A program made the translations under genes and the position numbers. Positions 1 to 46,399 of a stretch of DNA of 46,399 bases are shown one piece after another (position 1 is the first letter of the stretch; the number at the start of each line of letters is the position of its first letter). The stretch is from Bacteroidales bacterium. GTDB taxonomy: Bacteria > Bacteroidota > Bacteroidia > Bacteroidales > UBA932. Under the pieces are notes generated by a model. That model did no database searches and was not told the DNA's origin. It saw nothing but the letters and a program-made list of their open reading frames with translations. The DNA is taken from assembly GCA_028704975.1 (NCBI GenBank), contig JAQWEK010000003.1, positions 1 to 46,399 of the forward strand. The letters run 5' to 3'.

Positions 1-1
1 G

Positions 2-1321
2 GCAGCCATAATTCTCTGGGTTACAGAGCCTATCCCCAATTATCTTACTTCACTTCTTGTGATTTTGGGCATAGTCCTTACCCACGTTACTACGGATAAG
101 GTTGCATACGCTCAGTTGGGGCATCCTGTTATGTGGCTGAATATCTTGTCTTTTGTGCTGGCAAGCATGCTTGTTAAGACGCAAGTGGCAAAACGGCTTG
201 CACTCTGGCTTGTTGTAAAATTTGGAAAAAGCACAACAATGCTTGTTGTCTGTTTTCTTGTATTAAACCTGGTACTTTCTACAATCATCACTGCCACAAC
301 GGCTAAGGCGGCTATCCTTCTTCCCGTGTTTATGGTGATCTGTGCAATTTACGGAGATACGGGAGGAGATAAGCGGACAAATTTTGGCCGCAATATGGTG
401 CTGCAGAATTTATTTCAGAATAATGTCAGCGCCTCCGGATTTCTTACCGGATCCGGAGCAAACCTACTTGCCGCCTCTTTGATTGCGGGGGCAATGGGAA
501 TGGATATGTTTAGTTATACAGAGTGGTTTACTGCAGCTTTTCCGCTGGCAATTATCCTGTTAATTCTTGGTCTTCTGATAGGTACAAATATTATATTTCC
601 TATTAAGCCGGAAGATAGAAAACCAAAAATCCCCGGGGGCATGGCTTATTTGAAAGCTCAACTGGACGCAATGGGCAAAATGAGTTTTCAGGAGTACAAA
701 GCCATCGGGATATTTGTAATTGTTATTTTGCTGTGGACCACTGGTAAACAGACACATATAAGCGAGACTGCTGTTGCTTTCATTGGCGCGTTGGTTGCTC
801 TGATGCCCGGGATTGGAATTGTAAAATGGAATGAGGTTGATATTCCGTGGCACCTGATGCTGTTCTCCGCAGGCGCATATACTTTGGGTGCCGGACTGGA
901 TGCAACGGGCTTGCCTGTCACAATGGTGGACGCTTCATTTGATGCAATGGGAATTACGGCGCATACGCCGTTCTGGGCTATATACATGATAATGACCGGA
1001 ATAATGCTGTTCAGCGCTTTGATATTTGAATCAAAGACAATGAGGGCTCTTATTTTTATCCCGATAGCTATTGGCGTGGCTCAAAAATTCGGGTATCCTA
1101 TCATGAGCCTTGCATTCCCCGTAGCGCTGCTGATAGAGCATGTATATGTGCTGCCGTTCAATTCAAAACCGGCTGCACTTCTTTACACCACAAACCATTA
1201 CAGTTGGGGGGATACCTTCAAGTTTGGAATGACCATGATGATAGTTTCCTGGATGATGATTATTGTTTGGGGCGATACCATGCTCCGCTGGCTCGGCTAC
1301 ACTAACGGTGTGTTTTTCTAG
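2..1321 (+). CDS. DASS/SLC13-family anion:cation symporter (3' part, cut by window edge)
   Basis: Multi-pass inner-membrane permease of the divalent anion:sodium symporter (DASS/SLC13) type, a family that moves di- and tricarboxylates or sulfate. The frame is open to base 2, and the codons before the GTG at 59 continue a family-like stretch (ILWVTEPIPNYLTSLLVI), so the ORF-track start is artificial and the gene begins left of the window. Family-like signs are the segment ITATTAKAAILLPV, the GFLTGSGANLLAA segment resembling the conserved substrate/Na+ loop, a central hydrophilic stretch around KPEDRKPKIPGG, and a second hydrophobic half ending with VYVLPFNSKPAALLYTT. Substrate cannot be read from sequence; dicarboxylate or citrate would suit an organism with 2-oxoacid and amino-acid metabolism nearby. 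Family confidence is high, substrate unknown. Confidence 0.85.
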   Translation, partial: AAIILWVTEPIPNYLTSLLVILGIVLTHVTTDKVAYAQLGHPVMWLNILSFVLASMLVKTQVAKRLALWLVVKFGKSTTMLVVCFLVLNLVLSTIITATTAKAAILLPVFMVICAIYGDTGGDKRTNFGRNMVLQNLFQNNVSASGFLTGSGANLLAASLIAGAMGMDMFSYTEWFTAAFPLAIILLILGLLIGTNIIFPIKPEDRKPKIPGGMAYLKAQLDAMGKMSFQEYKAIGIFVIVILLWTTGKQTHISETAVAFIGALVALMPGIGIVKWNEVDIPWHLMLFSAGAYTLGAGLDATGLPVTMVDASFDAMGITAHTPFWAIYMIMTGIMLFSALIFESKTMRALIFIPIAIGVAQKFGYPIMSLAFPVALLIEHVYVLPFNSKPAALLYTTNHYSWGDTFKFGMTMMIVSWMMIIVWGDTMLRWLGYTNGVFF

Positions 1322-1615
1322 GATTTTTTAGTTCTAAGATTTTTTCTTGCAAGAATTTTTAGATCTTCTTTTTAATGGCCGAGGTGGTATGGACTTAAGT
1401 TGTTTATTTACAGGTAATTGCACAGATGTGGAGGTTTGAATTTAAGCACCCCTGTTTATGTAACACGCTGTATGTTAGTAATATATCATATCACCACCTG
1501 TGACTCAAGCGGAGCGGCTGAAAGCCGCGTAGCCATACCGAATGTACTCATGGCTGCAGGTCCGCAACTGTAGGGAGCGTGCCTTTCCGCGGCGGTAGCC
1601 ATGTAGAACCACAAG

Positions 1616-1642
1616 GCAATGCGCTGCTTTGTAGCGCATTGC
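1616..1642. repeat. Perfect 10-bp stem-loop
   Basis: GCAATGCGCT and AGCGCATTGC form a perfect 10-bp inverted repeat around a 7-nt loop. No U-tract follows on either strand, so it is not an ordinary intrinsic terminator. It is one of four hairpins packed into about 160 bases. Confidence 0.7.
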
Positions 1643-1672
1643 TTCACAGCATGCAACGCGGGCTGTGCTTGG

Positions 1673-1786
1673 CGGATTGCGCTACATGTGAACGCAAAGC
1701 GGTACATGCAATTTTAACGGATTGCGCTACATGTGAACGCAAAGCGGTACATGCAATTTTAGCGGAACGCCCTGCATGTGAACGCA
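1673..1786. repeat. 45-bp tandem repeat, 2.5 copies
   Basis: Copies at 1673-1717 and 1718-1762 differ only in their last base; a diverged partial third copy runs 1763-1786. The unit includes CGGATTGCGCTACATGTG and AACGCAAAGCGGTACATGC. The unit length is a multiple of three, so the overlapping ORF at 1579-1791 shows a 15-residue protein repeat, but this probably follows from the DNA repeat rather than selection on a protein. Confidence 0.85.
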
Positions 1787-1929
1787 GCTAGCACGCAAAG
1801 CATCTTTGTAACTGTCTGATCTGGGGTACTCCGGGGTAATGTTGACAATCAGGTAGTTGCAAAACATTTCTGATTTAAAATTGAGATCTTTTGTAATGTG
1901 TTAATACATAGCGTCCCCCAGAGGTACAC

Positions 1930-2470
1930 TTTTTGTCCACACGACCCCATTCCCTGAAGTATCCGGATGTGAATTTCGTACCATTGTCCACTCTGATATT
2001 CTGCGGTTTGCCATGAATATATATTACTTTTTCAAGAATCCTTGTTACACGCTTTGAAGGCATGGACAATGACGTTTCCTGTCCTATGGCCTCCCTATTA
2101 TAATCGTCCATTATAATCGCCTATTATATTAGGCACCCTAAAGTTTCTGTTGCTTGTTAGTGTGTCGGTTACAAAATCCATGGGCCATGTTATATTTGGC
2201 TCCATAGGTGCTGATAGAGGCTGTTTTATGCGCACGGGAAGACGCTTCTTAAGCCTTACCCTCTTGTTAAAATGTATCTGTCTGTACACCCTTTACACCT
2301 TCTTGTGATTCCATGTGTGACCGGCTTTCCTTATCTTGGCGTATATATTCCAAAAACCATCATCAAATGTGGCCGTCGCCCTTATGCACTCTATCACCTC
2401 GCTGTCATCTCGCTTGTGAACATAATAGAAATTTGCCTTGTTATTATTCTCAAATCGTCTGTCGAGATTA
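1930..2470 (-). pseudogene. IS3-family transposase OrfB remnant
   Basis: Broken minus-strand copy of an IS3-family (IS407/IS2-like) OrfB integrase. Conceptual translation starting near 2457 gives an N-terminal part (DDSEVIECIRATATFDDGF, then KAGHTWNHKKV), a stop codon where a tyrosine is expected before RVYRQIHFNKR, then WPMDFVTDTL with the first catalytic Asp of the DDE triad. A frameshift around 2098-2111 leads to a second frame with DDYNREAIGQE and IRVDNGTKF, carrying the second Asp. Similarity ends near 1930, before the catalytic Glu. At least one stop, one frameshift and loss of the 3' end make it inactive. It is a diverged relative of the element at 40165-40844. Confidence 0.85.
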
Positions 2471-2474
2471 TAAA

Positions 2475-2888
2475 TTACTTGAAATCAAAAACATTCAAGC
2501 CGATTTTAGCGTCTTTCACGCGGGGAAGAGTTAGAGAGTAGTTGGTGACAATAAATTCTCCGGCGCCGTTGAGTGTTGCTTTTAGCAGGTGTCCGGCAAG
2601 GGCGGTGTAGTCTTCTCGGCCGAATATTGCGTGAAGGTGCAGATAGACATTGCCTTCCATGAGGGATATGTTGCCGGTGAGATTGGCAAGTTCCATCTGC
2701 TCGTCAAAAGTTTTGTCAACGTATTGTTTTGTGGAGGGGTTGAAGAAGCGGAGGGTGGCACTTTTAACTGCCCCTATTCCGGTGATTTGCCCGCCCTTAA
2801 TTTTTTTGTCTTTGCAAAATAGTGTTAAGGTGTTTATAATCTCTTCATGATTTTTGATGCTGACTGCATATTTTTTAGTCTCATACAT
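2475..2888 (-). CDS. PPC/DUF296 domain protein
   Basis: Small protein made almost entirely of one PPC (plant and prokaryote conserved, DUF296, PF03479) domain, a trimeric fold also found in AT-hook proteins. The bacterial single-domain versions have no settled function, though DNA-binding roles are often suggested. Family-like motifs are GGQITGIGAVKSATLRFF near the start, then VYLHLHAIFGREDYTALAGHLL, which carries the conserved His cluster. The ORF extends upstream to an ATG at 2945 (19 more residues), but the domain aligns from MYETKKYAVSI, so I prefer the ATG at 2888. It lies between the transposase remnant and a divergent methyltransferase gene. Confidence 0.8.
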   Translation of the reverse strand: MYETKKYAVSIKNHEEIINTLTLFCKDKKIKGGQITGIGAVKSATLRFFNPSTKQYVDKTFDEQMELANLTGNISLMEGNVYLHLHAIFGREDYTALAGHLLKATLNGAGEFIVTNYSLTLPRVKDAKIGLNVFDFK

Positions 2889-3066
2889 TCCGTATAGGTA
2901 GAAAGGTGCGAGATTTTTGCAGGTGTATGGTTTGTCCGTTAACATTGTGTGGGAGTATTAATATGTTGTTGTAAATATAATAATATTTGCCAATAACGGA
3001 AGACGTCTTTGATTGTGTTTGGGTGCAAACTGTTTTCCAAAATCCGGCCCGCAGTGATTTTTTTTA

Positions 3067-3074
3067 TAAATTTG
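3067..3074 (+). promoter_or_regulatory. Bacteroidota -7 box TAAATTTG
   Basis: An exact match to the TAnnTTTG -7 consensus ends 7 nt before the ATG at 3082, implying a leaderless or nearly leaderless mRNA. No clear TTG/TTTG -33 element sits at the expected distance, so the promoter call rests on the -7 box alone. Confidence 0.55.
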
Positions 3075-3081
3075 CGCCCTT

Positions 3082-4302
3082 ATGGAAATCACAGATAATC
3101 TAAAAAGGGCATACGGGCATGATGTAAAAATGAGGGCAATTGATGCGCAGCGTAAGGCGGCGGAAATTGCATACGGGCCTGTTACCTTTGAAGTTGCACA
3201 CATTATGTTAAAGCGCGGAATCTTTGAGATGCTATCAAAAGCTTCAGGCGGTGCGGCAATGTCTGATAGCAACTCTGCAAAAGGCCTTACATTAAACGAA
3301 ATATGCGCACAGACAGGATCCAGCAGATATGCCGTAAAGGTGCTGATGGAATCTGCGCTAACAACGGGTACGGTCTATCGGGATAATAAAAAATATTTTC
3401 TCTCTAAGATTGGTTGGTTTTTGCTGAATGAGGAGCGCAACAGGATTGATATTGCATTTAATCATGATGTGAATTATCAAGGCTGGTTTAATTTGGAGAC
3501 AGCGCTGGAGGAGGAAAAGCCGGCCGGTTTAAAGCATTTTGGGAGCTGGCCTACAATTTATGAGGGGCTTTCCAAGCTCCCGACAAATGTTCAAAAGAGT
3601 TGGTTTGATTTTGACCATTATTATTCTGATAATTCTTTTGATGAGGCGCTTAATATAATTTTTGAGGGGGGCGCAAATGCCGACTGCAAAAAGACTTCAG
3701 TTAAAAAACTTTTGGATGTTGGCGGCAACACCGGACTTTTTGCGCTGCAGTGTGTGAAGAAGAATCCTTCTGTTAATGTGACAATTGTGGATCTCCCGCA
3801 GCAGCTGGAGATGATGAAGAAAAACGTGAAGGCGGTTTGTGAAAAAGAGAACATAAACAGACATAAGGTTGTGAGCGAGGGGGGAACTTGCGAGTGCAAA
3901 CCCGTAGATTGGGAAAAAAGAATCAGCGGCTTTGGCGGCAATCTTTTGGACGCATCGTTTAAACTTCCTACAGGTTATGACGTTATATGGATGAGCCAGT
4001 TTCTGGATTGCTTTTCTGAGGAGCAGGTAATTTCCATTCTTAAGCGTGCCGCCGCTGCAATGAGCGAGAAAACAAGACTTTACATAATGGAAACTATTTG
4101 GGACAGACAGCAGTTTGAGACAACAGCCTTTTGTCTGACGCAGATAAGTCTCTATTTTACGGCGCTTGCCAACGGCAACAGCAAGATGTTCAACGCAGAG
4201 GATTTAACTCATCTTATTGAAAGTGCAGGACTTAAAATTGAGAGAGTGGTGGACGGCATCGGACCCGGAAAACATTCCATTGTGATTTGTAAAAAGATAT
4301 AA
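3082..4302 (+). CDS. SAM-dependent methyltransferase (O-methyltransferase-like)
   Basis: Class I SAM-dependent methyltransferase with the layout of the plant/antibiotic O-methyltransferase family: an N-terminal helical winged-helix dimerisation part (about residues 30-120, with GLTLNEICAQTGSSRYAVKVL) followed by a Rossmann domain. Motif I is KKLLDVGGNTGLFALQC, an acidic strand end is VTIVDLPQQLEMMK, and post-I motifs include GYDVIWMSQFLDCF and LYIMETIWD. Related proteins occur in polyketide and pigment pathways, but no biosynthetic partner genes are present, so the acceptor is unknown. It stands alone between a divergent PPC-domain gene and a convergent symporter. The ATG is fixed by the adjacent -7 box. 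Family confidence is good; substrate unassigned. Confidence 0.82.
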   Translation: MEITDNLKRAYGHDVKMRAIDAQRKAAEIAYGPVTFEVAHIMLKRGIFEMLSKASGGAAMSDSNSAKGLTLNEICAQTGSSRYAVKVLMESALTTGTVYRDNKKYFLSKIGWFLLNEERNRIDIAFNHDVNYQGWFNLETALEEEKPAGLKHFGSWPTIYEGLSKLPTNVQKSWFDFDHYYSDNSFDEALNIIFEGGANADCKKTSVKKLLDVGGNTGLFALQCVKKNPSVNVTIVDLPQQLEMMKKNVKAVCEKENINRHKVVSEGGTCECKPVDWEKRISGFGGNLLDASFKLPTGYDVIWMSQFLDCFSEEQVISILKRAAAAMSEKTRLYIMETIWDRQQFETTAFCLTQISLYFTALANGNSKMFNAEDLTHLIESAGLKIERVVDGIGPGKHSIVICKKI

Positions 4303-4487
4303 ATGCGGATTGGTCTATAAAATCCGCCGATTCGTATCCGTTTTGTTAGAAAATACAATTAAAAAAGTGCACAGAGCAACTTTGGCAAAGGCTTTGCTAT
4401 GGATATTAGCGAAGTTTTAGCTGAATCCCTTAGGTAAGGACCGGCATCAAATAAAATTTCATGGGTTTAATAAGTTGTTTTGTTTTG

Positions 4488-4519
4488 AAAAAGCCGTCAC
4501 GTAAAACTGGCGGCTTTTT
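4488..4519. terminator. Bidirectional intrinsic terminator
   Basis: AAAAAGCCG and CGGCTTTTT form a 9-bp stem around a 14-nt loop, with A- and T-tracts on the two sides. It lies between the convergent methyltransferase and symporter genes and can serve both. The rest of 4303-4487 shows nothing recognisable. Confidence 0.85.
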
Positions 4520-4525
4520 CTATAT

Positions 4526-5761
4526 TTATGAAATAGTGAGCTTTTCGCCTTCAGATTTGGCAATGATGACGGCCCCGCAAGCATCTCCAAATGAGTTGAC
4601 TGCAGTACGCGGCATATCACAAAGTTGATCTATCGCCAGCACAAGACCCATGGCTTCCAGCGGAAGTCCCGCAACGCTAAGAGCTATTGATAACATTACA
4701 AATCCGGCCATCGGAATTCCGGCGGCGCCAATTGCAGAGAGCAGTACGGTTCCTATGATGATAATCTGCTGGGCTATGCTTAAATCAACCCCGTATACCT
4801 GCGCAATAAACAATACGGTAACGCCTTCATATAGAGCAGTTCCGTTCATGTTAACCGTTGCTCCAAGCGGCAGCACAAAACTTGCAATTTTCTTTGATAC
4901 TCCGCATTTTTCTTGTGTGTCTCTCAGAGAAATAGGGAGCGCCGCACCTGATGAGCACGTTGTAAATGCGGTAAGTATTGCGGTTGACATTTTGTTCATG
5001 TGTTTCCATGGATTCTCTCTTCCGAGTCCGTAAACCATCCCCGGCAGCACTCCAAAGAACTGAATCAGAAGGCCCGCCCATACTATTATCAGGTAGAATC
5101 CAAGGCTGCCTATCATTGCAAATAACTTTCCGGAATCTCCTCCTTGTTTGGCAACCATATTTGAGACAATTGCAAAAACTCCGTAAGGGGCAAGTTTGAT
5201 TATAAAAAGCGTAATCTTCATAATTACGTCATTTACAGCATTGCACAAGTCTACAAGAGTAGTGCGTGTTTTGTCATTGCAGCGCGTGATGAAGAATCCG
5301 AAAATGATGGCAAAGAAAATAATCGGCAGCAAATTGCCTGCGGCAATATCTGCAAAAATATTCTCCGGTATGATGTGAATTACTTGGTCATAAAGAGTGG
5401 TTGTCGGTTTCCCAACTCCGCTTAAATCCGCTGTCGGGAGCTGAAGATTTGCCCCGACTCCGGGCTTGAAGAAATTGACCAGCAGCAGTCCTACGATAAT
5501 GGCCATCACCGTAGTACAAACATAGTAAAGCAAAGTTTTTCCCGCAATTCTCCCAAGGTCTGCAGAAGATTGAATACTTGCAACTCCAACAACAAGAGAG
5601 GTAAAAACCATTGGGATAATTATCATTTTTAGGGCGCGCAGAAAGATATCTCCGGCCCATTGAACATAGCGCGCGTAATCATAAAGGAAGTATCCAAAAA
5701 GACATCCAAGTACCAGTCCTATAAGTATTTGCCAAGGCAAAGCTAATTTAAAATGCTTCAT
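4526..5761 (-). CDS. Dicarboxylate/amino acid:cation symporter (DAACS family, GltP/GltT-like)
   Basis: Inner-membrane sodium- or proton-coupled carrier of the glutamate/aspartate/C4-dicarboxylate type, 411 residues, close to the family norm. The serine-rich HP1 tip is CSSGAALPISL, the TM7 signature is NMNGTALYEGV (NMDGT in most relatives), and TM8 is DQLCDMPRTAVNSFGDACG, keeping the Asp and Arg-Thr positions that in characterised relatives contact an amino-acid substrate. The TM8 Arg favours an acidic substrate. It lies 13 bp downstream of an Asp/Glu racemase-family gene on the same strand, so the two are almost certainly co-transcribed, which supports glutamate or aspartate as substrate. Confidence 0.9.
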   Translation of the reverse strand: MKHFKLALPWQILIGLVLGCLFGYFLYDYARYVQWAGDIFLRALKMIIIPMVFTSLVVGVASIQSSADLGRIAGKTLLYYVCTTVMAIIVGLLLVNFFKPGVGANLQLPTADLSGVGKPTTTLYDQVIHIIPENIFADIAAGNLLPIIFFAIIFGFFITRCNDKTRTTLVDLCNAVNDVIMKITLFIIKLAPYGVFAIVSNMVAKQGGDSGKLFAMIGSLGFYLIIVWAGLLIQFFGVLPGMVYGLGRENPWKHMNKMSTAILTAFTTCSSGAALPISLRDTQEKCGVSKKIASFVLPLGATVNMNGTALYEGVTVLFIAQVYGVDLSIAQQIIIIGTVLLSAIGAAGIPMAGFVMLSIALSVAGLPLEAMGLVLAIDQLCDMPRTAVNSFGDACGAVIIAKSEGEKLTIS

Positions 5762-5774
5762 AAGAATCGTTTTA

Positions 5775-6476
5775 CTATTTGCGATAAAGCTCTCTTATAC
5801 AGCCATCTGCGAGGGCCCATAAACAAGAGATGAATTTTTCTGCAGGCAGTCCGGTTGCTGCATAAGCAATAGGAATTTCCGTGCACGCCCCTACGATGGG
5901 AACATCTTTCTCCGCCCACAATGCCTCAACTATGGGTCTGAATTTTTCTCCCGCCTCACGTACCCGGCCGGCTTTTACCATATCCGTAACATTGTGAATC
6001 TCAATCTGTACCGGATATTCGGCAATATTGAATTTATATCCGCATGCTGCTGCGTGTTTTTGATAAAGACCTGTTTTCATGGTTCCCAAAGTTGCAGTAA
6101 GCCAGGCTCCCTCAGGGCAAATTTTGCGTGCCGCGCCAATAGTTTCATCAATAATATGAACAACTGGTCCGGTGAATTTTCCCTGCTCGCGGAACTCGTC
6201 AATGAAAAAATGTGCGGTATTGCATGTGCAGCAAATCAAATCTGCACCCCACTTTGTAAGTGTCTGTAAACCATCCAATAAATACGGTCTTGGGTCCGGG
6301 CCTTTGCCCAAGAGATATGTGGTTCTGTCGGGAGTAATAGTATTTTCATATACTATCATCCTTGGATGTTCCTGGTCTGTGGATGCCGGAACCTTTTGCG
6401 CAAGGACTTTTAAAAAGTCGGCTGTTGCAGCGGGTCCCATTCCCCCAAGAACTCCTAATGTTTTATCTGTATGCAT
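5775..6476 (-). CDS. Aspartate/glutamate racemase family protein
   Basis: PLP-independent racemase of the Asp/Glu/hydantoin superfamily, 233 residues, cytoplasmic. It begins with the glycine-rich LGVLGGMGPAATADFL, carries the first catalytic Cys in CCTCNTAHFF and the second in VGACTEIPIAY, so both acid/base cysteines are present. The short sequence and GMGPAAT start fit aspartate-racemase/YgeA-like members better than the cell-wall glutamate racemase MurI, but amino acids with other side chains cannot be excluded. It is first in an operon with the symporter, suggesting interconversion of an imported amino acid. A perfect TACATTTG box ends 8 nt before the ATG. Confidence 0.88.
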   Translation of the reverse strand: MHTDKTLGVLGGMGPAATADFLKVLAQKVPASTDQEHPRMIVYENTITPDRTTYLLGKGPDPRPYLLDGLQTLTKWGADLICCTCNTAHFFIDEFREQGKFTGPVVHIIDETIGAARKICPEGAWLTATLGTMKTGLYQKHAAACGYKFNIAEYPVQIEIHNVTDMVKAGRVREAGEKFRPIVEALWAEKDVPIVGACTEIPIAYAATGLPAEKFISCLWALADGCIRELYRK

Positions 6477-6484
6477 AATGTCTG

Positions 6485-6492
6485 CAAATGTA
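6485..6492 (-). promoter_or_regulatory. -7 box TACATTTG for the racemase operon
   Basis: Read on the minus strand this is TACATTTG, matching TAnnTTTG, with its last G 8 nt before the racemase ATG. It faces away from the plus-strand box at 6523, so two divergent promoters share about 45 bp. Confidence 0.65.
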
Positions 6493-6522
6493 ACTAATAA
6501 ATTACATTAATTTTAAAAAGAG

Positions 6523-6530
6523 TATCTTTG
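6523..6530 (+). promoter_or_regulatory. -7 box TATCTTTG for the EamA transporter
   Basis: An exact TAnnTTTG match ending 9 nt before the ATG at 6540. The TTG called as start in the ORF track (6528) lies inside this box and is therefore not the start. Confidence 0.65.
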
Positions 6531-6539
6531 CCGCCGTTT

Positions 6540-7469
6540 ATGAAAAAGTTCAAGGGTTTACTTCTGGCAATGCTTGCCTCCGCAACGTTCGGGTTCATTC
6601 CATTATTTTCTATTCCATTGTTAAACAGCGGTATAGCATTGGATTCCGTATGTTTTTACCGTTTCCTGTTTGCGACATTTTTCATGTGGATTATTTGCAA
6701 GGTAAAGCATGTTAGTCTTAAAATGAACTGGAAAGAAACATATACAATGTTTCTTCTTTCTATTTTTTATGCAGCTACAAGTATTTTCCTTACAGCATCT
6801 TACAAGTATATGGCAAGCGGAACCGCAACCACAATTCACTTCTTTTATCCAGTTGTAGTTGCCGGCGTGATGATGTTGTTCTTTCATGAGAAATTTTCAT
6901 GGGGCAAGGCAATAGCCATTATATCAGGAGTTTTTGGCGTTTTCTTTTTGAGCGGCGGCTTCAGCGGCCGGCATGTTTCAATCATTGGATTCCTGCTTGT
7001 CCTTGTTACAATCATCACATATCCAACTTATATAGTTGGTGTTAACAATTCACCCGTGATTATGAAAATGAACGGAATGAAGATGACATTTTATGTTTTG
7101 TTCTTCTCCGCATTTTTATTTTTCTGCAACGTCCTTATAAAAGACGGCGGTCACTTTACTCCTCTTGCAACCGGCGGTCAGTGGGCAAACGCACTGGCTC
7201 TCTCCATTATCCCAACGCTTGTGAGCGATTTTGCTTTAATCTATGCGGTGCAGATGGTGGGCTCAACGGTAACTGCAATTCTCGGCTGCATGGAGCCTTT
7301 GGTTGCAGTTATAAATGGTCTGATATTTTTCTCTGAAAAATTTTCTTACTCGGAAGGCATTGGAATGACGCTTGTCTTTACTGCGGTTTTCATTATTATT
7401 CTTAACCAAAAGCCAAAAGAGCGGCAATCTGATAAAGAAGCTATTGTGTCTGAACAGCACGGCAATTAG
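6540..7469 (+). CDS. EamA/DMT-family transporter
   Basis: Drug/metabolite-superfamily inner-membrane transporter with about ten hydrophobic helices arranged as two EamA repeats. The first starts with LLLAMLASATFGFIPLFS; the second starts near ISIIGFLLVLVTIITYPTYI and includes STVTAILGCMEPLVAVINGL, the conserved end-of-repeat motif. The first repeat likewise has GTATTIHFFYPVVVAGVMM. Such proteins export or import amino acids, nucleotides or other small metabolites; this one cannot be assigned. I use the ATG at 6540, not the upstream TTG, because the TTG is part of the promoter box. Divergent from the racemase/symporter operon, which hints at, but does not prove, amino-acid export. Confidence 0.85.
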   Translation: MKKFKGLLLAMLASATFGFIPLFSIPLLNSGIALDSVCFYRFLFATFFMWIICKVKHVSLKMNWKETYTMFLLSIFYAATSIFLTASYKYMASGTATTIHFFYPVVVAGVMMLFFHEKFSWGKAIAIISGVFGVFFLSGGFSGRHVSIIGFLLVLVTIITYPTYIVGVNNSPVIMKMNGMKMTFYVLFFSAFLFFCNVLIKDGGHFTPLATGGQWANALALSIIPTLVSDFALIYAVQMVGSTVTAILGCMEPLVAVINGLIFFSEKFSYSEGIGMTLVFTAVFIIILNQKPKERQSDKEAIVSEQHGN

Positions 7470-7506
7470 CCCCTCCGCAAATAGTGAATTTATTTAACTC
7501 TTAACA

Positions 7507-7527
7507 GTTGCATAACATTTATGCAAC
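7507..7527. promoter_or_regulatory. Perfect 21-bp palindrome, candidate operator
   Basis: GTTGCATAA and TTATGCAAC form a perfect 9-bp inverted repeat with a 3-bp spacer, 46 bp before the PiT start. It sits just upstream of a -7-like TATTTTCG at 7538-7545, so a bound dimer would cover the -33 region. Its first 10-mer TTGCATAACA recurs before tnaA at 38630. The binding protein is unknown. Confidence 0.6.
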
Positions 7528-7573
7528 AATTGCTGCATATTTTCGCCCTATTAATTAACAGAGGAGAAAATAT

Positions 7574-9835
7574 ATGCAATCAATTTATTTAATAGCGCTT
7601 ATAATACTGATAGCGTTTGCGATGCTGGACTTGATGGTTGGGGTTGCAAATGATGCCGTAAACTTTTTGAATTCGGCAATAGGCTCTAAAGCAGCCTCTC
7701 GCAGAGTGATTTATACCGTCGCAACCATAGGAATTTTGATTGGCGTTATGACATCCAGCGGAATGATGGAGGTGGCCCGCAATGGCGTTTTTCATCCGGG
7801 AATGTTTACATTTTTTGATGTGATGATGTTGTTCCTTGCGGTTGTCCTTACAGATGTGATAATGCTGGATATATTTAATTCTCTGGGACTTCCGACATCC
7901 ACAACCGTATCTTTGATTTTTGAGCTGCTTGGCTCATCTGTTTGCATAGCGCTCTTTAAAATCTCTCATGACCCTGCATTGAATGTCACTAATATGGCTC
8001 AATATATAAATGGAGGCAAGGCGCTTGGAATGATATCCGGAATCTTGGTCTCTGTTGTGATTGCTTTTATTACTGGCAGCGTGGTAATGTACATAACCAG
8101 GCTTCTGTTCTCATTCAACTATACAAAGAAAATTAAAACGGCAGGAGCCTTATGGTGCGGCTTTGCATTAACGGCAATTACGTACTTTGCGCTGTTCAAG
8201 GGTCTTAAGGGGACTCCTGTTATTCCCGACGGTACATTCAATTTTGTGGAAGCCCATTTGTGGACCTGTCTTGGAATCTTGTTCCTCTTCTGGACAATAT
8301 TGATGTATATTCTTGCCTCTCTCAAGGTTAAAATTTTGAACATTGCTGTTCTTGCAGGAACTTTTGCCCTTGCCCTTGCATTTGCCGGAAATGACCTTGT
8401 AAATTTCATCGGTGTGAGTGTTGCCGGATATGATTCTTATTCAACTGCTTCTGCCGCAGTAAGCGCAGGCATGCCCGCTGCGTCGGTTGGCTCAAATCTG
8501 CTTATGAGTTCACTTGCGGCTCCTGTTAAGGCAAATCCGCTTATGCTGCTTGCGGCAGGGATAATAATGGCCGTAACTATTTGGACATCAAAGAAGGCAA
8601 GGCATGTTACGGATACCGAGGTTAATCTTGCAAGGCAGGATGAAGGTATTGAGAAGTTTGGTTCTACCTCTGTATCAAGAGCTATCGTGAGGCTTTCAAT
8701 GGACATTAACAGTGCGGTAAAGTTTGCGCTGCCCTCCGGTTTACTTAGGGCTATTAACAAGAGATTTCAGCATCCTTCAGATTATCAGATTAATTCATTC
8801 TCTGCGGAGAGCGCAGATTCTCAGCATGCCTCATTTGATATTTTGCGCGCATCCGTAAATCTTACAATGTCTGCACTGCTTATAGTCTCAGCAACTTCCT
8901 TAAAACTCCCGTTATCAACAACTTATGTAACATTCATGGTTGCAATGGGTTCTTCCCTTGCTGACCGTGCGTGGGGTAGAGAAAGTGCGGTATATAGAAT
9001 TACCGGAGTGCTGACGGTGATTTCCGGCTGGTTCCTTACGGCTCTAATTGCCTTTGTTGTAGCGTTTTGCATTGCAGAAATTTTGATGCTTGGCAAGCTT
9101 GTAGCTGTGATATTGCTTACTCTTTTTGCCTGCTGGCTGCTGTACAGAAGTCATTACAAGAAGAGCAAGAAAGAGAACATTGCCCTTGCGGACGCAGCCA
9201 GAGATGAGAAACTTTCAGTTGTGGAAAAGTGTTCAAAGGGAATATCGGATTCTATATCTCAAATAGAATTTGTTTATACTCAGGCTCTTGACGGAGCATT
9301 TAAGGAGGACAGAAGACTGCTTAAAGAGATGCTTCAAAAATCCGCAAGCCTGTATCACTCTGCCAGTGACCTGAAAAACAATGTAGTAGACACTCTGATT
9401 ATTTTTAACAAGAACAATGTTGAGACAGGGCATTACTATGTGCAAGTTGTAGATTACATGGATGAGGTGACAAAGTCCATCTATCAAATTACAAAGGCTG
9501 CCTATGACCATATTAACAACAATCATGAAGGACTCTCCGCGGAGCAAGTTGCAGACTTGCAGGATATGAACGATAAGTTGTCCATTGTATTTAGAAAGGT
9601 CAGCAATATGCTCTCTGCAAATAACTTTGATCAAATAGATGAGGTCATATCTCTTGGAGATAACATATTTGAAACACAGGCTGAAGCTATAAAGCATCAG
9701 ATTCAGAGAAATAAGGAAAATCAAAATACAGTACGCAGCAGCGCCTTATACTTCAGTATAATTGCTGAGGTTAAAATGATAGTGCTTCAGCTCAGAAATC
9801 TTCTTAAAGCACAGAAGTATTTTTTATCAAAATGA
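7574..9835 (+). CDS. PiT-family inorganic phosphate transporter with PhoU-like C-terminal domain
   Basis: Large (753-residue) low-affinity phosphate/cation symporter. The PiT core has the duplicated signature: VGVANDAVNFLNSAIGSKA near residue 25 and AFAGNDLVNFIGV near residue 275, each followed later by the threonine-rich partner (GLPTSTTVSLIFELLGS and LKLPLSTTYVTFMVAMGSS). After the last hydrophobic segment (about residue 530) comes a soluble helical domain of some 200 residues, rich in charged heptads and resembling PhoU, probably a cytoplasmic regulatory module. This fusion is common in Bacteroidota. The gene is preceded by GAGGAGA near the ATG and by a perfect palindrome, so transcription is probably controlled. 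No ABC-type Pst genes or a PhoBR pair are nearby. Confidence 0.9.
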   Translation: MQSIYLIALIILIAFAMLDLMVGVANDAVNFLNSAIGSKAASRRVIYTVATIGILIGVMTSSGMMEVARNGVFHPGMFTFFDVMMLFLAVVLTDVIMLDIFNSLGLPTSTTVSLIFELLGSSVCIALFKISHDPALNVTNMAQYINGGKALGMISGILVSVVIAFITGSVVMYITRLLFSFNYTKKIKTAGALWCGFALTAITYFALFKGLKGTPVIPDGTFNFVEAHLWTCLGILFLFWTILMYILASLKVKILNIAVLAGTFALALAFAGNDLVNFIGVSVAGYDSYSTASAAVSAGMPAASVGSNLLMSSLAAPVKANPLMLLAAGIIMAVTIWTSKKARHVTDTEVNLARQDEGIEKFGSTSVSRAIVRLSMDINSAVKFALPSGLLRAINKRFQHPSDYQINSFSAESADSQHASFDILRASVNLTMSALLIVSATSLKLPLSTTYVTFMVAMGSSLADRAWGRESAVYRITGVLTVISGWFLTALIAFVVAFCIAEILMLGKLVAVILLTLFACWLLYRSHYKKSKKENIALADAARDEKLSVVEKCSKGISDSISQIEFVYTQALDGAFKEDRRLLKEMLQKSASLYHSASDLKNNVVDTLIIFNKNNVETGHYYVQVVDYMDEVTKSIYQITKAAYDHINNNHEGLSAEQVADLQDMNDKLSIVFRKVSNMLSANNFDQIDEVISLGDNIFETQAEAIKHQIQRNKENQNTVRSSALYFSIIAEVKMIVLQLRNLLKAQKYFLSK

Positions 9836-9883
9836 TACGTTTTTGCTAAAGTGCAATATTTTGGCGCTTAAAATGATGAAAAA

Positions 9884-9915
9884 TTTGTTTTTTAGAATTA
9901 TTCTAAATAAATTCG
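9884..9915 (+). promoter_or_regulatory. Promoter TTTG-N20-TAAATTCG of the Fur/PerR-like gene
   Basis: A TTTG -33 element (9884-9887) and a TAAATTCG -7 element (9908-9915) are separated by 20 bp, matching Bacteroidota primary-sigma spacing. The PerR-type box lies wholly between them. Confidence 0.7.
9892..9906. promoter_or_regulatory. PerR-type 7-1-7 operator
   Basis: TTAGAATTATTCTAA is a perfect 7-1-7 inverted repeat. It differs from the classical PerR box (TTATAATnATTATAA) by one base per half-site. Being between -33 and -7, occupancy would block RNA polymerase. It lies upstream of a Fur-family gene followed by rubrerythrin, which argues for autoregulation. Confidence 0.75.
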
Positions 9916-9991
9916 CGATGCTTTCCCGCTAAGAGCCGGCTAAGATGTGATTTTATTGTTTAATTTTACGAGCAATTTTTTAAAAACTTTT

Positions 9992-10420
9992 ATGCAGACC
10001 ACAAAAGAAATAATTCAGGAGAACGGACTTAAGGCTACCCCGCAGAGGATAGCCGTTTACGATACCATGAAAAAGTTAGGGCATGCAAGCGCAGACATGG
10101 TAGGGGAGGTTCTAAAAGAAACGTATCCGACTCTTACAAAAGCCACTGTTTACAACGTCCTGGAATCATTTGATGAGGCGGGGTTACTTGTGAGGCGTTA
10201 CAGTTCAAACAACAAGATGTATTTTGATGTGAACACTTATGATCACGTTCATCTTTATGATACCGCTAAGAGTAGATACAAAGATTATGATGATCCGGGA
10301 CTTGTTGCTCTTGTAAATAAGTACCTCGCCAACAGAAAAATCCCCGGATTTAGCATCAAAAAGATTGATATACAGATTGTCGGAATAGCAGATGCTGAAG
10401 CAAAAAAACAGATGAATTAA
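9992..10420 (+). CDS. perR: Fur-family transcriptional repressor, PerR-like
   Basis: Metal-dependent winged-helix repressor of the Fur family, 142 residues from the ATG at 9992. The ORF extends to a GTG at 9947, but homologous sequence begins with MQTTKEIIQENGLKATPQR. The DNA-recognition helix is in PTLTKATVYNVLESFDEAGL. Candidate regulatory metal ligands are present: His in KKLGHAS, Asp in MYFDVN, the His pair in YDHVHLYD and Asp in YKDYDDPG, the set used by PerR-type sensors. The protein has no cysteine at all, so it lacks the CxxC structural zinc site of classical PerR and Fur. The PerR box upstream and the rubrerythrin gene 88 bp downstream point to peroxide sensing rather than iron uptake. 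The symbol is inferred. Confidence 0.82.
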   Translation: MQTTKEIIQENGLKATPQRIAVYDTMKKLGHASADMVGEVLKETYPTLTKATVYNVLESFDEAGLLVRRYSSNNKMYFDVNTYDHVHLYDTAKSRYKDYDDPGLVALVNKYLANRKIPGFSIKKIDIQIVGIADAEAKKQMN

Positions 10421-10508
10421 TTTGACGGACCGGGAGAACTCCCTGTTTTTCTGATTAAAAATCTGTCGAGATATAGAACATTGTATTTTTAAATAAGGAT
10501 TTAAGATT

Positions 10509-11087
10509 ATGGGAAAAAATTTGAAAGGATCAAAGACTGAAAAGAATCTTTTGATTTCATTTGCCGGTGAGTCTCAGGCGAGAAACAGGTACACTTTTTT
10601 TGCAAGTATTGCAAAGAAAGAGGGTTTTGAACAAATCTCTGCAATCTTTACGGAGACTGCGGATCAGGAGAAAGAACATGCCAAGAAATTTTTCAAATAT
10701 TTGGAGGGCGGAGAGGTTGAGATTACCGCCTCTTATCCTGCCGGTATTATTGGAACAACTGCTCAGAATCTTGAGGCTGCGGCTGCAGGTGAGCACGACG
10801 AGTGGAGTCATATTTATCCTTTGTTTGCAAAGATTGCAGCGGAGGAGGGGTTTTATGAGATTGCCAATACTTTTGAGAAAGTTGCCCTTGTAGAGGAGCA
10901 GCATGAGAAGAGATACCTTACTCTTTTGGGCAGAGTTAAGGCAGGGAAAGTATTTGAGAGAGATGAAGTTGTAGAGTGGCAGTGCAGAAATTGCGGATTT
11001 GTTTTCACAGGCAAGGAAGCGCCTGAGGAATGCCCTGCATGTAATCATCCTCAGGCTTACTTTGAGGTTAAGAAGAATAATTATTAG
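10509..11087 (+). CDS. rbr: Rubrerythrin
   Basis: Non-haem diiron peroxidase that reduces hydrogen peroxide to water in anaerobes, 192 residues. The N-terminal ferritin-like four-helix domain supplies the diiron ligands (FAGESQARNRY, ETADQEKEHAKKF, AAEEGFYEIANTFEKVA and EEQHEKRY with the ExxH pairs). The C-terminal rubredoxin domain has WQCRNCGFVFTG and ECPACNHPQAYFE, the two CxxC knuckles binding one iron. Full length, both domains intact. It follows the PerR-like gene and shares its direction; a weak GC hairpin around 10428-10450 may partly separate them. A strong terminator follows. Confidence 0.96.
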   Translation: MGKNLKGSKTEKNLLISFAGESQARNRYTFFASIAKKEGFEQISAIFTETADQEKEHAKKFFKYLEGGEVEITASYPAGIIGTTAQNLEAAAAGEHDEWSHIYPLFAKIAAEEGFYEIANTFEKVALVEEQHEKRYLTLLGRVKAGKVFERDEVVEWQCRNCGFVFTGKEAPEECPACNHPQAYFEVKKNNY

Positions 11088-11137
11088 AATCTTAATCCCG
11101 ATAGTTTTTTTGTTGATCTGACGGTTTATTGTTTAAT

Positions 11138-11173
11138 AAAAAAGAGCCGCAGAAAATTCTGCGGCTCTTTTTT
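11138..11173. terminator. Bidirectional intrinsic terminator
   Basis: GAGCCGCAGAA and CTGCGGCTC form a strong stem with an AATT-containing loop, flanked by A- and T-tracts, between the convergent rbr and NigD-like genes. Confidence 0.92.
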
Positions 11174-11209
11174 TCTCGTTTATTCAACGGAACCCTACAT
11201 ATAATTATT

Positions 11210-11965
11210 TTATTTAGCCAGGCTCCATGAAACATTTGCAAAAGCTCCGCCCTTCACAACAGAACTTGTTGTCGGCTGAATTGTCCAGTACTCATATTCT
11301 TCTGAATCAAGCGGAGTATATCTCAAATAAATCCCGCTCTTGCCTTGATTATCCGGCTCATACTCTGAAAGTTTAAAGCAAACGTACCCTGTTGCAAGAG
11401 TGCCTGTCTGTCTGCCGTCTTTGCGGGCATTGTGGCGCAATTCAAGACTTACATAATCCGTTTTTTGCTCTGCGTCAGTCGGATTGTATTTATTATCTTC
11501 CAGACTAATAAGGTGTTGTGCGGTTCCACTGTAATACATCTGAACTTGCATATTCAGATAACCACCTGCAATCCACGCATTTACAATCTTGATTCCATCT
11601 GTGCCCAGCGTATCCTGCGCAGCAGTTGAGACAACTGTGACATCCTTTGTTAGCACATCTTCAATTGCAGTAACCTCCGCATTATAATCATAACCCGATA
11701 CCGCCGTAGATAGAGTGTTGAAATAAACAATTGCTCTTTGTCCCGTAACTGCAGTATATTTAGACAGAACAGAAGAGCTTGGGTTAAAGTAAATCTTCTT
11801 GTTATCATCTGTAAGACCCCAGACAGATTTGTCTGTGTTTACTCTAATTGTAACCAGCGCAAGGTTGCTTCCGCCGTCGTTGTTGTTGTCATTCCATGAG
11901 CACCCTGTAAAAATGATGCTTGCTACAAGCATGACGGCAAGAGATAAAATTTTAGTAATCTTCAT
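11210..11965 (-). CDS. NigD-like lipoprotein
   Basis: Secreted lipoprotein of the NigD family, which is nearly confined to Bacteroidales. The signal peptide ends with a lipobox (ASIIFTGCSW), giving a lipidated Cys at residue 22. The mature protein has an N-terminal OB-like portion (about 35-105, DKSVWGLTDDNKKIYF and YNAEVTAIEDVLTKDV) and a C-terminal beta-sandwich portion starting with DGIKIVNAWIAGGYLNMQVQM, which is the typical boundary of the NigD C-terminal domain. The original NigD belongs to a Bacteroides nig locus of bacteriocin-related naming; the biochemical role is not known. Candidate -7 boxes on the minus strand (CAAATTTA at 12036, CAAAGTTA at 12052 on the plus strand) lie in the divergent region shared with the sigma-factor gene. 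Confidence 0.85.
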   Translation of the reverse strand: MKITKILSLAVMLVASIIFTGCSWNDNNNDGGSNLALVTIRVNTDKSVWGLTDDNKKIYFNPSSSVLSKYTAVTGQRAIVYFNTLSTAVSGYDYNAEVTAIEDVLTKDVTVVSTAAQDTLGTDGIKIVNAWIAGGYLNMQVQMYYSGTAQHLISLEDNKYNPTDAEQKTDYVSLELRHNARKDGRQTGTLATGYVCFKLSEYEPDNQGKSGIYLRYTPLDSEEYEYWTIQPTTSSVVKGGAFANVSWSLAK

Positions 11966-12138
11966 AATATAAATATTTTTAATTTTTTATTCACGATGGT
12001 TTCTCTTTTAAAGTCATGAGTCTTATCTTTGAAACCAAATTTAAAACGCAGCAAAGTTATAAATACTGCATCAAAAATATTTTAATTTTTTTTTGCAGTA
12101 TTTTTTTCACATCGGCGTTTATAGTTCTGAAAGGAGTT

Positions 12139-12699
12139 ATGCAGGAGTTAGAAATTTCCCGGCTTTGCAGGAAAAATGATATTACGGCAAGGAGAGAGCT
12201 TTATAAGCTGTACTCAGGATACCTATTAGGTGTCTGTATGCGATACTTGTCTGATAGAGACATGGCTGAGGATGTGATGCATGACGGTTTTATTAAAATA
12301 TTCAGTTCTTTTGATAAGTTTGAGTGGAGAGGGGACGGCTCTCTAAAGGCATGGTTGACCAGAGTAATGGCAAATCAGGCGCTTGAGTGGCTGAGGAGAA
12401 ATAAAAAGCTTAGCGCCAATGAGGGAGAGGATGTTCTGAATAGAGTGGAAGAACCGGCTGTCGCGGATGTAGAAAAAATTCCCGAATCTGTAATTATGAG
12501 GTTTATAGAGGAATTGCCGGATGGATACAGAGCGGTGTTCAATATGTTTGTGATAGAGGAAAAATCTCATAAGGAAATTGCGGAGGCGCTGGGCATAAAA
12601 GAGAAATCTTCATCATCTCAGCTTCTTAGGGCAAAAAGAATTCTTGCGGATAAAATAGATGACTATTGTAAGAAGAACGGAATTGAAAGGACAATTTAG
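12139..12699 (+). CDS. ECF-type RNA polymerase sigma factor
   Basis: Group 4 (ECF) sigma-70 family factor, 187 residues from the ATG at 12139. The ORF extends upstream to 12016, but that stretch is hydrophobic and unlike any sigma factor, whereas AGGAG stands just before the 12139 ATG. Region 2 covers about residues 10-85 (RRELYKLYSGYLLGVCMRY, then DMAEDVMHDGFIKIFSSFDKFEW for core binding and -10 recognition), and region 4 covers about 115-180 (ELPDGYRAVFNMFVIEEKSHKEIAEALGI). Only 3 bp separate it from the next gene, encoding a membrane-anchored protein with an outer-membrane barrel, which is the expected place for its cognate anti-sigma factor. Confidence 0.9.
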   Translation: MQELEISRLCRKNDITARRELYKLYSGYLLGVCMRYLSDRDMAEDVMHDGFIKIFSSFDKFEWRGDGSLKAWLTRVMANQALEWLRRNKKLSANEGEDVLNRVEEPAVADVEKIPESVIMRFIEELPDGYRAVFNMFVIEEKSHKEIAEALGIKEKSSSSQLLRAKRILADKIDDYCKKNGIERTI

Positions 12700-12702
12700 A
12701 TT

Positions 12703-14133
12703 TTGGTTGTGTTAAAAGATAACGGACATATTAATAATGAAGGGTGGCTTAAGGCTGTGAAGAAATCTGCGGAGGCTTATAATGAGCCTATTGCAGAGGA
12801 TAAGCTGCGCAGTGGATGGGAGCGTTTGGAGAGTGAGATGCTTAAAACAGAGGGAGCGGCGGGTGCTGATGTTACCGGAGCGGACAATTTAAAATCTGCA
12901 GTGCGCAGGAAATTTTCCGGCAGACAAATCATTGCGTGGAGTTCTCTTGCAGTTGCCGCCGCAGTGCTAATAGTGCTTCTTTTTGTTCCTCTTCATAAGA
13001 TTGAAAATAAGAGTAATTTAAATTCCATTGCCCAAAACAATACGGGACAAAACGTTGCAAAGCAAAATAATGCTGTGCAAGACGCAATAAAATCAGATAA
13101 TTCGGTTGCGGTAAATAGAACTGTTACGCAAAATAATACTGCATTACAAACGGCTGTTGCTCAGGAGACTGTAAAGAGTGTATCCAAGAGTGCGGTTGCC
13201 GTAAACCGTACATTTGGCGGTTATTCCGGGGACAGCCGTTATGCAGTTTCTTATGGATTCCAAGTGCGTGTAGGCATTCAACCTCCAAGCAGATTTTTAA
13301 AAGATTCTCCAAGGACAATCAACACGGAGGAGAATAAAACAGAGGTAAAAAATGCCGATGTGAGGAAACCGGGTCGGTCAAGGAATACATTTGAAATAGG
13401 AGAACCAATAAGAGTCTCAAGCAGAGGTAAATGGACTGCAGGCCTTATGGTGAGAAATGCAAACGAAAGGAAAAATAATAATGGTTCGCAGCCATATTAT
13501 GATTGTGCTCCCGTTGACAATAGCACCATGCTCATTCTTGCCCAGTCTTTTATGGTTTCAAAATCTCCGGCAGATTATTCTCATAAGCAGCCTATATCAA
13601 TTGGAGTTACCGTTGAGAGGAAAATGGGGACCGGAGGAAAGTTCTCCGTCGAGAGCGGAATTGTTTACTCGCTTCTAAATTCTGATGTTACGTCCGGAAA
13701 TTATGAATTAAAGCAACATATTCATTATCTGGGTATTCCGGTTGCGGTAAAATGGAATTTTGTAAATGCGGGAAGTTTTACCGTTTATGCAGAAGGCGGC
13801 GGTATGATAGAGAAAAGTATTGCCGGCAGGATGGAAAACAGGGATAATAAAAAACTTAGCACGAGTCATTTCAATGTAAAAGGATTTCAGTTCTCTCTTG
13901 CCGCCGACGCCGGTGTTGAGTATAAGATTTATAAGAATGTAGGAATCTATGTTCAACCGGGTGTCTCATACTACTTTAAGCCTGCAAAATTGGGGACATT
14001 TTATATAAATGAGAGCAGTAGCGGCTCCGTTGGAAACACATCCGGATACGGTCGCGAATTTGAACTGGAGAATATTCATACAAACAATCGCATGGGACTT
14101 TCTCTTCAGGCGGGCATAAGATTGAGCTACTAA
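12703..14133 (+). CDS. Candidate dual membrane-spanning anti-sigma factor (cytosolic domain, TM, periplasmic linker, beta-barrel)
   Basis: 476-residue protein with an unusual trans-envelope plan. Residues 1-78 are charged and soluble and would lie in the cytoplasm; 79-101 (IIAWSSLAVAAAVLIVLLFV) form one inner-membrane helix; about 102-235 are a low-complexity N/Q/T/V/K-rich periplasmic linker; about 240-476 are alternating amphipathic strands (GKWTAGLMVRN, ISIGVTVERKMG, KFSVESGIVYSLL, FTVYAEGGGMIEKS, FSLAADAGVEYKI, VGIYVQPGVSYYF) ending in GLSLQAGIRLSY with a terminal aromatic, as in porin-like outer-membrane barrels. This matches the Dma (dual membrane-spanning anti-sigma) architecture reported in Bacteroides. 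Its partner would be the sigma factor 3 bp upstream. The start is TTG (12703) or GTG (12709); no in-frame ATG precedes the linker-proximal region. The anti-sigma role is inferred from architecture and position. Confidence 0.75.
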   Translation: MVVLKDNGHINNEGWLKAVKKSAEAYNEPIAEDKLRSGWERLESEMLKTEGAAGADVTGADNLKSAVRRKFSGRQIIAWSSLAVAAAVLIVLLFVPLHKIENKSNLNSIAQNNTGQNVAKQNNAVQDAIKSDNSVAVNRTVTQNNTALQTAVAQETVKSVSKSAVAVNRTFGGYSGDSRYAVSYGFQVRVGIQPPSRFLKDSPRTINTEENKTEVKNADVRKPGRSRNTFEIGEPIRVSSRGKWTAGLMVRNANERKNNNGSQPYYDCAPVDNSTMLILAQSFMVSKSPADYSHKQPISIGVTVERKMGTGGKFSVESGIVYSLLNSDVTSGNYELKQHIHYLGIPVAVKWNFVNAGSFTVYAEGGGMIEKSIAGRMENRDNKKLSTSHFNVKGFQFSLAADAGVEYKIYKNVGIYVQPGVSYYFKPAKLGTFYINESSSGSVGNTSGYGREFELENIHTNNRMGLSLQAGIRLSY

Positions 14134-14142
14134 ATTTCTGAT

Positions 14143-14150
14143 TATATTTG
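14143..14150 (+). promoter_or_regulatory. -7 box TATATTTG
   Basis: An exact TAnnTTTG match whose last base is only 5 nt before the ATG at 14156, predicting a leaderless transcript. It begins 10 bp after the preceding stop codon. Confidence 0.6.
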
Positions 14151-14155
14151 CGGCC

Positions 14156-15103
14156 ATGACGGAAAAACCTTCAATTGGTCGTAGGCTTTGGGTGTGTGTT
14201 AAGGATGTTATTCCAAGCGCAAAAAAAACCGCAATATGGATTGTGGAAATTACTGCAACCATATCTGCGGTAATTTTTATTCTGCGCGCCGTTAATGTTA
14301 TTCCATTGATATCTAATGCGGTAAGTCCTGTGATGAAATTTGTGGGACTTCCGGGAGAGGCTTCCCTTGCTTATGTAAGCGGCTATTTTGTAAACGTTTA
14401 TTCTGCCATTGCCGCAGCAGTAACATTGGGACTGACACGTAGAAGCATGACAATTCTTGCCGTTATGGCGATGTGTTCCCACAGCATGATTGTGGAGACG
14501 GCGGTGCAGAAAAAGACAGGTTCTTCCGCAATAAGAATGGTAATTGTCAGAACATTAAGCGGAATAGTTCTGGCTTCTTTACTTAATCTAATATTGCCGG
14601 AAGAGGCCGCGGCAGCTACGGGTTCGGCCGCTGTTGCAAACCCTCCGTTTTGGATAATGTTCAAGGAATGGATAATATCTCTTTTAAAACTTTGTATTAA
14701 AATTATTATTTTGATATTTCTGTTATCCGTTCTGCAAAAGATACTTAAGGAGTTTGGTGTTATAAATGTAATCTCAAAATTTCTCAACTGGCCGCTTAAA
14801 TTTTTCGGACTCTCTCCAAATACATCTTTTCTTTGGATTGTCTCTAATACGCTGGGGCTTGCCTATGGTGCTGCCGTAATGTTTCAGGAGAAGGAAAGCG
14901 GGCATGTATCCCAAAGAGAAATACAATTGCTGAATTCCCATATTGCCATATCTCACAGCAACTTGGAGGATCTTATACTCTTTACGTCTGTTGGAGGAAT
15001 TTGGTGGATAATACTGCTTACGCGCTGGGCGGGTTCTTTTTTGCTGGTATGGGAGGAGCGACTGGAATTTTATTTAAGGGATCGCCGGAGAGCGGCCGCT
15101 TGA
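14156..15103 (+). CDS. Nucleoside recognition (Gate) domain membrane protein
   Basis: Polytopic inner-membrane protein of 315 residues containing two Gate-type (nucleoside recognition, PF07670) halves. The first spans about residues 25-150 (AIWIVEITATISAVIFILRA, LPGEASLAYVSGYFVNVYSA, MAMCSHSMIVETAV); the second about 165-300 (KLCIKIIILIFLLSVLQKIL, GLSPNTSFLWIVSNTLGLAYG, LLNSHIAISHSNLEDLILF). This resembles spore-maturation SpmA/B-like and YjiH-like proteins, found also in non-sporulating bacteria, where the transported substrate is unknown. It has its own promoter box and is followed by trxB, which also has its own box, so an operon is not required. Confidence 0.75.
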   Translation: MTEKPSIGRRLWVCVKDVIPSAKKTAIWIVEITATISAVIFILRAVNVIPLISNAVSPVMKFVGLPGEASLAYVSGYFVNVYSAIAAAVTLGLTRRSMTILAVMAMCSHSMIVETAVQKKTGSSAIRMVIVRTLSGIVLASLLNLILPEEAAAATGSAAVANPPFWIMFKEWIISLLKLCIKIIILIFLLSVLQKILKEFGVINVISKFLNWPLKFFGLSPNTSFLWIVSNTLGLAYGAAVMFQEKESGHVSQREIQLLNSHIAISHSNLEDLILFTSVGGIWWIILLTRWAGSFLLVWEERLEFYLRDRRRAAA

Positions 15104-15121
15104 TTTTCTCTATGATTTTAT

Positions 15122-15129
15122 TAAATTTG
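15122..15129 (+). promoter_or_regulatory. -7 box TAAATTTG for trxB
   Basis: An exact TAnnTTTG match 52 nt before the preferred trxB ATG at 15182. The TTG at 15137 used by the ORF track is only 7 nt from the box. Confidence 0.5.
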
Positions 15130-15181
15130 CAGCCCGTTGCCGGAGGATAAAGTTGTCCTTTGCGCAGGGGATAGAAATTGT

Positions 15182-16108
15182 ATGGATATAGTTAAATGTT
15201 TAATAGCGGGTAGCGGCCCGGCAGGGTATACGGCGGCAATTTATGCGGCGCGTGCCAATCTTAATCCGGTGATATACAGCGGTATGGAGCTTGGGGGGCA
15301 ACTGACTACAACAACTACGGTAGATAATTTTCCCGGATTTCCGGATGGAATAGATGGCGGAGAGCTTGTTGCAAGAATGAAACGGCAGGCGGAACGCTTT
15401 GGCGTTGAGGTCCGCAGCGGTGTCATAACTAAAACAGACTTTTCAAAGAGACCCTTTAAATTAACAATAGATTCTAAGGATGAGGTGCTTGCAGACACTG
15501 TCATCATAGCGACAGGCGCCTCTGCAAAATATCTTAACATCCCCGGAGAGCAAAAATTCCGCGGTGGCGGGGTGAGCGCATGTGCAACTTGTGACGGCTT
15601 TTTCTACAAAAACAAAGAGGTAGCAGTAGTAGGAGGCGGAGATACGGCATGTGAGGAGGCGGTCTATCTGTCGGGAATATGCAAGAAAGTTTCTATGATT
15701 GTACGAAGGGATGTGTTTAGGGCGTCCAAGGCAATGCAGGATAGAGTTGCATCAAAGAGCAATATTGAGGTTTTGTGGCAGTGCGAGCCTTTGGAAGTTG
15801 TTGGAGATGAGAGCGGTGTAACAGGAATAAAAATTAAAGATGTAAAAGCCGGTGCGGAGAGAATAGTTCCGGTTTGGGGGGTATTTTTGGCTGTAGGGCA
15901 TCATCCTAATTCTGAGGTGTTTAAACCTTGGATTAATATGGATGCCGAGGGGTATGTAATCACAGAGCCGGGGAGTTCAAAGACAAACGTTCCCGGAGTT
16001 TTTGCGGCGGGAGATGTTGCAGATTTGCATTATAAGCAGGCTATTACAGCGGCTGCGGCAGGGTGCAAGGCTGCGATTGAGGTTGACAAATTCCTGCAGG
16101 AAGTATAA
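15182..16108 (+). CDS. trxB: Thioredoxin-disulfide reductase
   Basis: FAD- and NADPH-dependent reductase that recycles oxidised thioredoxin, 308 residues from the ATG at 15182. The ORF reaches back to a TTG at 15137, but homologous sequence starts with MDIVKCLIAGSGPAGYTAA, whose GxGxxG binds FAD. The redox-active pair is SACATCDGFF (CATC), the NADPH-binding loop is VAVVGGGDTACEEAVYL, and the second FAD motif is GVFAAGDVADLHYKQAITA. All landmarks of the low-molecular-weight bacterial TrxB are intact. In anaerobes TrxB supports peroxidase and disulfide repair systems, which fits the rubrerythrin pair a few kilobases upstream. Confidence 0.95.
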   Translation: MDIVKCLIAGSGPAGYTAAIYAARANLNPVIYSGMELGGQLTTTTTVDNFPGFPDGIDGGELVARMKRQAERFGVEVRSGVITKTDFSKRPFKLTIDSKDEVLADTVIIATGASAKYLNIPGEQKFRGGGVSACATCDGFFYKNKEVAVVGGGDTACEEAVYLSGICKKVSMIVRRDVFRASKAMQDRVASKSNIEVLWQCEPLEVVGDESGVTGIKIKDVKAGAERIVPVWGVFLAVGHHPNSEVFKPWINMDAEGYVITEPGSSKTNVPGVFAAGDVADLHYKQAITAAAAGCKAAIEVDKFLQEV

Positions 16109-16116
16109 TTTGGCTT

Positions 16117-16124
16117 TATATTTG
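16117..16124 (+). promoter_or_regulatory. -7 box TATATTTG before bamD
   Basis: An exact TAnnTTTG match right after the trxB stop, 20 nt before the ATG at 16145. It probably drives the bamD-rpoZ-recN run. Confidence 0.6.
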
Positions 16125-16144
16125 CCTATGTCTTGGCATTCAAA

Positions 16145-17314
16145 ATGGGAAACATGAAAAATCTAAAATTATTGGCGGCGCTGTTACTTGTGGTTTTAGC
16201 CGCGGGGGGTTGTAAAAACTATTATGACGCGTTGCTAAAGAGCGACGATGTTGACCTTAAGTTCAAGGCGGGCATTGACTATTACAATAAGGGCAAATTC
16301 AGGAAATCTGCTGAATTGTTTGAGAGTCTGGTACTTCCTTCTCAAGGTACTCCAAAAGAGGATTCGGTCCAGTACTACAATGCCATGAGCAATTACAGGT
16401 ACGGTGATTATACAACTGCAGAACAGAACTTTGCAAAGTTTTTGGAAGTGTTTCCGAGAAGTCCGTTTACGGAAGAGTCAAAATTTTTGAGAATCAAATG
16501 TTTGTATGAGGCTACATACCGCTGGGAGTTGGATCAGACTCCTACCCAAAAAGCCATGTCAACCATTACAACATTTATGTATGAACATCCAGAGAGCCAG
16601 TATTATAATATTTGTAAGGCAATGATGGCTGAGTTTCAGGAGCGTCTGGACAGAAAAAGTTTTGAAGCGGCCAAGCTGTATTATAACATGCAGGATTACA
16701 AAGCTGCCCATTATGCTCTTAAGGGGGTTTTAAAAGATAATTCAAATAACCAATACAGAGAGCAGGTTCTCTACTATACTGCAATGTCTTCTTATAAGTT
16801 TGCACAGATGAGTGTGCCTGAGAAACAGAAGGAGAGGTATATGACTTATGTTGACGATTATTATAACTTTGTAAGCGAGTATCCGGATGTTGTTGAGAGA
16901 AAAGTGTTGGATGATAATTTTGTAAAGGCGCGTAAAATTGCAGGATTAAAAGAGGATGACTCTACGCTGGTTGCAAAAACACAAAGTGCGGAGAATAAAG
17001 AAGTTGAAGGAGTTGTACCTAAGACAAAAGTAAAAATCAAAGCAGACCGCAGGAATGCAAAACAAGCTATCAAAGATGCAAAGAAGGCTGTAAGAATAGA
17101 GGAGTCAAAAAATAGCGTAGCTTTAGGAGTCTCTGATGATAAGGCACTTGTAAAGCAAAGAAAAGCGGAACAAAGAAAAATTGATAAGGAGAACAGAGAT
17201 GATGTAAAGGCTGCAAAAAAGATTGAGAGAGAGGAGAAGGCAGCTGCAAAAAAAGCAGCAAAAGAGAAAGCTGCCGCAGAGAAAACACCTGCCGCAGAGA
17301 AAAAAACCGAATAA
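16145..17314 (+). CDS. bamD: Outer membrane assembly lipoprotein BamD
   Basis: TPR lipoprotein of the beta-barrel assembly machinery, anchored to the inner leaflet of the outer membrane and partner of BamA, whose gene lies 11 kb downstream. The ORF track starts at a TTG (16133); ATG codons at 16145 and 16154 precede the lipoprotein signal KLLAALLLVVLAAGGCKN. TPR-like repeats follow (GIDYYNKGKFRKSAELFESL, SNYRYGDYTTAEQNFAKFL, LYYNMQDYKAAHYALKGVL) over about residues 35-250. The C-terminal portion of roughly 110 residues is an unusual Lys/Ala/Glu/Arg-rich tail (for example EREEKAAAKKAAKEKAAAE), longer than in enterobacterial BamD and likely extended or coiled. rpoZ follows 18 bp later. Confidence 0.88.
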   Translation: MGNMKNLKLLAALLLVVLAAGGCKNYYDALLKSDDVDLKFKAGIDYYNKGKFRKSAELFESLVLPSQGTPKEDSVQYYNAMSNYRYGDYTTAEQNFAKFLEVFPRSPFTEESKFLRIKCLYEATYRWELDQTPTQKAMSTITTFMYEHPESQYYNICKAMMAEFQERLDRKSFEAAKLYYNMQDYKAAHYALKGVLKDNSNNQYREQVLYYTAMSSYKFAQMSVPEKQKERYMTYVDDYYNFVSEYPDVVERKVLDDNFVKARKIAGLKEDDSTLVAKTQSAENKEVEGVVPKTKVKIKADRRNAKQAIKDAKKAVRIEESKNSVALGVSDDKALVKQRKAEQRKIDKENRDDVKAAKKIEREEKAAAKKAAKEKAAAEKTPAAEKKTE

Positions 17315-17332
17315 TAAATAAGAGAAAATATA

Positions 17333-17665
17333 ATGGACGAAAAAGTGAAGAAAGTAGAAAAAGTTCCCGATAATACAGTTACAAGGGACATCATAGAGCT
17401 TTCACAAACAACAGGAAATATCTATGAATCAACAGTTATCATTGCCAAGAGAGCAAATCAGATTGCTGCTGAATTAAAGAAAGAATTATCTGACAAACTG
17501 GAGGAATTTTCCAATAATAATATGGCCGATACTCTGGAGGAAACTTTTGAGAACCGGGAGCAGATAGAAATTTCCCGTCACTATGAGAAATTGCCAAAGC
17601 CTACGCTTACCGCCATTAAAGAATTCCAGAACGGAGAGATTTATTGGCGTAAGATAGAGTCTTAG
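17333..17665 (+). CDS. rpoZ: RNA polymerase omega subunit (Bacteroidota RpoZ/Rpb6 type)
   Basis: Small 110-residue subunit that stabilises the beta-prime chain of RNA polymerase. The core Rpb6/omega motif is in NIYESTVIIAKRANQIAAELKKEL (quoted in parts: an alternating helix with IIAKRANQIA), followed by an acidic middle and a C-terminal segment (KPTLTAIKEFQNGEIYWRK) typical of Bacteroidota versions. Diverged from enterobacterial omega but consistent in size and position: the bamD-rpoZ order is widely conserved in the phylum. The stop codon is 1 bp before the recN start, so the two are translationally coupled or at least co-transcribed. Confidence 0.85.
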   Translation: MDEKVKKVEKVPDNTVTRDIIELSQTTGNIYESTVIIAKRANQIAAELKKELSDKLEEFSNNNMADTLEETFENREQIEISRHYEKLPKPTLTAIKEFQNGEIYWRKIES

Positions 17666-17666
17666 T

Positions 17667-19283
17667 TTGCTGCGGAAATTAACCATACAGAATTACGCTC
17701 TCATTGAGAGTTTGGACATTGATTTTCCTAACGGATTAATAATAATCACGGGTGAAACAGGTGCCGGCAAATCTATTTTGCTTGGCGCCATTTCTCTTTT
17801 ATTAGGGACAAAGGCAGATTTAAGTGTTTTAAAAAGGACTGATAAGAACTGTGTGGTTGAGGGGGAATTTGAGGCGGACGGGAATGACTATATTTTGCGG
17901 AGGGTTATTGCTCCTTCCGGCAGGTCTCGTTCTTTCATTAATGATGAGCCGGTTACAAGTGCGAACCTTGCGGATATATCCTCTAAGTTTGTAGATATTC
18001 ATGCCCAGCATAAGCATCTTCTTTTAAATGATAAAGACTTTCAGCTTAATGTTTTGGACTATTTTAGCGGAACCGGAGACTTGCTTGATGAATATAAATT
18101 GAGGTATGATAATGTCTTGCAACTGCAGGAGGATTTGAAAAAAATTGATGCGCAACTTGCGGAAGACCGTCGTGATAAAGAGTATAGAGAATTTCAATTT
18201 AAAAAATTAGATGAAGCCGCTTTGAGAGACGGCGAGCTGGAGGAGTTGGAGGCTGAGCAGAAGCAACTTGCAAATGCAGAGGATATCAAGGCCTCCATGG
18301 ATGGCGCAATAGGCTTATTATCAGGCGATAATATTTCAGTATTGCAAAATCTTAAAGATGCAGAGCAGCTTTTGGAAAAGAGTTCTAACTTTGTACCCGA
18401 CTTTGCGGGATTTGCAAAGAGAATAGAGAGTTGCAGAATTGAGTGCAAAGACATTGTTGATGAATTGGAAAAGAGGAGAGAGCGTGTTGTCATTTCTCCC
18501 GGCAGACTGGAAGAGGTAGAAAACAGAATGAGTGATTTGTACACTTTGATGAAGCGCTATAATTGCTCTGGTATAAACGGACTTATAAACTTAAGAGATG
18601 AGTTTGCTCAAAAGCTTAAGCTAACGGAGAGCGGAGATGAGCGGAGAGAAAAATTAGCCTGCGAACTTGAACAAAAAAAGAGAGAGAGAGAAAAAATTGC
18701 TCGGCAAATTTCAGAGAAAAGAATGGCAAATGCGCCCAAGTTGAGCAAGACATTGGAAAAGGCTGTGAAGGAGTTGGAGATGCCAAATGCCAGGTTTGAT
18801 GTGAGATTGACAGAATCGGATGAGTGTTCTCCATCCGGAAGGGATGAGATACAGTTTATGTTTACGGCTAATGGAGCTGAGAGAATGGTTGAGCTTCAGA
18901 AAGTTGCAAGTGGGGGAGAACTTTCCAGAATTATGCTTTGCATTAAAAAATTGATGGCAGAGCACACCGGAATGCCAACTATGATTTTTGATGAAATAGA
19001 CGTCGGAGTCTCCGGAAGCATAGCGGACAAAATGGGGCAATTGTTAAGCGATATGGGAGAGCACATGCAAATTTTTGCAATAACACATCTTCCTCAAATT
19101 GCTTCCAAAGGTAAGACTCATCTGCTTGTCTACAAAGAGTTTGATGCATCTAATCATGCTCAGACCAAAATAAAGGTTTTGAGTAAGAAAGAGAGGATAA
19201 TTGAGATAGCAAGATTACTAAGCGGAGAGAAGATGAGCAGTGCGGCCGTTGAAAATGCAAAAGTGCTTTTAGGTGCGAATTAG
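17667..19283 (+). CDS. recN: DNA repair protein RecN
   Basis: SMC-like ATPase acting in double-strand break repair, 538 residues, close to the usual 550. Walker A is in IITGETGAGKSILLGAIS; two coiled-coil arms fill about residues 150-370 (with QLAEDRRDKEYREFQFKKL); the C-terminal ATPase half has the signature VASGGELSRIMLCIKK and Walker B MPTMIFDEIDVGVSG, then the H-loop region IFAITHLPQIAS. The start is a TTG directly after the rpoZ stop; it gives MLRKLTIQNYALIESLDIDF, the usual RecN beginning, and no in-frame ATG fits. In many Bacteroidota coaBC and a DUF4835 gene sit between rpoZ and recN; here they are absent. Confidence 0.95.
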   Translation: MLRKLTIQNYALIESLDIDFPNGLIIITGETGAGKSILLGAISLLLGTKADLSVLKRTDKNCVVEGEFEADGNDYILRRVIAPSGRSRSFINDEPVTSANLADISSKFVDIHAQHKHLLLNDKDFQLNVLDYFSGTGDLLDEYKLRYDNVLQLQEDLKKIDAQLAEDRRDKEYREFQFKKLDEAALRDGELEELEAEQKQLANAEDIKASMDGAIGLLSGDNISVLQNLKDAEQLLEKSSNFVPDFAGFAKRIESCRIECKDIVDELEKRRERVVISPGRLEEVENRMSDLYTLMKRYNCSGINGLINLRDEFAQKLKLTESGDERREKLACELEQKKREREKIARQISEKRMANAPKLSKTLEKAVKELEMPNARFDVRLTESDECSPSGRDEIQFMFTANGAERMVELQKVASGGELSRIMLCIKKLMAEHTGMPTMIFDEIDVGVSGSIADKMGQLLSDMGEHMQIFAITHLPQIASKGKTHLLVYKEFDASNHAQTKIKVLSKKERIIEIARLLSGEKMSSAAVENAKVLLGAN

Positions 19284-19333
19284 CTGTTCTCAAAAATTAC
19301 TGAAAGCAAAATCGTTAAACATTAAAATATATT

Positions 19334-20149
19334 ATGAGGTTAATTATTCAAAAAGACTACGGTGAACTGTCAAAGTGGGCGGCAACTTACATAGTCAAAA
19401 AAATTAATGCCTTTAAGCCTACAAAAGCACATCCTTTTGTTTTGGGTCTCCCTACGGGTTCTACACCTGTAGGCACTTACAAAGAGCTTATTAAATTTTA
19501 CAAAGCAGGGAAAATATCTTTTAAGAATGTCATAACTTTTAACATGGATGAGTACATTGGTATTCCGGAAAACCATCCAGAGAGTTATCACACTTTTATG
19601 AAAGAGAACTTTTTTAGTCACATAGATATTCCTGCAGAGAATATTCACATTCTTAACGGGAATGCCAAAGATCCCGATAAAGAGTGTGATGAGTATGAGG
19701 CAAAAATTAAATCCTTTGGCGGCATTGATTTGTTCATGGGCGGAGTCGGTCCGGACGGTCACATTGCATTTAATGAACCGGGTTCATCGCTTACGTCCAG
19801 AACAAGAGTAAAGACTCTTACAACTGACACAATAATAGCTAATTCCAGATTTTTTAATAATGACATTAATCTTGTGCCAAAAACTGCATGTACGGTTGGA
19901 GTGGGCACAATAATGGATGCAAAAGAAGTTATGATTCTTGTTAACGGACATAACAAGGCACGCGCATTGCGCCACGCCGTTGAGGAGTCCGTTAATCACA
20001 TGTGGACGGTCAGTGTTTTGCAGATGCATCCGCTTGGAATCATTGTTTGCGACGACGCCTCAACCTTTGAATTAAAAGTCGGAACGGTTAATTATTTTAA
20101 GGATATAGAAAAAGATAATCTTGATCCTGAAAACATGCTTAAATATTAA
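19334..20149 (+). CDS. nagB: Glucosamine-6-phosphate deaminase
   Basis: Aldose-ketose isomerase/deaminase converting glucosamine 6-phosphate to fructose 6-phosphate and ammonia, 271 residues, near the family norm. Substrate phosphate is held by [15 protein letters not shown]; the catalytic Asp is in [10 protein letters not shown]; the ring-opening Asp-His-Glu set is in [17 protein letters not shown], followed by SRTRVKTLT. The C-terminal part ([19 protein letters not shown]) is standard. This is the short NagB form, not the longer NagB-like fusion. It is about 50 bp after recN and convergent with the LysM gene, with a 4-bp overlap of the two stop regions. It allows use of amino sugars from mucin or peptidoglycan. 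Confidence 0.95.
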
Positions 20150-21915
20150 TCGGCTACAATAGTATAGTCGGATTTATAAGTGATGCCGGTTGTTGAGATA
20201 TTCTCAAAGCCGGCATTGCTGTTTTTGCGGCGGAATTCAAATTGCTGCTGCAGCATATTCTCTTTTTCCAATCTTTCAGTGTTATTGATGTCGTTCTTTA
20301 AGCCATTGATAATCTGCTTTGTAAAGAACTTGGTAACATCATATCCGTTAAAGGCATTGGCAGAAGGTTCGGTGTTATAAAGCGCTCTAAATTGTCTTGT
20401 GAAACCTTGTACGTCTGCATTTGTGAAGTCAACATAAAAAGGCATGGAAAGCTTTAGTCCAAACTTATTGAACTGCGCAACATCCACTGCCTCAAAACTT
20501 CTCCATCTTGGAGTCCCGTATAAAGAAATTTTCTCCGGCATTTCCAAAATATCAAGATTCCTAAGTACGTCGCTTACAAAGGCTTCATTAAAACTTGGGA
20601 CAAAAACTATATTATCCTTGTCTGCAGTAATTTTCCGCTTAAATGTACTTCCTATAGTTCTGCCCTGAAGTATTGAATAGGTAATCTCTGAGAATGCAAT
20701 ACCTTCTTTCTTAAGCAGTTGCATGATTTCATCGGCCGCCCATCTGTCATTCCCTCCGTTTTGAAAAACCACTACAACATTTTTATTAGGTGACATCTCA
20801 TACTCCTTTTTGGCCATAATAACAAGGTTATGAAACTGAATATCCGTTGTAGGCGGAACTTGAAACAGATATTTGCTCTTGTTTATCAAGGAATCCGTTG
20901 CAGGGTCAAGCGGGGACACCAAAGGAATTCCGTGTTTGTTAATGTAAGGGATAAAACTTTTTACGCTTGTACTTCTTATCGGACCTATAATAAGATTGCA
21001 TCCCGTTAATTTGCCTGAATTTATAATTGCCTGAGATGAAGCATATTCGCTTTGGTCAATTGCATTTACGGCAATATCCGCACCCGCCTCCTTTAAGTCA
21101 TTTATTGCAAGAAGCGCTCCTGCGTAAAAGTCCATGTAATTTGTGTTTGGCTTTGCGCTCTTGCTGTTAAGAGGCAAGATGACAGCTACTTTTACAGGCT
21201 CTGCAACTTGTTTTGTCTGAGAATATGCATTGCTGTCTGATACTTTGTTCTCTTGCAGTTTCTTTACAGGAGCGTTCTTCTCAGTATTTGTGTTTTGTGT
21301 AGAATTGTCCGATTTACTGTTAATTGCAGAAACGGGTATTCTTAACGTCTGAACTCCCTTAAGAGTTTCATCTTTAATGTTATTCTCTTTTATAAGGACG
21401 CTCCTGTCCATGTGGTATTCTTTTGCAATGTCATCCAAATCTTCATACCATTTAACTTCATGAACAATATATTTGTTGTTCCCGACAGCTTCCCCTTTTT
21501 TATTCTCCTCTTTGGTGTTTTCAGCCGGAACAGCGGTTTTGATATTTTCTTTATTTACAGCTTGTTGGTCCGGTTTTGACGACTGTGTGTATTTTGCGGA
21601 ATTTTGATCTCCTCTCTCTGAGACTTGCTGTTCCGGATTAACCGGAATATATAAAAGAGTTCCCTCCTTAAGACCCTCCGCAAGAGCCGGGTTGTATTTT
21701 TGAAGCTCTTCTATTGTTATCTTATACGCTTTGCTTATAGAGTATAGGGTTTCTTGTTTTTTTACCCCATGAGCATACATAAGTTTTCCGTTAACCTTTA
21801 CAATTTCTTTTGAAATTGTAATAGGTGTCTGTGCGTAACTTGCTGCAGAAAAAGATACTGTAAAAGACGCTAAAGCAACGGCGCACAACGCCGCAAATTT
21901 TTTATAATGTTTCAT
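20146..21915 (-). CDS. LysM domain protein fused to a type 1 periplasmic-binding domain
   Basis: Secreted protein of 589 residues. A signal peptide (cleavage likely after AASYAQ) is followed by two LysM-like peptidoglycan-binding modules: about residues 50-95 ([20 protein letters not shown], then [10 protein letters not shown]) and about 148-195 ([20 protein letters not shown]). A linker rich in N, S, K and T leads to a type 1 periplasmic-binding fold (about 245-589) starting with [12 protein letters not shown] and containing [20 protein letters not shown] and [20 protein letters not shown]. The latter domain resembles branched-chain amino-acid binding proteins and LpoA-type activators. A sensor or regulator of wall synthesis is more plausible than transport because no ABC permease is nearby. 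Function inferred only. Confidence 0.8.
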
Positions 21916-21954
21916 AATAAATAATTTTTTAAGAGAGCGGCGCGTGCTTGCATA

Positions 21955-22908
21955 TTATTCCAGCCTTGCAAGCATGTTTTTAATGTTCTCTTCTATCCTC
22001 TCGTATACTTTGTCATCATAAGGAGTCTTTACAAATTTGGTGCCTGTTACGGCCTCATAAAGCTCTATGTATCTGTTTGATATCTCAGAAACTTTTGCAT
22101 CAGTCATCTCCGGAACTTTTTGTCCGGCCTGACCCCGGAATCCGTTATCCATAAGCCACTCGCGTACAAATTCCTTTGACAGTTGTTTCTGCTGCTCACC
22201 CTTTGCAAATTTCTCCGCATAACCTTCTTTATAGAAATAACGGGAACTGTCGGGAGTATGAATCTCATCCATCAGACAAACCTCGCCGTCTAAAAGGCCA
22301 AATTCATATTTTGTATCTACGAGTATAAGCCCTTGACTGTCCGCTATTTCTGAACCTCTTTGGAAAATTTTGAGGGTATAGTCTTCTACCTTCTCATATA
22401 TGTCTGCCGGAATGAGTCCCTTCTTAATAATCTCCTCTTTTGATATGTCCTGGTCATGCCCTCCAATTTCCGCTTTGGTAGTCGGAGTTATAATGGGGTG
22501 CTCAAATTTTTGGTGCTCTCTCATGCCGTCGGGAATTTTTACGCCGCAGATTTCTCTTGCGCCGTCTTTGTATGATCTCCATGAACTGCCTGTTAGATAG
22601 CCCCTTACAATCATCTCAACCGGCAGCGGTTGACATTTGTACCCAACTGTAACCATAGGATCCGGAGATGCAATTTTCCAGTTACGGACAATATCCGTTG
22701 TCTTATCCAGGAATTGTGATGCAATCTGGTTAAGCACCTGTCCCTTGTAGGGAATTCCGCGCGGCAGCACCACGTCAAATGCCGATATCCTGTCTGTTGC
22801 AATCATTACAAGATATTTGTCATTAATAAAATAAACATCACGCACCTTTCCGGTGTACTTGCCTGTCTGACCTTTAAAGTCAAAATTAGTTTTTACAATT
22901 GAGTCCAT
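21955..22908 (-). CDS. purC: Phosphoribosylaminoimidazole-succinocarboxamide synthase
   Basis: SAICAR synthase of purine biosynthesis, which joins aspartate to CAIR with ATP use. The 317-residue protein has the family start [20 protein letters not shown] (ATP-binding SGKVRD type), then [20 protein letters not shown], the signature [19 protein letters not shown], and the late motif [13 protein letters not shown] with [14 protein letters not shown]. All are intact. It lies 6 bp downstream of the glycosyltransferase gene and 39 bp upstream of the LysM gene in the minus-strand run, though a functional relation to those genes is not evident. Confidence 0.96.
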
Positions 22909-22914
22909 ATAGCA

Positions 22915-24105
22915 TTAAATCGCTTTAATAAAATTTTCCAGTTGAAAGCAGAAATTTTCCCAGCTGAGTTTTTGCTTCAGCATTTTGATGTTGTAAATAT
23001 ACTTCTCTTTGCACCTTTCTGCAAAGTATTTTTTAATGGCATCTGCAACTCCCTGTGGGGTAATTGATTCTGTAAGGAGTCCTGTTCCGGCTTTTCCCAC
23101 GCTTTCTACAAGTCCTCCTACAGGTGTTGTAATAAGCGGGACATTAAAGTTCCATGAGATAGAACTTATGCCGCTTTGAGTTGCGCTTCTGTATGGAAGA
23201 ACACATGCGTCTGCAGCGGAAAAATATTTTTTTACGTCGCTGTCGGGAATATAATTTGTGTTGACTATTATATTATCTCTGCACTGTGCAAATTCCGGTG
23301 AATCAATGATTTGCTGATATTTGTCAAAACTGCCGTACGGCTCTCCGGCAACAATCAGCATGTAGGATTTATCCAGCAACGGCATTGCGTTAAGCAAAAT
23401 ATCCAGACCCTTATAGTCCCTGATGAGTCCAAAAAACAGAAGAACCTTCCTGCTCTCTACGGATAATTTATCAAAGCCTCCGTCTGCTCCGGGAATATTT
23501 AGAGCTTTGCGTGCTTCATAAGAATTTATCTGCTCACCAAAGTTGGAGTACAGCGGATGATGAATTGTAATGCATTGAGAATTAGGTGATAACTCAATTA
23601 AATCATCCTTGACGGCGTTGCTTAGAAGGACAAACCCGTCATTGCGCCTGATAAAATATTTTGTGAGCGGCGCATCAAAAAAATGATGTTCATGAGGAAT
23701 TACGTTGTCCATTATTGCAATGCGCTTGCAATGGGGAAATATTGCTTCTGAGGATAATGCACGTTTGCCCAATCTGCCGGCAACATATCCCAAGGAAGGG
23801 GCAAAATAGCTCATCCAATACCGCGTAATTAAAACATCCGGTTCCCACTCTGAAATCTTGCGCGCGGTATAGATATAAGAAAAAGGATTTGCCGTATCCA
23901 GCAGAGCTTCAGACTCTACGGGTACGGCATTATCATTCTTTGCTACGTACTGCGTCTTGCCCGGGAATAGAAATTCCGGATATTGCCTTTTAAAGTTAAA
24001 TGCTTTTACTGTATGCTTTTTTGAGAGCTCTTTAAGCAAATAAGTGTTAAACTGCGATATTCCGCCCCTGTAGGGATAAAAGCAAGAGAGTATTGCAATT
24101 TTCAT
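22915..24105 (-). CDS. Family 4 glycosyltransferase
   Basis: GT-B fold glycosyltransferase of family GT4, 396 residues, probably acting at the cytoplasmic face of the inner membrane. The N-terminal acceptor domain opens with KIAILSCFYPYRGGISQFNT, including the Gly-Gly donor/phosphate loop. The C-terminal donor domain has VLLFFGLIRDYKGLDILLNA, then YMLIVAGEPYG, and the nucleotide-sugar site ADACVLPYRSATQSGISSIS followed by VPLITTPVGGLVESVG. In many GT4 enzymes an E-x7-E element falls here; the first Glu appears replaced (SGISSIS). Substrates are unknown. It lies 3 bp downstream of an OmpH-like lipoprotein gene, so it is likely in the same transcript. Confidence 0.87.
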   Translation of the reverse strand: MKIAILSCFYPYRGGISQFNTYLLKELSKKHTVKAFNFKRQYPEFLFPGKTQYVAKNDNAVPVESEALLDTANPFSYIYTARKISEWEPDVLITRYWMSYFAPSLGYVAGRLGKRALSSEAIFPHCKRIAIMDNVIPHEHHFFDAPLTKYFIRRNDGFVLLSNAVKDDLIELSPNSQCITIHHPLYSNFGEQINSYEARKALNIPGADGGFDKLSVESRKVLLFFGLIRDYKGLDILLNAMPLLDKSYMLIVAGEPYGSFDKYQQIIDSPEFAQCRDNIIVNTNYIPDSDVKKYFSAADACVLPYRSATQSGISSISWNFNVPLITTPVGGLVESVGKAGTGLLTESITPQGVADAIKKYFAERCKEKYIYNIKMLKQKLSWENFCFQLENFIKAI

Positions 24106-24108
24106 TAA

Positions 24109-24729
24109 TTACTTGGAATCGTCAGATTTTGTGTTGTCTGTGCCTTTGTCTTTTTTCTTGTTCTTAACATACTCATTGTTAAGGCCTTCTATGACATCAT
24201 TTGTTATATCCAGAGACTCGTCTCCGGCAAGTACGTTGTTGCTGGCCGTGCTTGTTGTAAGGATAAGGGCAAACTTCTTTGTTTCATTATACTTCTTCAA
24301 GTATGCGCGTACTGATTTCAGAATCTTGTTGTACATGTCACTCTCTTCCTGTTGAATTTCAGCCTGTTTTTGCTGGCTTAAGTTCTGCAGGTCTGCCTGG
24401 CGGTTAGAAAGAACCTGGTTCTGCTCCTCTGCCTGGGCGCGCGTTAGAAGACCCTTGTTTATCTTAGTTTGGAAATCACTTGCATCACTTTGGAAATCCC
24501 TTCCTTTGTTTTGTAAGTCATTTTGAATGTCTTGCACTTTGGCTTCAAGATCAGACTTCATGTCGTTAAACATATCATACTGATTTACAAGTGTATCCAG
24601 CTGTACGTAAACAATGCTCCCCGCAGGAGGAAGAGCCATCGGCTTTGACTGGTTGGACTTTGAACCCTGTTTGCAAGAGCATGCAAGTACTGCAAGCGCA
24701 ATGCACAATACTACCTTTAATTGTCTCAT
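24109..24729 (-). CDS. OmpH/Skp-family lipoprotein
   Basis: Periplasmic Skp/OmpH-like chaperone relative, 206 residues. It differs from the two OmpH genes after bamA by a lipoprotein-type signal (IALAVLACSCKQGSK, lipobox Cys), predicting membrane anchoring. The mature part starts with GSIVYVQLDTLVNQYDMFND, the usual Skp beta-strand, followed by a long coiled coil (MKSDLEAKVQDIQNDLQNKG, then NRQADLQNLSQQKQAEIQQE) and the closing KKFALILTTSTASNNVLAG. The tail is very rich in Lys and Asp. It is preceded on the minus strand by a TATTTTTG box (24799-24806) and by a 12-bp palindrome in the leader. Confidence 0.85.
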   Translation of the reverse strand: MRQLKVVLCIALAVLACSCKQGSKSNQSKPMALPPAGSIVYVQLDTLVNQYDMFNDMKSDLEAKVQDIQNDLQNKGRDFQSDASDFQTKINKGLLTRAQAEEQNQVLSNRQADLQNLSQQKQAEIQQEESDMYNKILKSVRAYLKKYNETKKFALILTTSTASNNVLAGDESLDITNDVIEGLNNEYVKNKKKDKGTDNTKSDDSK

Positions 24730-24776
24730 GAGAAATTGATTTTCTATTTAAATGTTATGTAAAATCTTTTTTATAA

Positions 24777-24788
24777 CTGTCGCGACAG
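24777..24788. promoter_or_regulatory. 12-bp palindrome in the OmpH-lipoprotein leader
   Basis: CTGTCGCGACAG is a perfect palindrome, 10 bp downstream of a minus-strand TATTTTTG box, so it would lie near the transcription start. It may be an operator or a chance palindrome. Confidence 0.3.
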
Positions 24789-24798
24789 ATATCTCCTA

Positions 24799-24806
24799 CA
24801 AAAATA
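24799..24806 (-). promoter_or_regulatory. -7 box TATTTTTG before the OmpH lipoprotein gene
   Basis: Minus-strand TATTTTTG matches TAnnTTTG and lies in the 83-bp gap between pdxJ and the OmpH lipoprotein gene, suggesting a separate transcript for lipoprotein-GT4-purC. Confidence 0.5.
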
Positions 24807-24812
24807 GTAAAA

Positions 24813-25538
24813 TTATACTAACTGCCTTCTGTAAGCTTGAATGGTATTTTCCAGCCCTAAATATAGTGCGTCACATATAAGCGCGTGACCTATAGAGACT
24901 TCCATGAGACCCGGAATTGTTTCATTAAAATATTTAAGGTTGTCCAGGTTCAAATCATGTCCCGCGTTTAACCCAAGAGAGCATTTAACTGCCTCTACGG
25001 CAGCATCATAGTAAGGTTTAATTGCTTTCTCTCTGTTCTCAAAATAGTGTTTTGCGTAGGATTCTGTGTAAAGCTCTACTCTATCGCAGCCGCAGTCAGC
25101 GGCATTTCTTATCATTTCAACGTCCGGGTTTACAAATATGGAGACGCGTATGCCGGCATCTTTGAATTTTTTACATACCCCTTGCAAGAATTTTTTATTC
25201 TTTACGGTATCCCATCCGGTGTTGGAGGTAACCGCATTCTCTGCATCCGGCACTAATGTTACCTGTTCTGGCAATACCTTAAGAACCAGTTCAATAAACG
25301 GCTCCTTAGGGTTTCCCTCTATATTGAATTCGGTAGTAAGCACAGGCCTCAAATCAAACACATCCTGTCTCTTAATGTGTCTTTCATCAGGACGAGGATG
25401 TACTGTAATACCTTGAGCACCAAATTTCTCACAGTCCAGGGCGCATTTTACTACGTTAGGCATGTTACCGCCCCTCGCATTTCTCAGCGTTGCTATTTTG
25501 TTGATATTGACACTTAATCTTGTATTATTCCTTTGCAT
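24813..25538 (-). CDS. pdxJ: Pyridoxine 5'-phosphate synthase
   Basis: TIM-barrel enzyme closing the ring of vitamin B6 from 1-deoxyxylulose 5-phosphate and 3-amino-1-hydroxyacetone phosphate, 241 residues. Diagnostic segments are [18 protein letters not shown], then [20 protein letters not shown] with the phosphate-binding His/Arg, the catalytic Glu in [16 protein letters not shown], and [16 protein letters not shown]. The end is typical ([18 protein letters not shown]). Divergent from nadK; the order pdxJ/nadK/uppS/bamA is a familiar Bacteroidota arrangement. A minus-strand TATTTTTG box lies 41 bp upstream of the ATG. Confidence 0.96.
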
Positions 25539-25579
25539 TATAAAATCTTTTTAAACAATCAGTGCGGCGCACTGCCAAG

Positions 25580-25587
25580 CAAAAATA
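25580..25587 (-). promoter_or_regulatory. -7 box TATTTTTG for pdxJ
   Basis: Minus-strand TATTTTTG matches TAnnTTTG; a TTTG (25610-25613, minus) lies 22 bp upstream, slightly longer than usual spacing. Confidence 0.5.
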
Positions 25588-25647
25588 TGGAAAATATGTA
25601 TAACTTGCACAAAAATGAGGCCCTGCCGTTTTTTGCAGGAAAATAAA

Positions 25648-26601
25648 ATGATGGATATTGCATTATTTGGAAGAAACGTTGGAAAAGAGAGTTTTCCGGA
25701 ACTCGGATTGTTGTTTCAGAGATTAAAATCGGATGCCCGCATAAGACTTGCGTTTTATAAGCCGTTTTACAATTATCTGATTGACAGCATTAAACAGACG
25801 GAAGCAAAGATATCCGGAAGTTTTGCTATACTTAATGCTGTTGAAGGTGCAGATTTATTTACGGGAGCAGATGATATTCCCTCCGGCACTGAACTTTTTC
25901 TCTCTCTGGGAGGTGACGGCACATTTTTAAACGGTGTTGCTCTGGTAAGAGACAGGAACATTCCAATAGCGGGTATCAATTTTGGGCATCTCGGATTTTT
26001 GACAACGGCAAGTGTTGCAGATAAAAACACGGAGACGGATGTCTTGCTCGGAAATGAGTGGATTGATAAGTTATTGAACAGGGAATTCACTACGGAAAAG
26101 AGGAGTTTGTTAAAGATGGATTTTGAACATACCCCGGCAGATTTTTATCCCTGTGCTCTAAATGAAATTTCAATTCAGCGCAACGGAACGGCGATGCTGG
26201 ATTTGGAAATATCCGTCAACGGTACAAATCTGCCGCGTTATCCCGCTGACGGTGTTGTAGTTAGCACGGCAACCGGTTCTACCGCATATGCGCTAAGCGT
26301 TGGCGGTCCTATAGTTATGCCTCAGTCAAATGTATTGCTGATAGTCCCAATTGCGCCGCACAACCTTAACATCAGACCGCTTGTTGTACCGGATACCTCC
26401 ATAATAGGAGTATCCTTCAGCGGCCGCAATAAAGATGCTCTTGTATCTGCAGACAACAGATTTTTTCACATCCCGACAGATTCCAAAATTAAAATTTCCA
26501 AAGGGACGAATTCTGTCAATATGGTTTCCATGGATAATAATTTCATTAAGGCTCTTAATGAGAAATTATTCTGGGGGGCAGATAAGCGCAATCTTAAATA
26601 G
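25648..26601 (+). CDS. nadK: NAD kinase
   Basis: ATP-dependent kinase making NADP+ from NAD+, 317 residues from the ATG at 25648. The ORF goes back to an ATG at 25615, but family members begin at the IALFGRN strand, so MMDIALFGRNVGKESF is the likely start. The catalytic loop is LFLSLGGDGTFLNGVAL (GGDG), then INFGHLGFLTTA; the NAD-binding region is PADGVVVSTATGSTAYALS, followed by GGPIVMPQ and LLIVPIAPHNLNIRPLVVP. All are intact. It is first of the nadK-uppS-bamA-ompH-ompH run, and uppS follows 66 bp later behind its own -7 box. Confidence 0.94.
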   Translation: MMDIALFGRNVGKESFPELGLLFQRLKSDARIRLAFYKPFYNYLIDSIKQTEAKISGSFAILNAVEGADLFTGADDIPSGTELFLSLGGDGTFLNGVALVRDRNIPIAGINFGHLGFLTTASVADKNTETDVLLGNEWIDKLLNREFTTEKRSLLKMDFEHTPADFYPCALNEISIQRNGTAMLDLEISVNGTNLPRYPADGVVVSTATGSTAYALSVGGPIVMPQSNVLLIVPIAPHNLNIRPLVVPDTSIIGVSFSGRNKDALVSADNRFFHIPTDSKIKISKGTNSVNMVSMDNNFIKALNEKLFWGADKRNLK

Positions 26602-26639
26602 GCTTAACATGAGGAGCTTTTATACATTGATAATTTTGT

Positions 26640-26647
26640 TATCTTTG
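26640..26647 (+). promoter_or_regulatory. -7 box TATCTTTG for uppS-bamA
   Basis: An exact TAnnTTTG match 20 nt before the uppS ATG; the context TATCTTTGCC is the same as in other boxes of this window. Confidence 0.6.
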
Positions 26648-26667
26648 CCCCTCACAAAATCAGAGTA

Positions 26668-27363
26668 ATGACACAAGAAAATAAATTGCCAAAGCATGTT
26701 ACTATCATTATGGATGGCAACGGACGTTGGGCAAAGCAGAGAGGAAAAGAGAGAATAGATGGCCACAAAGAAGGAGTGGAGAGCGTGCGCGCATGCTGCG
26801 AGCTGGCGGTAGAACTTGGAATACAATATCTTAGTGTCTTTGCCTTTTCAGAGGAGAACTGGGGCAGACCTCAAGATGAGATAGAGGGGTTGTGGAAAAT
26901 AATGCTTAAGGCCATTACCGCAGAGACTCCAACTTTTATGAAAAATAATGTTCGATTTAGGGTTATCGGAAATTTTTCCAGGCTTTCTAAGTCCCTTGTA
27001 AAAGAGATAGATGACTGTATGGCTCTTACTGCCGGCAACACCGGAACCAGTTTGGTTGTGATGCTTAGCTACAGTGGTAAATGGGATATTGTCCAGGCGC
27101 TTAATAAGTTTATGAGCAAGCATCCCGGTGAGCAGATTACAGAAGAAACTGTCGGGAGCTATCTGAGCACTGCGGATATACCTGATCCGGATCTGCTTAT
27201 CCGCACAAGCGGAGAGCAGAGGATTAGCAACTATATGCTTTGGCAGACCGCTTACACTGAGTATTACTTTACGGATGTTCTTTGGCCCGATTTTCGCAAA
27301 ACTCAGTTCCGGCAAGCTTTAGACGCCTACTCTAAGAGGGAGAGAAGATACGGAAAAGTTTAA
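26668..27363 (+). CDS. uppS: Isoprenyl transferase (undecaprenyl diphosphate synthase)
   Basis: cis-Prenyltransferase adding isopentenyl units to farnesyl diphosphate to make the C55 carrier for peptidoglycan and O-antigen, 231 residues. The substrate-phosphate loop is VTIIMDGNGRWAKQRG with the catalytic Asp, then GHKEGVESVRACCE; the later signature is DLLIRTSGEQRISNYMLWQT, followed by YTEYYFTDVLWPDF. It is a complete, standard member. bamA starts 16 bp downstream, so the carrier lipid gene and the outer membrane assembly gene are co-transcribed, as is usual in the phylum. Confidence 0.96.
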   Translation: MTQENKLPKHVTIIMDGNGRWAKQRGKERIDGHKEGVESVRACCELAVELGIQYLSVFAFSEENWGRPQDEIEGLWKIMLKAITAETPTFMKNNVRFRVIGNFSRLSKSLVKEIDDCMALTAGNTGTSLVVMLSYSGKWDIVQALNKFMSKHPGEQITEETVGSYLSTADIPDPDLLIRTSGEQRISNYMLWQTAYTEYYFTDVLWPDFRKTQFRQALDAYSKRERRYGKV

Positions 27364-27379
27364 AAATTAACTGCTGTAC

Positions 27380-29878
27380 ATGAAACTACTAAAAGCTTTT
27401 TTATTGTTGGCATTAGCCATTTTTCCTATTTCCCTTGCGGCGCAGGAAGTTGACTATGATAATCCCAAAACCTACATCATCGGAAACATAAAAGTTTCCG
27501 GCATCAAATATCTGAGCGAGGATCAGATTATCTCATTTACAGGACTTTCCAAGGGAGACAAAATTACCATTCCTGGCACCGATGTTTCAGATATTCTAAA
27601 AAGAATCTGGGCCCAGAGATATTTTTCAGATGCGGGTCTGTATATAGATTCAATTGGGAAAAATGACACCATTACTTTAGGTATTCATCTGGTTGAACGC
27701 CCAAGGGTTTCGCGCTGGATTTTTGAGGGAGTTCGCAGCGGTCAAAGATCTGATTTGGATGAGAGACTGAAACTTAAAAAAGGTTCAGAACTTTCAGACT
27801 ATATAATCAAGTCATCCACGGATATCATCAAAAGATATTATGCAGAGAAGGGATTCCTAAAATGCTCTGTAAAACTTACTCAGGAAAATGATACTGTGAT
27901 CAACAATGCGGTAAGAGTAACTTTTCATATAGACAGGGGGCCGAGAGTAAAAATTCAAAAAATAACTTTTTCCGGAAATACGGCAATCGGAGACTGGAAG
28001 TTGATGAAGTCCATGAAGAAGACAAGGGATAAACGCCTTTTTAACTTCTTCAAATCCAAGAAGTTTAATGAAAAAGAATTTAAGACGGACAAGAACAGTC
28101 TGATATCCACATTTAATGAGCAGGGATATAGAGATGCCAGAATCCTCAAAGATACTATGTATTATATTTCTCCCGACAGATTGCAAATTGATTTTAAATT
28201 TGACCAGGGAGACAAGTATCATTTCAGAAATATTACATGGACGGGAAACAGCGTCTACTCTGCTGAACAGTTGAACTCTGTGCTTAGGATTAAGAAGGGT
28301 GATATATATGACCTTGTTACAATGGACAAGCGTCTGAACGGAGATCCTAAACAGCAAGATGCCGATGTTAAAAAACTCTATACCGACAACGGTTATCTAT
28401 TTTTTAATATCATGCCTGTGGAGAAAAATATTGAGAGCGATTCCGTTGATGTTGAGATGAGAATTTATGAAGGCAAACAGGCAACGTTCAGCAGAATTAT
28501 TATAAACGGCAATAATATCACTGCAGAAAAAATTGCAAGGCGCGCTCTATTTACAAAGCCCGGCTATCTTTTCTCACAGTCTGATTTTGAGAGATCCATA
28601 AGGGAAATTGCTTCCATAGGACACTTCAATCCGGAGACGGCTGCTTCTGAAAAAGGTTACAGTTTGATTCCTAATCAGAATAACAGCACGGTAGATATTG
28701 CGTATAATTTGGAGGAGAAACCAAACAGTCAGTTGGAGCTTTCCGGAGGTTGGGGCGGCAATACATTTGTAGGAACATTGGGAGTAAGCTTTAACAACTT
28801 TGCAATAAAGAGAATATTTAAGAAACACGCTTGGAGACCGGTTCCTCTTGGAGACGGACAAAGTTTGTCCATCAGGTTCCAGACTAGCGGAACGTATTAT
28901 ACCGCTTTGTCAGCCAGCTTTGTAGAGCCTTGGCTATTTGGGACCAAGCCAACATCGCTTAGCATTTCCACGTACTTTACAAGACAGACTAATTCCTCTT
29001 ATTATTATCAGAATTCAGATGAATACATGGAGGTGTTTGGCGCGTCTGTAGGGTTGGGAACACGTCTGTCATGGCCTGATAATTATTTTGTTCTTTATCA
29101 TTCATTGAGCTGGCAGACTTATAAATTGCACAATTGGAATTACAACTTTTTGTTTGATACGGGATTCTCACATAATTTCAGTTATACATTAACGCTGGAG
29201 AGAAACTCTACCGACCAACCGATTTACCCGAGGTCAGGCTCGGATTTTGCTGCCAGCGTGCAACTTACCCCTCCTTACTCTATGTTCAGACATAAATCAA
29301 ATGAGGATTACAAGAAGGAATCAGATCAGGACAGATACAGATGGATAGAGTATCACAAGTGGACTTTTAAGGGTGATGTTTATTTGAAACTGATTGGCAA
29401 TCTTGTTTTGAGGACGGCTGCAAACTGGGGATATTTAGGTTATTATAAGAAAGCGTTGTATTCTCCTTTTGAGGGATTTGAAGTTGGTGGTGACGGAATG
29501 AGCGGGTATAATACGTATGGTTCTGATATCATTGGACTTAGAGGGTATCCCAACTATTCTTTGACCCCCATAAGGCAAAATGCCTATGTCGGCCACGTAT
29601 ACGATAAATTTACAGTTGAAATGAGATACCCTGTTGTATTACAGCCTCAGTCAACAATTTACGCACTTGTATTTATGGAGGGAGGTAATTGCTGGGAGAA
29701 TATTTCTGACTTTAATCCGTTCCAAATTAAGAGGTCAATGGGTGTTGGTGTAAGAGTGATGCTTCCGGTTGTCGGAATGCTTGGAGTAGATTGGGGTTAT
29801 GGATTTGATCCGGTGCCTAATGAGAATCAAAAGAGGGGTGGCAGTCAATTCCATTTCTTGATAGGACAACAGTTCTAG
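27380..29878 (+). CDS. bamA: Outer membrane protein assembly factor BamA
   Basis: Central Omp85-family pore of the beta-barrel assembly machinery, 832 residues. A signal peptide (FLLLALAIFPISLAAQE) precedes POTRA domains over about residues 30-430, recognisable from KTYIIGNIKVSGIKYLSEDQ, VKIQKITFSGNTAIGDWKLM, KYHFRNITWTGNSVYSAEQL and KQATFSRIIINGNNITAEKI. The C-terminal barrel begins near SQLELSGGWGGNTFVGTLGV. The L6 signature is DIIGLRGYPNYSLTP (VRGF-type, here LRGY), and the chain ends in FHFLIGQQF with the terminal Phe needed for assembly. Two Skp/OmpH genes follow, a standard chaperone-machine cluster; BamD is encoded at 16.1 kb. Confidence 0.95.
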   Translation: MKLLKAFLLLALAIFPISLAAQEVDYDNPKTYIIGNIKVSGIKYLSEDQIISFTGLSKGDKITIPGTDVSDILKRIWAQRYFSDAGLYIDSIGKNDTITLGIHLVERPRVSRWIFEGVRSGQRSDLDERLKLKKGSELSDYIIKSSTDIIKRYYAEKGFLKCSVKLTQENDTVINNAVRVTFHIDRGPRVKIQKITFSGNTAIGDWKLMKSMKKTRDKRLFNFFKSKKFNEKEFKTDKNSLISTFNEQGYRDARILKDTMYYISPDRLQIDFKFDQGDKYHFRNITWTGNSVYSAEQLNSVLRIKKGDIYDLVTMDKRLNGDPKQQDADVKKLYTDNGYLFFNIMPVEKNIESDSVDVEMRIYEGKQATFSRIIINGNNITAEKIARRALFTKPGYLFSQSDFERSIREIASIGHFNPETAASEKGYSLIPNQNNSTVDIAYNLEEKPNSQLELSGGWGGNTFVGTLGVSFNNFAIKRIFKKHAWRPVPLGDGQSLSIRFQTSGTYYTALSASFVEPWLFGTKPTSLSISTYFTRQTNSSYYYQNSDEYMEVFGASVGLGTRLSWPDNYFVLYHSLSWQTYKLHNWNYNFLFDTGFSHNFSYTLTLERNSTDQPIYPRSGSDFAASVQLTPPYSMFRHKSNEDYKKESDQDRYRWIEYHKWTFKGDVYLKLIGNLVLRTAANWGYLGYYKKALYSPFEGFEVGGDGMSGYNTYGSDIIGLRGYPNYSLTPIRQNAYVGHVYDKFTVEMRYPVVLQPQSTIYALVFMEGGNCWENISDFNPFQIKRSMGVGVRVMLPVVGMLGVDWGYGFDPVPNENQKRGGSQFHFLIGQQF

Positions 29879-29963
29879 GTGATTTAAAGATGGTTCTGAC
29901 ATGTGGAGAACTATGTTTTAAATGATAATAAACATAAATAGTTTTAATGTTGGAGGAACTTTT

Positions 29964-30557
29964 ATGAAAAAATTAATATCAATTGCGGCTCTAACTGTTT
30001 TTTGCGCAATGCCGCTTTGCGCTCAGTCAAATAAGGTTTATGTAAAGAAGGGTGTTATTAATCCCAAGGTTATTACCTCACAAACTGAACCTGTTGCAAA
30101 GGCCCGGAAAACCGGATATGTAAACACAGAAACAATTTTGGAGGCGCTGCCGGAGTACAAAGTTGCAAAGGAAAAACTTGAGACGCTTAACAAGCAGTAT
30201 AAAGCAAAGGTTGATAATGAATATGCGGCAATTGAGAAACTTTACAATTCTTACCAGCAGCAGAAATCTGCTCTGAATGCTGCTCAGAGACAAATAAAAG
30301 AGAATGAGATAATTCAAAACGAGAAAGCAGCAAAAGATTTGCAGAAATCTTATTTTGGACAAGATGGTACGATGCAGAAGAAATCCGATGAACTTCTGGG
30401 GCCGATAAGGGATAAAGTTCAAAAGGCTATTAATGAAGTAGCGACAGATGGAGATTTTATGATTATCTTTGACGTCTCTGCTTTGAAGGGAGTTGTTTAT
30501 ACAAATGCGGAGAGTGACTTGAGCAGCGTTGTGATAAATAAGCTTAATGCTCGGTAA
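29964..30557 (+). CDS. OmpH/Skp-family periplasmic chaperone (first copy)
   Basis: Skp/OmpH-type chaperone for outer membrane proteins, 197 residues from the ATG at 29964. The ORF starts at 29922, but MKKLISIAALTVFCAMPLCAQ is a clear signal peptide and GGAGG stands just ahead. After a short basic spacer comes the family strand TGYVNTETILEALPEYKVAK, then a long coiled coil (KLYNSYQQQKSALNAAQRQI) and the closing DFMIIFDVSALKGVVYTNAE. It follows bamA by 85 bp and precedes a second OmpH gene. Confidence 0.9.
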   Translation: MKKLISIAALTVFCAMPLCAQSNKVYVKKGVINPKVITSQTEPVAKARKTGYVNTETILEALPEYKVAKEKLETLNKQYKAKVDNEYAAIEKLYNSYQQQKSALNAAQRQIKENEIIQNEKAAKDLQKSYFGQDGTMQKKSDELLGPIRDKVQKAINEVATDGDFMIIFDVSALKGVVYTNAESDLSSVVINKLNAR

Positions 30558-30634
30558 AATATTGATTGTAAATATATTGAGAGCTACAAAGACAATGAAT
30601 TCAGAAGACAAATAAATAAATAATTTTAAATAAC

Positions 30635-31228
30635 ATGAAGAAATTTTTAACACTGCTGACAGTTGCTTTTGCCGTTCTTGCGGTTACCATGGTTCCCGGA
30701 AAGGCATCAGCGCAATCATTTAAGTTTGGCCACATTAATTCTCAGTTGCTTGTAGCTCTTATGCCGGAGAGAGATTCTGCCGTTGTAAAGATGCAGAAGT
30801 ATCAGAATGATTTGGAAGATACTTTTAACGGAATGCAGAATGACTTTAATACAAAGGCAAAAGCTTATCAAGACAACAAAGGAAAGTGGAGTCAACCTAT
30901 ATTAGACGCTAAAACACAGGAATTGAATGATTTACAGCAACGTTTGCAGCAGTTCATCGATACGGCTCAGAAAGATTTGAGCAATCGTAATGAGACTTTG
31001 ATGGGACCTGTTGCGGAGAAGGCTCAGGCTGCTATTGACAAGGTTTCAAAGGCTCACGGATTCACTTATATATTTGATACTTCCGTAGGTGCAATAATTT
31101 ATCTTAATGAGGCCCAGAGCGAGGATATCCTTCCTCTTTGCAAGGCGGAACTGAAGATTCCTGCAAGCAAGACAAAACCAACTCAGTTTGGTCAGCAGGC
31201 TGCAGATACAAAATCTGCTGCCAAATAG
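30635..31228 (+). CDS. OmpH/Skp-family periplasmic chaperone (second copy)
   Basis: Second Skp/OmpH protein, 197 residues, with signal peptide ending near GKASAQS. The mature part starts FKFGHINSQLLVALMPERDS, followed by the coiled-coil tentacle (MQKYQNDLEDTFNGMQNDFN) and closing HGFTYIFDTSVGAIIYLNEA. It is diverged from the first copy in sequence but alike in layout. A strong terminator comes about 20 bp after the stop, so this is the end of the nadK/uppS/bamA run. murI, often next in this phylum, is not here. Confidence 0.9.
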   Translation: MKKFLTLLTVAFAVLAVTMVPGKASAQSFKFGHINSQLLVALMPERDSAVVKMQKYQNDLEDTFNGMQNDFNTKAKAYQDNKGKWSQPILDAKTQELNDLQQRLQQFIDTAQKDLSNRNETLMGPVAEKAQAAIDKVSKAHGFTYIFDTSVGAIIYLNEAQSEDILPLCKAELKIPASKTKPTQFGQQAADTKSAAK

Positions 31229-31247
31229 GTAAGGAAAATGATATTTA

Positions 31248-31278
31248 AAGGGCGTCCAAACGAGGACGTCCTTTTTTT
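31248..31278 (+). terminator. Intrinsic terminator after the bamA-ompH run
   Basis: AAAGGGCGTCC and GGACGTCCTTT pair as an 11-bp stem (one G-U) around a 6-nt loop, followed by a T-tract. Confidence 0.9.
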
Positions 31279-31362
31279 GTTTTATTGCAATTAGCTGTTA
31301 ATCAAATCTGTAAGCAGATTGTTGAGAATCCTTGATTTTTGTAACATATTTGTTTTATTTTT

Positions 31363-31394
31363 CTTGTAATCTATTATTAAAATATCTATATTTG
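31363..31394 (+). promoter_or_regulatory. Promoter TTG-N21-TATATTTG of korA
   Basis: TTG at 31363-31365 and TATATTTG at 31387-31394 are 21 bp apart, fitting the Bacteroidota primary promoter. The predicted leader before korA is about 70 nt, longer than for most genes here. Confidence 0.7.
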
Positions 31395-31468
31395 TCAATC
31401 CCGTGCAGAGGGGGAAAACGAAGAGAATTTTCTTGATATAATATAATTTTAGATTTTAAATAAAAGAT

Positions 31469-33301
31469 ATGGAACACAAGGTAATAGATGCACAAGATGT
31501 AGTCATCAGATTCACAGGTGATTCCGGCGACGGCATGCAGCTTACAGGTACTCTGTTTGCAGATGCTTCCGCTCTATACGGGAATGAGATCTCAACATTC
31601 CCCGATTATCCTGCTGAAATCCGCGCTCCACAAGGAACTGTGTCCGGAGTTTCTGGTTTTCAAGTGCATGTCGGACAGGCAAATGTAAAAACACCAGGTG
31701 ATTTGGCAGATGTACTGGTATCAATGAATCCGGCCGCTTTGATGGCAAACGCTAAGTTTGCAAAACCGGGTGGAAGCATTATCCTGGACCAGGATTCTTT
31801 TGATGAGCAGGGTTTGGAGAAGGCCGGATTTAAGACAATGGATCCTGTAAAGGAGTTACAGCTAGAAGATTACAATGTAATCTGGGCTCCCATTACTTCT
31901 CTTACAAAGGAGAGCCTTAAGGATAGCGGACTAGATCCAAAGTCAATTGTAAGATGCAAAAACATCTTTACACTGGGTATGTGCTACTTTATGTTCAGCC
32001 GTCCTCTTAATTTTACAGAGGACTATTTGAAGAAAAAGTTTGCAAAGAAGCCGGACCTGATTGCCCCTAATATTAAGGTACTTAATGACGGTTACAATTA
32101 TGCTCACAATACTCACGCAATTGGTAATACTTACACTATTGAGCCGGCAAAACTTGAGCCGGGAACTTACAGAAGCATAAGCGGAAACCAGGCAACCGCA
32201 TGGGGTCTTATGGCAGCTTCTGAAAAATCGGGAAGACCTTTATTTGCAGGTTCCTATCCTATCACTCCCGCCACTGCAATTCTAGAGGAACTTGCCGTTC
32301 ATAAAGAGCTTGGAGTTGTAACAATGCAGTGCGAAGATGAGATTGCGGGTATTTGTACTTCAATTGGAGCAGCTTACGCGGGCAGCATGGCCGTTACAAC
32401 AACTTCCGGTCCCGGACTTTCTTTAAAGTCTGAGGCTATGGGACTTGCATGTATGACAGAGCTCCCTCTTGTTATTGTTGATGTTCAGAGAAGCGGTCCT
32501 TCTACCGGTATTCCTACAAAAACCGAGCAGACGGATTTGGATCAGGCTCTTTATGGAAGAAACGGCGAGTGCCCAATTATGGTTATGTGCGCGCGCACTC
32601 CGTCTGACTGTTTTAGAGCAGCTTACTACGCGGGTAAATTTGCAATGGAACATATGATGCCGGTAATTTTCTTGTCAGAAGGCTATCTTGGAAATGGCAA
32701 TGAGCCTTGGAAGATCCCCTCTATGAAAGATTATCCGGACATTAAACCTCCTATCGTTACAAAGTGCGATGGCAAGTTCAAACCTTATGAGAGAGATCCA
32801 AAAACTTTTGTAAGAAACTGGGCTCTTCCGGGAACTCCGGGACTCGAGCACAGAGTAGGCGGCTTGGAGAAATCTCCTGCAGGCCCGCTGTCATCTGATC
32901 CTGAGAACCATGCAAGAATGGTTGCTGCACGTGCCGCTAAGGTCGCTGTCATGGCAGATTTCATTCCTGCCTTGGAAACTATCGGTGAGAAAGAGGGTGA
33001 CATTCTTTTAGTTGGTTTTGGCGGAACATTTGGACATTTGTATACAGCTACTACTCAATTGCTTAAAGAGGGTAAGAAAGTAGGCTTTGCAGAGTTTGAT
33101 TATATCAATCCGCTTCCAAAAAATACTGCCGAGGTATTTAAGAAGTTTAAGAAGATTCTTGTATGCGAACTTAACTGTGGACAATTTGCAGATTATCTGC
33201 GCGCAAAACTTCCGCAGTTTAAGTATGAGCAATTCAATAAAGTTGAGGGACAACCATTTATGGTTCATGAGATTGTAGAGGCTGTTAAGAATCTTAAATA
33301 A
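31469..33301 (+). CDS. korA: 2-oxoglutarate (2-oxoacid):ferredoxin oxidoreductase, alpha subunit with fused gamma domain
   Basis: Large subunit of a thiamine-diphosphate 2-oxoacid:acceptor oxidoreductase, 610 residues, cytoplasmic. The N-terminal third (about 1-190) is the gamma domain, starting VVIRFTGDSGDGMQLTGTLF and with STFPDYPAEIRAPQGTVSG. The rest is the alpha (pyrimidine-binding) domain: SISGNQATAWGLMAASEKSG, GSYPITPATAILEELAVHKE, QCEDEIAGICTSIGAAYAGS, then domain II ending VCELNCGQFADYLRA. This gamma-alpha fusion is the usual KorA form in Bacteroidota. The enzyme converts 2-oxoglutarate to succinyl-CoA with reduced ferredoxin, or runs in reverse; other 2-oxoacids are possible. korB follows 12 bp later. 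gdhA next door supplies 2-oxoglutarate. Confidence 0.92.
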   Translation: MEHKVIDAQDVVIRFTGDSGDGMQLTGTLFADASALYGNEISTFPDYPAEIRAPQGTVSGVSGFQVHVGQANVKTPGDLADVLVSMNPAALMANAKFAKPGGSIILDQDSFDEQGLEKAGFKTMDPVKELQLEDYNVIWAPITSLTKESLKDSGLDPKSIVRCKNIFTLGMCYFMFSRPLNFTEDYLKKKFAKKPDLIAPNIKVLNDGYNYAHNTHAIGNTYTIEPAKLEPGTYRSISGNQATAWGLMAASEKSGRPLFAGSYPITPATAILEELAVHKELGVVTMQCEDEIAGICTSIGAAYAGSMAVTTTSGPGLSLKSEAMGLACMTELPLVIVDVQRSGPSTGIPTKTEQTDLDQALYGRNGECPIMVMCARTPSDCFRAAYYAGKFAMEHMMPVIFLSEGYLGNGNEPWKIPSMKDYPDIKPPIVTKCDGKFKPYERDPKTFVRNWALPGTPGLEHRVGGLEKSPAGPLSSDPENHARMVAARAAKVAVMADFIPALETIGEKEGDILLVGFGGTFGHLYTATTQLLKEGKKVGFAEFDYINPLPKNTAEVFKKFKKILVCELNCGQFADYLRAKLPQFKYEQFNKVEGQPFMVHEIVEAVKNLK

Positions 33302-33313
33302 GGAGGATTTGAT

Positions 33314-34330
33314 ATGAAATATACACAACAAGATTTTAAAAGTGATCAAATAGTTAAGTGGTGCCCGGGTTGCGGAGACCACGCGGTTCTTGCATCTGTT
33401 TTGAGGGCAATGCCTGAGGTTTGCGAGGCCAGGGGATACAGCAAGGAACAGTTTGTATTTGTTTCAGGCATAGGTTGTTCCAGCCGATTCCCTTATTACA
33501 TGAATACTTATGGATTCCACGGAATTCACGGAAGAGCTTCTGCTCTTGCAACCGGAATTAAAGTTGCCAATCCTCATCTTTCCGTTTGGCAGATGACCGG
33601 AGACGGAGATGCTCTTGCAATAGGAGGAAACCACTTTATTCATGCAATCAGAAGAAATATTGATACTAATATTATTCTGTTTAACAATAGAATATACGGA
33701 TTAACAAAGGGACAGTACTCTCCAACTTCCAAATACGGAATGGTTACAAAGACTTCTCCTTACGGTACAATCGAGTATCCTTTTAATCCCGGCGAACTTG
33801 TACTTGGAGCAAGAGGAACCTTCTTTGCAAGAAGTTTGGATTCAGAAATGGCTCTTAATCAAGAGATTATGGTTAGAGCGGCTTTACATGACGGAACTTC
33901 TGTTATTGAGATGCTTGTTAACTGTATGATTTACAATAACGGAACTCATAAGGATATTTCTGATAGAGAGGTCCGTGCAGACAGAACAATTATTCTTAAG
34001 GATGGCGAGCCTATGATTTTTGGCAAGAACAAGGATAAGGGTATCATCCTTGACGGCTTAAAGCTTAAGGTTGTTAAACTTGGAGAGAATGGTATTACTG
34101 AGAAAGACATTCTTGTACACAACTCTAAGGATGATAATTTTGGAATCCATAGCATGCTGGTAGACATGAAATACCCGGAATATCCTGTAGCTCTTGGCGT
34201 TATAAGAGATGTGGCAGATAAGACGTATGATGACAGCGTTTACGCTCAGATTGATCAGGTTAAGTCCAAGGCTAAAATTAAATGTATGGATGACCTTCTT
34301 CACAGCGGAGCAACTTGGGTTGTGAAATAA
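33314..34330 (+). CDS. korB: 2-oxoglutarate (2-oxoacid):ferredoxin oxidoreductase, beta subunit
   Basis: Thiamine-diphosphate-binding partner of KorA, 338 residues. It begins IVKWCPGCGDHAVLASVLRA, with the cofactor-contact CPGCG loop; then VSGIGCSSRFPYYMNTYGFH, and the metal-binding GDG-N motif in WQMTGDGDALAIGGNHFIHA and LFNNRIYGLTKGQYSPTSKY. As in other two-subunit Kor enzymes no separate ferredoxin subunit gene is present; whether the beta chain carries a 4Fe-4S cluster cannot be settled from the few cysteines visible. Co-transcribed with korA. Confidence 0.93.
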   Translation: MKYTQQDFKSDQIVKWCPGCGDHAVLASVLRAMPEVCEARGYSKEQFVFVSGIGCSSRFPYYMNTYGFHGIHGRASALATGIKVANPHLSVWQMTGDGDALAIGGNHFIHAIRRNIDTNIILFNNRIYGLTKGQYSPTSKYGMVTKTSPYGTIEYPFNPGELVLGARGTFFARSLDSEMALNQEIMVRAALHDGTSVIEMLVNCMIYNNGTHKDISDREVRADRTIILKDGEPMIFGKNKDKGIILDGLKLKVVKLGENGITEKDILVHNSKDDNFGIHSMLVDMKYPEYPVALGVIRDVADKTYDDSVYAQIDQVKSKAKIKCMDDLLHSGATWVVK

Positions 34331-34490
34331 GTTTTGGCTTAAGAGCGTATCGTATAAAAAAAAGTTATAAATTAGCATACTTTTTGGAATCTGGCAGAAA
34401 ATTTGATTGCAAAATCTGTCGTGATTTGAAAAATTTTAAGAATAAATTTTTTTATTTAACATAGTTTTAACATTAAAAATTCATAATTAT

Positions 34491-35834
34491 ATGAAAGCAG
34501 CAAAAATAATGGCTGACTTGGAGAAGAAGTACAGCCAGGAAAAAGAGTATCTTCAGGCAGTTCAAGAAGTACTTGAATCAATTGAGGAAGAGTACAACAA
34601 ACATCCTGAGTTTGAAAAAGCAAAAATTGTAGAGAGAATTGTTATTCCTGAGAGGATATTCTCTTTCAAAGTTGTTTGGGTTGACGATAAAGGCGAGATT
34701 CAGATTAACAACGGATATCGCGTTCAGTTCAACAGCGCTATAGGACCTTACAAAGGCGGACTAAGATTCCACCCTTCTGTAAACCTTTCTATCTTAAAGT
34801 TCTTGGGCTTTGAGCAGACATTTAAGAATTCACTTACTACACTTCCTATGGGTGGTGGCAAAGGCGGTTCTGACTTTGATCCGGTTGGAAAATCCGACAA
34901 TGAGGTCATGAGATTCTGCCAGGCTTTCATGCTGGAATTGTGGAGAGTTATCGGCAAGGATACAGATATCCCTGCAGGTGATATAGGTGTCGGCGGAAGA
35001 GAGATCGGTTTCATGTACGGAATGTACAAGAAGCTTGCAAGAGAGTATAACACAGGAGTTTTGACAGGCAAAGGCCAGTTGTGGGGCGGTTCACTTATTC
35101 GTCCTGAGGCTACAGGTTTTGGAGCTCTTTATTTTACTCAGCACATGCTTCACAAAGCGGGAAAGGACATCAAAGGTCTTAAGGTTGCCATCAGCGGCTT
35201 TGGTAATGTTGCATGGGGCGCTTGCACAAAGGCTACTCAGCTGGGTGCTAAGGTTGTTGCTATTTCCGGACCGGACGGAGTTATCTCTATCCCTGAGGGA
35301 ATGAATCAGAATATGATTGATTTTATGCTTGATTTAAGAGCTACTAACCAAAACATAGTTGCTCCGTTTGCAAAGAAATTCCCTTCTGAGTCTAAGTTTA
35401 TTGCAGGAAAGAAAGCTTGGAGTGTTAAATGTGATGTTGCTCTTCCTTGCGCATATCAGAATGAGGTTGCTGAGGCTGATGCCAAAGAGCTTCTTAAGAA
35501 TGGAACTTGGGCAGTTGCCGAGGTTTCTAACATGGGTTGCCAGCCTGCAGCTATTGAGGCATTCCAGAAAGCAAAGATTTTGTTTGCTCCGGGAAAGGCT
35601 GTTAACGCCGGTGGTGTTGCAACTTCAGGTCTTGAGATGACTCAGAATGCTGAGCATATCAGCTGGACAGCTAAAGAGGTTGATGACAGACTTCATTCAA
35701 TTATGGAGAGCATCCACAATGCTTGCGTTGAATACGGTACAGAGAAGAATGGCTACATTAACTATGTTAAGGGTGCCAACATTGCCGGATTCATGAAGGT
35801 TGCTCACGCTATGCTTGATCAGGGTGTTATTTAA
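34491..35834 (+). CDS. gdhA: NADP-type glutamate dehydrogenase
   Basis: Hexameric glutamate dehydrogenase interconverting glutamate with 2-oxoglutarate and ammonia, 447 residues. Substrate-binding landmarks are YRVQFNSAIGPYKGGLRFHP, the catalytic-Lys loop TTLPMGGGKGGSDFDPVGKS and DIPAGDIGVGGREIGFMYG. The Rossmann domain begins LKVAISGFGNVAWGACTKAT. Length and these motifs match the small bacterial NADP(H) type; the coenzyme choice is inferred from family similarity. The 160-bp upstream region is AT-rich with TACTTTTTGG near 34378 as a weak -7 candidate. A strong terminator follows. Confidence 0.93.
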   Translation: MKAAKIMADLEKKYSQEKEYLQAVQEVLESIEEEYNKHPEFEKAKIVERIVIPERIFSFKVVWVDDKGEIQINNGYRVQFNSAIGPYKGGLRFHPSVNLSILKFLGFEQTFKNSLTTLPMGGGKGGSDFDPVGKSDNEVMRFCQAFMLELWRVIGKDTDIPAGDIGVGGREIGFMYGMYKKLAREYNTGVLTGKGQLWGGSLIRPEATGFGALYFTQHMLHKAGKDIKGLKVAISGFGNVAWGACTKATQLGAKVVAISGPDGVISIPEGMNQNMIDFMLDLRATNQNIVAPFAKKFPSESKFIAGKKAWSVKCDVALPCAYQNEVAEADAKELLKNGTWAVAEVSNMGCQPAAIEAFQKAKILFAPGKAVNAGGVATSGLEMTQNAEHISWTAKEVDDRLHSIMESIHNACVEYGTEKNGYINYVKGANIAGFMKVAHAMLDQGVI

Positions 35835-35876
35835 TTTATAGCAAGTTTAAAAGAATTGTCCGTTTAGGACGATAAT

Positions 35877-35912
35877 AAAAAAAGGCGACCAAAATTTTTA
35901 GTCGCTTTTTTT
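35877..35912. terminator. Bidirectional intrinsic terminator
   Basis: GCGAC and GTCGC pair, extended by A7 and T7 tracts (one bulged G), between the convergent gdhA and the YncE/phosphoesterase gene. Confidence 0.85.
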
Positions 35913-35927
35913 ATTGATTATGAATTT

Positions 35928-38492
35928 TTAATCGTCATCGTCATCGGTGTATGTCAGGAAGGCCGAGCGTCTTATGGTTGGATAAGGTATCCAGTCTCCT
36001 TTTATTGCATGCCAAAGCATTTGGTTGAATTCAACATCCGGCACGGCGTCCTCTTTATTGAAATTATATTTTTCACACATGGCCTGCCACTTATCTTTTT
36101 TAACATTTTGTTCATCCAAATTTATGTTGGAAGGACGGTAGTGAAATGTAGTGGTATCTGCAACGGAAGAGAAGCATCTCCACATTGGGCGCGCGCTTGC
36201 ATCATGTTGAGTCATAGGTGGTAATCCAAGTATCAATTCCATTGTACGCAGAACGGAAGTAGTTGTGTAGGGGGTATGGTCTACAAATCCGCGCTTTACA
36301 AATCCTCCTGCAACATAGCAGGGACTTCTGTGGGCATCCACATGATCGGCACCGTTTTGCGCATCATCTTCAACTATAAAAACAACGCTCTCTTTCCAAA
36401 CGGGAGAGTGGCTCAAATGGTCTATCAACATCCCGACAGCCAAGTCATTATCAGCTACATACGCAAATGGTGTCCTCTTGCCGAGGGACATGCCGCCGGT
36501 ATGGTCATTGGGAAGTCTGACAATCATAAATTGAGGCAGTGTGTTTGCAACAACCAGCGAATCAAAATCGCGTTTCCATTCGCGCAATCTTACAGTGTCT
36601 TTAATTGACAGATTCCACGGCTCATACGATGTGCAGAAATGCCCGGCAAGAGAAGGCACCGACGGCTTAATCACACCTTTTTTTCTGGAGACGAATTCTC
36701 CGTAGGTACGGTATGAAACTTCCATCTTCTTGCACATGTCCCAAATAAATCCGCTCGTATTATTTCCCATTTCCTGACCCCCTTCTCCGGCGTAATAATC
36801 TCCCCTGCCGCTGTAATAAGTAGGCCATGTTTTTTCCAGAAAATCATTAGCGTAACCGCCTACAGTCCAGTTGTGTCCGTCGCAACTCACCTCTGCGTTA
36901 ACATAAAAATTATCCAGCAGCACAAACTCTTTTGCGATGGCATGATGATTAGGCGTTACTTTCTCCCCAAATAATACCAAACTGGAATCGCCGTTGCCCT
37001 CCTTTATATCCCCGAGAACCTGGTCATAAGTTCTGTTTTCTTGTATGATATAAAACACATGTTTTATTGGACTTGCATCTCCGACTTTTGAAGGAACCGG
37101 ATTCCCCGGACTGCTCTCTGAAGTCATGTCATTTGCTTGATTATAAGGAGTATTGGCAAATACTTGTTTTGAAAATTCTGCAAGTTTGTCGTCAATCGGC
37201 AAATCAATTTCTGAAAGCGCCCCAAGGAATAATCCTGCAATATACTCCACTCCCTGGGTCTTGTTTGCATCCCCGCTGTGATGTCCGAATTTTTCATTAA
37301 CATTAACCGGCTCAGGGCCATACGGGTTGGGAGCTGATTTTAATCCCTTTCCGTTTGTAACCCATAGCTTGCCTTGTGCGCATTTAACATTTGTGGGATA
37401 CCATCCGACCGGGATGAATCCCAGGCACTTACTTTCTCCCCTTTTAGAGATGTCAAAGACAGTCACGCAATTATTATCTGCATTTGCAATGAACAGTTTT
37501 CTCCCTTTTGGGGAAATGCACAATCCATTTGTTGTACTTCCCGATAGTGAATTCGGGAACAGTGCAGCATTCAAAAGTTCCTCAACTCTATTATTTTGCA
37601 AATCAATGACACTTACGCTGTTGTCATCCGCATTTGCAACAAAAAGCCTATTCCCGCTTTTATCTAGACACAACTCATTTGGGTGATTTCCAACATTATA
37701 GCTCTCTGTCCAATCTTTGTTTTTCAAATTCCATACTTTAACTTTTTTACTTCCCCAGCAAGATATGTAAGCATTCTCTTCATCTTTTGACAATACAATA
37801 TCATAACATTCGCTCCCGGCTGACATCTTGGATATCAGCTTTTTAGTGGCAATATCATAAACGTATATACTGTTGTCTCTCCTTGTAACTACCAGCAGCT
37901 TACCATATTTCTCTGATATAACCATTCCGGCCGGACTGATGTGATTTGGCCACGGTTTTCCCATTACAATACTGTCAGTTTGTTTTAGTCTGCCTTCCTG
38001 ACTGATAGAGTAAATTCTGATTTTATTCTCATTACCTCCCGATGCGTAGAGAGTTTTACTGTCGGGAGAAAAACAGAGACCATACCAACTCATATTGATT
38101 GTGACATTGTCACTCTCAGCTTCTTTCTTTGTGTTGAACAATTGCAGGCTCTGTCTTCCGTAACCGTTGTTTGTAACTGCAATCCATTTTTGGTCCGGAG
38201 ATACGGCCATATTTAAAGGCAAATCTCCCAGCCTGAATTGTTTTCCGGCCGGGGTGAGCTTCCAACCGTTTGGAAGTGTAACAGGTTCTGCTGTAAGTGA
38301 TACGCCGGAAGAATCCTTCTGTATATTTCCAAACTTAAGGGCTTTCTTTAGTTTGGTGTCTTGCTTTTCAAGCTTCTGTTCCTCTTTCTTGTTCTTTCTT
38401 TTATTTTGTGCAACCGCAGAATTTGAAAATGACGCCGGCAATAAAAAACAAATAACAGCCATGCATGTGAAAGATTTAAAGCATCCGTTCAT
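35928..38492 (-). CDS. Bifunctional YncE-like beta-propeller / phosphoesterase (alkaline phosphatase superfamily) protein
   Basis: Secreted 854-residue fusion. After a signal peptide (MAVICFLLPASFSNSAVAQ) and a Lys-rich stretch comes a seven-bladed YncE-type propeller over about residues 75-400, with repeats such as PLNMAVSPDQKWIAVTNNG, LCLDKSGNRLFVANADDNSV and LCISPKGRKLFIANADNNCV. The C-terminal half is a phosphoesterase-family domain (PF04185 type): IKHVFYIIQENRTYDQVLGD, LDNFYVNAEVSCDGHNWTVG and VVFIVEDDAQNGADHVDAHR, which hold the metal-binding Glu/Asn/Asp/His set of the alkaline-phosphatase superfamily. The chain ends in an acidic TYTDDDDD tail. Substrate unknown; phospholipid or phosphodiester cleavage at the cell surface is possible. 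A minus-strand TAACTTTG box lies 18 nt before the ATG. Confidence 0.88.
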   Translation of the reverse strand: MNGCFKSFTCMAVICFLLPASFSNSAVAQNKRKNKKEEQKLEKQDTKLKKALKFGNIQKDSSGVSLTAEPVTLPNGWKLTPAGKQFRLGDLPLNMAVSPDQKWIAVTNNGYGRQSLQLFNTKKEAESDNVTINMSWYGLCFSPDSKTLYASGGNENKIRIYSISQEGRLKQTDSIVMGKPWPNHISPAGMVISEKYGKLLVVTRRDNSIYVYDIATKKLISKMSAGSECYDIVLSKDEENAYISCWGSKKVKVWNLKNKDWTESYNVGNHPNELCLDKSGNRLFVANADDNSVSVIDLQNNRVEELLNAALFPNSLSGSTTNGLCISPKGRKLFIANADNNCVTVFDISKRGESKCLGFIPVGWYPTNVKCAQGKLWVTNGKGLKSAPNPYGPEPVNVNEKFGHHSGDANKTQGVEYIAGLFLGALSEIDLPIDDKLAEFSKQVFANTPYNQANDMTSESSPGNPVPSKVGDASPIKHVFYIIQENRTYDQVLGDIKEGNGDSSLVLFGEKVTPNHHAIAKEFVLLDNFYVNAEVSCDGHNWTVGGYANDFLEKTWPTYYSGRGDYYAGEGGQEMGNNTSGFIWDMCKKMEVSYRTYGEFVSRKKGVIKPSVPSLAGHFCTSYEPWNLSIKDTVRLREWKRDFDSLVVANTLPQFMIVRLPNDHTGGMSLGKRTPFAYVADNDLAVGMLIDHLSHSPVWKESVVFIVEDDAQNGADHVDAHRSPCYVAGGFVKRGFVDHTPYTTTSVLRTMELILGLPPMTQHDASARPMWRCFSSVADTTTFHYRPSNINLDEQNVKKDKWQAMCEKYNFNKEDAVPDVEFNQMLWHAIKGDWIPYPTIRRSAFLTYTDDDDD

Positions 38493-38510
38493 ATCTATTT
38501 AAACTTTTTA

Positions 38511-38518
38511 CAAAGTTA
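38511..38518 (-). promoter_or_regulatory. -7 box TAACTTTG for the YncE/phosphoesterase gene
   Basis: Minus-strand TAACTTTG matches TAnnTTTG, 18 nt before the ATG at 38492. Confidence 0.55.
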
Positions 38519-38617
38519 TAATTTTACCAATCAAAATAATGCCCAACAATTGTGCTCTGTAAACTGGTTTGTAATCAAAATTCCAAAATTCACTTTAATT
38601 GTTATTGTTTTATGTGA

Positions 38618-38625
38618 TATTTTTG
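38618..38625 (+). promoter_or_regulatory. -7 box TATTTTTG for tnaA
   Basis: Exact TAnnTTTG match 45 nt before the tnaA ATG. The following TTGCATAACA (38630-38639) is the same 10-mer as in the PiT palindrome and begins an imperfect inverted repeat (TTGCATAACA-AAA-TGTTGTAAAA). No tnaC-like leader ORF with a Trp codon was seen. Confidence 0.5.
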
Positions 38626-38670
38626 TAAATTGCATAACAAAATGTTGTAAAACTTTAAAAAATAGATATT

Positions 38671-40044
38671 ATGGAATTACCATTTGCGGAATCTTGGAAA
38701 ATAAAGATGATTGAGCCCATCAGAAAAAGTACCCTCGCAGAACGTGAGGAGTGGCTTAAAAAAGCTTACTATAACGTATTTCAATTAAAGGCTGAAGAAG
38801 TGTATATAGACTTGCTTACAGATTCAGGAACAGGCTCTATGAGCCAAGGCCAATGGGCTGCGCTTATGCTTGGAGATGAGAGTTATGCAGGCGCAACCTC
38901 TTTCTATAAGTTTGAGGCTGAAGTTCAGAAAATCACGGGTTTTAAATATGTGATACCAACTCATCAAGGCCGTGCTGCCGAGAATGTTTTATTCTCTTAC
39001 TTGGTAAAGCCTGGCAATGTGATTCCCGGCAACGCTCATTTTGATACTACCAAAGGTCACATAGAAAGCCGCAAAGCCAAAGCAATAGATGTTACTATAG
39101 ATGAAGCTAAAGATACGCAGCTGGAGATTCCTTTTAAGGGGAATGTCAGCATAGAAAAATTGGAAAAAGTTCTCTCTGAAAATAAGGGGAATGTGCCTTT
39201 TATGGTCTTGACAGTTACCAATAATACCGTTGGAGGTCAGCCTGTCAGCATGCAGAATATAAGGGAGACAAGCGCCGTGTGCAAAATGTACGGCGTTCCA
39301 ATTGTGATGGATTCCGCCAGGTTTGCGGAGAACGCTTACTTTATTAAGACACGTGAAAAAGGATATGAAAACAAGACTATTAAGGAGATTGCTCTGGAGA
39401 TGTTCTCTTATGTTGACGGTATGACAATGAGTGCTAAAAAAGATGCTATCGTGAATATGGGAGGCTTTATTGCTACTAATGATAAAGACTGGTATGAGGG
39501 GGCAAAAATGTTCTGCATCCCGTTTGAGGGATATATTACTTACGGAGGGTTGAACGGACGCGACCTGAACGCATTAGCCGTTGGCCTTGAGGAGAATACT
39601 GAGTTTGACATGCTTGATACAAGGATCCGTCAGGTAAAGCATCTTGCTGATAAATTGGACGAATACGGAATCCCTTATCAGCGTCCTGCCGGCGGTCATG
39701 CAATTTTTGTAGATGCGGATAAGGTTCTGATTAATGTTCCAAAAGAAGAATTCCCTGCTCAGACTCTAACTTGCGAGCTTTATCTTGAGGCGGGTGTAAG
39801 AGCCTGTGAGATAGGGTATATCTTGGCTGACAGAGACCCCGTTACAAGACAGAATCGTTTTGGAGGACTTGATCTTTTAAGGATGGCTATTCCAAGGAGA
39901 GTCTACACGGACAATCACATAGACGTTATTGCTGCTGCTCTTAAGAATGTTTATGACAGGAGAGATTCCATAACACGCGGTGTTGCGATAGAGTGGGAGG
40001 CTCCGATTATGCGTCACTTCACAGTTAAACTTAAACGCCTATAA
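38671..40044 (+). CDS. tnaA: Tryptophanase
   Basis: PLP-dependent beta-eliminating lyase that splits tryptophan into indole, pyruvate and ammonia, 457 residues. Landmarks: IDLLTDSGTGSMSQGQWAAL, IPTHQGRAAENVLFSYL, the PLP-contact IVMDSARFAENAYFIKTRE and the Schiff-base lysine in MTMSAKKDAIVNMGGF. The alternative is tyrosine phenol-lyase, but the Arg of that enzyme which contacts the phenol hydroxyl (in its RSMERG motif) is Ile here (RACEIG), and the SAKKD and RACEIGYILADRDPVT motifs match tryptophanase. It stands alone between a divergent phosphoesterase and a terminator. It predicts indole production and use of tryptophan as carbon and nitrogen source. Confidence 0.92.
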   Translation: MELPFAESWKIKMIEPIRKSTLAEREEWLKKAYYNVFQLKAEEVYIDLLTDSGTGSMSQGQWAALMLGDESYAGATSFYKFEAEVQKITGFKYVIPTHQGRAAENVLFSYLVKPGNVIPGNAHFDTTKGHIESRKAKAIDVTIDEAKDTQLEIPFKGNVSIEKLEKVLSENKGNVPFMVLTVTNNTVGGQPVSMQNIRETSAVCKMYGVPIVMDSARFAENAYFIKTREKGYENKTIKEIALEMFSYVDGMTMSAKKDAIVNMGGFIATNDKDWYEGAKMFCIPFEGYITYGGLNGRDLNALAVGLEENTEFDMLDTRIRQVKHLADKLDEYGIPYQRPAGGHAIFVDADKVLINVPKEEFPAQTLTCELYLEAGVRACEIGYILADRDPVTRQNRFGGLDLLRMAIPRRVYTDNHIDVIAAALKNVYDRRDSITRGVAIEWEAPIMRHFTVKLKRL

Positions 40045-40071
40045 TAATCATTAAGTGATGATTATAAGGTA

Positions 40072-40108
40072 TAAAAAATAACAGGCATTTTGCCTGTTAT
40101 TTTTTTTA
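40072..40108 (+). terminator. Intrinsic terminator after tnaA
   Basis: AATAACAGGCA and TGCCTGTTATT form an 11-bp stem with a short T loop, followed by a T8 tract. Confidence 0.92.
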
Positions 40109-40164
40109 TTTGCCCGCTCAACAACTTATCTGCAAAGTCATTTGAAAGCTTTCGCTCTGGCTTA

Positions 40165-40844
40165 TGTAGCCCTCCCCGAAAACTGGATGGTTGATAATTG
40201 GACAAAATGTTAACTTTAAAGTTTAAAGGGGAGTAATATGAAAAAGTCCAAACACAGTGAAAGTGCAATAATTAAAGCGGTAAAGGATCTGGAGGGAGGC
40301 ATTTCGTCGGAAATCATATGCAGGGAACATGGCATATCGAGAGGCACCCTATATCATTGGCGAGGTAAATACGGAGGGATGGAAGTGAGTCAGATCAAGC
40401 GTCTTAGAGAATTGGAGGAGGAGAACATGAAGTTGAAACAGATAGTGGCAGACTTGCCTTTGGATAAGCAGATGCTGCAGGATGTATTAAAAAAAGTTCT
40501 GACCACCACCAAGAAGAGAGATACGCTAGAGGACATTCATGTAAACAGAGGCATCCTACCCGGACGTATTCAAGTTGACAACGGACCGGAATTTATTTCT
40601 AAAGAGCTGGATCATTGGGCTTGGGAGAACAAGGTAACGTTGGATTTTTCCCGTCCCGGGAAACTGACAGACAATCCGTTTATAGAATCATTCAATGGAA
40701 GTTTCAGGGACGAGTGCTTAAGTACGAATTGGTTCTTATCTTTGCAGGGGAGAACCCCAAAGGAAGCAGAAAATGAATATATATTAGAGACGAAAAAGGC
40801 CGATTTTTCTAATAATGCGTGGTCCTAAAAATGGGGTGGGCTCA
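40165..40844 (+). mobile_element. Internally deleted IS3-family element with terminal inverted repeats
   Basis: About 680 bp bounded by imperfect inverted repeats: TGTAGCCCTCCCCGAAAACT on the left and, read inward from the right, TGAGCCCACCCCATTTTTAGGA. Both start with TG, as IS3 ends do, and share AGCCC-CCCC. The single ORF fuses OrfA to the end of OrfB, so more than half of OrfB has been lost (a full element would be about 1.2-1.3 kb). No clear target duplication was found (flanks TTA and AAG). It sits between the tnaA terminator and the nitroreductase stop codon without breaking either gene. Confidence 0.8.
40238..40828 (+). pseudogene. IS3-family OrfA fused in frame to the C-terminal part of OrfB
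   Basis: 196-residue ORF. Residues 1-88 are a complete IS407-type OrfA: helix-turn-helix (IICREHGISRGTLYHWRGKY) followed by leucine-zipper-like LRELEEENMKLKQIV and DLPLDKQMLQDVLKKVL. It then jumps, still in frame, into the late OrfB integrase core: GRIQVDNGPEFISKELDHWA with the second catalytic Asp and NPFIESFNGSFRDECLS with the Glu. The first Asp and the N-terminal HTH of OrfB are missing, so it cannot be an active transposase. An uninterrupted frame after such a deletion could be chance, a recent deletion, or a retained DNA-binding inhibitor; nothing decides between these. Confidence 0.82.
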
Positions 40845-40853
40845 AAGCAGACG

Positions 40854-41456
40854 CTATTTAAAAATTTTCACGCGGTCATCAACGGGCTTGAATTCCTTTG
40901 CGCCTGGCTCTCCTGAAGGTGTGCCAAAAGGCATTTCTGCAACCAACTTCCATGTTTCAGGCAGATTCCATTCTCTTGCTACCTCCTTGTCTATAAGCGG
41001 GTTGTAGTGCTGAAGATTTGCTCCAAATCCCATGTCTTCCAACATTGTCCAAACTGTAAACTGGTGCATTGCGCAAGTTTGCTGAGACCAGATAGGGAAG
41101 TTATCTGCGTAGGCCGCAAACGCTTTTTGAAATCCCTCTACAACGGTCTGGTCTTCAAAGAACAACACGGTCCCGTAGCCTGATTCGAATGATCCGTTAA
41201 TTTTTGCTTCTGTGTTTTTGAATGCTTCCGCCGGAACAATTTTGCGCAAAATATCTTTGGTAATTTCCCAAAGTTTTTTGTGATGTTGGTGCAAAAGCAA
41301 TACAATTCTTGTTGACTGTGAATTGAATGCGCTTGGCACATTTTTAATCGCAAACTTTATAGTCTCTTCTATCTGTTTATCAGAAACAGGCGATTTGTCG
41401 CTGATTGCGTAATATGTACGTCTATTCAGCACTGCGCTTTTAAAACTATTCTCCAT
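40854..41456 (-). CDS. Nitroreductase family protein
   Basis: FMN-dependent NAD(P)H oxidoreductase of the nitroreductase superfamily, 201 residues from the ATG at 41456. The ORF continues to 41519, but the extra stretch spans the promoter and the edge of an inverted-repeat element. Family features are FKSAVLNRRTYYAISDKSPV (FMN phosphate Arg), NVPSAFNSQSTRIVLLLHQH, and WTMLEDMGFGANLQHYNPLI with the late AEMPFGTPSGEPG. It resembles the HBN1/YdgI-like single-domain group. Substrate unknown. The promoter TTG-N19-TAAATTCG (41477-41506) is optimal. The deleted IS3 element ends 10 bp from its stop codon. Confidence 0.88.
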   Translation of the reverse strand: MENSFKSAVLNRRTYYAISDKSPVSDKQIEETIKFAIKNVPSAFNSQSTRIVLLLHQHHKKLWEITKDILRKIVPAEAFKNTEAKINGSFESGYGTVLFFEDQTVVEGFQKAFAAYADNFPIWSQQTCAMHQFTVWTMLEDMGFGANLQHYNPLIDKEVAREWNLPETWKLVAEMPFGTPSGEPGAKEFKPVDDRVKIFK

Positions 41457-41476
41457 TTTGTTTGTTTTTAATAATT

Positions 41477-41506
41477 CGAATTTACGATTTTTATTTGAAT
41501 TACCAA
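41477..41506 (-). promoter_or_regulatory. Nitroreductase promoter TTG-N19-TAAATTCG
   Basis: On the minus strand TTG (41504-41506) and TAAATTCG (41477-41484) are 19 bp apart. The -33 element directly abuts the MITE-like element that begins at 41508. Confidence 0.65.
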
Positions 41507-41507
41507 G

Positions 41508-41637
41508 GGTTTGGCACAATTTTGAAAAAATTGTCTGATATGCAGATGTTTACAGAGGCGCGCTAATCCCGTTTTTGTCGGGACGTTACTTTTGAACAAC
41601 CCGATTATCAATCAGTTTTGCAAAGTTGTGCTACAAT
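41508..41637. mobile_element. MITE-like element 1 (about 130 bp, terminal inverted repeats)
   Basis: The left end GGTTTGGCACAATTTTGAAA and the inward-read right end ATTGTAGCACAACTTTGCAA match at 17 of 24 positions. A central hairpin (CCCG/CGGG around TTTTTGT, 41567-41583 region) lies between. It aligns along its full length with the element at 43447-43574, sharing TGTCTG, TGTTTACAG and CCCGATTAT at the same places. It has no coding capacity of its own. The right end runs into the last codons of ybaK. Confidence 0.7.
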
Positions 41638-42102
41638 CGATGCACATATTTCTTTTATCAAATCTTGCGGACTAATTTTCACCTGCAACCCTCTGACGCC
41701 GGCACTTACGTAAATGTAAGGGAATTGCAGGCAACTGTCGTGAATAAAAGTGGGAAACATTTTTTTCATACAGATGGGTGAACATCCTCCGCGAATGTAG
41801 CCCGTTGTAGGCAGCAGTTCTTTTAATGGGATCAAATCGCAGCTCTTGTTGCCGGATACCTTTGCCGCCATTTTCAGATTCACTTCTTTATCACCCGGTA
41901 CAACGCAAACAAAATGCCCAGTGCGGTCTCCCTTGAGAACCAGCGTCTTAAAGACTCGATTGATATCCTCCCCAAGGCTATCCGCAACATGCTGCGCAGA
42001 GAGATTCTCCTCATCCAAATTATAAGGCACAAGCTCATACTTGATGCCGGCCTTGTCCAAAAGACGAGCTGCGTTTGTTTTATTGATTTTCATTGAGTGC
42101 AA
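41608..42102 (-). CDS. ybaK: YbaK/EbsC family aminoacyl-tRNA deacylase (Cys-tRNA(Pro) deacylase type)
   Basis: Single-domain trans-editing protein of the YbaK/ProX superfamily, which removes wrongly attached cysteine from tRNA-Pro; 164 residues. Features are NAARLLDKAGIKYELVPYN at the start, RVFKTLVLKGDRTGHFVCVV with the conserved catalytic Lys, then PGDKEVNLKMAAKVSGNKSC and the TGYIRGGCSPICMKK glycine-rich loop near the end. The start is ATG 42102 or, equally, ATG 42093. The last nine codons and the stop (41608-41637) fall inside MITE-like element 1, so the C-terminus IVAQLCKTD seems to be supplied by the element. Confidence 0.88.
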   Translation of the reverse strand: MHSMKINKTNAARLLDKAGIKYELVPYNLDEENLSAQHVADSLGEDINRVFKTLVLKGDRTGHFVCVVPGDKEVNLKMAAKVSGNKSCDLIPLKELLPTTGYIRGGCSPICMKKMFPTFIHDSCLQFPYIYVSAGVRGLQVKISPQDLIKEICASIVAQLCKTD

Positions 42103-42179
42103 ATTTACAAAATCCGGACTGCCGTTATTTGATTTTACAAAATCCGGCCTGACTGTATTAGCGGATCGTAATTTGTGGT

Positions 42180-43481
42180 CTATTTATAGGGATTTTCCCA
42201 GAACCGCACGCAATCCGTTGTTTCCTTTTCATTGCTGCCAGTCCTATTTGATTTGTAATTTTGCGGGCATAAATCCATGTATATGTGTTGTGCATATTCC
42301 TCAGGTGTGTATTGGTGCCCTTTTATGTAAGTCTCTGTGTTAAAGCCTGTATGGGAGATGCACTCAATGTGGTAAAGATTTTTAGACATATAGTTAAAGT
42401 ATGCTTCTTGTGATTCTTTTCTTCCGTTCCAGTTAGCGTCATCATTAAGCCTCACCGTACGTCCATCTTTAAACCTGTCACGTACTTCCTCTATTGAAAG
42501 CAGATTGAAATCTTCATCCATCATGAATGCCGCAAATGTCGGATCCATCCAGATCCATTTGTGCAATGTGTTGGAATATACAGAGTTAATTACGTGGCAA
42601 TCATTAATGTAAACCTTTGGAAAGCAAGTAACATATCTGGATTTGAATCCCATTGCCAGATAACATTCATTTAAAAGCATTGCCAATCCTCTGCAATTCA
42701 AGCCGTTTCCGCTTTTCTTGCAAGACTCCATCATGTCTATTGCGTTATAAGGAGACGGGTTTCCGTGCTGTCCGTCATGGCGTATTGTGTTGTGAACCCA
42801 ATACATAAGTTTCTCAATTTTGGAAATTTCATCTCCGTTGCCGGCAATGCTGTCCAAATTAAATTTCATCCTAACGCGTACAAGATTACTGTCATCCGGA
42901 TTGGCATAGGTAAAATGAAACTTTACACTGTCGGGAGCATAAGAGGCTGATTGCTGTAAAATATGCTGATAATCAGTCTTTTCTCTTAATACTGACATTG
43001 CATCCTTAAACTTTTTCTCTCCCCTCAAAGAGGCAAGATCCTCATCTTTCATTGCCCAGCTGTAAGACTCGGTGCCATATTTTGCGACGCTGTCAATTGC
43101 GGCAAGCGCAACCTGCATATTGCCAACTCTGGCGTTGTAGCAGGCTAGGTTATAATACATTCCGCTAAAGTCAAGTCCTTTTTCCTCCCGATAGTATTTT
43201 TTTATTCTTTCCGGCAGAGCATCGTACTTTGCATAAAAACCATTGTACTCTTTTGCAAGTATCTTATAATCACGGCTTTTAGATTTGTCTTGCGTATTAA
43301 CTGCGGTATTAAAATCTTTGATTACTTTATCAAAACCTTGCACAGCCAATGTGTCAATAGTCTGGTCTTTAACCGTTTGAGCCGTCTTATTTTGATTTTT
43401 GGAGTTCTGTGCGTTTGCCGTAAAAGGTAACATTAAAAGTATGACTGCTGTGGCACAACTTTGCAAAAATGTCTGTTTCAT
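42180..43481 (-). CDS. Secreted transglutaminase-like domain protein
   Basis: 433-residue exported protein. The signal peptide is MKQTFLQSCATAVILLMLPF with cleavage after TANAQ. An N-terminal helical region (about 45-170) has YREEKGLDFSGMYYNLACYN and VGNMQVALAAIDSVAKYGTE, resembling a TPR-like pair. The transglutaminase-like core (about 215-345) contains the full Cys-His-Asp triad: Cys in NGLNCRGLAMLLNE, His in YINDCHVINSVYSN and Asp in HKWIWMDPTFAAF. Such proteins may be peptidases or cross-linkers in the periplasm or at the cell surface. The first 11 codons lie inside MITE-like element 2, so the start and n-region of the signal peptide appear element-derived. The gene upstream is a truncated paralogue. 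Confidence 0.82.
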   Translation of the reverse strand: MKQTFLQSCATAVILLMLPFTANAQNSKNQNKTAQTVKDQTIDTLAVQGFDKVIKDFNTAVNTQDKSKSRDYKILAKEYNGFYAKYDALPERIKKYYREEKGLDFSGMYYNLACYNARVGNMQVALAAIDSVAKYGTESYSWAMKDEDLASLRGEKKFKDAMSVLREKTDYQHILQQSASYAPDSVKFHFTYANPDDSNLVRVRMKFNLDSIAGNGDEISKIEKLMYWVHNTIRHDGQHGNPSPYNAIDMMESCKKSGNGLNCRGLAMLLNECYLAMGFKSRYVTCFPKVYINDCHVINSVYSNTLHKWIWMDPTFAAFMMDEDFNLLSIEEVRDRFKDGRTVRLNDDANWNGRKESQEAYFNYMSKNLYHIECISHTGFNTETYIKGHQYTPEEYAQHIYMDLCPQNYKSNRTGSNEKETTDCVRFWENPYK

Positions 43482-43574
43482 AATTGTTTACAGTTTATCG
43501 CTATTACAAAAAGAGGTTAGCGTATATTTACAACATCCCGATTATTAGTTGATTTTTCAAAATTATGGCACAGC
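43447..43574. mobile_element. MITE-like element 2 (128 bp, terminal inverted repeats)
   Basis: Ends GCTGTGGCACAACTTTGCAA and, read inward from the right, GCTGTGCCATAATTTTGAAA match at 20 of 24 positions. Inside is a hairpin CGCTA/TAGCG (about 43499-43522). It is collinear with element 1 at 41508-41637. It covers the first codons of the transglutaminase gene on one side and the last codons of the truncated paralogue on the other. Confidence 0.75.
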
Positions 43575-44062
43575 AACTTTCTCTCCCATTTATAAGATTC
43601 ATTACTGTATTTTGAAGCTTCATCCATTGCTGCAAGAGCAATTTTCTGATTCCCGATTTTTGCGTTGTAGCATGCAAGGTTGTAGTAAAGTCCGTACAGA
43701 ATGTAGTCCCTGTCATCGCTATAGTATTTTTTTACATTTTCCGGCAGTGCCTGATACTCTGCAATCATTTTATTAAACTCTTTTGCAAGCCTTTGATAAT
43801 CGCGGTCATTTTCATTCATTAGTCTTGTTGTAAGCTTGTCAAACTTTTTAAGTTTTTTATCAAACTCCGTGCGGCATGCGCTGGAATTATTCTTATTATC
43901 AGTAAGTTGATAGTAAAAGTAATTGTTTTTTCCCGAGGTTGTATAATTTGTATAAGCGTTCTTAGATGTAAGATTTTTTGCATTTGCCTCGGACGGATTA
44001 ATTGTTGCAGGCACCATAACCGATGCTATTGCAATTGTGTAAATTAATGTACGTGTTTTCAT
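43517..44062 (-). CDS. Truncated paralogue of the transglutaminase-like protein (N-terminal region only)
   Basis: 181-residue exported protein with signal peptide (IAIASVMVPATINPSEANA). Its residues from about 90 to 165 align with the N-terminal helical region of the neighbouring transglutaminase: LAKEFNKMIAEYQALPENVK and LYGLYYNLACYNAKIGNQKI, then ALAAMDEASKYSNESYKWER. The match stops exactly where MITE-like element 2 begins (43574), after which the frame reads element sequence (LCHNFEKSTNNRDVVNIR) to a stop. The catalytic domain is absent. It may be a pseudogene or a shortened but expressed secreted protein. Confidence 0.7.
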   Translation of the reverse strand: MKTRTLIYTIAIASVMVPATINPSEANAKNLTSKNAYTNYTTSGKNNYFYYQLTDNKNNSSACRTEFDKKLKKFDKLTTRLMNENDRDYQRLAKEFNKMIAEYQALPENVKKYYSDDRDYILYGLYYNLACYNAKIGNQKIALAAMDEASKYSNESYKWERKLLCHNFEKSTNNRDVVNIR

Positions 44063-44204
44063 ATCTGTAATATTTTTATTTTTAAAGTTTTGCTCAAATT
44101 TTTCCTCTCCGCCTCATTTTTTCTCTCTGCTTATTAGACGGACAAATAGATTTTTTGTTGCAAAACTTTCCGGAAATTTTTACAGCATGACTCTTACAAA
44201 CTTT

Positions 44205-45215
44205 TTATTTCATTGGAAATGAGTGTTTCTGCAGGAAATATTTGTGCATGCATTCCTTTTCATCACTTATTATGCGATAAAGTTTGGAGTTTTGTAGGAC
44301 TTCATAAATATCATACTTCTTGCCGTCTATCTTGATTATCCTGTATATCAGGCGAATTCCGTGGCTATAATCAACATACCAATTTACATGTTTGCTGTAT
44401 GACGGCTGGATATTTTTCCCGTTTTCCCTGCGCCATCCGTATATTGTCTCATACCTTGATGTTCCCTCGGGAGTATAATCTTTAGCTGCACATGAAGTTG
44501 AATCTCCGTCTTTTAATTCTCTGTAATAGTTGGTTTTACAAGATAATATTACATCTTTCTTTAGGCCGTTTATTATCTGCCCAAAGTGATAACACTTTAC
44601 TTTAAATAGTGCATTTATTGCATTGTTGCTGTCCTCAAAAACGTATGGCTGGCAGTTCCTGTCTTTTACCGGCCTAAACGGAAACGGTTCAATTGAACCC
44701 TCTGCGGCATCGGCAATTTTATCAACTAAGTAAGCGGTTGGCAAAGAGCAGTATAGAGAGTCTGCTATTTCAATTGCCGCTTGCGGCGTCATTGGCATTC
44801 TTATAAAATCTTCATTTGTCCCGATAGTTAAATAATCCGGAAGTACCTGGATTTCAACACTGTGCTTGCGGCGCAGAATAGGAATGCTGTCAACAATATC
44901 TGTCGTGAAAATTATTTTTTTGAAATACTTCATGGAATCCGGTACGTTCCCCTCCAATATTTGCTTGACAATAAGGGAATCTCTGCGACGTATTCCGACA
45001 GGATTAATTGAAATATATTCCCCGCGCATGTTGTAAAAACCGACTGTGTCAAGAGATCTGATAAATGTCCTGCCTGTCTGTATATTGCTTGTATCGTGCG
45101 ATTTGCTAATTGTTTGATAGTAGGGGACGGGAACTCTTTGCTGACCAAGAATTTTTTTAGCCGGCACACATAAGATTAGTGCAATAAAAACCGTTGCTTG
45201 ATATATCGTTTTCAT
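44205..45215 (-). CDS. Secreted protein of unknown function with HVNWYVDYSHG motif
   Basis: 336-residue exported protein, signal peptide about residues 1-24 (IALILCVPAKKILGQ). I do not recognise a named family. Conserved-looking blocks are DYLTIGTNEDFIRMPMTPQA followed by SLPTAYLVDKIADAAEGSI, and near the end SRYETIYGWRRENGKNIQPS, then HVNWYVDYSHGIRLIYRII with a cluster of His, Asp, Tyr and Trp that looks like an active or binding site. I recall similar DYSHGIRLV motifs in uncharacterised secreted proteins of other bacteria, which is weak evidence. Four cysteines are present in the mature part. It lies divergent from an aldo/keto reductase gene. Confidence 0.65.
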   Translation of the reverse strand: MKTIYQATVFIALILCVPAKKILGQQRVPVPYYQTISKSHDTSNIQTGRTFIRSLDTVGFYNMRGEYISINPVGIRRRDSLIVKQILEGNVPDSMKYFKKIIFTTDIVDSIPILRRKHSVEIQVLPDYLTIGTNEDFIRMPMTPQAAIEIADSLYCSLPTAYLVDKIADAAEGSIEPFPFRPVKDRNCQPYVFEDSNNAINALFKVKCYHFGQIINGLKKDVILSCKTNYYRELKDGDSTSCAAKDYTPEGTSRYETIYGWRRENGKNIQPSYSKHVNWYVDYSHGIRLIYRIIKIDGKKYDIYEVLQNSKLYRIISDEKECMHKYFLQKHSFPMK

Positions 45216-45265
45216 TATTGGCGCAAGTTCGTAATTTTTAATTATAATATGATTGATAAATGCGT

Positions 45266-45273
45266 TAAATTTG
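45266..45273 (+). promoter_or_regulatory. -7 box TAAATTTG for the aldo/keto reductase
   Basis: Exact TAnnTTTG match 20 nt before the ATG at 45294. Confidence 0.55.
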
Positions 45274-45293
45274 AAGCTACAAAATCTATAACT

Positions 45294-46399
45294 ATGATTT
45301 ACCGTAAACTTGGCCGCACGGGTCTGAATATTAGTGCAATAGCTCTTGGATGTGAAGGTTTTGCGGGCAAGAGGGAAGAAGATATCGTGAGGGATTTCGA
45401 TTTTGCGGAAGAAGTCGGAATAAATTTTTTTGATTTATATGCGTCAAATCCCGATTTACGCTCTAATCTTGGAAAGGCTATTGCGGGGAGGCGTGATAAA
45501 TTTATCATTCAGGGACACCTGTGCTCTATCTGGGAGAAGGGACAGTACTTGCGTTCCCGCAATATTGATAAGACTAAACTTTCTTTTGATGATTTGCTTA
45601 CCAGACTCGGGACGGATTATCTTGATGTCGGGATGATTCACTATATTGATTCAATCAGGGATTTTAATAAAGTTTTTGATGGGGAGATTTTTAGGTATGT
45701 CCGGCAACTCAAGCAGGAGGGCATTATTCATTTTATAGGCATGAGCAGTCATAACCCTCAAGTTGCGCAAAAGGCTGTGGATACGGGTGTTATAGATGTG
45801 CTTATGTTCTCTATTAATCCTTGTTATGATATGCAGCCGGCAACGGAAGAGGTGGAAGATTTGTGGGCCGAAGAAAATTATAATAATGCCCTGCAAAATA
45901 TTGATGCTGATAGGGAGAAGTTATATGAAACTTGCGAACGATTGGGTGTTGGGATTGATGTTATGAAGGTTTATGGCGGAGGCGATATTTTGAATGAACT
46001 TGACTCTCCTTTTGGTAGGGCTCTGACCCCGGTACAAGCTATAAATTACGCACTTACAAGACCGGCTGTTGCGGCTGTAATGTTAGGGTGCAAGAGTATT
46101 GATGAGATGAAGGCAGCAATTGCCTGGTGTACGGCTTCCGAAAAGGAAAGGGACTATGCTTCCGCAATTTCCACAATGAAAAAATATACGTGGAAAGGGC
46201 ATTGCATGTATTGCGGTCATTGTGCTCCGTGCACTGCCGGAATTGATATTGCAAGTGTGAATAAATTTTATAACCTGGCAAGAGCACAAGACTGCGTGCC
46301 GGAGACCGTGCGCGAACATTACAGATTATTAGAGCATCATGCTTCTGAATGCGTCAAGTGCGGCGTATGTCAGACAAGATGTCCTTTTGGTGTGGAGAT
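45294..46399 (+). CDS. Aldo/keto reductase with C-terminal 4Fe-4S ferredoxin-like domain (cut by window edge)
   Basis: Partial gene running off the right edge; the ORF track misses it because no stop is present. Translation from the ATG at 45294 is open for 368 codons. An aldo/keto reductase TIM barrel fills about residues 1-290, with MIYRKLGRTGLNISAIALGC, the catalytic-type Asp and Tyr in INFFDLYASN, Lys in RRDKFIIQGH, and later FIGMSSHNPQVAQKAVDTGV. The C-terminal part has two cysteine sets, HCMYCGHCAPC and SECVKCGVCQTRCPFG, each fitting a 4Fe-4S site. This MSMEG-like AKR-ferredoxin fusion is common in anaerobes; electrons probably come from ferredoxin or NAD(P)H. Substrate unknown. Confidence 0.9.
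   Translation, partial: MIYRKLGRTGLNISAIALGCEGFAGKREEDIVRDFDFAEEVGINFFDLYASNPDLRSNLGKAIAGRRDKFIIQGHLCSIWEKGQYLRSRNIDKTKLSFDDLLTRLGTDYLDVGMIHYIDSIRDFNKVFDGEIFRYVRQLKQEGIIHFIGMSSHNPQVAQKAVDTGVIDVLMFSINPCYDMQPATEEVEDLWAEENYNNALQNIDADREKLYETCERLGVGIDVMKVYGGGDILNELDSPFGRALTPVQAINYALTRPAVAAVMLGCKSIDEMKAAIAWCTASEKERDYASAISTMKKYTWKGHCMYCGHCAPCTAGIDIASVNKFYNLARAQDCVPETVREHYRLLEHHASECVKCGVCQTRCPFGVE

Follow-up and report, generated by a model that had tools for sequence, protein, structure and literature searches.

The sigma/anti-sigma gene pair

The window, by which we mean the whole stretch of 46,399 nucleotides that was analyzed, carries an ECF sigma factor gene with the gene for its predicted anti-sigma factor adjoining it, as the Dma/Reo class requires; on the other side of the sigma gene, a gene for a NigD-family lipoprotein points the opposite way (Table 1). 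Domain searches identified regions 2 and 4 in the sigma factor (Sigma70_r2, 1.1e-14; Sigma70_r4_2, 3e-14), and the longest open reading frame for this gene begins at 12016, upstream of the sigma promoter. Both reading frames of the first-pass annotation were found in place, with one correction: the 3-bp gap that it gave between the genes, counted from a TTG start at 12703, is probably 9 bp. The TTG lies two codons 5' of a GTG at 12709. Since the ortholog at locus L032 has GTG-TTA-AAA-GAT in common with the window and lacks the TTG start, translation from GTG 12709 is most likely, which would put the start 9 bp after the sigma stop codon and yield 474 residues.

Table 1. Features of the locus and predicted target genes elsewhere in the same genome
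Feature	Position	Strand	Basis
NigD1/NigD2-family lipoprotein gene, divergent from sigma	11210..11965	-	PF17415, PF12667, NF051862
Promoter toward nigD, TGCAGTATTT-N11-GCGTTT, identical to that of the operon	12044..12070	-	exact match
ECF-type promoter of the sigma/anti-sigma operon, TGCAGTATTT-N11-GCGTTT	12094..12120	+	exact match
ECF sigma factor, EcfO/Das type, 186 aa	12139..12699	+	Sigma70_r2/r4_2; 31-row clade with P. vulgatus EcfO
Dma/Reo-type anti-sigma factor, 474 aa	12709..14133	+	domains, model, GTG start common to L032
N-terminal cytosolic segment, two helices, predicted sigma-binding domain	12709..12921	+	structure model
Inner-membrane helix, residues 74-93	12922..12981	+	model and hydrophobicity; basic RRKFSGR before helix
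Asn/Ser-rich disordered periplasmic tether, residues 95-240	12985..13422	+	model, ortholog identity
C-terminal 8-stranded OmpA/OmpW-type barrel, residues 244-476	13432..14130	+	PF13568, model, Foldseek, C-terminus
Predicted target: PF13568 outer-membrane protein	C27		exact promoter site
Predicted target: small probable outer-membrane protein, no Pfam match	C129		exact promoter site
Predicted target: WecE-type aminotransferase (wecE), wecF-like gene next	C151:4958-6302		exact promoter site

Our model predicts that a single anti-sigma chain starts in the cytoplasm and reaches the outer membrane. AlphaFold2, run on an alignment of 69 sequences, placed two N-terminal helices at residues 12-25 and 32-51, the second including a nearly invariant Trp39 (TTG-based numbering). 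The chain has a single strongly hydrophobic helix at 76-94, modeled at 74-93, with RRKFSGR on its cytosolic side. The tether that follows (~145 residues) was mostly modeled at pLDDT <50. The first-pass annotation had proposed this order of cytosolic segment, one inner-membrane helix, long linker and C-terminal barrel, and had suggested structure prediction of residues 240-476 as a check; domains, AlphaFold2 and Foldseek agree on the layout, and the model contains an 8-stranded barrel at residues 291-420 with pLDDT 88-96. PF13568 (OMP_b-brl_2) matches residues 290-412 at 34.6 bits against a cut-off of 27, and Foldseek matched the model to OmpA, OmpW, and NspA; a sequence search of the PDB with the anti-sigma factor returned no match. 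The protein ends in QAGIRLSY, which we take to fit the beta-signal recognized by BAM. Four features are described for Dma proteins, namely an N-terminal anti-sigma domain, a transmembrane helix, a long disordered tether, and a C-terminal barrel (PMC13088901). All of them, the first as a predicted sigma-binding domain, are present here in sequence or model along with the adjacent sigma gene, which supports the earlier assignment to the Dma class.

Relatives and divergence

The architecture is not unique to the window pair; its class is Dma/Das and EcfO/Reo. A sigma gene directly 5' and the helix-tether-barrel layout were found in 36/36 relatives from whole genomes and in 79/79 from named Bacteroidales contigs, the latter collected in a scan that used an 8-row alignment subset as query; this gives 115 Bacteroidales relatives, with a few contigs common to both sets. 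Because every relative that was fetched has the same layout, a chance arrangement of genes was ruled out.

Sequence conservation is more restricted. Although the anti-sigma factor has matches in 65 of 101 related genomes (the window's own genome counted), most match mainly the barrel, and a full-length ortholog was found only in G034 besides the window's genome, at 58% identity. Against Bacteroidaceae members, identity was only ~20-28%. Divergence from the closest ortholog is uneven along the chain, with 58% identity in the N-terminal segment, 30% in the tether, and 73% in the barrel. In the surrounding region (9947-17311), the gene order of Fur-like, rubrerythrin, nigD, sigma, anti-sigma, Gate-domain, thioredoxin-reductase, and YfiO-like genes is kept in G034, and in G009 without an intact nigD match. 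Most of these neighbors are 87-92% identical between the window and G034, followed by sigma (82%), the Fur-like gene (81%), NigD (70%), and the anti-sigma factor (54%), which is the fastest-changing gene of the region in this comparison.

In a tree of 106 sigma factors, the window's sigma and that of L032 fell in a 31-row clade of moderate support (86/87), together with a Phocaeicola/Bacteroides set that includes locus L123 of P. vulgatus ATCC 8482. Within this clade, the window sigma, its ortholog, and Bacteroidaceae sigmas formed a six-row subset (88/95). The EcfO clade and the Dma-type neighbor lend indirect support to placing the sigma factor in the ECF21 family. The EcfO type occurs in only 5 of 39 genomes of the window's genus, where the other Das/Dma type is widespread.

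The divergent neighbor is informative as well. The nigD gene, the sole NigD_C match in its genome, matched PF17415 (6.2e-22), PF12667 (2.2e-9), and the NCBIfam family NF051862 BT4005_BT4719 (157.7 bits, cut-off 60). At L123 of P. vulgatus ATCC 8482 the order is likewise nigD (minus strand), sigma, anti-sigma, which is matched by the consecutive genes M0N98_03762 (nigD), 03761 (ecfO), and 03760 (reo) of P. vulgatus CL10 (PMC9308784, PMC13114119); the second full-length Dma pair of ATCC 8482 has no adjoining nigD. Expression of M0N98_03762 needs EcfO (PMC13114119), and NigD1 (bt_4005) is required for the hypervesiculation of a dma1 mutant (PMC13088901). Because nigD adjoins the window pair and has a promoter in common with it, the pair points to the EcfO/Das1 type. 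NigD-like genes also occur in other arrangements. At six Cryptobacteroides-type Das/Dma loci of another clade (L088, L089, L092, L093, L127, and L131) such a gene lies upstream in the same direction as sigma, and at L198 (G009:C24) the divergent gene looks truncated, a 65-aa reading frame behind a one-mismatch promoter.

Promoter and predicted regulon

Both divergent directions carry TGCAGTATTT-N12-CRTTT, in each case as an exact TGCAGTATTT-N11-GCGTTT; for the latter, chance would supply only ~0.1 matches in the window with as many as 2 mismatches allowed. The nigD-facing site is conserved in L032, G022, and G015, and has a variant form in P. vulgatus. In G022 and G015, a NigD-like lipoprotein gene is again divergent and exact sites lie on both strands. 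Across the tree, [AT]GCAG[TC]A-N15-CRTTW was found upstream of 27 of the 31 clade sigmas and 0 of the 75 others (Fisher p=2.7e-21, a value that overstates the evidence because related sequences are not independent), and three of the four clade sigmas that lack the full pattern have a recognizable -35.

P. vulgatus served as a positive control. The shorter pattern had only two exact matches there, one being the promoter of ecfO and the other lying at a lipoprotein gene whose NigD_C match is below threshold. Of the 5 NigD_C genes of ATCC 8482, 3 carry the site or a variant of it, with a weak -10 element in one of the three. The EcfO regulon as published contains the same number of nigD genes; their locus tags were paired with these genes by count and synteny, not by identifiers. 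When the patterns were reversed, the shorter one gave 3-4 matches per genome and the longer one gave none. Several one-mismatch matches are probably chance, and they were counted as regulon evidence only if found in two species. An EcfO recognition motif has been reported from B. fragilis (cited in PMC7366714), and the promoter as such may therefore be known already.

Three further exact sites in the window's genome precede genes on contigs C27, C129, and C151 (Table 1). The site at wecE recurs in the sister species G034, upstream of the same gene and with a diverged spacer, and a WecF-like gene again follows (G034:C1:977547-980265). The pathway lengthens O-antigen in P. vulgatus (PMC9308784), and a surface-glycan target would thus be coherent. 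The first-pass annotation had called the regulon unknown; shared promoters and the adjacent nigD now predict part of it, at the level of sequence. A separate candidate target, the gene for a Trp/Tyr/Pro-rich probable surface lipoprotein (L201 and L205, in G022 and G015), carries an EcfO-type site with one mismatch in each of these species.

The genome holds a second Das/Dma sigma/anti-sigma pair, on C91 (locus L031:5743-7609), which belongs to another clade. Upstream of 10/11 sigmas in the clade of that pair we found TTGCAAC-N15-GCATC, which occurs upstream of 0/75 sigmas elsewhere and is absent upstream of the window's sigma. Given these different promoters, the window pair and the second pair seem to form circuits insulated from each other.

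Proposed mechanism and alternatives

We consider it very likely that the window pair is an envelope-stress switch of the EcfO-Reo/Das1-Dma1 type that operates as proposed here. In the resting cell, the anti-sigma factor would hold the ECF sigma factor through its two-helix N-terminal segment, presumably by direct binding. One helix would anchor the anti-sigma factor in the inner membrane, and the flexible tether would link it to the 8-stranded barrel in the outer membrane. Outer-membrane damage or, as a putative signal, failed barrel assembly would inactivate the anti-sigma factor, most likely through regulated proteolysis, and set sigma free. Free sigma would transcribe from TGCAGTATTT-N12-CRTTT promoters, including that of its own operon, creating positive feedback. 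Further predicted targets would be the divergent nigD, small outer-membrane proteins, and the wecE-wecF-like surface-glycan operon, and the outcome would be an altered cell surface. We regard outer-membrane damage or failed barrel assembly as the most likely trigger because the inducers of EcfO-Reo in P. vulgatus are BcpT and the BamA inhibitor bacteroidetocin A (PMC13114119, PMC9308784). Sigma-dependent expression of nigD, induction by outer-membrane-active toxins, and effects on outer membrane vesicles (OMV) and O-antigen are known from published homologs, and homology was not taken to imply an OMV role for the window pair. The analysis itself shows the order of the genes, the domain layout, a predicted barrel fold, the clade to which the sigma factor belongs, and the promoter with its restriction to that clade.

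Sequestration of the sigma factor is compatible with a structure model in which sigma and the anti-sigma N-terminus were predicted as one chain by translating through the single in-frame TAG. This artificial fusion, built from mostly unpaired alignment rows, reached pLDDT 85.8 and pTM 0.79, with pLDDT 90-96 over most of both anti-sigma helices. The modeled sigma resembles the complexes SigW-RsiW (TM 0.61) and CnrH-CnrY (0.55) more than RNA polymerase-bound sigmas (at most 0.43). The model agrees with sequestration but is not proof of it.

What the barrel contributes could be read in other ways. The authors who described Dma2 hypothesized that the barrel is a receptor for a ligand or glycan, in which case a signal from the surface would pass through the tether to release sigma; they proposed glycan sensing, and loss of Dma2 alters polysaccharide utilization loci (PUL) (PMC13088901). 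For the window pair we find this unlikely, given that its sigma falls in the EcfO clade, where the inducers of the P. vulgatus member are BcpT and bacteroidetocin A, that is, envelope damage (PMC13114119, PMC9308784), and that the exact promoter matches examined included no PUL genes. Another reading, which we judge less probable still, is that the chain is cleaved in the tether and that the barrel acts as a surface protein in its own right, merely encoded by the same gene. A long, disordered tether that is so much less conserved than the barrel (30% versus 73%) is a plausible protease target; yet its length from the end of the membrane helix to the start of the barrel stays within limits (median 197 residues over 102 members, range 144-241), and the barrel is split from the anchor in none of the relatives fetched, which suggests that the physical link matters.

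Sigma/anti-sigma pairs of the PUL or iron (FecR-like) type, which work with a separate TonB-dependent receptor, are common in Bacteroidales, and a conventional pair of this kind was considered. Domain content contradicts it: the anti-sigma factor has no FecR domain, the characterized flanking genes include no SusC/TonB-dependent receptor, and an OmpA-sized barrel is fused to the anti-sigma factor itself. This candidate was rejected as highly improbable.

Within the envelope-stress reading, a more specific version can be offered tentatively, and taken jointly its parts are somewhat doubtful. The anti-sigma factor may be a self-testing probe, such that failed assembly of its own barrel, as a BAM substrate, and not a ligand, would free sigma. 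The response may remodel surface glycan through the wecE-wecF-like operon together with NigD, and the two Das/Dma paralogs may work in parallel on promoters that exclude each other, TGCAGTATTT-N12-CRTTT for one and TTGCAAC-N15-GCATC for the other.

Comparison with known systems and implications

The closest parallel is EcfO-Reo of P. vulgatus (M0N98_03761-03760), a system reportedly first described in B. fragilis. The two have in common a NigD gene alongside (divergent at L123 of ATCC 8482), a helix-tether-barrel anti-sigma factor, the same sigma clade, and a promoter that agrees in its -35 core, its spacing, and its -10. They differ in that the window's anti-sigma factor has the low identity to Bacteroidaceae members given above, its predicted regulon includes the wecE-wecF-like operon, and the EcfO type is rare in its genus. 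Das1-Dma1 with NigD1 (BT_4005) of Bacteroides thetaiotaomicron (Pardue 2024, as described in PMC13088901) is alike by that description in domain layout, and the window's NigD falls in the NCBIfam family named for BT4005 and BT4719. Das2-Dma2 (BT_1559-BT_1558) and Dma3 of the same species share the four-part anti-sigma factor, with a sigma domain fused in Dma3. However, loss of Dma2 does not induce nigD1 and BT_1557 shares an operon with dma2, whereas the window pair has nigD adjoining. RseA, RsiW, and CnrY likewise combine an N-terminal cytosolic sigma-binding segment, predicted in our case, with one inner-membrane helix, but they end in a periplasmic domain, whereas the window chain continues into an outer-membrane barrel.

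The Dma and EcfO-Reo class is thus already published. New here are a member in a genus of uncultured genomes, the regulon predicted for it, the promoter's clade specificity, and a second circuit that looks insulated. The host is a little-studied gut bacterium, and the type of switch is a known two-gene switch of Bacteroidales. Das/Dma pairs link the outer surface to transcription in this order and bear on vesiculation, defense against toxins, and fitness in the gut. Applicable across a clade, the promoter and predicted regulon open the way to direct tests of which genes respond, of insulation between the paralogs, and of barrel assembly as the signal.
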